From the NCBI GenBank assembly GCA_011033025.1, contig WFMF01000003.1, forward strand, positions 2,015,483 through 2,079,482: a stretch of 64,000 bases of DNA. The letters run 5' to 3'. How positions within the stretch are numbered: the stretch's first letter is position 1; each line of letters opens with the position of its first letter. This DNA is from Beroe forskalii (Eukaryota; Ctenophora; Nuda; Beroida; Beroidae). The position numbers and the translations under genes were made by a program. Positions 1 to 64,000 of the stretch are shown in pieces. Under the pieces are notes generated by a model. It ran no database searches and was not told the DNA's origin. It was given only the letters and a program-made list of their open reading frames with translations.

Positions 1-635
1 CACGTGCACACTAGGAAAGTGCGCACGCACACTCGAGAAGTGCACGCGCGAACTCGGAAAGTGCAAGCGCGTTGCCAGACGCGCGCACTCGTAAAGTGCA
101 CGCGCGCACTCGTAAAGTGCACGCGCGCACTCGTAAAGTGCACGCGCGCACTCGTAAAGTGCACGCGCGCACTCGTAAAGTGCACGCGCGCACTCGTAAA
201 GTGCACGCGCGCACTCGTAAAGTGCACGCGCGCACTCGGAAAGTGCACGCGCGAACTCGAAAGTGCACGCGCGAACTCGAAAGTGCACGCGCGCACTTGA
301 AAGTGCACGCGCGCACCCGGAAAGTGCACGCGCGCACTCGAAAGTGCATGCGCACACTCAGAAAGTGCATGTGTACACTCAGAAAGTGCATGCGCACACT
401 CAGAAAGTGCATGCCCACACTCGGAAAGTGCATGCGCACACTCAGAAAGTGCATGCGCACACTCAGAAAGTGCATGTGTACACATAGAAAGTGCATGCAC
501 ACACTCAGAAAGTGCATGCGCACACTCAGAAAGTGCATGTGTACACTCAGAAAGTGCATGTGTACACTCAGAAAGTGCATGCGCACACTCAGAAAGTGCA
601 TGCGCACACTCAGTAAGTGCATGCGCACACTCAAG
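1..635. repeat. 21-bp minisatellite, about 30 copies
   Basis: Tandem array that runs off the left window edge. The unit contains AAGTGCACGCGCGCACTCG and repeats every 21 bp. Two blocks are visible: a GC-rich form up to about 350, and from there to 635 a form in which many CG steps have become TG or CA (AAGTGCATGCGCACACTCAG). Because 21 is divisible by three, several frames stay open on both strands; I see no gene signal in them. Confidence 0.97.
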
Positions 636-1533
636 AACTATTATTTATTTTAGAAGGAAGGCTCTCGATTTTAGACAAATTTGTTTTCAATGAAGTTGCT
701 TGAATTGCGTGACCCTACGTTTGCACATGGTTTAGAAAATACGATAAATTTAATGAAATTTAAATTGCGCACACTGTACTACTGTAGAATATGCCTCTTT
801 ATCATATCAATCCCTTCATGATCAGATCATCGATCGATGCATGCCCACACAGCATATCACAACTTCGAAGAAAAAAAAGAAGAATAATTGCAAAACTAAA
901 TGTTATAAATTTCGGATACACATCCAGAGTTATCATAAATTCAAGCACAAATAAGTTAAATTATGTTCATAGAATCAGGAAACTTAAAATACCCAAAACC
1001 ACTCCATATATGCACGGGAAACTCATTGATACTGATATTATTATTAAGCATTTGATCCTTGAGTTTGACTAAAAGCAATTTTAACCATTTAACCATAGCA
1101 AGTATTTCATATTTTAGCAGTTAAAATGTCCTTTTCTGATCTATCACCGTTTCCTGCAAATTAAGGGATTTAAGTATAATGATTTTCTAATTTGCTTCAC
1201 GCAACAAGTGCATTTGCAAACTGATCGGCGTTGGCTTCAGAAAAATTCATTCACTGAATACCCAACTTTTGAGGGCTCGAGGTGCGGTGTCTAACGTCGC
1301 GCCTGGGTGCTTCTCTGCGGCGCGGCATAGCGCGCAAATGTACTTTTAAAGCAAAGAACATTTGGGCGTTTAACCCGCCGCAAAAAGTACCCAAGCGCGC
1401 CATAATAGTTATACGCCGCACCGCAAAAGTTAGAGACGTACCACGTCAATATTGATTGCATGAAGGTCACAAAATTCATAATATTTGATAACCACAAATC
1501 AAATATTGAATTTTGTGACTTTTCATGTATCCC
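636..1533. other. Intergenic stretch downstream of the PNISR-like gene
   Basis: No convincing gene. A 93-codon frame at 791-1072 has no recognisable motif and biased AT-rich composition. A GC-rich patch at about 1290-1440 is rich in GCGCGC-type words, like those near 43.7 kb and 61.4 kb, and may be a dispersed repeat. The end of the stretch is the region just 3' of the PNISR-like stop codon. Confidence 0.5.
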
Positions 1534-4309
1534 CTACATCCAAACGAACCTATCGAACCTCGTTCGGCCCTCGATCCACGAGTGATGAACTAACCTGCTC
1601 TTGTGCTTTCTATCTGAAGATGAACTGGAGTATTTGTAGCCGTAATCTGAAGTCGAGGAATCGGAGGATTCGCTGCTCTGCTTCTTTTTCTTCCTCTTTT
1701 CCGGGGTTTCTTTCTTCGACGACTTGCTCTTCTTTTTCTTCTTCTTCTTCCTTACTTTCCGTTCTTCCGAAGACGAGCTGGAGGAGGAGACGCTGGAGGA
1801 AGAGGATGATCGTTCCTGACGTTTTCGAGAAGACTGTTTCCGGACTTTCTTCTCAACTTCTCGAGTTGCTTCCTCGATCTTTTTGTTGAGTTCCTTGACT
1901 TTATCGGCCTTTTCCTCATCTTTCTCAGATTTCTTTCTTTTCTTGTTCTGTTTCGCATCTTTAGAACTGTTCTTATCAGCACTACTCTTAGATTTCTCCT
2001 TTTCGTGCTTCGATTTGTGGGATTTTGAGACATCTTTGCCGTTTTCTTTTTCATTTCCAGAAGAGGACCTGGAAGGACGTGATTTCTTGCTCTTTGATTT
2101 TGAAACTTCAGTTTCTTTGTCCTCACCGGAAGGTCGAGAACGCCGTTTGTCTGATCCCTTATCACGCGATTTCTGCTCGTCCACTTCTTGTGATTTTTCG
2201 CGACGAGATGATTTCTTCGAGGACTTAGATTTGTGGTGAGTCGAACTTTTCTCATTGTCCTTCGATTTATCAGATTTCGACTTGTCTGTTTCAACTTTAG
2301 AATGTTTAGCGTCTGTTTCAGATCGATGTTTCGATGAGGAGCTTGTCCGGTGTCTGGAAGAACCGTTCTCCTCACTGGCTTCCAACTTCAGGGATATTTC
2401 CGGGAGCTGTGGGCTGGGTGCTTTCTGTTGGCGATCTTTCGATTTCTCTTCACTGGAAGAATCAGAAGAAGCAGACGAATCCGAACTCGACTGGTTGTTG
2501 TACGAAACTAAATCTGAAATAAATCGTCGGTCAGCTGTTTTCAACGACCAACTCAATGCCGCTGTATGGATCAGACTGAAAATCAAAATCGAAAAAGAAT
2601 CTTAAATTAAAAGCGAAGTATTTGCCGTAAAATCAAAACTTTGCTGTCACGGAATCAAACTTTTGATAGTTCGCAAGGAAATAAAATATGAAGTTCGAAC
2701 TATTGGGGGCAAATTGTCCATGTCGACAGTATTGGTCAAACGAGAGCCGCAGCTTACCTAGAGCAGAGGTCTCATGAGTCTCTTTCTTCTTGCACAGTTC
2801 ATCCAGCTGCTTAATAGCTGAAACAAATCCAAATCATAGGTAGCTTAAATCTTAATTGGAGATGAGGATAGGGACGCTGGAATCAAGAATACCTACCAAA
2901 GTTTGCAGCACAACAAATGTCAACATCGAAGTTGCAAGATTCTGATACAGCTGATTTATCGAAACGGGCATTTTTCAATGATACTAAAATACGGTAATTG
3001 GTAAAGGGAGTGAAACCCCACCTTTTTCTTGCTGTAAGCACTCCATCACAATAGATCTCAGTTCTGCACTGGTTCCGTCGAGTAGAATCTCCGTAAGAGC
3101 TCGTTTTACGAATAGAACCTGTGCACAAGAGTAACAACAATGAGAAACAATGGCAGTAATACTATCTACCAGTCTTGTAGATGTGTAAACCAAGAAATGT
3201 TATGATAGCCACCTGTGGGGCACTAATTGTTGGTAATGTGACTAAGAGATGTTTGACACACGATCGATAATTTGATATTGTCATTATCATTGACAAAAGA
3301 ATCTCAGACAGAATTGCAAATACAATTTCATTCTACTATCTGGTGTCAGGACGTCAGGTGACTGGCGAATGTATCTATACCTGAATCGCGAGAAATTTTC
3401 TTCAAATAAGGACATTTGGCAGCTTGAATTGATAAAGCTGAAAGCCCTGAAAACCCATTTCTCTCAGTTCTTCAAAGCATGCGATTCAAACACAACTCAC
3501 AGGATTCATCTTAGGGATGGGTTCGTCATCTGAATCTTTATCAACATCTTCCTGAAGTTTTAAACTTGGTCAAATGCCGTCGGGTTGCCGATTTGTCGTA
3601 CACGCAACATATCAGCTATTTTCTACAAAGATTAGAACATAAACACGCGTGTTGGCGCGATCTAACCTGAAAAGTTGTACTTTTTACAGAAACACGCGCG
3701 TAAACAATAGTGTGCTTGAGTAGACCCCGAAGAGCCGCGCACTATTTGTTCTAAAGCAATGTCAACGTTGAAGATACCTTTTCGTCGCTGCTTGCCCCTG
3801 AATCTTGGAGAGCACTATACCCACTGATTTTATTACGGTTTATGGTGGTTGTGTTCCCTCGACCGCTAAGTCTGTCGTACCCTGTTACTTCCGTAGCACG
3901 AGGTCGCTTGATTAGCTCGGTGTTCGGCGTATCTTTCGTCTTATTCTTCTCCATCTTATTGAGACCGTCTCGTATCCAAGCCGGAAGGGCTTTCCTTCGT
4001 TGAATGTCAACGCCACCAACTAAAACAGGATACAAATTGCAGACGGCGTTTGGGATGCAAGAAGCAAGAAAAATCCGGAAAAAAGCGCGAGGGAAAGGAA
4101 AAAGACGACTTTTTCCTGTTATTGATTGTTATAAGTTAATGGTTATAAAAAATCTTATGCCATACATGCTACAACATAGGGGGAGGGGGGGGCGACATAC
4201 TATTGGGTATTGGCGGAACAGCAGTAGTAGGGTCCCTGAAGGTCCCTCTAGCCATGGGTAAAGTATGAGTGGGCGGTGGCGGCAGTCTTTCTGGAAAGCC
4301 ACTTTCGAC
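1534..4309 (-). CDS. PNISR: PNISR-like arginine/serine-rich splicing-associated protein (multi-exon)
   Basis: Exons read from the minus strand with matching phases and GT-AG borders: 4309-4201, 4019-3778, 3551-3501, 3118-3022, 2941-2897, 2817-2758 and terminal 2513-1534. The diagnostic segment is RRKALPAWIRDGLNKMEK in the second of these, which matches the conserved LPAWIREGLEKMEREK of PNISR. It is followed by an acidic exon and by VKRALTEILLD, matching the PNISR motif LLTEILLDVTDEE. The last exon encodes about 325 residues of Ser/Lys/Arg/Glu-rich low-complexity sequence with long serine and lysine runs. The 4309-4201 exon is proline-rich, as the PNISR N-terminal half is. PNISR is a nuclear-speckle protein that binds pinin. 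The N-terminal exon or exons are not securely located. Family call strong, full model incomplete. Confidence 0.82.
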
Positions 4310-5044
4310 CTGTAACAAGATCAACCCTGGTAGAGGGAATGTTTCAACCCGCTCCCTGCAATTTGTGGTGAGTTCGGTTCTAAATATCTGAGTTTAGAAT
4401 GAGACTCATTCTCATCAGTTCCTGAAATATATCAAACGACAGACGATCAAATCGCTTTTTCCTTCAATTAAATTATGTTTAAAAGCATGTTGCAGAAATT
4501 CAAACAATTTATAAACATGCATCTTGAACATTGCATGGTAGATTTTGTTCATTTATCAATATTATACGATAATATATCCCAATTGTACAAAATTCTCGTA
4601 AGATTCGCAATACTTCAAAATGGCTCCGCATGAATTATTGTCATTTCAATTGTTGCTTGTAACAGTGAAAAAGTCAAACGGTAATTAGAATTCTTAAATT
4701 GGGGTGACAGTCAATTGGTTACAAAAAGCAATTAAAACCAATTCAGGATAAGTAAGTGTTTGTAATTCAATCACTTTCGATACGAAAGATTCAATAAATG
4801 TATATCTTGATGCAAATATGCATCGATATTCGAAATCTGCCTTTCTCGCTGGGTACAGTGTGTTCTGAAACAGACCTAAGAAAATCAGGAGTATCTATAC
4901 CCCTGCCAATAGACGGTCATGTCATATTTGAATCCATTTCTTGACGGCATATCGGATATACGGAACGAATGTGGCTGGGAATTTGAGCGCCCTTCACCGC
5001 ACACAACACTGAAGTGGAAGTAAGAGCCCCCTCGCCCTACTCAC

Positions 5045-5160
5045 TTGCTTTTGGTAAGGGACCTGGCCGACGAAACCTTGCGAGGCATACTCATCCTGGG
5101 CAGTATTAGGATCGAACAGGGGGAGGGAAGGGCGGCCTGGTACCCTCGCTACCATGGTAA
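5045..5160 (-). CDS. Possible upstream exon of the PNISR-like gene
   Basis: An open minus-strand segment encoding a proline-rich stretch (with RPSLPLFDPNTAQDEYASQG) ends at donor AAGCAA|GTGAGTAGG at 5045 in phase 0, which fits the phase-0 acceptor of the PNISR exon at 4309. The 5' border is unclear because the 48-bp minisatellite starts immediately upstream and the frame closes there. It could belong to PNISR or to the unrecognised gene that starts at 6304. Confidence 0.45.
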
Positions 5161-5169
5161 CCCTCTCCT

Positions 5170-5510
5170 CTAGCATCATACTGTATCCCCTCTACCAGCC
5201 TCCTCCCTCCACACACTTCAGATCATACTGTATCCCCTCCTACCAGCCTCCTCTCTCCACACACTTCAGATCATACTTTATCCCCTTCTACCAGCCTCCT
5301 CCCTCCACACACTTCAGATCATACTGTATCCCCTCCTACCAGCCTCCTCTCTCCACACACTTCAGATCATACTTTATCCCCTTCTACCAGCCTCCTCCCT
5401 CCACACACTTCAGATCATACTGTATCCCCTTCTACCAGCCTCCTCCCTCCACACACTTCAGATCATACTGTATCCCCTCCTACCAGCGTCTCCTCTCTCC
5501 CTGGTCAGAT
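5170..5510. repeat. 48-bp minisatellite, about 6.5 copies
   Basis: Tandem unit of 48 bp containing CACACACTTCAGATCATACT and CTACCAGCCTCCTC, alternating between variants ending CCCCTCCTACC and CCCCTTCTACC. The plus strand stays open only because 48 is a multiple of three. It lies between minus-strand exons, so it is probably intronic. Confidence 0.93.
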
Positions 5511-5539
5511 CCGTACTTCTCCAGGTGTATCCGTACTGC

Positions 5540-6304
5540 TCCACCTCCCTCCTGAACACTCGTCCACCACCTGCTTCTCCGTCTCTATGCTCTGCATGAA
5601 GGAGTCCCACTCAGAGTCATGGCCCGGAGAGGGCGGCCTCGTGGTAGCTGACACCAGGTCAGAATCAGGAGCAGGCTCAATGCTGTCCGGCATTATCAGA
5701 TCACACAGCTGGGAAGGGTCCGTTACTTCGTCAATGGAATTAGAAACTCGGAATATAGAGAAATTTTTCGCAAATCCTAACCACAATCTAAATTAATTGG
5801 AACAGACATATTATAACGGCACCTTCCCAGCTGTATTTCAAAGCAACTGTGTAGCGATAAAGGTAAAGCCAGTGCTATAGAATCATATGATTATTACTAA
5901 AATTACCTTGGTTAGCTCCAGAACTTTCTTGTCGAGTAAAGCCATGTTGATGTCTGCACTAGCTACAGCTTCCGGTAGGGTAGCAGAGCAATGTCTCTCT
6001 ATCATTGTCTGGCACTCAGCCAGCTTTGTCACCTCACTTCCCTTCCTCTTGTTCTGGAACTCTTCAATAAAGTAGCGGGCCTCACCTAGGGCAGTGCGTT
6101 CTATCACACGTAAATTACGGATTGCGATAACTTCAAAATCCTTGCTAGGAAATTTTTAACGAAAGTCTTGAGAATCCTAGATCGTGAAATGAAAGCTGAC
6201 CAGTAAAACAACTTACTTTGCACTACGGCACGGTGGTCGAACAACCTGCTGAAAACAGCAAGTCCAGATTTTAGTGCGGCTAGCCCTGCTTCATCCTTTG
6301 ACAT
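5540..6304 (-). CDS. Unrecognised short multi-exon gene (N-terminal part)
   Basis: The first exon runs from ATG at 6304 to a consensus donor (CAAA|GTAAGT) at 6217 and encodes MSKDEAGLAALKSGLAVFSR and about nine more residues. It joins in phase to 6100-5907, a predicted helical stretch with ARYFIEEFQNKRKGSEVTKL, donor AAG|GTAATT. A third acidic segment within about 5540-5760 (HDSEWDSFMQSIETEKQ) looks coding but its borders are not resolved. I do not recognise the family. The start codon is one base after an AG preceded by a pyrimidine-rich tract (CCCTCTACACTTCCAACTTTT), so it looks like a splice acceptor. The exons could be a separate gene or 5' exons of the PNISR-like gene. Confidence 0.55.
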
Positions 6305-6796
6305 GCTCAAAAGTTGGAAGTGTAGAGGGATCTTGGTATTTCATAATTGGAAGATAGAACGCAGTATTAAAATTTCAACACAGAAGGTACAGAGAAAACG
6401 TTGTGGTGGAAGGAAACAAGGAATTGACCCCATTACAGATTACTCAATATTACAAAATTGATTATGAACCAAAGTCTATCAACAGATTCAAAATTATACC
6501 ATCTAATTTAAATTCATTAAGTATCCAACGGATGATAAACTTGAAAGGTTAAAAATTTAGTCCCACAGTAAAAAGCAACAAAATACACGTTTCTATGCTT
6601 GTATTGTACAGTTTGATAGAGCACTTGGTAACATTTATTGTGATATAATAGACTTCTGAAATTGTTTATATTGTATATACCCATTTTAATCCACAATGTC
6701 TGAAAATAGGATGATTTCGATCGAATTCACGGCAATGGTAGGTGTGATTACTGATTAGTCTATTAAGACTTAACCGGTATGACTGCAAACAATTCG
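6305..6796. other. Short spacer between HDAC8 stop and the next gene
   Basis: Only about 490 bp separate the HDAC8 stop codon from the next minus-strand start codon. The stretch is AT-rich. No exon is visible, and I could not pick out a single convincing poly(A) signal. Confidence 0.5.
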
Positions 6797-9700
6797 TCAC
6801 AAGAGGGAGTTAATATTGTCCGAAACAACACCAATAATACCTGACAGGTACTCCTCACCATTCAGATCCTTCATGTTTCCCGGGGTGATAGTCATCTCAA
6901 AACCTGGCCCGTAGTCACAGAAGTGCTTGTGATCAGGGATACTGTCAGGTATGGACTCTCCCAAGATATCCGCTGTGATATGATGTTTCTAGACAGTGAC
7001 AATAGCCTAATTGATTTTAGCCAAAAGGCAGAAAAGCGTTATATCATACTATCTGATCAGTGGCCCACTGAATCAATTATACAGGTAGAGAAACGTTTCT
7101 AGATCCTACATACACTGAAGTCTGTGACAAACTTCAGCAAGTTATGCACGATAGGAACTTCTTACTTTCTTATGGTGGCATTCACTAGAAGCTACGAACC
7201 TGTTATCTGTGTCCAGGCCCTGGCTACGTTAGTGAAGTTGTAACCCCCTCCTCCGAGTAAAAGTGTGGGTTTCTGGAAACTAACTATCTTCTGCGTTACG
7301 TAGGATAATCCCTCGGGGGTGTAGGAAAACGCCTGGCAAATCAATTAGCTATCAAAACCACCGTAGGCTATGCAAAAGATTCGTTTTTTAAGCAATGAAG
7401 TTGGAAACTGCCGCGCAACAATGTCGTGTCCGATCAAACTCATCTCATCGAACTGTTAACAAATTACAAGTATGATATAATGATCATTTTGATTAGGGAC
7501 TAGGGTACCTGATGTGGGTCCCCCGCTATCCCGTCAGCTCCACACTGACACACAATAGCGTCAGGAGAGAACTTGCGTATAACCAAAGGTAGGGTTGCGT
7601 CTACAACCTGGGAATGTTACAGTTTGTAAAGTTCAATGTTAGAAACACTGGCTGAATGCAGTCTAAACGGGTCTAAATGGCATTGAATTCTCCAAAACTG
7701 GTTAATCAATTGGAGAATCTCCAATTGATTAACTAGTTTTGGATCAGTGGACATCAATCCTACCTGATATCTCTCTTCTAACCGCACTAACTCGTTTGAG
7801 GGTGGAGTCTGAAGCCCCGTCTCTGAGAGGGATATTGATGGAGTACCCCCTTCCCTTCCCATCTCCGATAGAGTGGATCTCCCCCGATCCAGGGTAGAAC
7901 CCAGTCTCGAACTTGTGCACAGAGTAGGTGAGAACATGCGGGGAGTGGTAGAAGGCTTCCTCCACTCCATTGCCGTGGTGTAAGTCCAGGTCTACGTACA
8001 TCACCCTGATAAGAAGAGAGACGATTGATTCCACGCCATAATAATTAGTATGAATAGCAAACAACTTGCCTCTATGCGATGACTCCAAACTGGATATGAT
8101 TAAACCACTGCAAATTGCCTTATTTCACGATATGACATATGAATTTTTAAAGACAGTTCTTACTTGTCGAATGTATTGCGAAGGTACTTTATAGCCAGAA
8201 CACAGTCGTTCAGATAACAAAACCCTTCTGCCTTCTGAGGTTGGCCATGGTGCCAACCACCGAACCAGTTAACCACGACCTAGAGTCAAATCCTAATTTT
8301 TTCAGGAACAAATTCTACACCAAGCGATTTTGACTGTTTTCCACAGTTTTTTGCCCAAAAAATCGATCTAGCAACTTTCCGAGACTTTCCGGAGTGGGGA
8401 AAGTGCCGAAAAATCGATTTTTAGTTGAGGTGCAGCCGACTGACCTGTGAAAAATCGTAACTTGGCTCAGGAAGGTCGTAGAGACTTCAATTTGGGCTTA
8501 AAAGAAGCGCAATGACCATGTTTATATACGACTTGTTAATAAACATGTGCCCTAAAATGGTCAGGAACAGAGTTATGGGCGAAAAACTGATTTTTGAGCA
8601 CCCGCGATACATAGCGGAGGCGATTTTTGTATCTCAGCTCAGGAGGATCGTAGAGACTTCAATTTGGGCTTAAAAGAAGTGCAATTACCATGTTTATATA
8701 CGACTTGTTAATAAACATATGCCCTAAAATGATCGAGAACAGAGTTATGGGCGAAAAACTGATTTTTGGGCACCCACGATACATAGCGGAGGCGATTTTC
8801 GTATCTCAGCTCAGGAGGATCGTAGAGACTTCAATTTGGGCTTAAAAGAAGCGCAATGACCATGTTTAAATACGACTTGATAATAATCATATGCCCTAAA
8901 ATGCTCAGAAACAGAATTATGGGCGAAAAACTGATTTTTGGGCACCCGCGGTACATAGTGGAGGCGATTTTTGTACTTCAGCTCAGGAAGGTCGTAGAGA
9001 CTTCATTTTGAGCTTAAAAGAAGCGCAATGACCATGTTTACATAAGACTTGGTAATAAACATATGCCCTTAAATGCTCAGGAACACAGCTATGGGCGAAA
9101 AACTGATTTTTGGGCACCTGCGATCATGCATAGCTGAGACGATTTTTATATCTTGGCCAAAGAATGTCGTAGAGACTTCGTTTTGGGATTAAAAGAAGCG
9201 CATTGGCCATGTTTACATACTCCTTGTTAATAAATATAAACCCTAAAATACTCTTGGGCGACAACCTGATTCACTCATAGGCCATGAGGCAGTGCTGAGG
9301 CACTTTTATAATATCCCAGGCCAGAAAGCAGTGCAATGGCCTTTTTTGGATATTCCCCATATAATACAGGTCGCAGAGCTAGGACCTAGGTGTTATTGAT
9401 GGATCATTATGTTTCATAAGCATGCTCTGATGGGCTATATGGCTGCCAAGGTCAGCAAAAGTATACTAAATGATTTACCGCAGGGCTCAAAGTGTTTGAT
9501 CACTCCAGAACCAGAACTTATGTCAAAATCAAATAGATGTTGCCAATATTTATGGCATACAATCCAAAATATTTATATGTTCAGCTCATCATTTAACCTT
9601 CCTGCCCAGTGCACAGTTTCCCGTACATTCGGCTGAGTGAACCGAGAGGCTGCGTAGTTGTTTTGAAGGAAAGAATCTTCACCCTTAGCACGATAAGCAG

Positions 9701-12700
9701 GGCCAGGAACTGGACCACCAGCTTACCAGGACCGGGAATTGAACCTAACTTCATAGATATGGAATAGACGTGTTGACTCCATAGATATGGATTATGGAAG
9801 GTACTGCATACAATTAAGTCACAGACGAGACCATGGATCTGACCTATTATAAAATTTATATACCCTGACCAAACAAGACTCTAGATTATTTCCTCCTACT
9901 CGGGTCAGAAAATCTTCGTCTGTATTTATCATTCAATCACCTATGTAAAGATTTTTGAGACCTACTTCATCAAATTAGATTTGGTTTAGGTTCACAAATC
10001 AATATTTTGCTTGGCAATTCCGTGGTGACCCTTTAAAAGAAATAAGATATGAAAATCCCCAGATGTAAAGATTCTCAGGAGAATAAAAACTCCAGGGCAA
10101 AAATAATCATGGTAAGATCTGGTAATTGTGGTTCTTGTTTTTAAAGTTTAAGCCCTCATTATGGGCCATTGGGCCAAGCAGAGATTCGAAAATCGCATCT
10201 GTCATGACCTTAGGGAGACTAAAATATGAGTCATATATTAAATTATTAACATGGCCACTGCGTTATTTTTAGTGTCAACGACCTTCCTGAGCTGAGATAC
10301 AAAAATCACCTCCACTATGTATGGCAGGTGCCCAAAAATCAGTTTTTCACCCATAGCCCTGTTTCTGAACATTTTAGGGCATATGTTTACGAACAAGTCG
10401 TATATAAACATGGTCATTGCGCTTCTTCTAAGCCAAAAACGAAGTCTCTACGATCTTTGTGAGCTGAGATACAAAAACCGCCTCCGCTTTGTATTGCGGG
10501 TGCCCAAAAAATCAGTTTTTCGCCCATAACTCTGTTCCTGATCATTTAGGGCATATGTTTATTCACAAGTCGTACATAAACATGGTCATTGCGCTTCTTT
10601 TAAGCCCAAATTGAAGTCTCTACGACCCTCCTGAGCTGAGATACAAAAATTGCCTCCGCTATGTATCACGGGTGCCCAAAAATCAGTTTTTCGCCCATAA
10701 CTCTGTTCCTGATCATTTTAGGGCATATGTTTATTAACAAGTCGTATATAAACATGGTCATTGCGCTTCTTTTAAGCCCAAATTGAAGTCTCTACGATCC
10801 TCCTGAGCTGAGACACAAAAATCGCCTCTGCTATGTATCGCGGGTGCCAAAAAATCAGTTTTTCGCCCATAACTCTGTTCCTGATCATTTTAGGGCATAT
10901 GTTTATTAACAAGGCGTATATAAACATGGTCATTGCGCTTTTTTTAAGCCCAAATTAAAGTCTCTACGATCCTCCTGAGCTGATATACAAAAATCGCCTC
11001 CGCTATGTATCGCGGGTGCCCAAAAATCAGTTTTTCGCCCAAAACTCTGTTCCTGACCATTTTAGGGCATATGTTTATTAACAAGTCGTATATAAACATG
11101 GTCATTGCGCTTCTTTTAAGCCCAAATTGAAGTCTCTACGACCTTCCTGAGCCAAGTTACGATTTTTCACAGGTCAGTCGGCTGCGCCTCAACTAAAAAT
11201 CGATTTTTCGGCACTTTCCTCACTCCGGAAAGTTGCTAGATCGATTTTTTGGGCAAAAAGCTGTGGAAAACAGTCAAAACCGCTTGGTGTAGAATTTGTT
11301 CCGATTTTGAGCTATTCTGGGCCAGATTTGACTCTATTATGATTCGATTCCTCCTGAACTTGAAATCATACTTTCGTTCAGTGGACGAAATACCGGTACC
11401 CACTCAAACTCCGAAATTCACGTCGCGCCACGGCATTCTTCGTAATTTTTTCCCGCTTTGATGAATTTGCGTGAAATCCATGAAACCTTACACAAAAACG
11501 CGCGTGATTGTTACGCTAACAGATACAAAATATGTTTTAGCGCCCCACGCAAAAACGTGTAAGACTTTGTGACCAGTGGGACATTATCCAAAAGTGTACT
11601 TTTTTAATATAGCGATATTATGGCCATTTCACAAGTAACTGTCAAGTTTATCAACAGTGTTTTGAATTTTCTACTTTTCTGCTTCCAGCTACACACAAAA
11701 TTTGGTGGAAAAACCCCACAGAAATTTCGAGATAACCGAATTATTACGTTTTCAAAATATATTCTTGCGTTTCAAGAGAATTTGGCAATAAAGACTCCAA
11801 CAAATTAAAATATGCTCCACTCCTCGGTCTCGAGCTATGATGGAAGTTGGAGATGATCGACTTTAAAGTCACGGGTTCTAAAACGTGTTCAGTTGCAAAA
11901 CGATGTACCGACTGTGCTTTAAAAAGTAAGATCCTGGTCAGTTTCGTTTACCTGGTACAATTTGAGTGCCAAAGCTTCAGCAGCATCTATTGAAGATCCC
12001 CCGATAGCGCATACTGTCTCAAACATTCGTACAAAAGGCGGACAGTCGTAATCTGAAATACAGCAAGCTCAATTTTCAGAGGAAAAGAGGGAGGTAAACA
12101 CTTTCTGGTTGGATAGCTGACAATATAAAGACAGATAAAGTTACAAATTCGAAGCACCGTGGCTTTAAAAATATTTTAGTAGCACCTCAGAAGCAAATAA
12201 GTTATGAATGAATTATAAACTTATAACGTTAATATCAGGTAAAAACTATTAAAAACAACATGTATACAAAGCTAACCTAATCCATGTTTCTGTAACAGTT
12301 CTTTGTCTGTTTCATCATTGTACGATTCTAATGCTTCAATGTAGTCTTTGCTGTGAAATTCTGTTAACTGCAATCTGAAATTTTAACGTAATATGACTTA
12401 GTCGTGGCTTAGATACTTAGATATATAGGTACCACTTATCGTGAAATGCACACTATCAATCTCATATCTGGGCGCAGGCAAGCGCTTGCAGTGCAAGAAA
12501 GGGAACTGCAAATATGGTCGAGAAGCCGCGGGCAGTTGCTCAGAAGACAGTAGACGAGACAGACTTTCTCTGTCAAGGTGGTGAGGCCTAGTGACAACGA
12601 TTTTTTTCTGGTGGAATGAATCGTATAATTCATTGTTATTGAACGACTGCGAATTATATGCACAGACGTTCAATTTTTTAGCCCCCCTTTTCTGATATAG

Positions 12701-12913
12701 TAAGCTAACTTATTCATCTGACTACGACAGTACATATTAATAAAATGATACTCGAATTTACCCACTGATTCTTATCGGATCTATGATGTCCATCTTTTCT
12801 GGGAGTTGAAAGGCATCAATCAGACTTGAAACAAGATCTGACCTTCCTTTTATCTTCGGAATACAAGATGTAAGCTCAATCAGTTCAGTTGACGTCACAA
12901 ATCCTATCATAGC
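6797..12913 (-). CDS. HDAC8: Histone deacetylase 8, class I zinc-dependent deacetylase, complete
   Basis: Eight exons, all GT-AG and phase-consistent: 12910-12762, 12374-12277, 12052-11952, 8279-8164, 8005-7792, 7607-7509, 7332-7200 and 6972-6797, giving 361 aa (human HDAC8 has 377). It removes acetyl groups from lysines. Visible active-site parts: the tandem histidines in [10 protein letters not shown], the metal ligands Asp and His in [11 protein letters not shown], the third ligand Asp in [11 protein letters not shown], and the catalytic-loop tyrosine in [12 protein letters not shown]. The C-terminus ([18 protein letters not shown]) aligns to the short HDAC8 tail rather than to the longer tails of HDAC1/2/3. 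The start ATG lies three bases after a strong acceptor (CCCTTCTTTCCAATAG), so an upstream leader exon, cis or trans, is likely. Intron 3 (8280-11951) carries a large foldback element. Confidence 0.95.
8281..11345. mobile_element. 3-kb foldback element with 171-bp repeats in both arms (HDAC8 intron 3)
   Basis: The left arm (from about 8304) and right arm (to about 11306) are inverted copies. The outer ends share GGAACAAATTCTACACCAAG, followed by about 150 bp of unique inverted sequence (for example AAAATCGATTTTTCGGCACT in the right arm). Inside, each arm has about five tandem copies of a 171-bp unit containing GTCGTAGAGACTTC and TTATGGGCGAAAAACTGATT. Arms run about 8304-9240 and 10260-11306; the middle is unrelated and contains a SINE fragment. 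A further 12-bp inverted match (TAGAGTCAAATC at 8281-8292 and its complement at about 11330) may extend the ends. No transposase is visible, so it is non-autonomous. Confidence 0.85.
9590..9770 (-). mobile_element. SINE fragment, body without tRNA-like head
   Basis: On the plus strand the segment reads CCTTCCTGCCCAGTGCACAG, then TTCGGCTGAGTGAACCGA and CACCCTTAGCACGATAAGCA. These match in order the copy at 26054-26218, including the GGCTGAGTGAACC and CCCTTAGCACG words. The box A part of the head is missing or too diverged to see. It sits in the loop of the foldback element. Confidence 0.6.
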
Positions 12914-14178
12914 CTATTGGAAAGAAGGGTAATAAGTTAATAAAGGAGATACACAAGTATAGAAGTAAGAGGGGATTTGATATGACGAATGAAAGTGTCA
13001 TTCAAACATTGAAGTATTCAAGAGTGTTACTTCTTCTTTGTTGAACTATAAATTTAGCAATTAGTTGAAAATTTACTTTGGTTTGGGAACTCTAAGCAAA
13101 CACAGTAATCTGAATGAGACAGAGATTATTGTAATAAAATGAAGAAATCCACGAAGTAATGACACCAATCCTAAACAAGACATACACAGGCCTCATAAGT
13201 CAATAATGAAATTCTTTGATAGAACTTTTAATGTTTTAATGGGTCTGACCCTAGAAGTTAATAAACAGGTTACAAATTCATGCATAGTCAAATTGGTGCA
13301 AATTTTGGACTGCAAATATGACTCTGAAATGATCAAAGTTTTCATTGAACTATTGATGCAAGTTACATTATTACAAGTTTACAAAAAGCTTCAAACTCCA
13401 ATAGCAGAAATAAACTGTAAAGACATGATCAACTCATGAGTTAAACTCTGCTAATTTCACATATATCAGTTGAAAATTTATCAAATACTTTAGCAATCAG
13501 CATACTGCTGTTAATTTGTCCATGTACTCATGTATCAAAATTCATCACAAAACTAAGATAGATCTATTTTCAATCTCCCCAAATTCTCTCCCTCCAATGT
13601 CAATGCAAAAAATGATTTTGAAGAATGAAGATGTAATCTTCAGACTTCGATATATGACTACAATCTACCTATGATAGTTGGAAAATTCAGTAAAATGGTT
13701 GCTACTCACCCTGCCCTATTAACCTATAACAAGGTTCACTTAGTTACACCTCGAGCATAGCCATCAGAAGCACATCTTAGACATACCTGGAACACACCTT
13801 GGGCACAATTGGGGCATATCTTTGGGTATTCTGACTGTTCCATTCTAACTGATCAGATATTTATATCTTCATAATATGATTTATTAATCTGACCATACAG
13901 CTCAGCTCCAGACATGCCTGAGATGTGCCCCAAGTGTCTGAATTCCGAGATGTGTGCAAATGTGCATCAGCATATTATCAAAATTACTGAAAATTGTACA
14001 TGACATGGATTCTAGAGATCATTATTAGTATAAATCACTTGATACTTGCATATTGTTCAAAATTTACATCATTGAAGTATCAACACAATCCAACAGAATT
14101 TTGAATTCAAAGAAATAAATATTTTCTGTTTTAATACATACAGTATAATCAGTAATTCAAATTCAGATATATATATCC
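12914..14178. other. Spacer between HDAC8 and PHF14-like gene
   Basis: AT-rich sequence with no supported exon. The 77-codon plus-strand frame at 13206-13439 has no recognisable motif. Part of the stretch presumably holds any HDAC8 leader or promoter and the region 3' of PHF14. Confidence 0.5.
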
Positions 14179-14184
14179 TTTATT
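14179..14184 (-). terminator. Poly(A) signal of the PHF14-like gene
   Basis: AATAAA on the minus strand about 44 bp downstream of the stop codon at 14228, in AT-rich context. It is the canonical hexamer at a plausible, short 3'UTR distance. Confidence 0.55.
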
Positions 14185-14227
14185 TCAGGACTAAGTAAGT
14201 ACCTAATTACTTAAATAGAAAACATTT

Positions 14228-17200
14228 TCATGATCCCATTACATCAGGTAAACTGGCATCTGAATCATTTGAGTTTTCTGAAGTGATAGTTGGGTTACTG
14301 GGGTTGGGAGGCTGACTCATTATATCTGATGGTAGAATAGTGAGGATTGTTTGATGGGATGTACTGTCTGTTTCATCGACCTCTACAATAACAGGGACAA
14401 CATTTCCACTCTCTGTATTGCTTGATTCATCTAATATTCTTACTGCTTTAATGGGGCTCATACCCAACTTCATTTTTGAATCTTCAGGGACTTTTGCAAC
14501 AGCTTTTTTGATATCCTTCATGATATTAGAAAACAGAGTTGGTTTAGGGGGAGATGAAAGTGTTGGTTGTGGCAGGCTTAAATCTGTTTCAGGTATCTTA
14601 ACACCACAATCATCTTGTGAAGTATTTTGGGGCTCTAGTATTTCACTATTCTCAGTAGTAGTATCTCTAATACCTGCATCAGCATCTTTAGATTCCAGGT
14701 TACATTTTTTCTTGCTATTTTCCTCATTTGAAGCAGCAGTGTCTTCTAACTTTCGTTTTTGACACAACAGATTATACTGTAGCTCAAATATATTTTTCCT
14801 CTTTTGAGACTTAGACAAATTGCTGTCTGTGCATTTTATAGATCCTGAGTCTTGGGATTTCTGCTTCTCAAGAAGAGGGACTGGAGCAGTTAGAGCTTCA
14901 CAAGCAATACAAATAAAACTTGATGATTTATACGACCCTGAAGTACAATACAAGTGATAATGTTTTTTACAAAAGTCACAAAAAATCTTCTGAGAAGAAT
15001 CTCTCTTTTCACATTTATTGCATGAAGTTTCTTCTGCTACATTTAATGTGCTAAGAGCAACCACATTCTCAGATGAATCTGATTTCTTTGGACTTATTTC
15101 ATTGTTCTGTGTAGGTGCCTTCTCTTTCATGTTATGTTCCTCACTTTTGTAATGATCAGGCTTTTTGACTGTCCTGCCAAATTTAGTAGATTGAGTTGAT
15201 GGTTCATCATTCAATGGTGTCTCATCCTCAGCTGCAGCTCCATTAGATTGAGTATCTAAATTTTCTTTACATTCAGCATCATTTGAGGTACATGCAGTAC
15301 AAAACCATGCCCATTTCTTGTTCACTTTAGGATTTCGCTTAACAGGTGGATCAAGACAGTGAAAGTGAAACCAGCCATGACATTCATCACAGTCAACCAT
15401 GCTTTCAAGAGCATCAGCGTGTTTGCATAATTTACAATATTTCAGTCCAATCTTCTTCTCAATAACATGAGATTTTATTTTGATGTTTTGCTTTTGCATA
15501 AGACAGTCTGGTATGTCATAGTCACTTGGCTCAACAATTGAAAGGAATTTCCATATTGCTACTGCTTGTTTCCTAATCTTTTCATACTTTTTCGAAATCT
15601 TAGGAACCTGATTCTGCAATTCATAGATTTCTGCTTGCAGTTTGTGTTCTTCCTCTCTGAGATTAAGTAAGTTTTTGTAATGATAGTTGTATCGACCAAC
15701 TATTTCTTCTTTATGAGATTGCCTCATTTCATACTGCTTGGAAAATTCCACAGAAACTTCGGGTTTGATAATTTTGGCTGTTTTTTCAGTGAAATCATGC
15801 TCTTCAATGATGTTTGCATGTGTATCTAAGCCAAATAATTCTGCCTTTTTAGTAAGCTTTGCAAAAGCACTGACAGATCCAAAAAGAGCTCTTGGATGCC
15901 TTTCTGTCATAATTGCAGGAACAATAACCTGCCCCCTATTCACAAGGTATTCTCTTCTCCTTTTGGCTAGATGTATCTTTGTAGCATTATCTAGGGTTTT
16001 AGTTTTATATGCTTTCAAATGCTCCTGGAGTAGTTGATATGACTTTTTATTAGGTCTTGCAATATCTTTGTCAACATGAACTTTGCAATATGCATAGAAT
16101 GGGTTAGTCTTCACATCTTCAGAACTATTCTCCATGAGGTATCCAAGTTTTTGAGCACAAGTTATGTGGAAGTTTGATTTACAAAGGCCAGCATCACATT
16201 CAACGACAAGTCCAGTAAATGCATACCTTGAATCTTCACACATATCACACTTCTTATAGCCAAACTTAGATGGTGGTATATCAGTAGTTATAATTGGTTC
16301 CAGCTTAGTGGTATCATTAAAACCAATTCCATCTGAATACAAAGCACATACCATGTGTGCAAACTTTCCAGAGTCAGTGGACTTCATAACTCCGGAATTG
16401 TTAGGACAGAGTTCACACTGATGATCATCTAAATTTGCAACACATGGCTCACAAAACCATGTTGTATCAATTTCATCATTTTCAGGGTCAGTTGGAGTGG
16501 CACCATAACAACCTTCATGAACAGTGATGCCACAATTATCACACTCAATAACATTGTCTTCATCAGAACCAGTTAGGCAAACACAGCAAATACTGATTTT
16601 TAATGCTTCTAACAGTGAAAGTTTTGAGCCCTTTTCAGATGACTGCTTCAATTTCTTATCAATATCAACCTTTTTTGAACTAGTATCCATCAGTGGAACA
16701 TCAGTCATGTCAACGTCCTCATGATCTTCATCATTTTCTCCCATGATTTGTTCAGTTATATCTTCCTCTTTAGCATGCCATTCTTCATCTTCAGAACTAG
16801 ACTCATCACTCATAACCTTAGCTTTTTCAGCAATTTCATTCTTATATTGGATAACTTTTATCTGTCGTTTACCAGCACCACGGGGTACAAAGAGAAATGG
16901 CATATCATCTTTAGTTATTGATACAGGTTCTAGCTCTTTTTCAGTTTCATTTTCATTTGAAACTTCATTTCTATTGTCAACAGTTTCATTTTCAGCATTG
17001 TTACATTCAACACTACCGTCGTCACTGTCATTTATGTCACTACAAGAATTGTCAGAATGGGAAGAGTTTCCTTGATCTTGCTCATCATCTGGAGAGCTTT
17101 CTGCAGATCCATCATCTTCACCTGGCTTTGCTTCCCAGTCTACATCCTCTTCATCTTCAGAATCTTCATCACTATTGACTAATTTGATCAATTTTTCTTT

Positions 17201-17356
17201 GTCTTGGGCTGGTTTTATGGTCCTCTTGGGTCTACGTTGGAGTGCAGGAAGCTCCAGACTAGCATCTACAGCGGCTCCACCTTCTTTGACAATCTCACAA
17301 GGTTCCTTGAGAAGCTGCTCCTCTTCTTCTTCAGTCATGTCATTACTTAGGTGCAT
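14228..17356 (-). CDS. PHF14: PHF14-like multi-PHD-finger chromatin protein, single uninterrupted frame
   Basis: 1042 codons with no intron. Order of parts: a basic RRPKRTIKP patch and acidic Ser/Asp/Glu-rich N-terminus (about 40-220); PHD1 at 257-305 with CDNCGITVHEGCYG; an extended zinc-knuckle/PHD module at about 313-427 with CELCPN, HMVCALY, CDMCEDSRYAFTG and HITCAQKLG; a Lys/Glu-rich coiled-coil-like stretch at about 550-600; PHD2 at about 640-690 (CKLCKHADAL, CDECHGWFHFHCLDPP); a third CxxC/CxxC zinc finger (CDFCKKHYHLYC); and a disordered tail. This matches PHF14, which reads the histone H3 tail in the nucleus. The start ATG lies three bases after an acceptor-like CCTTTCCTTTCGCAG. The absence of introns in 3.1 kb is odd beside intron-rich neighbours. 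Confidence 0.9.
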   Translation of the reverse strand: MHLSNDMTEEEEEQLLKEPCEIVKEGGAAVDASLELPALQRRPKRTIKPAQDKEKLIKLVNSDEDSEDEEDVDWEAKPGEDDGSAESSPDDEQDQGNSSHSDNSCSDINDSDDGSVECNNAENETVDNRNEVSNENETEKELEPVSITKDDMPFLFVPRGAGKRQIKVIQYKNEIAEKAKVMSDESSSEDEEWHAKEEDITEQIMGENDEDHEDVDMTDVPLMDTSSKKVDIDKKLKQSSEKGSKLSLLEALKISICCVCLTGSDEDNVIECDNCGITVHEGCYGATPTDPENDEIDTTWFCEPCVANLDDHQCELCPNNSGVMKSTDSGKFAHMVCALYSDGIGFNDTTKLEPIITTDIPPSKFGYKKCDMCEDSRYAFTGLVVECDAGLCKSNFHITCAQKLGYLMENSSEDVKTNPFYAYCKVHVDKDIARPNKKSYQLLQEHLKAYKTKTLDNATKIHLAKRRREYLVNRGQVIVPAIMTERHPRALFGSVSAFAKLTKKAELFGLDTHANIIEEHDFTEKTAKIIKPEVSVEFSKQYEMRQSHKEEIVGRYNYHYKNLLNLREEEHKLQAEIYELQNQVPKISKKYEKIRKQAVAIWKFLSIVEPSDYDIPDCLMQKQNIKIKSHVIEKKIGLKYCKLCKHADALESMVDCDECHGWFHFHCLDPPVKRNPKVNKKWAWFCTACTSNDAECKENLDTQSNGAAAEDETPLNDEPSTQSTKFGRTVKKPDHYKSEEHNMKEKAPTQNNEISPKKSDSSENVVALSTLNVAEETSCNKCEKRDSSQKIFCDFCKKHYHLYCTSGSYKSSSFICIACEALTAPVPLLEKQKSQDSGSIKCTDSNLSKSQKRKNIFELQYNLLCQKRKLEDTAASNEENSKKKCNLESKDADAGIRDTTTENSEILEPQNTSQDDCGVKIPETDLSLPQPTLSSPPKPTLFSNIMKDIKKAVAKVPEDSKMKLGMSPIKAVRILDESSNTESGNVVPVIVEVDETDSTSHQTILTILPSDIMSQPPNPSNPTITSENSNDSDASLPDVMGS

Positions 17357-17988
17357 TATCTGCGAAAGGAAAGGTTATAAAAGTATAAATAATGTGTTTA
17401 ATTATATTCAATTTACTTCATTTGAAACACTATAAATTTATTGATCACAAAAAGAATGTTAAGTTGTACAGTTATTAGACATTATAATATAATTTTGAGT
17501 ATGATTGGAATGAGAAAGGCAACAAGTAAAAGAGTTATGCAGTGATCTATTGAAGTAATATCGATGAGTCAAGGAAAACACAAAAATAAATTTTTGAATC
17601 TGTTAATAAAGTCGGACATTCAAAAAATGTACTTTATTTAACGAGCATAAATGTTAAAAGTTAGATAGTTAGATAATCTCCTCCATATATTGATAAAATA
17701 GAATATAAAAATCATTACTAAATCTCCATAGTTACTTTATATTTCTTAAAAGAAAATAAATTAAATTATATGCATAGAATATTGAAAATCTATCTACAAA
17801 CTTTCAAATAAGCTGGACTAAGTGTCTAAGTCATGCTTTATTAAACTTGAAAAATATTGAAATACTGAAAATAAAATACTGTACTGTACAATTAAAATAA
17901 TGAAATACTATCATACAGTCTGGTATAGGGTGATACAAGATACTAAGAAACATAAGATCCACATACTGAAATCAGTTACTAGAAGGTC
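17357..17988. other. AT-rich spacer upstream of the PHF14-like frame
   Basis: No exon or repeat recognised. If the PHF14-like start exon has an upstream cis-spliced partner it is not visible here. Confidence 0.4.
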
Positions 17989-18198
17989 TTAAGCAGGATT
18001 TTCGGAATAGGAAGTGAAGATTTGGTTCATAATTTCCTTGTACTTCTTGTATGCATGTTTTTTGTCTTTCTGACCTAAGTAAATGAGGTGAGATGTAACC
18101 ATTTGACCTGCACACGCAGCCAAGTTATTGAAACTGCCATCCTGAAACTTGCGATCTCCATTTTCTCGCTTGTCCTTGCTATTCTGAGATTTTAACAA
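17989..18198 (-). CDS. Probable terminal exon of an unrecognised gene
   Basis: Open from an acceptor (AAAATCTCAG|AATAGC) to a stop at 17989, about 66 codons, with KFQDGSFNNLAACAGQMVTS and HAYKKYKEIMNQIF. Codon use looks coding and a conserved-looking mixed hydrophobic/charged pattern is present, but I do not recognise the family. It is probably the last exon of the gene that begins at 19661, with a basic middle exon near 19020-19110 (KNPNKSRRINKNRRKI, donor ATTG|GTAAGC). The phases of the middle and last exons do not join directly, so at least one exon is missing from my model. Confidence 0.5.
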   Translation of the reverse strand: MLKSQNSKDKRENGDRKFQDGSFNNLAACAGQMVTSHLIYLGQKDKKHAYKKYKEIMNQIFTSYSENPA

Positions 18199-18319
18199 CA
18201 ACTTCAGTATATAATGAACACATCATATCGTCTGAACAAATCATATAATTAGTGATACTGTATATTGGTAGCTCAAACTAACGAAATAATTCTATATTTT
18301 TGTACTGTGAGTATTTAAA

Positions 18320-18760
18320 AGTTACCTTTTTTGGTATGGTGATCTGCTAACCCCTTTTTGATGACTTATCGAAAATTTGGCCAAAAAACCCCTCATTTTC
18401 ACCAGAGTGGAGATCAAAAAAGTACACAGCACTTTTCTAAATTTGCCTTAATCACCCCCACCACCCCTTTTTTTTGTAAAAAAAAAGTGTCCATGGAACT
18501 TTTAAAAAATTTCGAAAATGACCATCCACCCAGCCTCGATTTTATCACGATTTTTTGTTCCACAAAGAAGGAAATGCGTGGGCTACATGGCAGTATGACA
18601 CCCTTATTAACTCTTAGAGGGGGAGCCCCCCCCCCCTAGTTTTAGAAAGGCCCCCCTTAGAACTTTAGAAACTCCTAGGGGGCTAGGCCCAACCTATTCA
18701 CTTATTTATCCCACCTCTTTAGTAATTAGTTTAAGGCGCAGCCGAAGCTGAATGTGATAA
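18320..18760. mobile_element. Fragment of a G-run inverted-repeat element
   Basis: Contains GGGGGAGCC then a C run followed by CTAGTTTTAGAAAGG, CCCCCCTTAGAACTTTAGAA and CTCCTAGGGGGCTAGGCCC. The reverse complement matches the paired blocks at about 49815 and 50046. No coding content. It lies in an intron of the unrecognised gene. Confidence 0.5.
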
Positions 18761-19439
18761 GTTCGCTATGGGTATGGGATTGTATGTGAAAAAGTGATGT
18801 AATGATCATCAAATCTTATATAAATTTCAAGTCGAAAATTCTGTCCTTGGCTTAATCAACTTGGTTCTGGCCCAGGCCCTAAAAAATTCCAAAATTCCGG
18901 TTAATCCCAATCTCAAGAAAATCATCTTGAAATATACCTGGATCAGCTGACCTGGCAAAATCGACCACTGGTGCTTGTTCATAGAAATTAAATTCCATTT
19001 AAAACCAATAAAGCTTACCAATTTTTCTTCTATTCTTGTTTATTCTACGGCTCTTATTAGGATTCTTGACTCTGCCACCTTGTTGCATTCTTTTTTTACC
19101 CCCTGAAATTACAATTAATTAAAAAAATTAAAAAGGGGTTAATACTTCACGCTTTCATGCCACAAAGGTAAATTCTGTTATGATAGCCATAAATTAGCAG
19201 GTTGAAAACCAACAGCAGGAGCATAGGGACATTATTTGGGTCTAGGAGCAATAAATCTCCATTTAAATAAACGAACAATTGAAAATACGTAGGAAAATTA
19301 AAGTTACAGCTACCATGCATCAAATTTCTGTTTTCAGTCTCTTTAGTCTATTCCTCCTTTGTCATTATGACTCAAAATCGAACTTTTGGAATACTGTATA
19401 TTATAACTACTGTTGTAATTTCTGAAATGGTTGCATACT

Positions 19440-19661
19440 TCAGGTCTCATGTGGAGGTGAGGCTTTACTATCAGACTCTGCCACATCAGAACAAACACTT
19501 TCACATTCTTCCCAACTTTCATCTTCATCATCAGAATTGGAGTCACTATCTGCTAACTTGACCAAAAAATTCTCATCGGTTTCAGGGATGATATTCCGTT
19601 TTGATCTTCTAAGAGGAACGTTGTTCTCTTCCAAATTGTCGATATCATCAAAATCCTCCAT
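19440..19661 (-). CDS. First exon of an unrecognised gene, PHF14-N-terminus-like
   Basis: Starts at ATG 19661, one base after an AG (TTGATCTTGGTATAG), and encodes MEDFDDIDNLEEN, then LRRSKRNIIPETDENFLVKL, then an Asp/Ser/Glu-rich acidic tract. The arrangement basic RRSKR patch, Leu-Val-Lys-Leu, acidic run copies the beginning of the PHF14-like frame (RRPKRTIKP, LIKLVNSDEDSEDEED). The frame closes at 19440 and no strong donor precedes the stop, so the 3' border is uncertain. It may be a duplicated N-terminal module or an alternative first exon. Confidence 0.5.
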   Translation of the reverse strand: MEDFDDIDNLEENNVPLRRSKRNIIPETDENFLVKLADSDSNSDDEDESWEECESVCSDVAESDSKASPPHET

Positions 19662-19889
19662 CCTATACCAAGATCAAATGAACTGACTAGGTATTCAGGT
19701 ATTATAGGTACTAAACTGTATTTAATAAACATCTTAGGGCAAATTGAATAATAGTTGACATTGAAGATATTTCGTATGCTGCATTAACTTCCTTATTCTA
19801 TAAGATGTGTTATTGATACTAGTCGGTTCCCGTCCTACGGACGGCGAATGATGGCAGCCGCATGAGCTAACGGCCACATGTCCCTTTTG

Positions 19890-20430
19890 CGAAAAAAAGC
19901 TTCCCACGCCCCCAACGGTAACCCAATATTGCCGACAAAATTCTCAAAACCTTTACTCATCATAAGCAACTTCATAGCGAAGGAATTTTGAAAAAATTCG
20001 AAAATCAATTTTTTGCGAAAAAAGGGCGTGGTCTCCCACGCCCCTTAGGGTGACCCAATAATTCGGACAAAATTCTCAAAACTTTTATTCATGGCGAAGG
20101 AATTTTGAAAAACTTCGAAAGTTTAATTTTTGCGAAAAAAAGGGCGTGGCCTCCCATGCTCCTCAGAGTGACCCAATAATTCGGACAAAATTCTCAAAAT
20201 TTTTATCCATCATAAGCAACTGAATGGCGAAGGAATTTTGAAAAAATTCGAAAGTTTAATTTTTGCGAAAAAAGGGCGTGGCCCCCCACGCCCCTCAGGG
20301 TGACCCAATAATTCGGACAAAATTCTCAAAATTTTTATTCATCATAAACAACTCAATGGCGAAGGAATTTTGAAAAAATTCGAAAGTTTGATTTTTGCGA
20401 AAAAAGGGCGTGGCCCGGATGGTCGAAAAA
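19890..20430. repeat. About 130-bp tandem repeat, 4 copies
   Basis: Units share GCGAAAAAAGGGCGTGG, ACCCAATAATTCGGACAAAA, TTCTCAAAA and GCGAAGGAATTTTGAAAAA, with spacings of about 119-133 bp. No terminal structure is seen, apart from a short GC-rich lead (GTCCTACGGACGGCG) at about 19840. Confidence 0.85.
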
Positions 20431-20576
20431 TCTCTCATAATTTTTCTGATTCATTATAAAGTTTTTGCAACACGATGAAAAAAGAATTTCGTTGCCTACT
20501 TGAAACCGAATCGCCAGCCATAAATATATATAATATTATATTAACAACACGCATTATATATAGTAAGATAAGATTG

Positions 20577-20800
20577 TAATTTTCAAGAGGTTCCTTAAAA
20601 CACTATTTCCAAATTGCTTTTGATGAAGTTATTGATATTGAATGATTTTTACTGGACAGTTTCATATTTTACCGTTTGATCTATAGAATTTTGCTTGAAT
20701 GGCTAGATTATTTCCTGTAGGTTATATTTAACAATGTCTAAGCGTGTAACATACTAACATGTTTTTTTGAATTTATTATCTATTTATTATGTAAGGGGAC
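20577..20800 (+). mobile_element. LINE 3'-end fragment
   Basis: The tail ATGGCTAGATTATTTCC, then ACAATGTCTAAGCGTGTAA and an AT-rich end matches the 3' end of the CR1/L2-like fragment at 28.7 kb (GGCTAGAATATTTCC, ACAATGTCTTAGCGTGTAA). No coding part remains. Confidence 0.6.
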
Positions 20801-21127
20801 AAAGAAAAAATTATTCGGGTAATTTTCATATTTTTACATTCCTAATACGACTACATAGGCGGCAAGATGGCACCAGCTGAAAAAAAATTCTGTGTCCCCT
20901 TAAGTTATTTTTTACATAACAGTACTTCATTGATAGATAGACATCTGTTGGTACACACAATCAATAAGTAACTTGAAGTAGGCAAGGAATAAATTAAATG
21001 ACAAGAATTAAAAATACCCTTATATCATCCAGAGATATTATATAATTCGCCATTCACATAGTACACAATGCTGGCTGATCGTAAAAATCAAAAGAACCTG
21101 AAAGAATGTATTCAATAATTCTGGTTT

Positions 21128-24100
21128 TCATTCTGAAGTTTTCTGTTTCTTGTACTTGAAGGACTTCAATGGATCTGCTTTTCGCTTCGATGTTTGTCCT
21201 TTGTAATTTCCTACTTTCTTCTTACTGAAATCAATTTTTCGTTTCTTCTTTTTTCCTTGTTTGATGTTTCCTTTCAAAGCTGAAGGCACGAGATAGTCAG
21301 GTACGGTTGAAAGATGATCTTTGATATCCCTAACTTTACCCACTTTGTCATGCCTTAAAACCTCTAAATCTTTGGGATTTTCCGTAAAAAATGTTTTGAG
21401 TTTTTCAGAGTTTATTATTTCTTGTTTTATTTCCTTTCGACGACATTCTTGAATTGCAAACTTTGTCACAGCTCTGTATGCGTCAAGACATCTATAACGA
21501 AAGCCTTCAATAGAGGACATGTTAAAGTTATAGGGCTTGAATTCGTCCGTTTGATCTGCAGTCTTGTTAAGGTGTACCTTAAGTTCTTCGAACTTCGTGT
21601 CATTTTGTGGAGTGAGGAATGTCAAGCTATATCCAGTGTTAAATGCGCGAGCAGTTCTTCCCACACGATGCACATACTGTTCTGAACTATGAGGAAAGTC
21701 AAAGTTTATGATATTATCAACACACTGGAAGTCAATGCCACGTGAAATGTTATATTCCTTGTTCTGATGATCATCACTTGCTAACACAATATCATAAATA
21801 CCTGAGAGTAAAGCTTATTAAACAATTTCTGGGCTGGACACCAAAAATGGTGTTAAAACTGAAGGATCATAAAACCTTAAGCAGTTAAAGTGTAGCAAAA
21901 ACTTCTAATGCATTAAGCTATAAGTGTACCTACTACCTCTAATTATAGTTTCAAGAAGGCATAATTTAAGTGTAAAAGACTTGCAACAAAACTTTAAAAA
22001 CTTCATTGAGTGTTGCATCATACTTGACAAAAATTGCCATGGGCCACACATGTCACATGATACCTTATCGGACATTATTATCACGGACTTAAGTTTCACG
22101 GACCTAAAATTTCATGGACATTAATATTCACACTCAATCCAGCCACTTCAAATCTCAACAAAATTTCGGAATTTCGGAATTATCGGCTGGATTTTTCCCA
22201 TTTTCTTCCACGATTTGAATTCTTGAATTGACTAATTGAAAATTTTTTCAATATCTTTCGTTAATTAATATTATAAATTTCCGTATTGCAGGTGCTAAGC
22301 ATGAAAAAGAAGTATAATTCCTTAAATAATCAGAACAGCAACGCCACGAAGACACCACGGTAGCGCCACGGTGACGCCACGGTAACGCCACGGTGACGCC
22401 ACGAGGACGCCACTGCGGCGCCACGGTGAAGCCACGAAGACGCCACGATGAAGCAACGAAGACGCCACGGTGACGCCACGGTAGTGCCACTGTGAAGCCA
22501 CGAGGACGCCACGAGGAAGCCACCTAGGCGCCGGGGCAGTGCCATGGTGAAGCCACCGTGATGCCACGAGATGGCCACTGTGACGCTGGCCTGGAAACGC
22601 CACGAGAAAGCCATGGTAGAGCCACCGTGAAGCCACGGCAGCGCCACTGTTGTGCCAGGGATAATTTCGATGCTGTTTCATCATCTGACCCGTCACCTTA
22701 CCGGATCTCAAGGTCGACATGGGTGTCATGATACATTGATATGTGAGTCATGGTATATGATCTACCTATGTGTATTGTGGGCGAGTTGTGAGCCATGATG
22801 TGACCCCATTGATTGAAACGTCATGATGACGACAACCTCTTAGAAACGTCAGTATAAAATGCGCTACCTGCCATGTAAGGTATCGCATTGTTTCAATTGT
22901 ATCTACTCCAACGATCTAACTACATCTACTACGACAGAATCCTGATGTCTTCCTCCACCAACAACAGCAGCTCCTTGATTCCAGATCGACCGTCTATCAT
23001 CTCCTGTGAAGACTGCTCTGTAGAGAACTACAACTTCCTTCGACTCCCTGACGGCGACCTTGGCACCTCCGTCACTTTCAGACATTGTGCCGTGCACAAG
23101 GCAAACTTCAGAGCCCCTCCAGTTACCAGCAACCCTTCTGCCCATCCTCCTCAGCCCCCCACCATCCAGACTGCTACAATGAGACTGCACCAGAACCGCA
23201 GACCGGCCGCTCAGATTCAGAACCCCCTCCTGCTCCTGTGGTCGTGCCTACTCGGAACCACCGCCCTACTTCAACTCATGCTGCCCTGGAGGTCTATCAG
23301 AAGGTTCTCTCCCTCACCCAGGACCCAGATCATCCTAGATCTCAGGATCAAGCCATCGCGGAAGTGGGGATGTCCAGACGCACATTCCAGAGGAAGAGAG
23401 CCATCGCGGAGCTGATGCTGGTGGACGAAGACGCCTTCAACAACATCGTTCAGAGGATGGCAAGGGACGCACAAGGCAGCAAGATCCATCAGGAGGACCT
23501 GTCCAGGAAGTGTGTGGCAGCCATGAGGAGCAGGATATCTTGCTGTTCTCCAAGACGCTCCCCTTTCTGAAGGTAGTTCCCACAGCAAGCCCAACAGTAG
23601 CCGTCTCTGAACTTGCGGGAAGAACACTGCTGTGAGGTCATGTAGTCTGTGCATGTAGGGCATCTTCTGTACTGTGGCAGGATTTCGACGTCAAGCAGGT
23701 ACTGCAGACAGTCTCTCTGTAGCTCGTAGTGTTGGTATTCATGATGTCAATGCAAAGGAATGAATGCTGAATTTCCAACTAACTTTGCTTTTATAGGGGC
23801 ATCTTCATCTTATTGCTCCCACGGGAAACATTACATCGCATGCAATCATGGAGTAATGCGGTCGACTAATGCAGATATAGCCTAATTAGGTACTCTAATG
23901 AGGGCATTCACAAGATGAGCGTCGCACTCAAACAATAGGCTCGAATTATCACAGTTTATATATGCCTACATAGTAACATTTGCAAGCTTAGGGACACCTT
24001 GCACCGGGTCACATGTCGCCAGGGTGCCCTAATAACAAGAGCCGAATGCTAGATGCATACCTTTGCAGCTTTGCGTGTCGTCATGTGACACGCGCGTATG

Positions 24101-27100
24101 CCGTCATCACTCATGAGACGAGTGTCACATGACGGTAGACAAGGTATAATGCATCTCGCATTCAGCTCTTGTTATCAGGGTGTCAGCAGTTATATGACCC
24201 TATCAATCGGTTAATGAATAGTGCAATTCGAGCCAATTAGGACAAATATAAAGCGCGCCCGACCAAAGGCAATATCATTCAATCTGTAATTTGTTACAAT
24301 CAATCTCCTATCAATTCAACTCTACCATGCCCAAGACTTCCACTTCTATCACCCGTTCCAGAACCGTCAGAACCCGAATGAGATTCCATACAGAGTTCGA
24401 TCCCCTACGAGTGGTCGCAGGAACCAGTTCGGCCCAGGATGACGCAGTGCCCTCCAACAGTACCAGGAGAGCAACTACAAGACGTGGACGACGGGGGAGA
24501 GGCAAGGCAACCACCAACAGACAGATCGGAGGAGGTCCCCTGACAGGGGATGCATTCCCAGATTCAGGCCAGTCGGACAACAAATCCCGAGCTGTTTGCA
24601 CCACGGTTGAGCCAATCAGATCAGAGGTCGGAGTCCAACTACTCTGCTGCTCTTCCTGTGGTGATGTTGGACACGAGGACACCTTCTGCACCGCGGAGAA
24701 GCCCACGAACCGGCTGAGGGTTTAGTCATCAGTATTTTTCCACCTATGTATCAGCTATTCAGATAATATGTTTGCATTTAATGATATCATACATTATAAA
24801 CTGTCATTCACTCATAATTATTAATGAATAAATTATTATGAGTGCGTGTATATGCCTGTATTACTCCAGTAGCCCAGGCTAAGTCAGTATGCAAAATTCG
24901 AGTGGACAAAGTTGCTCAAAGGTTTTTGGTACTTCCAACTGTGCTTTATCGAAAAAATTCACTGCCCTTTCGTGAATCGACGTCATGGGTGGTGCTACGG
25001 CCACGCCCATTTTTCACACGGTTAAACGGCTGTAACTCCGGTTCCTTTTGGAGTTGGGAGCAAACGTAACTCGGCTGTAACTCGAAAACGAAAGGAACCG
25101 GAGTTACAGCCGTTGAACCATGCGAAAAATGGGCGTGGCCGTAGCACCACCCATGACGTCGATTCACGAAAGGGCAGTGAATTTTTTCGATAAAGCACAG
25201 TTGGAAGTACCAAAAACAACTTTGTCCACTTGAATGTTGCACACTGACTTTGCCTGGGCTACTGGAGTATATTATTAATGATTGTCTAAATTATCTTATC
25301 AAAATTATCCCTGGCACAACAGTGGCGCTGCCGTGGCTTCACGGTGGCTCTACCATGGCTTTCTCGTGGCGTTTCCAGGCCAGCGTCATAGTGGCCTTCT
25401 CGTGGCATCACGGTGGCTTCACCATGGCACTGCCCCGGCGCCTAGGTGGCTTCCTCGTGGCTTCACAGTGGCACTACCGTGGCGTCACCGTGGCACTGCC
25501 ATGGCGTCTTCGTGGCTTCATCGTGGCGTCTTCGTGGCTTCACCGTGGCGCCGCAGTGGCGTCCTCGTGGCGTCACCGTGGCGTCACCGTGGCGCTACCG
25601 TGGCGTCTTCGTGGCGTTGCTGTTCTGATCTATGCCCAATAATTTTATTATTTGTTCATTTAAAGAGATGAAGTCAGAAATTTTGTGTCTCTAACCTAGA
25701 AATTCTATTAGAGGAAATACTGGACATAATTTTCACAGACCAGAAAATCGCGGACATTAGTATCATGGACAAAATTTTCACGGACATCAATATTCACGCT
25801 GAAGTGATTATTACATCCGATAAGGTAAGCCACGAACAGGACTTAATATGAAGACATATTCTTGAAATTTGAAGGTGGCAGCTAAAGTATATGGGGTCTT
25901 TTTTTATTTCGAAGGTTTTACTTCTATTCCAACAGCTGTAACAGCCAATGACAGGAATCGAAGGATTCAAGTAAACAGGCCAGTGACGGTTATTAAGGAA
26001 GTGTAATCCATACTTTCTTCGCCCGAGACTTCGCTGCAATGGGCAGCTCCTCATTTAACCCTCCCGCACAGTTTCCTGTATGCTCGGCTGAGTGAACCGT
26101 GTGGCTGCTTAGGTGAGAGTTCTCACCCTTAGCACGGTAGGCAAGGCCGGGAATGGAACCACCAACCTCGCGATTGAAAGTATGACGCCCTAACCACTGC
26201 GCTACCTGGCCACTAACTCAAACTAAAAATGAAATAGGTAGAAATAACAGAATAACAATATCTATTACTTCCAATAAAAATTTTGATTTCCACAAACCTC
26301 TGTTGAACTGATCAATTGCATGAGCCACACAGTTGGAGGGAAGCTCAAAGTTAAGCACACAAGAATTGATTGAAAACTGCTCCAGAAACAATTTAACTTG
26401 ATAACATCTGAAATATATGATATGTCACTCTCAGTACAGAGTGAATATCATTGTCAACTACTGTAACTATAATAGTATAATATTAGAATTATCTTCAATA
26501 AAAGGGAACGAAGGAAATTGCTCATTTCTCTCTGCTGTGCCCAAATAACTGAACCAAATAGAGTCGAAAGGCTGCATTTTTTGCAGGGTGGTAAAGAAAA
26601 GGATCCCACTGGCTTCAGGTTTATCAAAATTTGAATTAAAGCTTTACATTTTTTGTAATTAACATTGGAAGTTGGAAAAAGCATTGTTGAGCTGTGTGTG
26701 TTGCTTCAAAGAATTCTCTGTTAGGGGCTGTTAAATCTCTTTCATCACTGACCTGTTTGTATCAGAAACAAATAGAATAGTCTTTCCTCTAATGAGATTC
26801 AGTTTCAGTAATGTATAAAGCAATAGAAATTTATCATCGTTGCTGCATCTCACAACATATTGCTCCAATTTACTCTCCTGGAAATACACAATGCTTATTA
26901 GGTATACACTTATACAGTACGATTCAATTTAATTAATTATAATACGTTTAAGCAATGGAAAAATAAACAAATGTGGCAACTAGTTTTTACTCTTGAATCT
27001 ACCTTTGAAAAATTCTATCAACGAAATGTACCAATGGTTACCTCATTTACTGCTGTGTTAAGATTGAGCTTCATTGGGTTATTTAAATGTAAACACAATG

Positions 27101-29897
27101 ATTCAACATCATCAGTCATGGTAGCTGACATTAGAATAGTCTGCTTCACAGCAGGAAAGTGTTGCCTAAGTTCTGAAAGGTCACTTGAATATCCATACGA
27201 AAATTGTAAGTCTGCTTCATCAACAACCAAGAGAAATAGATTGCTCAGGGATAAAGATGCAGTTTTTATTGCCATCAGTATGCTGGCAGGTGTACCAATT
27301 AAAATATGTGGATCTTGAAACAGCTGAGTTTTCATTGCTTCCTCACTGGTAGATGCAGATAAATTTACCTAGAAAACATAATATTAAAACCTTGCTAGGC
27401 CACTAACATATGACATAGTAAGGATAATTTCCAAATGGTGGAGATTATTCATACATTAAAACTATCACTTTCAACTGGTCGTACAAATTAAATATTACTT
27501 GCTTTTCATCACTTATAGAGGTTAAATAAATTAATCCTTACAGTACATATATGCTTTGACCTGATCACTTTGACTTTTAATGGAAAAATAGAAGATCAAT
27601 TGGACTTTTACCAACAATGAGTATGTCCTAGGTATTAGGTATGACAGTAACCAGACAATTAATAATCCTAGTGAAAAGATATTTAAAAGTATAACATCAT
27701 GTATCTAACATTAAAACATAATATTGGTTTTATATAGAGTGCTAATATTTTCTAGTGTCTGATAATTATGCAATTATGTTTAAATCATCATTTACCACTG
27801 ATACTTGAGATGCCCATTTTGTCAATGAACAGAATACTTTGGTTGTTTGTGAAGCAAGTGTTTTAGTAGGAACCAAAACTATAACAGAGAAAGGATTAGG
27901 GGTGGTTCTGCTAAGTAACAACTGCAGAGCACATAATGCATATGAACCAGTTTTCCCTGTAAATATGATTGGTTATTTTTCCTCGTCATATCTGATACAT
28001 TATATTGAATGAATTCATATGAATATACAGATATTAACTTATTGAGTTGATTTAAAGGAAAAATTAAATTTTGCTACAATATAAAACTAAAAAGCCAGAG
28101 CCTTATAAGCTTATAGTGCTGGCAGAAAACACAGCAAGAAAACGTGATTCAACATGGAAACAGTCTAGATGAAATTGAGAAAGTTGTTGAATTTGAAAAA
28201 GATTCAGAATAACGCAGTCAGGTTCATATGCAAGCTAACTGGTAAAAGAAAATGGACATCAATAAGCCCTTACTTGAAAGAACTTCATTTTCTGCCTGTT
28301 CTTTATAGAGTGCAATTTAAGACAGCTCTTTTAGTATTTAAATATTTGAGTGATCTTATATCAGTACGGGACACAAAAAGAGTCAGTGTTAGATTAGACA
28401 ATGACTTTTTCCTTCTGAAAATTCCTCCTAAGCCTAATTTTTCTAGAACTGAAGCTGCATTTACTCATTTAAATATAATGGCCCAAGAATTTGGAATAGT
28501 TTACCATATTCAATTAGAAGCATCCCTGAGATTTCAGAATTTAAAAAGTGTCTGAAAACTTTTTATTTTGAAAATGCATTCAATGGAATTTGCTCATAAA
28601 AGTAAGATTTTGTTATGTTTTAGTTTTTCAGAGTTAATTTGCATATATGTGGGAACTGTGACACTCTTGTAATCTGTGTTTTTAGCTTTCGAAGGTTGTC
28701 ACGCTTAAATGGCTAGAATATTTCCCTCTCTGATATCTATTTGACAATGTCTTAGCGTGTAAGAAAAACTTTAATTTATTTATTTTTTTTTATAAAATGA
28801 ATAACCCTAGATGTGCTTCAGATGTGGGGAAGTGTCACTGTCCCCATTGTCTCTATCCCAATTTACTTTTTTTTGAGTTTGGTACTGGTTTTTGGGACAA
28901 TTGGGAAAACTGGGATAATTGGGATAAACAAAAAGTTTCATAGAAAATCAGTCATTTATCATTTTTTACATTGATCCAAGCTTTTCTATCATTGAAATTA
29001 AAATTATATTCATACTACTATTTTAGGGTACATATTTTAAGTACATATTTTGGTTGTGTTTGTTTGCAGTGGTTAAGTGTTCCCATTTTCCTCTCCCAAA
29101 ACCTATGATAGGAAAGAGAGTGGCTGTTGCAATGCATCAAGTGCTGCTCTTCAACAGGCTGTGAGGCAAGAAACACTAAACTGCCACTAAAAACACAATT
29201 ATATGACTCACAGCTGTCTCTGTCACATTAGTCCAAATTGTTCCAAATGTCCCATTTGTCCCAAATTTTCCTGTCCCAATTCACTTCTAGAGTCCCATTT
29301 TCTCTGTTGCATTTGTCCAATGTCCCATTTGTCTAATTGTCCCATTTGTCCCAGTCCGCATTCATTTTTTGAGACCCATTCCTTCCATTTCCTCTGTCCC
29401 ATTTGTCCCAATTGTCCCTGTCACAATCCACTTTTTCTTGGTTTTGGGACAATTGGGACAGTGACACCCCCTCTCCAACGTGTCAAAATTGACATTGAAA
29501 ATACATGGATGAAGCTGTTAGGGAGTTTTGTGGCTTGAATTCAATTCAATTCAATTATAAATTTTCACTAACAATTTACTCTCCTCACTTGATATGAATT
29601 GAAAAAAGAAGACTGTATTTTGTTATACAAAGAATATTACAAATACAGATTGATGTATTGAAGAAAGATAAGCAAAAGTTGTATCATACCTGAACCAGTT
29701 TTAGATTTGCATACAACATCAGCTCCTTCAATAACATTTGGGATAGTCACAGCTTGTACTAGTGTTGGTTTATTCCATTTCAATTTGGCAATGGCTTTAT
29801 TTAATCTATCATCTAGGGCTAACTCTTTAAAGCTTTTAATCCCCCTAGCAGTTTTAATTTTCTCAGAGCTCTTGTCTTCTTGAGGAATACTAGCCAT
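21128..29897 (-). CDS. DDX56: DDX56-type DEAD-box RNA helicase, complete
   Basis: Six phase-consistent GT-AG exons: 29897-29690, 27956-27796, 27368-27042, 26877-26753, 26407-26298 and 21801-21128; total 534 aa (human DDX56 has 547). Motifs in order: Q motif ([13 protein letters not shown]), Walker A (SKTGSGKTGSY, split by intron 1), PTKTLA, GTPASIL, DEAD-box [20 protein letters not shown], and [11 protein letters not shown]. The C-terminal [33 protein letters not shown] and [12 protein letters not shown] stretches plus a basic tail are specific to DDX56 (yeast Dbp9 group), a nucleolar helicase of 60S ribosome assembly. Intron 1 (27957-29689) holds a LINE fragment and a MITE; intron 5 (21802-26297) holds a large inverted-repeat element and a SINE. 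Confidence 0.95.
22853..22859 (+). promoter_or_regulatory. TATA box upstream of the first element gene
   Basis: TATAAAA in CAGTATAAAATGCGC, 86 bp before the ATG at 22945. It resembles the arrangement 80 bp upstream of the frame at 24327, suggesting a shared promoter design. Confidence 0.5.
22945..23570 (+). CDS. Element protein with Cys/His start and helix-turn-helix-like region
   Basis: The ATG at 22945 opens a Ser-rich start, then [18 protein letters not shown] and HCAVHK, a possible zinc-binding Cys/His set, in a frame open to 23415. A second overlapping plus-strand frame, open from about 23085 to 23570 without its own early ATG, has [16 protein letters not shown], then [20 protein letters not shown] and [14 protein letters not shown]. 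The latter looks like a small helix-turn-helix DNA-binding segment of the kind seen in animal CCDC106-like transposon proteins. I cannot tell whether the two frames are linked by splicing or reflect decay. Confidence 0.45.
23489..23746 (-). CDS. Merlin/IS1595-like transposase N-terminal fragment
   Basis: Minus-strand frame of about 85 codons with [20 protein letters not shown], then CPTC, a spacer, and RDGYCWACC. This is the layout of the N-terminal zinc ribbon of ISXO2/IS1595 (Merlin-superfamily) transposases: a short helical lead, CPxC, 'DGxxWxCxxC'. A neighbouring frame continues with [11 protein letters not shown], like the GS-F-x-SK-x-S motif of that family. It overlaps the 3' end of the plus-strand frame. 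No DDE catalytic core is present, so it is a remnant at best. Short match, moderate trust. Confidence 0.4.
   Translation of the reverse strand, partial: HHEYQHYELQRDCLQYLLDVEILPQYRRCPTCTDYMTSQQCSSRKFRDGYCWACCGNYLQKGERLGEQQDILLLMAATHFLDRSS
23789..23795 (-). promoter_or_regulatory. TATA box facing the Merlin-like fragment
   Basis: TATAAAAG on the minus strand in GCCCCTATAAAAGCAAAG, about 47 bp before an ATG at 23742 and about 43 bp before the start of the zinc-ribbon-like frame. Confidence 0.45.
23990..24245. repeat. Imperfect intergenic palindrome of the element
   Basis: GTGCCCTAATAACAAGAGCC at about 24035 pairs with GGCTCTTG-like AGCTCTTGTTATCAGGGTG near 24170; GATGCATACCTT pairs with AAGGTATAATGCATC; GTCATGTGACAC pairs with GTGTCACATGAC. 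The centre is about 24102. Weaker pairing (GGCTCGAATTATCAC with GTGCAATTCGAGCC) extends outward to about 23940 and 24232. It sits directly upstream of the TATA box at 24247. Confidence 0.7.
24247..24253 (+). promoter_or_regulatory. TATA box upstream of the second element gene
   Basis: TATAAAG in ACAAATATAAAGCGCGCCC, 80 bp before the ATG at 24327, at the outer edge of the palindrome. Confidence 0.5.
24327..24725 (+). CDS. Basic element protein with a C-terminal CCHC zinc knuckle
   Basis: 132 codons from [12 protein letters not shown]. There is an Arg/Thr-rich basic middle ([14 protein letters not shown]), an acidic/polar linker, and near the end [14 protein letters not shown], which fits CX2CX4HX4C, a nucleic-acid-binding zinc knuckle. 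A TATA box lies upstream. It does not resemble the host neighbours and I do not recognise the family. The likely role is binding of element nucleic acid (inference). Confidence 0.5.
   Translation: MPKTSTSITRSRTVRTRMRFHTEFDPLRVVAGTSSAQDDAVPSNSTRRATTRRGRRGRGKATTNRQIGGGPLTGDAFPDSGQSDNKSRAVCTTVEPIRSEVGVQLLCCSSCGDVGHEDTFCTAEKPTNRLRV
24864..25272. mobile_element. Foldback MITE nested in the larger element
   Basis: Near-perfect inverted repeat: CTCCAGTAGCCCAGGC at the left end is complementary to GCCTGGGCTACTGGAG at the right end. About 190-bp arms pair almost throughout (AGGAACCGGAGTTACAGCCG and its complement, GGGCGTGGCCGTAGCACCAC) with a small loop near 25065. Flanked by TTA/TA. No coding content. 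Confidence 0.9.
26054..26218 (-). mobile_element. tRNA-derived SINE
   Basis: On the minus strand the head reads GGCCAGGTAGCGCAGTGGTT, with an RNA polymerase III box A (TAGCGCAGTGGTTAG at 26204-26190), and box B GGTTCCATTCC at 26160-26150. The tRNA-unrelated body with CGTGCTAAGGGTGAGA and GGTTCACTCAGCC follows. The body continues perhaps to about 25950. It lies in DDX56 intron 5, in the same orientation as the gene. Confidence 0.85.
28165..28800 (+). mobile_element. CR1/L2-like LINE, 3' fragment
   Basis: The frame at 28169-28555 encodes [20 protein letters not shown] then [20 protein letters not shown], the conserved stretch just after the reverse transcriptase of CR1/L2-type LINEs. A 3'UTR-like tail with GGCTAGAATATTTCC and an AT-rich end follows. 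It is 5' truncated and lies in DDX56 intron 1, antisense to the gene. Confidence 0.8.
28832..29467. mobile_element. MITE with GTGTCACTGTCCC ends
   Basis: Left end GTGTCACTGTCCCCATTG and right end (complement GTGTCACTGTCCCAATTG) form terminal inverted repeats. Inside are runs of ATTTGTCCCA and TTGGGACAATTGGGA words. Inserted directly beside the LINE tail. No coding content. Confidence 0.7.
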
Positions 29898-30490
29898 CCT
29901 CAAATCGCATTATTATCATACTCCAATACAATGGGTTTTATTCAATATAATATCATCCTTAGTTCTACAAAGAAGAAGAAAATAAATCATCAAATAAAAC
30001 TATGTTAGGATATTCCTTGTTTTATTCATTTATTCGTAAAGTAAAGGAAAATAAAGTAAGCATTATGGTATTTAACCATCTGAAATCCCATACCCTCTTC
30101 ATCAATATCAATGGTTAGCAATTATTTAATAAAACAACACATTTTTTGTGGAGTAGTTATTTGGCTTGAATCATAATTGTTACTTTCAATGAAAGACAGC
30201 AGTTTAATAAACAACTATAATAAAACTACATAATTTTATATTTTACAGCAGACTTGATTGTAATGTAATGTAATGTAATGATTTCGCCATAAAGCAACTC
30301 AATTGGTCAATAAATTCTTTCATCACACTTTATCATTTAGCATGTACCCTAACTAAGGTACTCAAAATATTTAACCATAGGTATCGTTCATCAAATTTGT
30401 TTAAAAACCCATATATACATAGATCCATATGCACTTCAGACTGCTATGCAAAACTAAACAGCAGGTTGATAGCATACTGCCATTAACTAT
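29898..30490. other. Spacer upstream of DDX56
   Basis: AT-rich; includes a short TAATG pentamer run at about 30256. No promoter element stands out, and no exon is supported. Confidence 0.4.
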
Positions 30491-30491
30491 G

Positions 30492-33106
30492 TCACACTGT
30501 CTTCTCAACACTGTTTACAGATCCACTTCTGATGAAATGTCGCTTGTCAGGCTCATCAGCCTTCTTCCTCTTCAACCCTGCAACAAGAGTCCTGTGTGCA
30601 AGCCTCTGATCATAGGACCTGTCAGGAGACAGGAAAACACTTTTAAACTTGTCCTTCCGACTGAGTAGGGAAGACTTAGCAATGACCTCTGAAACAATCA
30701 AGGAACTGGTCAAGGCAACCTTGACAGGGCTTGGTCTACCATCCTTAGCCTTGCCCACTCGAAACACTTCCATCTTTGGTTTTTCTCCAATTACTTCCAT
30801 GATGCTACATATCTTCACTTTGAGGTCCTCCTTGTCCTCCTCTGCCAGCCTAAATACCATGATGTTCCGGCTCCTGTCCTCCTCCTCCACAATTTTCTTA
30901 ACTAGGGGGGGTCCACCGGCCAACGGCCAACGGCCAATTGGCCGAAATTGAAAATTTTTTAGACGGTTGGCCGGTTGGCCGTTTTTTTATTTTTGATATT
31001 TACGCTCTTTAGGGGGGTCCAATCAAAAAACTCCCAGAGAGAAAGTTGTTTGTAATAGTTCTAAGAACACATCTGAGTACATTTGAAGACACTAATATCG
31101 AAAAAATGTGATATTAAAGATAATTTAGCTCATTTTCGTACAGTCTAGTACTTTTAGCAACTCATGGACCAGGATCATCCTACTGTTAACATCTAAAGAG
31201 GTTCACGAAGAGGTATTGAATATGTTCCAGTGGCCGGGAAAGAAAATCTCCTTGCATGAGGGCTCCTTAATTCTGATGAAAGGGCTTGCCAATTAAGACT
31301 GCGGCACAAAGTCCTGACATTGGACTATTGGAGCTAAAGTTGGCTTCCCAGAATTCTGTCAACCTCAAGGCCCTGCAACCAGTTTCAACCACTAATATCA
31401 CCTTTCCACAACTTATATTACCTCCTTCAACACCAGTGATCCCTTCAGCTTCACCTCCTGACTTCATTCTTCCACCGTCCTTCTTTCCAGTACAGCCCTC
31501 TTTGCCCCAATTTAGCGCTGAAAGTGCCCCTGCCCATCTGGTCGCCCTGACTCAGTGCCTCACACTATAGTACCATGGATTCCTCAGCCCTGTCTCGCCT
31601 TAGTACCTTGGCCTCCTCCTCAACTTCCTCAGTTCCTCATGATCAGCCACTGCTCCTCAACTTCGTTCTGAGTCTTGTACCCAGTCTCCTCCTCAGTATT
31701 TTCATCCTGTCTTGCAGCTCCTGGCCCTCGCCAATGGATTCCTTGTCCATCCCAATCGAGTGTTGCAGAAACCACCAACTCCCCCTCCTGCTGCACACAG
31801 ATCTATCCCTCTACCTAGGTGCAAACCTTGGTGCCTAGACGAATCGCTTAGCCTGCACATATCCTGGATATGATGGTGCAACCGATCCCTACCTTTACCA
31901 GATAGTTCCTCTATCTCTCTATCTAGGCACCTCATCATTGTATCATTGGACACCTTATGATTAATGACGGTCTCACTGTTACTGTACACATCTGCAAAGG
32001 GGGAATTCACCCTGACCAGGTGGCCAGGTGCTTCCTCTGCTCAGAGCACCATAAAACCGGTTAAGGGACATTTAACCCCCCAACATTACATCACCTACTT
32101 CAGTACAGCAAATCTGTAGAGGAAAGTGGGGGATAAAACATCACAGTTTGAGGATTGCAGCGACATTTAACCCCCCTGGCATTGCATTCCTCGATGAATC
32201 AACACAGATCAAACGCAATAATCCGCAGCTTATTCAAGGTCTTTAAATGGGATGAACCTCTCCTGAACCAAGTCGGAGACTACAAATGAATTGCATGCCA
32301 TCTGCCCTGGAAAAAGGCCTGAGCCAATCCTATAGGAATCATTGCAAACTATAAGGCCTTAGTACTTGGCGACTGCATAAACTATTTAGGACTGCGTAGG
32401 GCAAAAGCTGGTAAGGGCCTGAGCCAATCCTAGGAATCAAACTATAAGGCCGTAGGAATAGAATCATTTGTTTCATATACATGAAGTCAAGGAATAGTTC
32501 CAGGCGGAAAATAGTTCCAGGTGGCAGGGAATCAGGGATAAGACATGACTATACTGCAATGGATTTTTAAGACTATAAGGGAAGAACCTTACAGGTGGGA
32601 TGGTCTACACTTGAACTTATCAAGGGTTAATCTACATATCCTAGACCATTAACAACTTTCAAAAGTTGATTTTGGCGACATTAAACAGCATTATATAAAC
32701 ATATGGAGCTTGGGCCTTCTTCAAGCACAACAGCTAATTTCAACTCTTTCAACGACCTTGATTGACACATTTGACACCCCCCACCAATCAAATTAGCAGG
32801 AAAATACCAGTTATAGAAATTTTAACAACTTTTTCTCTCACAACTTTCAACTATAATGCTTCTGGACGAAACCAGGGATGAAAAAGGAAAAAAACGGCCA
32901 ACGGCCAATTGGCCGAAACACCAAATTTTTAAGACGGTTGGCCGTTGGCCAGTGGACCCCCCCCCCCTAACTACAGACACAATGCTGGATGGTGTCACTG
33001 ATGTCTGCTCCTGCAATCCTGACTTCACAACTGAGCTGTAGCTCTTAAACTCCTCTTTGACTGTTTCCTGGACAGATGACTTGACACATGATGTGACTGC
33101 ACACAA
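30492..33106 (-). mobile_element. LINE ORF1 fragment split by a TIR element
   Basis: The minus-strand pieces 33106-32974 (coiled region with VKEEFKSYSSVVKSG) and 30904-30492 (KKIVEEEDRSRNIMVFRLAE, then VGKAKDGRPSPVKVAL) read on from one another across the insertion at 30905-32967. The second piece has the RRM-like layout of LINE ORF1 proteins (RSRNIMVFRL, then the Arg/Lys-rich DRS and QRLAHRTLV region). It is an RNA-binding ORF1 remnant with no ORF2 attached. Confidence 0.65.
30905..32967. mobile_element. 2.06-kb DNA element with G-run/GGCCAACGG inverted ends
   Basis: The left end (GGGGGGGTCCACCGGCC) and right end (complement begins with a G run then TCCACTGGCCAACGG) are inverted. Each subterminal region has its own palindrome built from GGCCAATTGGCC and ACGGTTGGCCG words. 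TAACTA flanks both sides (30899-30904 and 32968-32973), a 6-bp target duplication. The interior has no recognisable transposase. A direct duplication near 32330 and 32410 (CCTGAGCCAATCCTA, AACTATAAGGCC) and a short frame ending in YRWDGLHLNLSRVNLH are seen. Non-autonomous, superfamily not assigned. Confidence 0.85.
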
Positions 33107-33365
33107 TTAATTAATTAATTAATAAGTCTAACTAGTTATACCCGCGGTATAACCTGCTCCTTATTGCGAGCTCAATGGGCAATACCAAAAACAACTTCAA
33201 TTATCCAATATTCATATCACATTATGCAATTAAGTCCCAAAAATATAAATTAAATTTAAAAGTTAAAAAGTCATGAGATAAAATTAAAAAACAAAATAGT
33301 TTAAAAATAGTATAACCTGACCATAATATACAACTATTATTGAGTTCATTACTATATATACAGAA

Positions 33366-34975
33366 ATTTTTCTCACCATATCTAACAACGTTGTTGAATA
33401 AAGGTATGAGTAATGGTGAGTTTCCAGATGAATTGAAAACTGGTAGAATAAGTCCAATTTATAAGAAGGATAGCGAAGAACTTCTAGAGAACTATAGACC
33501 AGTTTCAACTTTACCAATTTTTGGAAAATTTTTTGAAAAGATCATTTATAATCGGCTTTATCAATTTCTTGACGATAATAAAATTCTATCCAACAATCAG
33601 TTCGGCTTTAGGAAAGGCCATTCTACAGCACATGCTTTAAATTACTCAATCTCCCACATTGAAGAGCAAAAAAGCTTAAAAGCATACTCTTGGAATTTTT
33701 ATTGATCTCAGTAAAGCATTCGACACCATTGATCACGAGATACTGTTATGCAAATTAAACAACTATGGCATTAGAGGAACTGCGTTGAAACTGATCGAGA
33801 GCTATTTAAAAAACCGAAAGCAGCTAGTAAGTGCATTGAATGAAATTTCTGAAATTCTTCCTGTCAAATTCGGTGTTCCTCAGGGCTCTGTTCTTGGGCC
33901 CCTTTTATTTTTGTTGTATATCAATGATATATCTAACTTAAATATGAACTGTGAGCTAGTACTATTTGCTGATGACACTAATACTCTAATATCTTTGTCA
34001 CCGGGCATACAATAGAAGAAGCCTTCACTAATGCTAACAATGTCCTTGAAAGTATATCTCGATACATGGAATCTAATCTACTTCACATTAATACTAAGAA
34101 ATGTTTTTATATGATTTTTTCACCTCGTAGTAAGCAAAAGGCTGTCATAGACTCAGATAAGCTTCAGATTTCCATCAAGGGAAGAATAATTAATGCCGTT
34201 GATGAAACTAAATTCCTTGGTGTTACTATTGATAATGAACTGTCCTGGAAGCCACACCTTCTAAAACTTAATAAGAAGCTTAAAAGTGCATGTGGCAGGC
34301 TATACCGCATTGCTAACTCTCTGCCCGATCAACTTCACAAACAAATTTATCATTCACTTTTTGAGTCTCACCTAAATTATGCAATCTCTGTATGGGGAGG
34401 TGTAGCCCTTAGCAAACTGGACTCAGTATTCAGAACTCAAAAGAAATGTCTCCGTATTATGTTTGGTGATACAGAGGCATTTCTTGAAAAGTTTCGAACT
34501 TGTGTGCGAGCTCGGGAACATGGTGCACAGAAGCTAGATAAGGAATTTTATTCTCGAGAACCTTCCCAACCTTCGAAACCACTATTTAAAAAACAGGACC
34601 TACTAACTGTACAAAATCTGTACCGGTTACACTGCATAATGGAACTAGTGAAAATTATAAAGCAAGAGGAGCCTGTGTCTCTGTACCAAATCCTTAATAG
34701 ATCAAAACGTAATACAAACCGATTTATAACTCCTGTTCCTTCTAAGAATTTCACATATAGAGCCCCTTGGCTGTGGAATTGCTTTACCCAAAGTCTTGAC
34801 TTAGGGAAATTTGGCTTAGATAGCGATGAAAATTTGATAAAAAGTCTGCTGAAAAGGTCTCTCCTAGAAGTACAAAACAACAACTTGGACTCCTGGAGCA
34901 ACGAAAACTTTCTGGAGTTCGCTCCAATTGAGCTCACAAAAACAAATTGTAGCTCATCTGACCAATGTTAATGCT
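33366..34975 (+). mobile_element. CR1/L2-like LINE, 5'-truncated reverse transcriptase copy
   Basis: Plus-strand reading gives NYRPVSTLPIFGKFFEKIIY, then [12 protein letters not shown] (RT motif A), [20 protein letters not shown] (motif B), FADDTN (motif C), and a long C-terminal part to 34971. The coding sequence changes frame at about 33.7 kb and again near 34.0 kb, so it is dead. The endonuclease is absent (5' truncation). Followed by a non-coding tail. Confidence 0.88.
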
Positions 34976-36040
34976 GTCTTTAATTCTTTAATTCAAACTC
35001 AATGCAGGTTAAGAAGAGGGTCGACCATGGCACAGGCTGGAAGGTAACTTTTTTACTGAATTCTAAAGAATGAGTGTTGTAAGGTATGGGAAACTAACAT
35101 CACTTGAGAATCAAGTGCAACAACTTTCATGTTATAATGAGAGTTGTGAAAGTTTATGAGAGTTGTACATGAATGCCGTACTTGATGAGTTAAAATTGTA
35201 CGTGATAAGGCTTTATCTCAGTGCTATAGACAAATGTGTCTATTGAATTAGTATACTCTTGTAAAGATTATAAACATGACTGTGAATAACGAAAAAATGG
35301 GCCCTGATTGGTGTGGCAGGTGGTCCCTAGGGGCACTCTTAAGCATATAGCAACTGTGTCCTTTCTCCAGCCACATATACTGCTACACTAATCAATTGGC
35401 CCCCTGAAACGGATCTGGTCAACTAAACAGTGACTTTTAGCGAATTCATTGGACCAGTTTCAAATAGCCTTATCAATAAGTTCATGTAAAAATATAAAAT
35501 AGGTTTCTCTATACACTTGGTGTTCTTAAAGGTGCATACTTTACTGCCATGTCATGAAGTATGTGCTCTACAAAGGGTTCTGGTATCATTCTCCTTTGTA
35601 TAGCAGACCAAGCTCAAGAGTTATCTATTCCATGGTAGAACATTATATGTCAAGCCATGATTCATTTAAATAGACCTGAATTGGTCTGATGAATTATAAC
35701 GGTGCCTATTGATACAATACAGATAATGCAGCAGACCTCCCGATATAATGATTTTTACTAACTCTTCCATTATAATATTAAAGCTACAAGCTTATAAGAT
35801 GTTACAAATCTTACCTAGATTGTCATTAGTCATATCATTCTTAGATTTTTAAATTATCTGTATCTACCTTATGAATCCAAGTCCTAGATGCCTAATGCGA
35901 AAAATAGTCTCTCCCTCAAATATCAATATGAGTAGTAGAATTGGGCAGCGTTATGCCTTCATCATTCTTTTGTGTGTTTTTGATTGTAAGTTGTGGAGAT
36001 CAATAAAAAACTTTGTTTACCTAAAAACTTTGTTTACCTT
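34976..36040. other. Unannotated stretch
   Basis: AT-rich, with no exon, ORF motif or clear repeat that I can support. Words such as TTCATGTTATAATGAGAGTTG are repeated locally, but no array forms. Confidence 0.4.
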
Positions 36041-36318
36041 TTCCCAAAACCAAAAAGGATTTGGTTGTAATGGTCCGCGGTGGTTTTAAGGCGTTCTTTA
36101 CTGTAAAACCCATGATATGAGAAAGAACGCGACGGTTAAAACTGCTACAACGTCCCAATATACAGCATTCACGTAACTTTGAGTTTGATGCATAAAAAAA
36201 GTGCCGTTGCGGCAGTTTTAACCGTCGCGTTCTTTCTCATATCATGGGTTTTACAGTAAAGAACGCCTTAAAACCGCCATGGACCATTACAACCAAATCC
36301 TTTTTTGGTTTTGGGAAA
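36041..36318. mobile_element. Foldback MITE
   Basis: About 105-bp arms: AAACCAAAAAGGATTTGGTT at the left pairs with AACCAAATCCTTTTTTGGTT at the right, and GTTCTTTACTGTAAAACCCA with its complement. The loop lies at about 36145-36205. No coding content. Confidence 0.88.
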
Positions 36319-37169
36319 AATATCACCCTTTTTTCTGTGCCCAGATATTGAAATTTGGCGTCAAATCGCGCGTAAAAATTCGCGTTACCTAGCATTACTG
36401 ATGACGTCACAATTACGTCATAAAATTAGATAAGATCTGAGACCCATTCATTAACACAATTGGGACTATGACCGACAACATATCCAAAGATGAAGTTCTG
36501 GGGTTGTCCTGTTCTCTCTCCACTAGCTTCACAAGTTTTGCCATTTTTTGGGATTTTTTTCGTGTCAAAGTGTTTCAAACAATCGCATATATCTCAATGA
36601 TGCTGGGGAGCTCAGAACTTTTCAACCACATTTTTGAAAAGTACATTAAATTTCCTTTCTACGCTAGGAGGAGCATTTTTTCCTATCTCGAAAGCTTCAT
36701 ACCGAAAAATTGCGTTGAAAAAGGCCTATTTTTGGGAAAATCGACATTTGAAATTCTTAGTTTTGTGACGTCATTATGACGTCATTATCGTGACGTAAAA
36801 TAGTTTTTAAGGGCATTTTTCGCAAGTTCTATCCTTCTACTTTCCAACGCTGGGTCGATGAGCTCTGTATCTTTTACCGTTCCCGAGATATGGCCGTTTA
36901 AATAGGGTATACTTCTTGCACTAAAAGCGTCATCTCTCGTATATGTATCAGCGTCGTAACTCGTAACCCTTTTTAACAAGAACACCCTCGATTTTGGCAA
37001 TATTCAAGTTGTAATAACTCGGCTATTTTTAATCCAATCGATCTGAAATTTTGACAGTTGCACCTTTGACCTCTAAACATGCGATGTTCAAATTTTGGTG
37101 CAATTTCGGCAACGGGAACTTACTCAAATTTTAACGTGAAATATGGCCAATCCATGAAAACATATAGTT
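36319..37169. other. Dispersed-repeat-like stretch with clustered TGACGTCA words
   Basis: Contains TGACGTCA or TGACGT-type words near 36402, 36417, 36769, 36778 and 36790, and phrases such as CCCGAGATATGGCCGTTTAA and AATAACTCGGCTATTTTTAA that look like decayed repeat sequence. The frame at 36468-36779 has no recognisable motif. Confidence 0.45.
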
Positions 37170-37457
37170 GGGGGCTGGCAAGCAAAGTTAACAAAACTCA
37201 CTTCCGATGTCCGAAAGCTCGTTTACTGTAAGGATCGCCGTTCAATGCTCGCCCTCGGACCCTTTGGGTCCTCGGGCTCGCGCTCGGGCCTTCGGCCCTC
37301 GCACTGTTAGGTCCGCCGTCCAATGCTCGCCCTCGGACCCTTTGGGTCCTCGGGCTCGGGCCTTCGGCCCTCGCACTGTTAGGACCACTGTCCAATGCTC
37401 GCCCTCGGGCCCTTCGGGCCCTCGGGCTCGCAAACCGCCGCGGGGGGCTTGCCAGCC
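37170..37457. mobile_element. Small GC-rich element with GGCTGGCAAGC ends
   Basis: GGCTGGCAAGC at about 37173 pairs with GCTTGCCAGCC at about 37446. Inside are three copies of an approximately 76-bp GC-rich unit with CAATGCTCGCCCTCGG and palindromic GGGCCTTCGGCCC words. Confidence 0.6.
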
Positions 37458-37465
37458 GCCTGATA

Positions 37466-37556
37466 TCATCTGGTAATGTTTGACCATAATATACAACTAT
37501 TATTGAGTTCATTACTATATATACAGAAATATCATCTGGTAATGTTTGGTCTTTCA
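37466..37556. repeat. 46-bp insert flanked by a 20-bp direct repeat
   Basis: ATATCATCTGGTAATGTTTG occurs on both sides of a 46-bp segment beginning ACCATAATATACAACTATTA. The same segment (about 50 bp) is found at about 33319-33368, at the 5' junction of the CR1/L2-like copy. Confidence 0.75.
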
Positions 37557-40500
37557 TTGGGTTGATTGTCCATTGGAACAAGATAATCGTCTTTAAATGA
37601 GGATTCCTTGCAGATCAACAAAACAAGGTCAAGAAATAGCCTTCGGATAGTAAGGTTGTCAGTGAAAATGATTCCAAAGTGAAAGTTTACTTCCAGTTTT
37701 TGTAAATCTGCCAGCTGATTTCTGAGAATTGTAACTTGATCACTATATTCTTGACATTCAAAAAGTTTATGATAAACAGAGTCAGGCAGGTTGCAGCATT
37801 CTAAGCAAATGGGAGCATGTGAACTTTTGTCATATTTCAAAACTGAATGTACAAAATTCTGGAAACGTAGGCATCTCCCATGCAAGAAGTCCATCAAGGT
37901 GCTGCTCTGAAAACGGGAATTATTCCGTAGAACTAGAGGGAAGTTCATAACATTTTCAGTCTTGACCATAATCTCCAGTTCTTGCATACTGTGTATTGGT
38001 TCAATATTGTAGGGATCTTTATTGATAATTTATCCATCAATTTCTTCTTTTAACAGCATATCCCACTCATCACATTGATAACGTTTCATCAACTTTTCAT
38101 CATAAAAGAAGTCATTGACTTGAATATTGACAAAGGAAAAATCTCTCATACTGGTGGTTGACTGACTGTCTAAACAGGATGTTTGTCTTTTCAGCTTGGA
38201 CTTCCATAGAAGGAACAATTTTGTAACATGAATATGGGGGAAAAATTCATGATTAGGAGTTTCTTCAATTTGCATTATCAATGAGGTCAAAGAATCCTGC
38301 TGAGTTAAAGCTTTAAGAACAAACTTTATTGTGATCATCTTCAAGGTTAATTCTATAGGTGGAAGACCAACAAGAACGCCTGCCAGTTGTTTAGGAGGAT
38401 GAAATTGTGAACCAAGCATTTTCAATCTAGCCCTGGAAAATAGGTCTTTGAAAGTTTCTTTTCTTTTGCTCAGCCAGACAGGTGCTGCATACATCAGCTT
38501 AGTTAGCACTACTGTCTTGAAAAGCAATGCCAATGTAGCTGTATTGAGCCCCTGTTTTCTGGAAGTATTGTCAGCCAATCGATACCATGCATACCAGCAG
38601 TTTCTAAGTGTTATATTAGCATGATGCTCAAAGTTCAAGTTTTCATCGATTGTGATACCAAGAACTTTACTTTTGGGCACAAAGCAAAGCTTTCTATTAC
38701 CAATGAATATTGAAGCAGCATGAGTCAAGTCAAGTGAGCGGTTCTTTGGTCTGATAATGACAATCTCTGTTTTCCCTTCATCACAATTAATGACTAGTCT
38801 CCAAAGCTTACACCAATAGTGAATGTAATCACAAACTTTCTGCATCTTTGAGGAGCATTCTGCTACATTATCTCCAATCACTTTGACACTTCCATCATCT
38901 GCATACTTATAGCTCTCTGTGAACTCAGAGAGGCCATGGGGAAGGTTTTTAGGGCCAAGCAAGTCAGCAATATAGATGATGAACAGCAGAGGTGAAAGAA
39001 CTGCTCCTTGTGGCAGGCCAATCAACTCACACCTGCGGCTAGGCCCCATGTAGCCATTGACTTTTAGCCTAACAGATCTAGTAGTCAAAAAGCAGTGAAT
39101 CAACCTGAGAATTTTACCTTTAACTCCATAACGAAAAAGTTTTATGATGAGACAGGGGATAGGAACACTATCAAATGCTTTTTCGAAATCGATCAGTAAC
39201 AAGAATGAGGTCATTTTACGTCTTTTAGCTTCATGAAGGGATGATAACATTTTGAATAGGTATCTGGATGTGTTTCTGGCAGGAAGAAACCCTTCTTGTG
39301 CATCATCAATAATATCATTTAAATTGCAATGGGTCTTGATCCTTGTTTCTATAATTCTTTCCAGGATTTTACCAATGTAGGGGCTGATTGTAATTGGCCG
39401 ATAGGAGCCAGGGTACAAATAAGACTTTTTACCAGATTTTTTGATGAAAGTGATGTTTGATGTACTCCATGGCCAGACACCTGATTTGAAAGAAGAATTG
39501 AAAAGGACAACAAGAAACTTGCATGAACTCATACTAAGTGATTTCAGCATTTTTGGATGGAAAAGATCTCCATCTTTTGATTTACCAGTGGTTTTTTGAG
39601 CTTTGATTGCCGCAAGTACTTCAGTCAATGTTATAGGATTATTCAGATCATCAGAATCCTCATTATTTTCTTCACCAGCATGGAAATCCTCAGATATGAT
39701 GTCTTTCAACTGATTTTGGATGTCTTCATAATGCTTTTCATCAAATCTTTCTTTTTCTAAATGCTTGCCAGTAAGAAAAGTATCAAATAGTAGTTTTTCT
39801 TTGTCTGTATTAGTGGAGAGAATCTTAGGATCATCTCCACTGCTACCATCAGAAATCAAATTCCCAACAAAGTTTTCATCATTGGATAGGAATAGGCGTT
39901 TATATTGCTTCCAAAATAATACACATTCCTTGGTGTTTAGCTTCTCTAGTTTCCTATGTATCCAATCATTTTTCTCCTTGGTAAGTGCTTTCTTAAAATC
40001 CTCCTTTGATTTATCAAATGCCACTTTGTTAGGGATAGTTGATTTGAACTTGTATAAGTCTTGGCACTCTCTTACCTTATTAGACAACTGGGAAAGATTT
40101 TCACTCCAGTATGGCTTGGAGTGATGGCACATTTGTTTAGATGGAATGAACAAGTTAGAAGCATCATTAACAGCATTGATCAGTAAGTCATAAAGTTCTT
40201 TGGGGCAAGGATTGCAGTTTTCTGTTTGATAGTTGTCAAGGTATGTGCAGAGTATCCCATCAACGTGAGCAGACCAATTTGACCAGTCTGCACTCTCATA
40301 ATTGAAAACTTTTTGGACATTTTCAGAAGTCTTTCTTAAATTTTGTTGATGATAGACAAGGTGTTGCATAACTGGAAAATGCCCTCTTATTGGAGCACCA
40401 GTGAAGAGCTCATGAACATCAGTGTCATCAATCCAAGAGTCTCCAAGCAATTTAATAGCACTTCCATATGAAACACACAAATCAATGACACTTCCACCAG

Positions 40501-41197
40501 TGGTTCCATCAGAATTTCTCATAATGAATGTGTTTGTTGGAGGAGCTGATATGACACAGTCATTTTTGTTCAGAAAATCACATAGAATTTTACCACGTGG
40601 ATTTTGTAGCCTATCTCCCCACCTTTGAATGCGGGCATTAAAGTCACCAAAAACTGCTAACCCTCCTATGTTCATGCTTTTGCAGAAGTTCCATGGTCTC
40701 TTGATGTTGTTCATCAATTTAACAAGACCATCTGTTGATCCAGGATCTGGAGTACAGTATGCAGATGCCAAGAGAAGTGTTTGGTTAGTAAAATTTAACA
40801 GGGAAAAAACTATAGCAACACCATCTTCCTCCAATTGGCACAGTCTCTGAGGGCTGTAGCAATTAGCGATACTGATTGAAACACCTCGGTCTGAAGTCAC
40901 AGAAAAAGTTGACATTCCAGGAAATATTCCTACATCAAGTTCTTTGCTGCAATTCACTTCTTGTAGTGACAGGACTTGGATATCATATTTGTCAATGAAG
41001 TGTACAAGTGATGTTTCTGAATGAGAGCTTAGGCCATTGACATTAATTTGGCAAACAGGCAAATGTTTCAATTCATTACTGACCATTTCTATAGTTTTTA
41101 GAGTAAGTGAACTTTTCCTGGTATTTTGGGCATGATGGGTCAATTGCGGAGTGGCACCTGTCTTCCTTGCAATTTGGACATTTGAGTTGGTCAACAT
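37532..41197 (-). mobile_element. Jockey/I-like LINE, ORF2 (endonuclease plus reverse transcriptase)
   Basis: A 1055-codon frame from 41197 to 38030, then the same frame continues after a single TAA to 37532. Domains: APE-type endonuclease at about 48-290 (CQINVNGLSSHSE, LSLQEVNC, FGDFNARIQRWGD, SVIDLCVS, GHFPVM); reverse transcriptase at about 560-850 (SYRPITISPYIGKILE, LIDFEKAFDSVPI, GLPQGAVLSPLLFIIYIADL, YKYADDGSV); a C-terminal domain; and, past the stop, the zinc-knuckle-like CLECCNLPDSVYHKLFEC. It copies element RNA into DNA at a nicked target. Only one in-frame stop in about 1200 codons suggests a young copy. Confidence 0.9.
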
Positions 41198-43168
41198 TGT
41201 TTTCTTGTTTGATTAAACATTCTGTGGGTTTATGAGATTGGGAACAATGTGGACAGATCTGTTGTTTCTTAGGACACCAAATGACTGTGTGATCAAAACC
41301 ATAACATCGATAGCACTGAGTTACAGACACTTTGGGCTCAAATGCTCTAATCTCACAGAAACATTGCCAAGAAATATGCCCTTCAGCTTTGCTTGCTCTA
41401 GCTGCTCATAGCTTGAGAAATTGATTAGAACAGAAGGTCTCACTATGCTCTTACGGTCAACAAAACGTCATACTTTGATATCTTCCCAGTCAAATTGCTC
41501 CTTGAATTCTTCAATTATAGAGGATTCAGAGAGGGAGGTATCAACATCAGTCACAATTCCTCTTATATTTTTATTTTGAAGTAATGAAGCTGTGGTTTTG
41601 TTAGACTTTCCATCATCCACTGAGAAGAAGTGAGGTTTCCATTTTTCTATGATTTCAAGTGCAGTCTTTGTATCTTCAAGTTCAATAAGGAGGCTCCCAT
41701 GTCTTGTTCGTCTACACTGTACAATTTTAACTCCTGGGAAAGTGTTTATTGAACTCTTTCTTTGTATCATATGACTTTTTGATGAACTTTTCAAATGATG
41801 TTATATTATCTATAGCAATGGTCTTTTTCTCATCACAGTGCCTGTTTGATTCTAGTGGTGATTGATTTGTTGATATGCTAACTGATGGGGCACCAGCTGC
41901 CCGAGACACTGATGTTCCTGGTTGGGACTTAGCTACACTGGCATATGATGCTGTATTTGCTGCTTCTAATCTATCCCATGTCATGTTTGCTTTTATTCCT
42001 GTGGGCAACAATGCAACCTGGTCAAGTATCTTCTCTGAATTTTCCTTTATAACAGCTAGATCATTTTTGTCATAAGTTGACACACTGAGATCACTCAAAC
42101 TGCCACCTGAAACAGAGCTTGTTGCCTCTTTCAGGGATTCACAGCTTCCAATTATCACTGAAGTGTCCTCTTTAATTGATTCGTTCTGCAACTCTAGTTT
42201 CTTATGAACTAATTTCAACTCTTTGATAATATCTGAACTTGGATTGGATGGACCCTGGTTCTGGGAGATGTTACTTATTGCAGAATCAACTTTGGAAGTG
42301 AGATCATCAAAGGAGAATCTCTCAAGTTGGGACACTTTGGACATTGCATTATCTACTGATTGCTCCATTGATGACAAAGTTGCATTGACTGACAGACTTA
42401 CATCTTCCAGTTTACCAGATAGTGTATCACACAGTTGTGGTACAGCCTCACATGTTGAGGACACATCAAGTAGATCAATCTTGGCATTTGCTTTGTCTAA
42501 TTCTGCATTAAGAGCTGTTAGGTTTCTAGAAATACCTGTTTTATCTGAAGCAACAAAATGGCAATGCATTTCTAGCATTGCATACAAATCTGTAACAGAC
42601 TTCTTGATATCCTTTATTTCTGAATTTAAATATGGAATGCTTTCCATGGATGTACCTTCACCTTTTAGGTTCACAATAGGCAAACAGACAGGGCAAAATA
42701 GCTGGACATAGCTGGGTGAACCTGTGAGAATGTTAAATGTTTTCTTATCTAATGGGGATGAAGTACAAGCATTGTGAAAATACTTTGAACAATAAGAGCA
42801 AACAATCCCATCACCTAATGGACCATCCCCATCAAGGACAGCTTTTTGCATACTGTACATGGGGAATCACATTCAGGTGCTTTGACACTCACCTTTCCAT
42901 CAATGGTTCCAAGACTTACAAACTTCAAATGAGCTTTTGTTTCATTATCAAAGGTAGCAAGGACTTGATCAAAGCTGTATTTACCAAAGGGAGTTGTGTA
43001 CCCAGAATGGTAGTTGAGGATGGCAAGCTTTTCTTGTGTTTTCAATTGACCTGGAACATTTAGATGAAAAACATTAAGAACAACTTTCAATTCTGGGGCA
43101 GATAAACTGGCAAGTGATTTCTTTATCATTGCAATAGATGTCTTGAGACAGAAATCTTTAAACAGCAA
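41076..43168 (-). mobile_element. Same LINE, ORF1 with SAP-like, PHD-like and zinc-knuckle parts
   Basis: Upstream of ORF2 and overlapping its start. Pieces in order: 43168-42815, SAP-like LSAPELKVVLNVFHLNVPGQ; a C4HC3-like finger (CDSPCTVCKK, then VCSYCSKYFHNAC and FCPVC); a long coiled or Ser-rich middle to about 42000; a fold with KIVQCRRTRHGSLLIELED (RRM-like); and CCHC knuckles at 41330-41076 (CYRCYGFDHTVIWC, CPHCSQSHKPTEC). The frame changes near 42845 (in an A run) and again between 41800 and 41330. ORF1 proteins bind LINE RNA. Confidence 0.75.
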
Positions 43169-44577
43169 TAAAAAGAAAAGTCCTACCGACCAGATTGTAT
43201 CTCACTTATGGGTGAGATACCCTTCTGAGTGTTTAATGTGCTCCTGCACAGGAGGGTGGAGAACAGGAAGGAGGCTCCCTCTTCTCTTGCTCGTTAAACT
43301 CTTGTCAACAAGCTTGTGCTATCACGTATTTCCCGTCACTCCATTTGAGCACAGCACAACAATTAAGAAATAACCTAACAGACAGCAGAATATTCTAACT
43401 GACCAAACTTGAATAATCTTTGGCAGATCAGCAAATAAACTTGAAAATTCACTGTGTATATACACCAATTTGCAATATTAATATTTGCAGAAAAATGACA
43501 GGCTTTAAAATTAAAACAAAATCGCCAAAAAAATAATGGCATAGTAACTATTTGAACCATAGAGAACATAAGAACTTTTTCTACATATTGTAAAAATTTA
43601 AATATTTTGAAAATTTTTACAAATTTTTCGCTGCATATTGCAATGATGGACGTGAGAGTGCGCGGCGCGGCACAATTGCAATTTGAATCACGAATGTCGC
43701 GTCATTTTTTTCACTTGAACGGCGCGCGCGACCGCCGAATTTGCGCGCACCCAGTGCCGGGGGTGCCTATAGTGCGGGAAGCGCGCCGCGCAACGCAAAC
43801 AAGGATATACGTAATTAACAAACCCATGCGCGGCCGCACGGGTATGCGCGGCGCGGCCTACGGAACGACCGCGACGGCGCGCCGCGCGCGCAGTGCATAA
43901 AAGGGCTTTGGTTAAGACAAGGCTCTGGTTAAATTAAGCACACTAATGCTAAAATGCTGACTTTCAGGAGGAAAAGGCGGGCATAGCGCTGCGCCGCGCA
44001 AATAGGCAGGAAAACATTGCATGCGGCAATGAGCACGATGCAACATTCCTCTTACCAGGGGCCATTGGACCAATAGGAGCAGATAATTTGTTATTCGCAG
44101 GTTTTGATGAGAAACTGTATAAGAGGAGAAAATAGATTTCTTATGGCTTAATTGATTCCTCATGACTAGCAGGATAGGAAATTTTGTGGCAGAATGCAAG
44201 CTTTCACCTGTATGTATATTATGAAGTAATGAGCCTGCCTTATGTTATTTATGATTGGTACCTGCTTGTGGCACAATGCTTATGTTTTTTAACTTATTGT
44301 TGTATTTCGAGTAGTACCTTGTTAGGGTACATGATGAGTGAATAAGTGTGACGAGGAATTGTATCCAATTGTGTTGTTGTATGACAAAATTTTAAACTAA
44401 ACTAAACCATCCTGCAGGGGTAATTTAACTAATTGTCATCAGTTTCAGTTCTTTTGGTTTCATCTAAATCTTTCATAGTTTGAACCCATTAATCCAAGTA
44501 AGATTCCCTTGTACCGAGTTTTATTCCACATAATGCTCTATTAACCTTTCATTTTTAAAAATTATCATTTTAATAGA
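43169..44577. other. 5' flank of the LINE, with a CpG-rich block
   Basis: About 43640-43900 is very rich in GCGCGC and CGGCGCG words, like a small CpG island, and lies about 0.5 kb upstream of the LINE ORF1 on its minus strand. It could be its 5'UTR/promoter or a separate repeat. A short palindrome (GTATCTCAC, GTGAGATAC) lies at about 43197. No gene is supported to 44577. Confidence 0.45.
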
Positions 44578-47500
44578 TTCAAATCATGGGCAACTTTTGC
44601 TGGGGGCAAATGTGCTTTAGATAAAAAGTAAATAATACCCCTCCCAATGTGTCACCACTTTTCATGTTTACAAAGTTTTAAGAACGTAAGTACCCCCCCC
44701 AGGAGGAAGTACCACTCTCATCGTGTACTGGCGAGGGATCTGCAGGTTTTCCTAACCATACTCTTCAGGCTTCGTTTCTTGGGGTACCTCAAATTTAAAT
44801 AAATAAATAAATATTACTAAGATTATATATTGATTAGTCATTATATAACAACAATTAAAGAATAGATAAATCTAAGATTAGTATATAAACATATACCTGC
44901 CTCTTTTTGTAGGCAAAAGAGCCAACACATGTTTAAAACATGTCAAAAATTCACTTGCTTCCAAATTTCAAAATTAAAAAGTTCAATTATGCTAAAAATA
45001 TAAATTAAAAATAAATTAATCAATTATTGAAATTACTACCCAATGTAGTAAGATGTTTCAGCTATCAATGACAATGACAGGATATCACCAAAAATTTACC
45101 TGACCATCTTCAGTGAGGCAGCATTGAGTGAGTATCGGAGTGTGACCCAGGGGGAAGCTGGAAGGGGTTAAAGGTGGCGGTACTCAAGTACATCCCCCCT
45201 CCCCCCAACTTGTCAACCACCGTTTTAGCCCCCTCCCCTGACTTATCATCAGTCTTTCTATCCCCCCCTAACAAGGGAGGCACTGTTCTCATTGTATAGG
45301 AGACCTACCTGCAGTACTAACCACCCTCTTCAGGCTTCACGGGGGTACCATGCCTCAAGCAATGCTGGCTGAGGACTGTCACTGAGGGGGGTAAGATCGC
45401 AGTTCTACTGTGAATTGAATTGAACTGTCATCTGCGACTTTTTATTGCCTTGCCTGGGTTAGGTACTTGATATAAAGTAAATATCCCCCCACTTTTCATC
45501 CTCCTTTCACGTTTACAAAGGTTGAAGTACTTTAGTACACCTTCCCCCCCAACAAGGCAAGTACCCCTCTCATTGTATTGAAGACAGATCTGCAGGTTTT
45601 CTAATCATAATCTTCAGGCTTCGTTTCTTGGGATGCATCGAGTGAGGCAGCATCAGGTGAGTACTGGCCAATAATCCAGTGGGACGTTAAAGGTGGCAGT
45701 ACTCAAGCATGCCTCCCTCCCTAACTTGGAATCCCCTTTTGACCAAGTTTCAAGTAAGCCTTTTCACCCCCCCCCCCCTTTGTCATCCATCCTTTTACAC
45801 CCCCCTCCCCCCCCCTTTGTAACAAGGGAGGCCCCATTCTCATTGTATAGGAGACGGACCTGTAGTACTAAACATCCTGCAGTACTATATAACCATCCTC
45901 TTCAGGCTTCACGGGGTACCATGCCTTGAACAAGGCAGCATTGCCAGCTGAGGACTGTGACTGAGGGGGGTTAGATTGCAGTTCTACTGTGAATTTAATT
46001 GAACTGTCATAGTGTCATTTACAACTTTTTATTGCTCAGCTTGATGTAGAGCTCATTTCTTATTTTATTCTATCTTTGTATTCTGTTGATTCAAATCATT
46101 CTCGATCTAGGTATGGACACATTTTGTTGTGTGTGTGCTTTAGTAAATAATACCCCCTCCCCGACTTGCCATCCCCCCTTCCACCAAGGTTCAAGTTGGC
46201 CTTTCTACTCCCCCCCTTTTCCATACATATTTTTACCCCCCCCCCAACTTGTAATCCATCTTTTACCCCCCCCCTTGTCATTCATCTTTTTACACCCACG
46301 ACTTGTCATCCATCTTTTTACCCCCCTCTATAACAAGAAAGGCACCGTTATCATGGTAAAGGAGACGGACCTGTAGTACTAAACATCCTCTTCAGGCTTC
46401 ACGGGGTACCATGCCTCAAGCATTGCTGGCTGAGGACTGTCACTGAGGGGGGGTAAGATCGCAGTTCTACTGTGAATTGAATTGAACTGTCATCTACAAC
46501 TTTTTATTGCCTTGCCTGGGTTAGGTACTGCATAACCCCTCTGACTTTTCATCCCCCTTTCACATTTATAAATGTTAAATTGCATAAGTACGCCTTCCCC
46601 CCACAACAAGACAAGTACCCCTCTCATCGTGTACTAGAGACGGATCTGCAGGTTTTCTAACCGTACTCTTCAGACTTCCTTTCTTGGGATGCCTCGAGCG
46701 AGGCAGCATCACGTGAGTACAGGTTAAAATCCAGTGGGGGGGGTCAAAGGTGGCAGTACTCAAGTAAGCCTCCCCCCAACTTGGCATCCCCCCTTTCACC
46801 AAGGTTCAAGTAAGCCTCCTTCCCCCCCACCCGACTTGTCATCCATCCTTTAACCCCCTCCCACCTCTCTGTAACAAGGGAGGCTTGGTTATCATCGTAT
46901 AGGGACCTACAGTTCTAACCATCCTGCAGTATTAACCATCTGCTTCAGGCTTCATGGGGGTACCATGCCTGAACGAGGCAGCATTGCCGGCTGAGGACTG
47001 TGACTGAGGGGGGTTAGATTGCAGTTCTACTGTGAATTTAATTGAACTGTCATAGTGTCATTTACAACTTTTTATTGCTCAGCTTGATGTAGAGCTCATT
47101 TCTTATTTTATTCTATCTTTGTATTCTGTTGATTCAAATCATTCTCGATCTAGGTATGGACACATTTTTTTGTTGTGTGTGTGCTTTAGTAAATAATACC
47201 CCCCTCCCCGACTTGCCATCCCCCTTCCACCAAGGTTCAAGTTGGCCTTTCTACTCCCCCTTTTCCATACATATTTTACCCCCCCGACTTGTAATCCATC
47301 TTTTTACCCCCCCCCCCCCTTGTCATTCATCTTTTTACACCCACGACTTGTCATCCATCTTTTTACCCCCCTCTATAACAAGAAAGGCACCGTTATCATC
47401 GTAAAGGAGACGGACCTGTAGTACTAAACATCCTCTTCAGGCTTCACGGGGGTACCATGCCTCAAGCATTGCTGGCTGAGGACTGTCACTGAGGGGGGGG

Positions 47501-50500
47501 TAAGATCGCAGTTCTACTGTGAATTGAATTGAACTGTCATCTACAACTTTTTATTGCCTCGCCTGGGTTAGGTACTGCATAACCCCTCTGACTTTTCATC
47601 CCCCTTTCACATTTATAAAGGTTAAAGTGGATAAGTACACCTTCCCCCCACAACAAGACAAGTACCCCTCTCATCGTGTACTAGAGACGGATCTGCAGGT
47701 TTTCTAACCGTACTTTTCAGACTTCCTTTCTTGGGGATGCCTCGAGCGAGGCAGCATCACGTGAGTACAGGTTAAAATCCAGTGGGGGGGGGGGGTCAAA
47801 GGTGGCAGTACTCAAGTAAGCCTCCTTCCCCCCCACCCGACTTGTCATCCATCCTTTAACCCCCTCCCCCTCTCTGTAACAAGGGAGGCTTGGTTATCAT
47901 CGTATAGGGACCTACAGTTCTAACCATCCTGCAGTATTAACCATCTGCTTCAGGCTTCATGGGGTACCATGCCTGAACGAGGCAGCATTGCCGGCTGAGG
48001 ACTGTGACTGAGGGGTTAGATTGCAGTTCTACTGTGAATTTAATTGAACTGTCATAGTGTCATTTACAACTTTTTATTGCTCAGCTTGATGTAGAGCTCA
48101 TTTCTTATTTTATTCTATCTTTGTATTCTGTTGATTCAAATCATTCTCGATCTAGGTATGGACACATTTTGTTGTGTGTGTGCTTTAGTAAATAATACCC
48201 CCTCCCCGACTTGCCATCCCCCCTTCCACCAAGGTTCAAGTTGGCCTTTCTACTCCCCCTTTTCCATACATATTTTACCCCCCCGACTTGTAATCCATCT
48301 TTTACCCCCCCCCTTGTCATTCATCTTTTTACACCCACGACTTGTCATCCATCTTTTACCCCCCTCTATAACAAAAAGGCACCGTTATCATCGTAAAGGA
48401 GACGGACCTGTAGTACTAAACATCCTCTTCAGGCTTCACGGGGTACCATGCCTCAAGCATTGCTGGCTGAGGACTGTCACTGAGGGGGGGTAAGATCGCA
48501 GTTCTACTGTGAATTGAATTGAACTGTCATCTACAACTTTTTATTGCCTCGCCTGGGTTAGGTACTGCATAACCCCTCTGACTTTTCATCCCCTTTCACA
48601 TTTATAAAGGTTAAAGTGCATAAGTACACCTTCCCCACAACAAGACAAGTACCCCTCTCATCGTGTACTAGAGACGGATCTGCAGGTTTTCTAACCGTAC
48701 TTTTCAGACTTCCTTTCTTGGGGATGCCTCGAGCGAGGCAGCATCACGTGAGTACAGGTTAAAATCCAGTGGGGGGGGGGTCAAAGGTGGCAGTACTCAA
48801 GTAAGCCTCCTTCCCCCCCCACCCGACTTGTCATCCATCCTTTAACCCCCTCCCACCTCTCTGTAACAAGGGAGGCTTGGTTATCATCGTATAGGGACCT
48901 ACAGTTCTAACCATCCTGCAGTATTAACCATCTGCTTCAGGCTTCATGGGGGTACCATGCCTGAACGAGGCAGCATTGCCGGCTGAGGACTGTGACTGAG
49001 GGGGGTTAGATTGCAGTTCTACTGTGAATTTAATTGAACTGTCATAGTGTCATTTACAACTTTTTATTGCTCAGCTTGATGTAGAGCTCATTTCTTATTT
49101 TATTCTATCTTTGTATTCTGTTGATTCAAATCATTCTCGATCTAGGTATGGACACATTTTGTTGTGTGCGTGCAAATGTGCTTTAGTAAATGATACCCCC
49201 TCCCCGACTTGTCACCAGTCTTTTCTTGTTTACAAAGTTTCAAGTACGTAAGTACGCCTTCCTCCCCCAGGAGACTAGTACCCATCTCATCGTGTACTGG
49301 AGATGGATTTGCAGGTTTTCCTAACCGTACTCTTCAGGGTTAGAGCGAGCACATGAAATATAAATTAGGGTTACAGCGAGGGGATTTTTGTGCCACCTCC
49401 AGAGGTGATTACAAATCACTATTTAGAACACTAAATAGTGATTTGCGAGGCAGCATCACGTGAGTACTGGTCTGTGATCCGGGGGAAGGGGTAAAAGGTG
49501 GAAATACTCAAGTACGACTTGCCATCCCCCTTCCACCAAGGTTCAACCTTTTTACCCCCCCCCCCTTTTTCATACATATTTTTACCCCCGCCCCCCGACT
49601 TGTTATCCATCTTTTTACCCCCTCCCCCTTTATTGCCTTGCCTGGGTTAGGTACTGCATAACAAGTAAATAATACCCCCCCTCCCCGACTTTTCATCCCC
49701 CTTTCACGTTTACAAAGGCTCAAGCACGTTAGTACACCTTCCCCCCTCCCCCGCCCAACAAGAAGGCAAGCACCCCTCTCCTCCATTCCATTACACACTT
49801 TTTCGAGCTGGGGGGGGGGGCAAGGCCCCCCTAGATTTTATCAAGGGGGGGGGGGCTTTTGAAAACTACGGGGGGGGGGCACAAAATTTACATATGCAAA
49901 TTTTCATTTTTCATAGCCCTACTTTTCACTATTTTGCTTAGAAATACAACTAAAATCATGTTTTATTCATTGATTTCTGTCTAAATAAACTATTTAATTT
50001 TAACTTCCTTTCTATGTTCAAACTTTTTTAGAAAAGCTTAGGTAGGGCCAAGGCCCCCCCTAAGATTTTTCTAGAGGAGGCTTTTTTAAAACTAGGGGGC
50101 CTGCCCCCCCCCCATTAGGGGGGCCGTGTAGCCCCATACTCTCATCGTACTGAAGACGGATCCGCAGGTTTTCTCATCATACTCTGCAGGCTTCGTTTCT
50201 TGGGGTACCTCGAGCGAGGCAGCATCACGTGAGTACCGACTAAGAATCCAGGGGGGGGGGGTGAAGGTTAAAGGTGGCAGTACTCAAGTACGCCTCCCCC
50301 CAACTTGGCATCCCCCCTTTCACCAAGGTCCATCTTTTTACCACCCCCCCCCCCGACTTGTCATCCATCTTTTTATCCCCTCCCCCGACTTGCTATCCAT
50401 CTTTTCCCCCCCCTCCCCCTTTGTAACAAGGGAGACACCGTTATAATCGTATAGGAGACGGACCTGCAGTACTAACCATACTCTTCAGACTTCACGGGGG

Positions 50501-50690
50501 TACCATGCCTCAAGCATTGCCGGCTGAATACTGTGTCTGAGGGGGGAGGGGGGGGGGAAGATCGCAGTTCTACTGTGAATTGAATTGAAGTGTCACCTAC
50601 AGTACAACTTTTAATTGCTCAGCTTGATGCAGAGCTCATTTCTTAAATTTTATTATGTTTTTGTATTATTATTTTGATTCAAATCGTTCT
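44578..50690. repeat. Satellite-like tandem array, about 1-kb unit
   Basis: The anchor GATTCAAATCATTCTCGATC recurs at 46088, 47131, 48133 and 49133 (spacings 1043, 1002 and 1000), with diverged partial anchors at 44578 and about 50680. Each unit holds two related halves with ACGGGGTACCATGCC, GCTGAGGACTGT, ATCGCAGTTCTACTGTGAAT and AATTGAACTGTCAT, and long C runs whose length varies between copies. The three middle units are almost identical, which points to recent amplification. Proline-rich open frames inside are repeat artefacts. Confidence 0.93.
49810..50125. mobile_element. G-run element inserted in the 1-kb array
   Basis: Two direct blocks (about 49815 and 50046) share GGC(C)AAGGCCCCCCTA, an ATTTT core, GGCTTTT and AAAACTA followed by G runs, with an AT-rich 150-bp middle. 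The same family occurs near 18.6 kb. It interrupts the last array unit. Confidence 0.55.
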
Positions 50691-50692
50691 AG

Positions 50693-52358
50693 GATAGGGT
50701 CCCCTGTTAGTGATAGGGACATCTGTTTACTTGATAGGGTCCCCTGTTAGTGATAGGGACCTCTGTTAACTTGATAGGGTCCCCTGTTAGTGATAGGGAC
50801 CTCTGTTAACTTGATAGGGTCCCCTGTTAGTGATAGGGACCTCTGTTAACTTGATAGGTCCCCTGTCAGTGATAGGGACCTCTGTTAACTTGATAGGGTC
50901 CCCTGTTAGTGATAGGGACCTCTGTTAACTTGATAGGTCCCCTGTTAGTGATAGGGACCTCTGTTAACGATAGGGTCCCCTGTTAGTCAGTGATAGGGAC
51001 CTCTGTTAACTTGATAGGGTCCCTGTTGTTAGGGACCTCTGTTAACTTGATAGGGTCCCCTGTTAGTGATAGGGACCTCTGTTAACTTGATAGGGTCCCC
51101 TGTCAGTGATAGGGACCTCTGTTTGATAGGGTCCCCTGTTAGTGATAGGGACCTCTGTTAACTTGATAGGGTCCCCTGTTAGTGATAGGGACCTCTGTTA
51201 ACTTGATAGGGTCCCCTGTTAGTGATAGGGACCTCTGTTAACTTGATAGGGTCCCCTGTTAGTGATAGGGACCTCTGTTAACTTGATAGGGTCCCCTGTT
51301 AGTGATAGGGACCTCTGTTAACTTGATAGGGTCCCCTGTTAGTGATAGGGACCTCTGTTAACTTGATAGGGTCCCCTGTTAGTGATAGGGACCTCTGTTA
51401 ACTTGATAGGGACCTCTGTTAACTTGATAGGGTCCCCTGTTAGTGATAGGGACCTCTGTTTACTTGATAGGGTCCCCTGTTAGTGATAGGGACCTCTGTT
51501 TACTTGATAGGGTCCCCTGTTAGTGATAGGGACCTCTGTTTACTTGATAGGGTCCCCTGTTAGTGACAGGGACCTCTGTTAACTTGATAGGGTCCCCTGT
51601 TAGTGATAGGGCCTCTGTTTACTTGATAAGGTCCCCTGTTAGTGATAGGGACCTCTGTTAACTTGATAGGGTCCCCTGTTAGTGATAGGGACCTCTGTTA
51701 ACTTGATAGGGTCTCCTGTAAGTGATAGGGCCCTATGTTAACTTGATAGGGTCCCCTGTCAGTGATAGGGACCTCTGTTAACTTGATAGGGTCCCCTGTT
51801 AGTGATAGGGACCTCTGTTAACTTGATAGGGTCCCCTGTTAGTGATAGGGACCTCTGTTAACTTGATAGGGTCCCTGTCAGTGATAGGGTCCTATGTTAA
51901 CTTGATAGGGTTACTTGTTAGTGATAGGGACCTCTGTTAACTTGATAGGGTCCCCTGTTAGTGATAGGTACCTCTGTTAACTTGATAGGGTCCCCTGTTA
52001 GTGATAGGGTCCTCTGTTAACTTGATAGGGTCCCCTGTTAGTGATAGGGACCTCTGTTTTACTGGATAGGGTCCCATGTTAGTGATAGGGACCTCTATTA
52101 TTTTGATAGGGTCCCCTGTTAGTGATAGGGCCCTCTGTTACTGATAGGGTCCCCTGTTAGTGATAGGGACCTCTGTTAACTTGATAGGGTCTCCTGTTAG
52201 TGATAGGGACCTCTGTTTACTTGATGGGGTCCCCTGTTAGTGATAGGGACCTCTGTTTACTTGATAGGGTCCCCTGTTAGTGATAGGGACCTCTGTTAAC
52301 TTGATAGGGTCCCCTGTCAGTGATAGGGACCTCTGTTAACTTGATAGGGTCCCCTTTA
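50693..52358. repeat. 40-bp minisatellite, about 41 copies
   Basis: Unit: CTTGATAGGGTCCCCTGTTA then GTGATAGGGACCTCTGTTAA, 40 bp, with point variants and a few shortened copies. Starts directly at the end of the 1-kb array. Confidence 0.97.
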
Positions 52359-53032
52359 TTTGAAAGGTTCAAATCATATATTGCAGTAATATGTATACAG
52401 CTCTTTTTAAAATTTCCTACTATTAAAGCAACATATAACTTGGGGGCATAACACAGCCGAGCCATAATAACAGTGTTCCCCTCAAATAAAACAATCAACT
52501 TATATTTGTATAGATAAATATAAGAGCCGCAAGATAAATAAATAGATATTTAGGTGCCCATAAAAAGCTATAAGTAAACAAATACTAAAACTCAATTATT
52601 AAATAACAAATGAAGTAAACCCTGAGTCAGGATTCGGTTAAAAGTTAAAGTTTGTCGAAAATTGGTTAAAATTTCAAAGATCTATCTAACTAAAAGAATT
52701 TAAAATATATCTATCTAAATATTGAGGCAGAATACAGCCCCTAGGTCATGTCTTCTGAGATGATAAAAATAAATAGGTCCTATTAGGCTACTATGAATAA
52801 AAAAGTAATGAGAAATGTGGTGTCTGGGTCAGTCGACAAATGATCAATCAGTTACCTTAAAGCAGCAGCATTTTCTTGGACTCGAACTAGAAAACCTAAG
52901 AAGTTCTTACCTTATCACCTTGGACCCTTTAAAGTTAAAATTCTGTATCACTTACGTCGCGGGAGCTGTCATTCCTGACCTATCGAATTATCTCATAGCA
53001 TAATGCTCTATATGACACAGTAAAATTAATGT
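52359..53032. other. Unannotated stretch between minisatellite and LINE
   Basis: AT-rich; no exon or repeat recognised. Part may be the 3'UTR of the minus-strand LINE that ends near 53033. Confidence 0.4.
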
Positions 53033-56000
53033 TCAATCCGGCCAGCCATTTTGGGCTTCCCACAGGAATTTGGTAATCTGTCCCTTGAATGTCGAGATGG
53101 CAGGAACTTTTAATGGTATATGGAATCTTGTTCCATATTTCCATTGTTCTCCAGAAGAATGATTTTTAAAAACCCTCCGACACTTTTTAATAGTACACTT
53201 AATCCTGGTTTTATCATCCTTATTAATAACAGCAGAATTTTTCCGTGTATACCGTAGCTCATCAGGGTTTAGGAGTTCAAATTCAGCTGGGAGGTTAATG
53301 ATGACAAGATTATTGATAATTTTTATAAAATAGGCAGAGATCATTAAGATAGAATTTCATCTTAATAGGTAATATAGACAGTTCTCTCTGTTTTCAAAAT
53401 ACTCACTATCAGTATAATGATTAAACCTCTCACCAAGAATCCATTTTATAGCCTGTTTTTGAATGCCATCAAAAGGTGCTATTTGATTGTTACTTAAAAG
53501 GACGCCATAGAATGGAGCAATGTTCAAAAATTGAACGAACAATACTTAGGTAGAATACTCTCTTTTGTTTTCTATCCAATGTAAAATGGCATGTACGCAT
53601 TAACAACCCTAGTTTAGACCGGGCGTTAGCAACAAGCTTATCACAGTGATCCTTCCATGAGAGTTTCCCATTAACATATACTCCCAGATCCTTCTGAGAG
53701 TCGACATAATCAATAAAAACACGACCGAGTTTATAATTAAATACTGTACATGGGAGATTATGTAGGATATTGATTTTGTTTGTGACTGATAGGGCTTTTA
53801 CATTTTGAAGGGTGGAATTTCATCTTGTTTTTTGGTGGCCCCAAGCCTGGAGGTTATCTATATCAGTCTGGAGAGCAAAATGATCATCCGATGTGATGAT
53901 TTCCCTCCATATTTTAGTGTCGTCATGTACAAAACAATTTGGGTTCCCTCAGAGATACAGGAAAACATGTCGTTAATAAATAATACAAATAGGAGCGGGC
54001 CGAGGATGGAACCCTGCGGCACACCTGAATCTACACTGGAGGGGGTCGATGTGGCTCCTCCTATGACCACTTGCTGCAGTCGACCTTCCAGATAAGACTT
54101 GATGAACCTAAGCATAAGCCCATCGATATTAAATTCATACTTCAGTTTTATGTAGTATGATGTCATGAGACACACTGTCAAAGGCTTTCGCAAAGTCGAA
54201 GTAAATTATATTAGCAGTAGTCCTTTATTGATATTAAGACTAAGGTCATGTATAAAAGGACCATCTGTGTTGTACATGACTTAGAATTGACAAAACCATG
54301 TTGTCGAGAATCTAGAGAATTTTCATGAGCAATAAAAAGTTCCTTGTGTATGCACCTCAAAAACTTTCATGACAAGTGAAGTTAAAGAAATTGGTCTATA
54401 ATTACCGACACAGCCCTTATCTTCTTTTTTATGCACTGGCACAACGGAAGCAAGTTTCCAGTCGTTTGGAATAATTCCTGAGACGAAGGATATATTAAAA
54501 AAGCAGCGTAAGTGGTTTGGCTATACTAAACACAGTTTTTAAGAACCATACCATGGATACCATCAGGGCCGGCGGCTTTATTCGGGTTGACATTTTTCAA
54601 TAGTAACATGACATCCAACACATGGAATTCTAGGTCTAGAAAACTTCTATTGGCACTCATATCAATGTCAATATCGTATTTGCTTTTATCAGAGAACTGG
54701 TCACAGAAGAAGGCATTAAATAAGTCGGCTTGATCAGAAGGTTTCGTGCGATACTTACCTTTTGTAGTGTACAGTTTCAGGTATTCTTGTTGACTTAGTT
54801 TTGGATTTGACATGCCTCCAAAATTTCTTCGAGACGAGGGCTGGGTCGGTATCATCTTCTACACTTAATCTCATTTTCTCGTCCATAACTTTCTTAAAAT
54901 CACTTCTTAGTTGTCGAAATTTTTTTGTGATCCTCCTCTGTACCAGCTGAGGAATTTGCTTTGGCCCTCCACTTTTCCTTTTCTCGAAGTACCTTTGCAC
55001 AGTCCGAGTCAAACCATGGTGGTTGAAATTGATATTTGATAGACTTTTAGGAATATATTTGTCACATAGCTTACTCAGGACTGTTTGAAAATTTCCCAGG
55101 ATTCGCATGGGTCGTGACTGCCAATAATTCTATCCCAGTCTAATTTCTTCATATCATAATTTAGATTTTTCCAGTCAGCTTTTTATGATAATTATACATT
55201 GATCTCTTTGGAAATTTTTTATGTGCTATATTAACTTTTAGCGAGAATTTAATTCCAAAATGATCTGATGAGCAGGCCTCTTTATAACCCATTACACTAA
55301 CATCTTCAATCAACTCTGGAACATTGGTGAATAGTAAATCAAGCATATTCCCGTTTTTATGAGTCGGTTTAGTTATCAGTTGAGAGTGGTTGAGATCAAG
55401 CATAAATAAATTGACAAACTTTTTATGCAGCTCAACGGAGGTGCTTTCGTCAGGCCACGAAATTTCAGGGAAATTTAGGTCCCCGATGAGGATATGTTTG
55501 TCTAATTTTTTCTTAGCAGCCAGAGTGGTGAGATATGTTTTAACAGATTCAAAATTTTCAAGCCCAAGGTTACCAACACGATAGAATGTTGAGAGATTTA
55601 ACCTTTTACCTGTTGGCAGTTTGAAATTCAATGTTAAAATTTCAGCTAATGCTTTCACCGAACTAACTCTGGTACTTTCTAGGGCTATGTCAAGTCGATG
55701 CGCTATTAAAACACCACCACCAAACCTACGGTATTTTTTAGGGTTGCTTGGATCCCAGGGATGTGTTTCACCGGACCTGTCGGCTCTATAAATTTTATAA
55801 GAATCAGGAGGAAAAATTTCGTTGTCTAGAATAGATTTCTTTAGCCAGGTTTCATTTAGAATGATAATATCAGGTTTTTCAGTGAAAATAAAGCCATGAA
55901 GTTCGTGGACTTTTTCATATTCAATGGAGGGGAGTCAGACTTAAGGTGATTTGGGTTTACAAAGCCTTGGACATTATTGTAGAAAACTTTAAGTGGTCTG

Positions 56001-56045
56001 AACGTTGCCCTTATTGGGCCTGGGTTGACTATACGACGTAGCCAG
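53033..56045 (-). mobile_element. CR1-like LINE, decayed, endonuclease to C-terminus
   Basis: Minus-strand pieces in order: LKVFYNNVQGFVNP (start of the endonuclease, near 56000), LIGDLNFPEISWPDESTS and SSDHFGIKFSL (endonuclease, 55658-55161), NPNKAAGPDGIHG (RT start, about 54560), SGVPQGSILGPLLFVLFIND (RT motif B, about 54000), and a C-terminal piece ending at 53033. At least five frame changes or stops separate the pieces. ORF1 is absent. Confidence 0.85.
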
Positions 56046-57636
56046 AGGGTATGCAGACTATGCATTGCATACCCTGAGAAACTCCTTTGCATAGTCTGAG
56101 ATTTTTGGAGAAAATTTGCATACCCTGAAATTCCAGTGTGTAGAAATGCACACAAAGTTCCCTTGAAATTCCCATATCACTATTGCATTGCAGATCATTG
56201 CTACACTCAGAACTGATTGATTCTTGTGCAAATTGAAATATAATTCCACACAATTTACGGGATGATGACAGCATTCCTCCGGTATATGTAAATAAACAGG
56301 AGAGTGCAAAGGCATTGCTATTGCTTATGCTATAGAACTGATTGATTCTTGTGAAACATAATTCCGCAAAATTTACAGGAAGATGACAGCATTACTCCAA
56401 ATATGTAAACAGGGAAGGGCAAAGGCAATCAAACTTGTCGTGTAACCTTATTAAGATTGATGTTATATTCTAACCCCAAATTGAATGACAATCTGAAAGT
56501 CTGAAGTGGTTAATGACGTGTGACATGAGACTGCGTCGTCTTTGGAAACTTTAGGCATTAACAGAGAGAGAAGGAGATGGGTTACAATAACAGGGGTCAA
56601 TGGTTTCCTTTGAAGAAGCATTAGCCAAAAACGGTGATCTAATAAAATATTCGGCCAATATTATTTTAATTTGACAAAGAAAGCAATATATCAACTGCAT
56701 CAAAGATTTCTATTGACCTCATCTGTGATACCTAATTTTCTAATTTTGTAATTTTTGTTTGCCCTGTTGATTTCTTGATTTGGAATTGTGCTTGCTGAGA
56801 GATAAATGATTGGCGATTCTTGGAACTGACATAGGTATGAACTAAAGCATTCAAGTTGCAGCTCTTAAGGCCGAAACAGCTCAGTCTTTTCTCTTTTTGC
56901 CCTGCATACTAAGGTTGATTCATTGGGATGCTTAGTGTTTATATTCTTAAGTACATACTTACATAACAGCAAGGTTGTTGATTATGTATTTGAAAAAAAA
57001 AATTAAAACACCCATATTTTCACGTAGGTACCTATCTGTATTTTATTTTGACTGAAAGTCATGGCTATCCGTATTTTGTTACTCTGCTGTATTATAGTAT
57101 TATAGGTACCTATTCTCAATTGAAATACGCACTATGCAGTACAATGTCGCAATTTTACCAGTTTAGACGTTTCAAAAGCTTTGAGGGCCATTGACGTCAG
57201 TTTTTTTTTTTAATTTCTAAATTTAATTTCAATGCCAACACTGGTCACTATTGGCCATTGGATATTATAAAGCAATCGAGTTGCGATTTGACTGTGAACT
57301 CGCACGTACAAAGTTTGCTCTTTCATGACGATTTCGGGATTTCAACGCATAAGGAAATTTAACCTCTAAACTCCGAGTCCGACGATATCAATTCCGATTT
57401 CTTGCCATCATTCTTTTAAATTAAATGTTTCATATTGTCAAAACAATTGATTTGTTGTTTTCAATGAATCGCTATTTTATTACGACACTGTCGTCAGCCA
57501 CACTGAAGATCCATTGCCAAAAATTCGGCATTTGCATTAAATTGATAAATCATACCTACTGTACGTATTTTTGAAAAACTTGATACATATTTTTACATTA
57601 AACTGCCGTATTTTCCTCTCTTCACGTACTTTTTGC
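56046..57636. other. Unannotated stretch, possible large DNA element
   Basis: Begins with AGAGGGTATGCAGACTATGC and nearby inverted words GCATACCCTGA. A related end (complement CCAGGTTATGCATCACATG) lies at about 58315, so 56033-58315 may be one element. No coding content seen. Confidence 0.3.
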
Positions 57637-58055
57637 GTACCTTATTCATTATTGGCCTTTATCAAGCCGGCCTTTTTTTAAATAACCGGCCTTATGGACA
57701 AAAATGGACCCTTTCTAAACCATTTTAACCAGCCCCTTGGACAAAAATCTTTCAAGTAGCTGCCAAACCAAGAAATTTTAGCCCAAAAAGTGCCATGAAA
57801 ACCAATTTATACTCAGCAAATTGCATCAAAAACCTAAATTCCGGTCTGTTATCATCATTTAGGTCATTATCTGTGTTATATAATGACGGTTAAATTAAAC
57901 TAAAAGTGCAAAAGCCAAGTTATAAAAGTTTCATTTGACCAAAATTATCTGGCCTTTTATTTAATCGGCCCCATTTTAACCGGCCCTTTGAACAAAAAAA
58001 TCAAAGTCGTTTTTGTCCTTAAGGGCCGGTTAAACAAAGGCCAATAAGGTACCTA
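57637..58055. mobile_element. MITE with ACCTTATTGGCC ends
   Basis: Right end GGCCGGTTAAACAAAGGCCA followed by ATAAGGTACC; left end TACCTTATT, a 4-bp insertion, ATTGGCCTTTATCAAGCCGG. Internal repeats of AACCGGCCC/AACCAGCCC followed by TTGGACAAAAA add to the fold. No coding content. Confidence 0.75.
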
Positions 58056-58327
58056 TTTCGGATATTCAACGACCAGAATCGAAATTTTCAATTTAAATAC
58101 TAATAGTTACGTAATACGTATTTTTTTAAAAAACACGTTTTCCTTTGAAAACTGGTTCAGACTTGCAGATATTAGCGTAGGTGCCTAATACGTAATTCAA
58201 TCAAAAGACACTTAATGAAATTAATCAATTAACAATGCGAACGAGGTGATTCAGCGCGAAGTGCTGAATCGCCAAGGGAGCTCTGAAAAAGTCTGCATAC
58301 TCTTGAACATGTGATGCATAACCTGGG

Positions 58328-58605
58328 GGACCTCTGTTAACTTGATAGGTCCCCTGTTAGTGACTCTGTTTAGGGACCTCTGTTTACTTGATAGGGTCCC
58401 CTGTTAGTGATAGGGACCTCTGTTTACTTGATAGGGTCCCCTGTTAGTGATAGGGACCTCTGTTTACTTGATAGGGTCCCCTGTTAGTGACAGGGACCTC
58501 TGTTAACTTGATAGGGTCCCCTGTTAGTGATAGGGCCTCTGTTCACTTGATAAGGTCCCCCTGTTAACTTGATAGGGTCCCTGTTAGTGATAGAGGACCT
58601 CTGTT
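58328..58605. repeat. Second block of the 40-bp minisatellite, about 7 copies
   Basis: Same unit as 50693-52358. The run 58377-58575 reproduces, in order, the variant copies found at 51447-51645 (including the GTGACAGGGACC and GATAAGGTCCCC variants). It directly abuts the 41-bp array. Confidence 0.93.
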
Positions 58606-61290
58606 AACTCTATTTCCCAGTAAACTCACTGCAACTCACTCTAAGACCCTATTTCCCAATAAACTCACTGCAACTTACTCTAAGACCCCTATTTCCCAGT
58701 AAACTCACTGCAACTCACTCTAAGACCCCTATTTCCCCAGTAAACTCACTGCAACTCACTCTAAGACCCCTATTTCCCCAATAAACTCACTGCAACTCCC
58801 TAAGACCCCTATTTCCCAGTAAACTCACTGCAACTCACTCTAAGACCCCTATTTACCCAGTAAACTCACTGCAACTCACTCTAAGACCCTATTTCCCCAG
58901 TAAACTCACTGCAACTCACTCTAAGACCCTGCAGTAAACTCACTGCTCACTCTAAGACCCCTATTTCCCCAGTAAACTCACTGCAACTCACTCTAAGACC
59001 CCTATTTCCCAATTAACTCACTGCAACTCACTCTAAGACCCTATTTCCCATAAACTCACTGCAACTCACTCTAAGACCCCTATTTCCCCAATAAAACTCA
59101 CTGCAACTCACTCTAAGACCCTATTTCCCAGTAAACTCACTGCAACTCACTCTAAGACCCCTATTTCCCCAATAAACTCACTGCAACTCACTCTAAGACC
59201 CCTATTTCCCCAGTAAACTCACTGCAACTCACTCAAGACCCCTATTTCCCCAGTAAACTCACGCAACTCACTCTAAGACCCCTATTTCCCCAGTAAACTC
59301 ACTGCAACTCACTCTAAGACCCTATTTCCTGAACTCACTGCAACTAAAGACCCCTATTTCCCCAGTAAACTCACTGCAACTCACTCTAAGACCCCTATTT
59401 CCCCATAAACTCACTGCAACTCACTCTAAGACCCCTATTTCCCAGTAAACTCACTGCAACTCACTCTAAGACCCCTATTTCCCAGTAAACTCACTGCAAC
59501 TCACTCTAAGACCCTCTATTTCCCCGATAAACTCACTGCAACTCACTCTAAGACCCTATTTCCCCAGTAAACTCACTGCAACTCACTCTAAGACCCCCTA
59601 TTTCCCAGTAAACTCACTGCAACTCACTCTAAGACCCCCTATTTCCCCAGTAAACTCACTGCAACTCACTCTAAGACCCCTATTTCCCCAGTAAACTCAC
59701 TGCAACTCACTCTAAGACCCCTATTTCCCCAGTAAACTCACTGCAACTCACTCTAAGACCCCTATTTACCCAATAAACTCACTGCAACTCACTCTAAGAC
59801 CCCTATTTCCCCAGTAAACTCACTGCAACTCACTCTAAGACCCCTATTTCCCCAGTAAACTCACTGCAACTCACTCTAAGACCCCTATTTCCCCAGTAAA
59901 CTCACTGCAACTTACTCTAAGACCCCTATTTCCCCAGCAAACTCACTGCAACTCACTCTAAGACCCTATTTCCCCAGTAAACTCACTTTCTAAGACCCCT
60001 AGTAAACTCACTGCAACTCACTCTAAGACCCCTCTATTCCCCCAGTAAACTCACTGCAACTCACTCTAAGACCCCTATTTCCCAGTAAACTCACTGCAAC
60101 TCACTCTAAGACCCCTATTTCCCCAGTAAACTCACTGCAACTCACTCTAAGACCCCTGTTTCCCCAGTAAACTCCTGCAACTCACTCTAAGACCCCTATT
60201 TCCCCAGTAAACTCTGCAACTCACTCTAAGACCCCCTATTTCCCCCAGTAAACTCACTGCAACTCACTCTAAGACCCCTATTTCCCCAGTAAACTCACTG
60301 CAACTCACTCTAAGACCCCTATTTCCCCAGTAAACTCACTGCAACTCACTCTAAGACCCCTATTTCCCCAGTAAACTCACTGCAACTCACTCTAAGACCC
60401 CTATTTCCCCAGTAAACTCACTGCAACTCACTCTAAGACCCCTATTTCCCCAGTAAACTCACTGCAACTCACTCTAAGACCCCTATTTCCCCAGTAACTC
60501 ACTCACCTAAGACCCCTATTTCCCCAGTAAACTCACTGCAACTCACTCTAAGACCCCTATTTCCCCAGTAAACTCACTGCCCTCTAAGACCCCTATTTCC
60601 CAGTAAACTCACTGCAACTCACTCTAAGACCCCTATTTCCCCAGTAAACTCACTGCAACTCACTCCTAAGACCCCTAAGACCCCTATTTAAGACCCCCCC
60701 AGTAAACTCACTGCAACTCACTCTAAGACCCCTATTTCCCCAGTAAACTCACTGCAACTCACTCTAAGACCCCTATTTCCCCCCCAGTAAACTCACTGCA
60801 ACTCACTCTAAGACCCCTATTTCCAGTAAACTCACTGCAACTCACTCTAAGACCCCTATTTCCCCAGTAAACTCACTGCAACTCACTCTAAGACCCCTAT
60901 TTCCCCAGTAAACTCACTGCAACTCACTCTAAGACCCCTATTTCCCCAGTAAACTCACTGCAACTCACTCTAAGACCCCTATTTCCTGAACTCACTCTAA
61001 GACCCCTATTTCCCCAGTAAACTCACTGCAACTCACTCTAAGACCCCTATTTCCCCAGTAAACTCACTGCAACTCACTCTAAGACCCCTATTTCCCCAGT
61101 AAACTCACTGCAACTCACTCTAAGACCCCTATTTCCCCAGTAAACTCACTGCAACTCACTCTAAGACCCCTATTTCCCCAGTAAACTCACTGCAACTCAC
61201 TCTAAGACCCCTATTTCCCCAGTAAACTCACTGCAACTCACTCTAAGACCCCTATTTCCCCAGTAAACTCACTGCAAACTCGCTGTAAAC
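58606..61290. repeat. 41-bp minisatellite, about 65 copies
   Basis: Unit: CAGTAAACTCACTGCAACTC then ACTCTAAGACCCCTATTTCCC, with unit lengths of about 39-42 bp because of C-run changes and several truncated copies. On the minus strand each unit has AGAGTGAGTTGCAGTGAGTT, i.e. two 5'-splice-site-like GTGAGT words. The array lies in an intron or 3' flank of the minus-strand gene whose exon ends at 61314. Confidence 0.97.
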
Positions 61291-61313
61291 TCACTGTGAA
61301 CCCCTCAACTCAC

Positions 61314-62566
61314 TCTGAAGGTGCTGGTGGTGTTGGGGCGACTGTCTGAAGCGTAGAAGTTCCTGATACTCCGCCTGGGAATGTTCACACGTTTCAGTAC
61401 AGTTCAGAGAAGAAATACATTAGGCCAGTAATGCGCGCACTGTAATTTGCGCGTTTTTTCGACGGATCTTATGATCGATCCATGTGAATTGTGAGCACAC
61501 AGTCGTTTGAGGGTCTGTATAGGAGGTCTCACTCTCATGGCCAGGCTCACCTGGAGTCCTCTGGTTGAGCGCTGACTGCTCGGGACTCCCCGTTCCGGCC
61601 AGCTATCTTAGGGTTGAAGTGCTCGCTGGACTCGTGCGCGTATTCAGAGGTGAGGGGTGGCAGACGTCGCGGCTGCTGCCGTCTGGGAGAGAGACAAAGT
61701 GAGGGAAAGGTGAGGGAGACATTGTGAGAGAATAAGGTTCTAGAGATGGTTAGATGGTTAGTTCATTAAGTTGAGACGTTCCAGTGATAGGTATCCTAAG
61801 AATGTAAGAAAGGGGTGTATTTTACTCACAGCTGCCTGCCTCTGAGTCCGGCTGAGGAGATGTTCTCTGACGCAGACACGTTGAATATCGGCGACTGGAA
61901 TGTCTTAATGTTTCATGTTAGTCGGGAAGGAAGGATCACAAATTAGCAAGTAATAGTTAGAAATGAATTCTGTCATTGGCTTGACATGCCAAATATAAGT
62001 GAGAAACTAACTAAAAAAAAGAACACACAGCATATCTTACAAGGATCTTAGCTCTGTCGACGGGAGGGAGGAGGTGGTCGCGGGACTTCTGGCGGAGGGG
62101 CAGCAGACTCCCCAGCCCACTCACAGACTTCACGTTAGGGAGCCTACTGGACTGGGGGCGCCCCACTTGCGACGACAAGTCTCTGAAAATACTGTCACAC
62201 TCGTGTGAATGGTGGAGTGTGGCGGGGTGATGCTCGAATTGGGGCACATGCAAAGATTCAAAGGTCATCTGATCTAGAGGCTCCAAGATTTGCTTAAATC
62301 GCATTGTTCAAGAAGGCCATAAAAGTTAAGTAGATGCTTGAAAATTGCTTTATATATTCTATCACGACCTTTCAATACCCAAAAAAGGGAGGTCTCAGTA
62401 ACACAAGTTAAACGTACGTTTGCTGGGAGCTGCTTCTCTCCTGGAGAGGCACCCTCCTGATGGTCATCACGTCCTGCAGCCCCCTGCTCTCTCGGGGACT
62501 GGGGGGCATCAGGGGCCGCGGCAACGACCTCCGACTCAGGATGTCAGGCAGCATCCCCGTGCAGAT
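61314..62566 (-). CDS. Unrecognised gene, five chained exons
   Basis: Exons 62566-62418, 62182-62041, 61894-61830, 61682-61551 and 61374-61314 are joined by GT-AG introns with matching phases. The product is Ser/Arg/Pro-rich and looks disordered, with segments such as RRSLPRPLMPPSPRESRG, SGLGSLLPLRQKSRDHLLPP, SPIFNVSASENISSAGLRGR and HESSEHFNPKIAGRNGESRA. No domain recognised. The exon GC content is clearly higher than that of the flanking introns. The last donor (TTCAGA|GTGAGTTG) is 24 bp from the 41-bp array. The downstream end of the gene is not found. Confidence 0.6.
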
Positions 62567-62992
62567 CTGAGGGAGGGTGGTTATTTTGCAGGGGGGTTGA
62601 GGGGGCTAAGGTACTGAGGGGGTTTATTCGGGGGTAAGAATGGGGTATGGAACGAAAATCGACAATAGTTTGATGAGGAAAGTGATAGAATGTCTTTAAA
62701 TCTTCAACCTTTGCGATGAGGGGTTCTGAGGTGTCCATGCAATCCGTCCAAAGGTTCTCAAAGACCAAGCTATGGATTGTGTGGCGTCTGTGAGACTTGG
62801 GCGTGATTGGGGGAAATCCTGAAATCAGGGACCATTGTCAACAGAAACACTTTGCGATAGAAATGGCAGATTTCACGGCACATTGGAAAAATGCTGAGTA
62901 CTTGTAGACACGCAACTCGCCTAGTGAGCTGCGTCAATATTTCGTATTGACACAGTACAGTATCTTGTAGAACAACCCTCCTAACTCCTAAC

Positions 62993-63556
62993 CTGGTTTT
63001 TGGTGGTATTTGTAGTACACTTGAGCGACAGAACTGAACGACTCCGGCTTATCAAGTGCCAAATACTCTTCATTGTTTCCCTCTGAAACAGAATACCATT
63101 GCACATGTTTTTTCACAGGGGAATATGTACTCCCGTGGGAACATTGAGCAATCTTACAGTTGAGTGAGAAATCTGGGTACTTCTGAAACTGCCACACCGG
63201 CGCCGTTTGTTCGCGCGTGATACTCGTAAAATCACGTACGTTCACGATGCGCGCGACTTGGAAAATTCAGAACGTTTATCGTTTCAAATAATTGCTGGTA
63301 AAAGGAAACACCCTCGCTGCTCCTGAAAGTACCTGAAGCGAGTATCTCCTCTTCAGAGTTGGGGGGTTTGTGGAATTGTTTGATTTTGTTGCCCTCTAAA
63401 ACGAGGGGAGTGCTGGGTTGCTCAGGCGGGGGGCTGCCAGGGGGCCGGGACAGCGACCTGTCCAGGAGCAGGTCCAACTCCTGCCGGGACAGATCCTCCC
63501 GCGAGATGAACTCTGTCCCGTTGTCAGAGGACAGACACACCTGCCTCCCCAGTATC
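62993..63556 (-). CDS. Unrecognised gene, probable upstream exons
   Basis: Two open segments with splice-like borders: 63556-63333 (acceptor GACCACAG, donor CTTCAG|GTACTT), encoding ILGRQVCLSSDNGTEFISRE, a Leu-rich DLLLDRSLSRPPGSPPP and more; and 63182-62993 (acceptor GTTTCAG, donor CAG|GTTAGG), encoding KYPDFSLNCKIAQCSHGSTY and ALDKPESFSSVAQVYYKYHQ. Their phases do not join directly to each other in the frame with no stops, so one border is wrong or an exon is missing. Probably the same gene as 61314-62566. Confidence 0.45.
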
Positions 63557-63917
63557 CTGTGGTCGGTATTAGTTAACTGAGGATCCTGGTGGGGGGGGGT
63601 GTGTCGTCATCGAATTAATGATTATCCTGGGGGACGTCATCATTGGTGTGATACTCAACCCAGCACCAGGAATCATGAAATTAGAACTTGAAATAGCAAT
63701 AACAAATCAAGTATTTGGGGAATGGGGATCTAGTATATAAACTATATTTGCACATTCATCTGCAAGGTATCCTGAAGTGTGGGAACATTTCTGTCCATTC
63801 TGAGATCTCCCTTTCCATATTTTTAGTGACACCTGCAAAGTGAGGGTTCAAAATATCAGCGGATACAACCCAATTCAAACACGATGTCGGCATGGATGAC
63901 ACATTGATAACTTGAAA

Positions 63918-64000
63918 CACAAGGAAATATCCTGAGAGGAACCTGCAAAGTGAGACACAAGTAAATACCCTGAGAGGTACCTGCAAAGTGAAACACAAGG
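63918..64000. repeat. 38-bp tandem repeat at the right window edge
   Basis: Just over two units of CACAAGGAAATATCCTGAGA then GGAACCTGCAAAGTGAGA. On the minus strand each unit carries CACTTTGCAG|GT, a 3'-splice-site-like word also present once at about 63831-63840. Confidence 0.8.

Follow-up and report, generated by a model that had tools for sequence, protein, structure and literature searches.

A Merlin transposon of foldback form with additional genes and arms of 11-bp repeats in the ctenophore Beroe forskalii

Organization of the element in the window

The stretch of DNA analysed here (the window) is 64,000 nucleotides long and covers positions 2015483–2079482 of contig WFMF01000003.1 (C358) of Beroe forskalii; the genome searched is the 216-Mb assembly GCA_011033025.1. 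A transposable element occupies positions 22329–25637 of the window, where two inverted arms enclose three broken genes (Table 1). A sequence-only reading of the same DNA had set the limits at 22331–25628. The element itself stands, its right end has to be moved to 25637 and its left tip is damaged. The three short genes (at least) of that reading are present as two plus-strand frames, gene 1 and gene 3, and a Merlin-type stump on the minus strand.

Table 1. Features of the element, numbered from the first nucleotide of the window
Feature	Position	Strand	Description
Left arm	22329–22672	+	11-bp units of the type ACGCCACGGTG (core GCCAC) in tandem; lacks the outer tip GGGCATAG
TATA-like box	22853–22859	+	TATAAAA, ahead of gene 1
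Gene 1	22945–23528	+	N-terminal CxxC...CxxH, Pro-rich linker, C-terminal CCDC106-type HTH domain
Merlin transposase stump	23489–23742	- (start 23742)	Start codon and zinc-ribbon-like CxxC...CxxC part
TATA-like box	23789–23795	-	Ahead of transposase
32-bp inverted repeat	24027–24058 / 24149–24180		29/32 matching; between the divergent promoters of transposase and gene 3
TATA-like box	24247–24253	+	Ahead of gene 3
Gene 3	24327–24722	+	Basic, Cys-rich, C-x2-C-x4-H-x4-C stretch
Nested insertion	24862–25277	none	Palindromic, MITE-like; later arrival, outside the element proper
Right arm	25298–25637	-	Array in inverted orientation, its end being CTATGCCC (minus strand: tip GGGCATAG)

Inverted ends of about 330 bp that are themselves degenerate tandem arrays had been proposed, and an 11-bp period was indeed measured in both arms. 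Specifically, self-match at lag 11 is 64% in the left arm and 62% in the right arm, whereas shuffled sequences (500 shuffles per arm) average 28% and do not exceed 35%. Within the GCCAC core, three positions are invariant over 16 in-register units of the left arm, and each of the remaining two varies in a single unit. The arms are also nearly identical to each other, as had been noted. The ungapped inverted pair 22352–22671/25298–25617 is 320 nt long and 91% complementary; when 22329–22672 is aligned with the reverse complement of 25298–25629, 316 of the 321 aligned bases agree and three gaps of 11 bp appear. Having long inverted ends made of tandem repeats, the element is of foldback form. 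We compared the left arm with 14 others, the right arm of the window and 13 arms from other copies, and found 25 gaps. Twenty gaps are at least 5 nt long, and every one of these 20 is exactly 11 bp. Gaps of a whole unit could come from slippage alone, without selection.

Gene 1 is open in one frame from its start to 23226 and in another from 23250, with a frameshift between these two positions, and its C-terminus is cut near 23527. The plus-strand product has both the Cys/His part and the helix-turn-helix-like part recognized earlier. The Pfam CCDC106 model (PF15794) is matched over its C-terminal half by the C-terminal domain of gene 1 in five of the six members scanned, and in one of them above the gathering cut-off of 30.2 bits. 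A 121-residue piece from C218 scores 32 bits and longer pieces from C218 and C736 score 29.3 and 29.5 bits; C536 (25 bits), the window copy (20.5 bits) and C460 (20.2 bits) lie below the cut-off, and gene 1 of C299 gave no CCDC106 match in the Pfam scan. A single-sequence AlphaFold model of the C-terminal part in the window has a mean pLDDT of 70 and is good only over residues 11–50; the HTH-like helix pair in it has a pLDDT of about 90. Foldseek returned 82 PDB matches to this model, none at E 0.001, with bacterial sigma region 4 weakly present, and profile searches of the PDB gave only non-significant matches (E 0.13, 0.44 and 0.58). The CCDC106/HTH matches together with the modelled helix pair characterize the gene 1 product as a predicted protein of DNA-binding type. 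It resembles the CCDC106 family in the C-terminal domain and differs from it in having an N-terminal CxxC...CxxH part and in residing in a transposon.

The transposase stump has an internal deletion of 34 nt relative to C381 and lacks the catalytic part. Gene 3 is missing about 90 residues at its end as compared to a 219-residue frame in C231. The gene 3 product had been called a basic protein with a CCHC knuckle. It is basic and has the C-x2-C-x4-H-x4-C spacing; the knuckle is one by spacing only, with a Pfam zf-CCHC_4 match at E 0.14, far below the cut-off. Paralogy of genes 1 and 3, considered in view of their similar zinc spacing and a similar C-terminal stretch, found no support (BLASTP E 0.058 and 0.46; profile comparison probability 1.5%, E 0.033). 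The dN/dS ratios all involve too few changes to lean on: for gene 1 they are 0.07 between the window and C536 (1 non-synonymous and 4 synonymous changes), 0.3 among C299, C178 and C480 and 0.19 between C218 and C736, for the transposase 0.15 (1 non-synonymous, 2 synonymous) and for gene 3 from 0.49 to 1.24. The nested insertion is absent from relatives. Since the transposase is truncated, gene 1 is frameshifted and cut, gene 3 is shortened and the left tip is lost, the window copy is dead.

Copies in the genome and the Merlin superfamily

Genome copies of the ends and target duplications, two things by which the sequence-only reading could be checked, were both found. The left arm has at least 52 matches in its own genome. 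Most copies have the tips GGGCATAGATCAGAACAGC, and GGGCATAG, beginning with 5'-GG, is the outer end in most tips listed for related copies. Perfect 8-bp target duplications bound five of the ten two-ended copies tested (C536, C891, C208, C207 and C301). The right tip of the C208 copy is altered by one base. As a control, 72 mismatched flank pairs were formed from the first nine two-ended copies; none of them reaches 8/8 and two reach 7. No perfect duplication was found at the other five two-ended copies, namely the C132 multi-array locus, two copies in C758, one in C664 and the window copy, where the best flank agreement is 6/8. In both C758 copies an 8/8 match at wide offsets was rejected, as it sits inside the element tip, and agreement at the expected offsets is 2/8. 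Locus L028 has two tips and a flank agreement of only 5/8.

The five duplication-bounded copies span 338 to 2578 bp, two of them being 338 and 398 bp long, so two arms with little else are enough for being moved. The C536 copy contains pieces of genes 1 and 3, and the C891 copy pieces of the transposase and gene 3. Thus parts of all three frames are found again inside the same arms elsewhere in the genome, as expected from the proposal of one multi-gene element with array ends and not from the ends being a common satellite without a linked interior. Rearrangement is seen in every copy. The C316 locus was considered as a parent with a transposase beside gene 1 and rejected: there is a 1.6-kb gap in its match, and the extra stretch, with only two short gene 1 hits (E 0.72 and 0.80), looks like another insertion.

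It had been suspected that the minus-strand frame is a Merlin-like zinc ribbon, and this frame proves to be the N-terminal stump of a Merlin transposase. The stump is 66% identical to the C381 frame; it aligns with this frame and with a C891 frame that extends into the catalytic part. In the C891 copy, which belongs to the same family, the DDE_Tnp_IS1595 domain scores 38.5 bits against a Pfam cut-off of 27, or 41.6 bits with one stop included; the corresponding part is absent from the window copy. The first two D of the catalytic D, D, E are present in C891, and the C381 and C891 frames stop ahead of the third residue; the related C1002 transposase has all three catalytic motif regions. The transposases have a conserved CxxC...CxxC part, and also an HTH-like stretch. 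Among the frames scanned against Pfam, none showed a Mutator (MULE) transposase domain. Published Merlins are described as having 5'-GG tips, target duplications of 8–9 bp and the DDE_Tnp_IS1595 domain (PMC8101967). GG tips, 8-bp duplications and DDE_Tnp_IS1595 are all found in the present family. Because the stump is part of a Merlin transposase and a same-family copy carries DDE_Tnp_IS1595 above the cut-off, the element family belongs to the Merlin superfamily and has a foldback design. The earlier statement that no named family fits is thereby overturned.

Gene 1 and repeat arrays in other Merlin families

When the C-terminal part of gene 1 from C218 was used as a query, 35 matches were obtained in the genome, and they were compared with 35 matches of DDE_Tnp_IS1595. 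Four gene 1 matches (C263, C531, C171 and C869) have a same-strand DDE_Tnp_IS1595 match no more than 2 kb away, as compared to 0.026 pairs expected under uniform placement, a figure that is generous because transposons cluster. At that distance gene 1 is absent from the other 31 of the 35 DDE_Tnp_IS1595 matches. C218 and C736 are two copies of another family; the first has a Merlin-type N-terminus and gene 1 joined in a single frame, the second has them as two overlapping frames. Both loci have 12-bp arrays, GG ends (GGCAGTATCC) and bounding 8-bp duplications (CCATTCTT, TCATTATG), and in our reading they derive by internal deletion from a two-gene parent, which was not found. Further matches in the scan of C736 fall inside its arrays. 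The gene 1 frame of C171 is still open and has Pro-rich and basic stretches. No gene 1 match at E 0.01 was found in any of the five Merlin transposase loci fetched (C1002, C358, C292, C188 and C2), and at C299, C178 and C480 gene 1 is accompanied by arrays with no transposase match. Gene 1 is tied to Merlin in that it recurs beside transposases of other Merlin families.

Arrays of at least 50 bp were surveyed at 11 loci that contain a Merlin transposase or gene 1, and in seven of them the period is a multiple of 11. Arrays of 12 bp occur at L064 and L065 and one of 21 bp at L073; at L069 the sole repeat, of 21 bp, is within the gene, and C171 has an additional 21-bp array beyond gene 1. In the stretches fetched for L071, L073 and L074 the array was seen on just one side. 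By family, 11-bp arrays occur in five of eight other Merlin or gene 1 families (leaving out the family of the window and L069; five of nine with L069) and in 3 of 35 control tiles (p 0.003). The tiles, 1/19 positive in the window and 2/16 in the flanks, differ somewhat in length from the loci, all of which are Merlin or gene 1 loci. Instead of 11 bp, the period is 21 bp in two families and 12 bp in one. The sequence of the array unit differs from family to family. Arrays, with a period of 11 or 21 bp, are present at each of the five Merlin transposase loci fetched; C1002 has them at both ends together with GG tips and an intact transposase frame, and no target duplication of 8–9 bp was found there.

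A possible division of labour and its relation to known transposons

On balance it is somewhat more probable than not that the window element, now dead, arose by internal deletion from a cut-and-paste Merlin foldback, in which cutting takes place at the GG tips and the arrays are bound by a pairing protein, likeliest the product of gene 1. From what is known of the superfamily, the transposase would cut at the GG tips. With units about one helical turn apart, protein molecules could bind cooperatively along the same face of the helix, and the 11-bp arrays may serve as a landing strip for a protein that pairs the ends and specifies the family. The likeliest binder would be gene 1, on account of its HTH-type domain and its linkage to Merlin, by analogy with TNPA of En/Spm. 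Gene 3 may be a second helper or a regulator, and copies with little more than arms would move in trans. Labour would then be divided as in En/Spm, with the transposase at the tips and either gene 1 or the N-terminus of the transposase itself reading the arrays.

The second of these readers belongs to a reading that we regard as possible and rather less probable: the element is the same Merlin foldback, the N-terminal zinc ribbon and HTH of the transposase read the arrays, and genes 1 and 3 either have a regulatory role or are passengers. The five Merlin transposase loci that all have arrays and no gene 1 match speak for it, as do the conserved CxxC...CxxC part and an HTH-like stretch in the transposases, and in Galileo THAP domains are described to bind repeats in the long inverted ends (PMC3688188). 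However, gene 1 adjoins Merlin transposases far above chance and sits in duplication-bounded elements, and in C299, C178 and C480 it lies between arrays with no transposase match. A foldback of Mutator type, like FB, TU or Tetris, that acquired Merlin fragments would have the same outward design of long arms with internal tandem repeats and 8–10 bp duplications, and most foldbacks are placed with Mutator in PMC4079207; the GG tips, the exact 8-bp duplications, the Merlin DDE domain and the lack of a Mutator domain in the Pfam-scanned frames make it very improbable. That the three frames are unrelated insertions brought together by chance between satellite arrays deserves hardly any credence, since, although one nested unrelated insertion does exist and all copies seen are rearranged, the recurrence of gene pieces with arms in the duplication-bounded copies C536 and C891 rules it out.

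With Merlin (IS1016/IS1595-related) the element shares the DDE_Tnp_IS1595 transposase, the 5'-GG tips and the 8-bp target duplications, and its arm length is within the 24–462 bp given in PMC8101967. It differs in having two additional genes and in its arms, which consist nearly throughout of an inverted 11-bp array. The Merlins described in PMC8101967 are built around a transposase gene. Internal tandem repeats are already on record there, one copy having a 12-bp repeat in four units, and the only extra frame in that account is an overlapping one, put down to chance by its authors. FB, TU and Tetris, most foldbacks being placed with Mutator, have in common with the present family the long inverted ends with tandem repeats, the variable middle and the near arm-only copies; the transposase domain is of Mutator there and of Merlin here. 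Galileo of the P superfamily is likewise a foldback form of another superfamily, and its long-end repeats hold transposase binding sites; it has a THAP domain and a P-type transposase, and the abstract of PMC3688188 mentions no helper gene. The scheme proposed here is most like that of En/Spm (CACTA), in which a separate DNA-binding protein, TNPA, is described to read fast-diverging subterminal repeats and the transposase is conserved (PMC2613891). En/Spm has an unrelated transposase, 3-bp duplications and a non-homologous helper, and binding was shown there, while binding of the arrays by gene 1 in an En/Spm-like manner is what we infer.

No description of a Merlin that carries additional genes and has arms built of phased arrays was found in the open-access literature, Repbase and subscription literature being outside the scope of the search. 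As far as this search goes, putative helper genes combined with phased arrays that make up nearly the whole arm look new for a Merlin. Thus, of the earlier claim that no named family has this design, the part on the design holds and the part on the family does not.

As a tentative and rather doubtful extension, a whole clade of animal Merlins may use an undescribed two-component transposition, with a CCDC106-domain helper co-evolving with helically phased arrays of 11 bp (in some cases 12 or 21 bp) whose sequence is wholly different between families; vertebrate CCDC106 would then have descended from such a helper gene. Vertebrate CCDC106 is a p53-linked protein. If the helper is kept across diverged Merlins and the arrays, different in each family, shift in whole helical steps, these transposons would provide an animal system for the co-evolution of transposon ends and the protein that reads them. 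Gene 1 of the transposon is a possible source of the animal CCDC106 gene family.

Setting and interior of the element

To the left of the Merlin-superfamily foldback copy (window 22329-25637), a minus-strand open frame resembles, as read from its sequence, the final part of a DEAD-box RNA helicase and is likely a host gene adjoining the insertion. Repeats of the CGGACATTAATATTCA type lie in both flanks; an older repeat may surround the element. Within the element is a nested, palindromic MITE-like insertion, whose arms are 98% complementary over 127 nt and 92% over a further 53 nt; relatives lack it. The Pfam domain named in a quoted passage had no match in the three transposase pieces scanned.

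Features in the window and in L024, a stretch of C758
Feature	Position	Remarks
Tandem array, 21-bp units	6-633	long
Inverted arrays, 172-bp repeat	8305-9249; 10371-11302	~1.1 kb between
Open frame	21332-21814 (L009 2-484)	minus strand
CGGACATTAATATTCA-type repeat, 15-16 bp	22069-22131; 25751-25798	in both flanks of element
Palindromic MITE-like insertion	24862-25277	nested in element; long arms
Tandem array, 40-bp units	50693-52355	long
Tandem array, 40-41-bp units	58371-61277	long
Diverged arm-pair copies	L024 (C758:466000-475999) 815-1471; 8802-9463	8 kb apart

Other arrays in the window

The arrays of the 172-bp repeat match at 91% over 947 nt in inverted orientation and form another foldback-like structure. 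The 21-bp array has a period similar to that of arrays near two other Merlin loci.

Paired copies in C758

The left flank is almost identical for both arm-pair copies in L024; therefore, the host stretch was duplicated.
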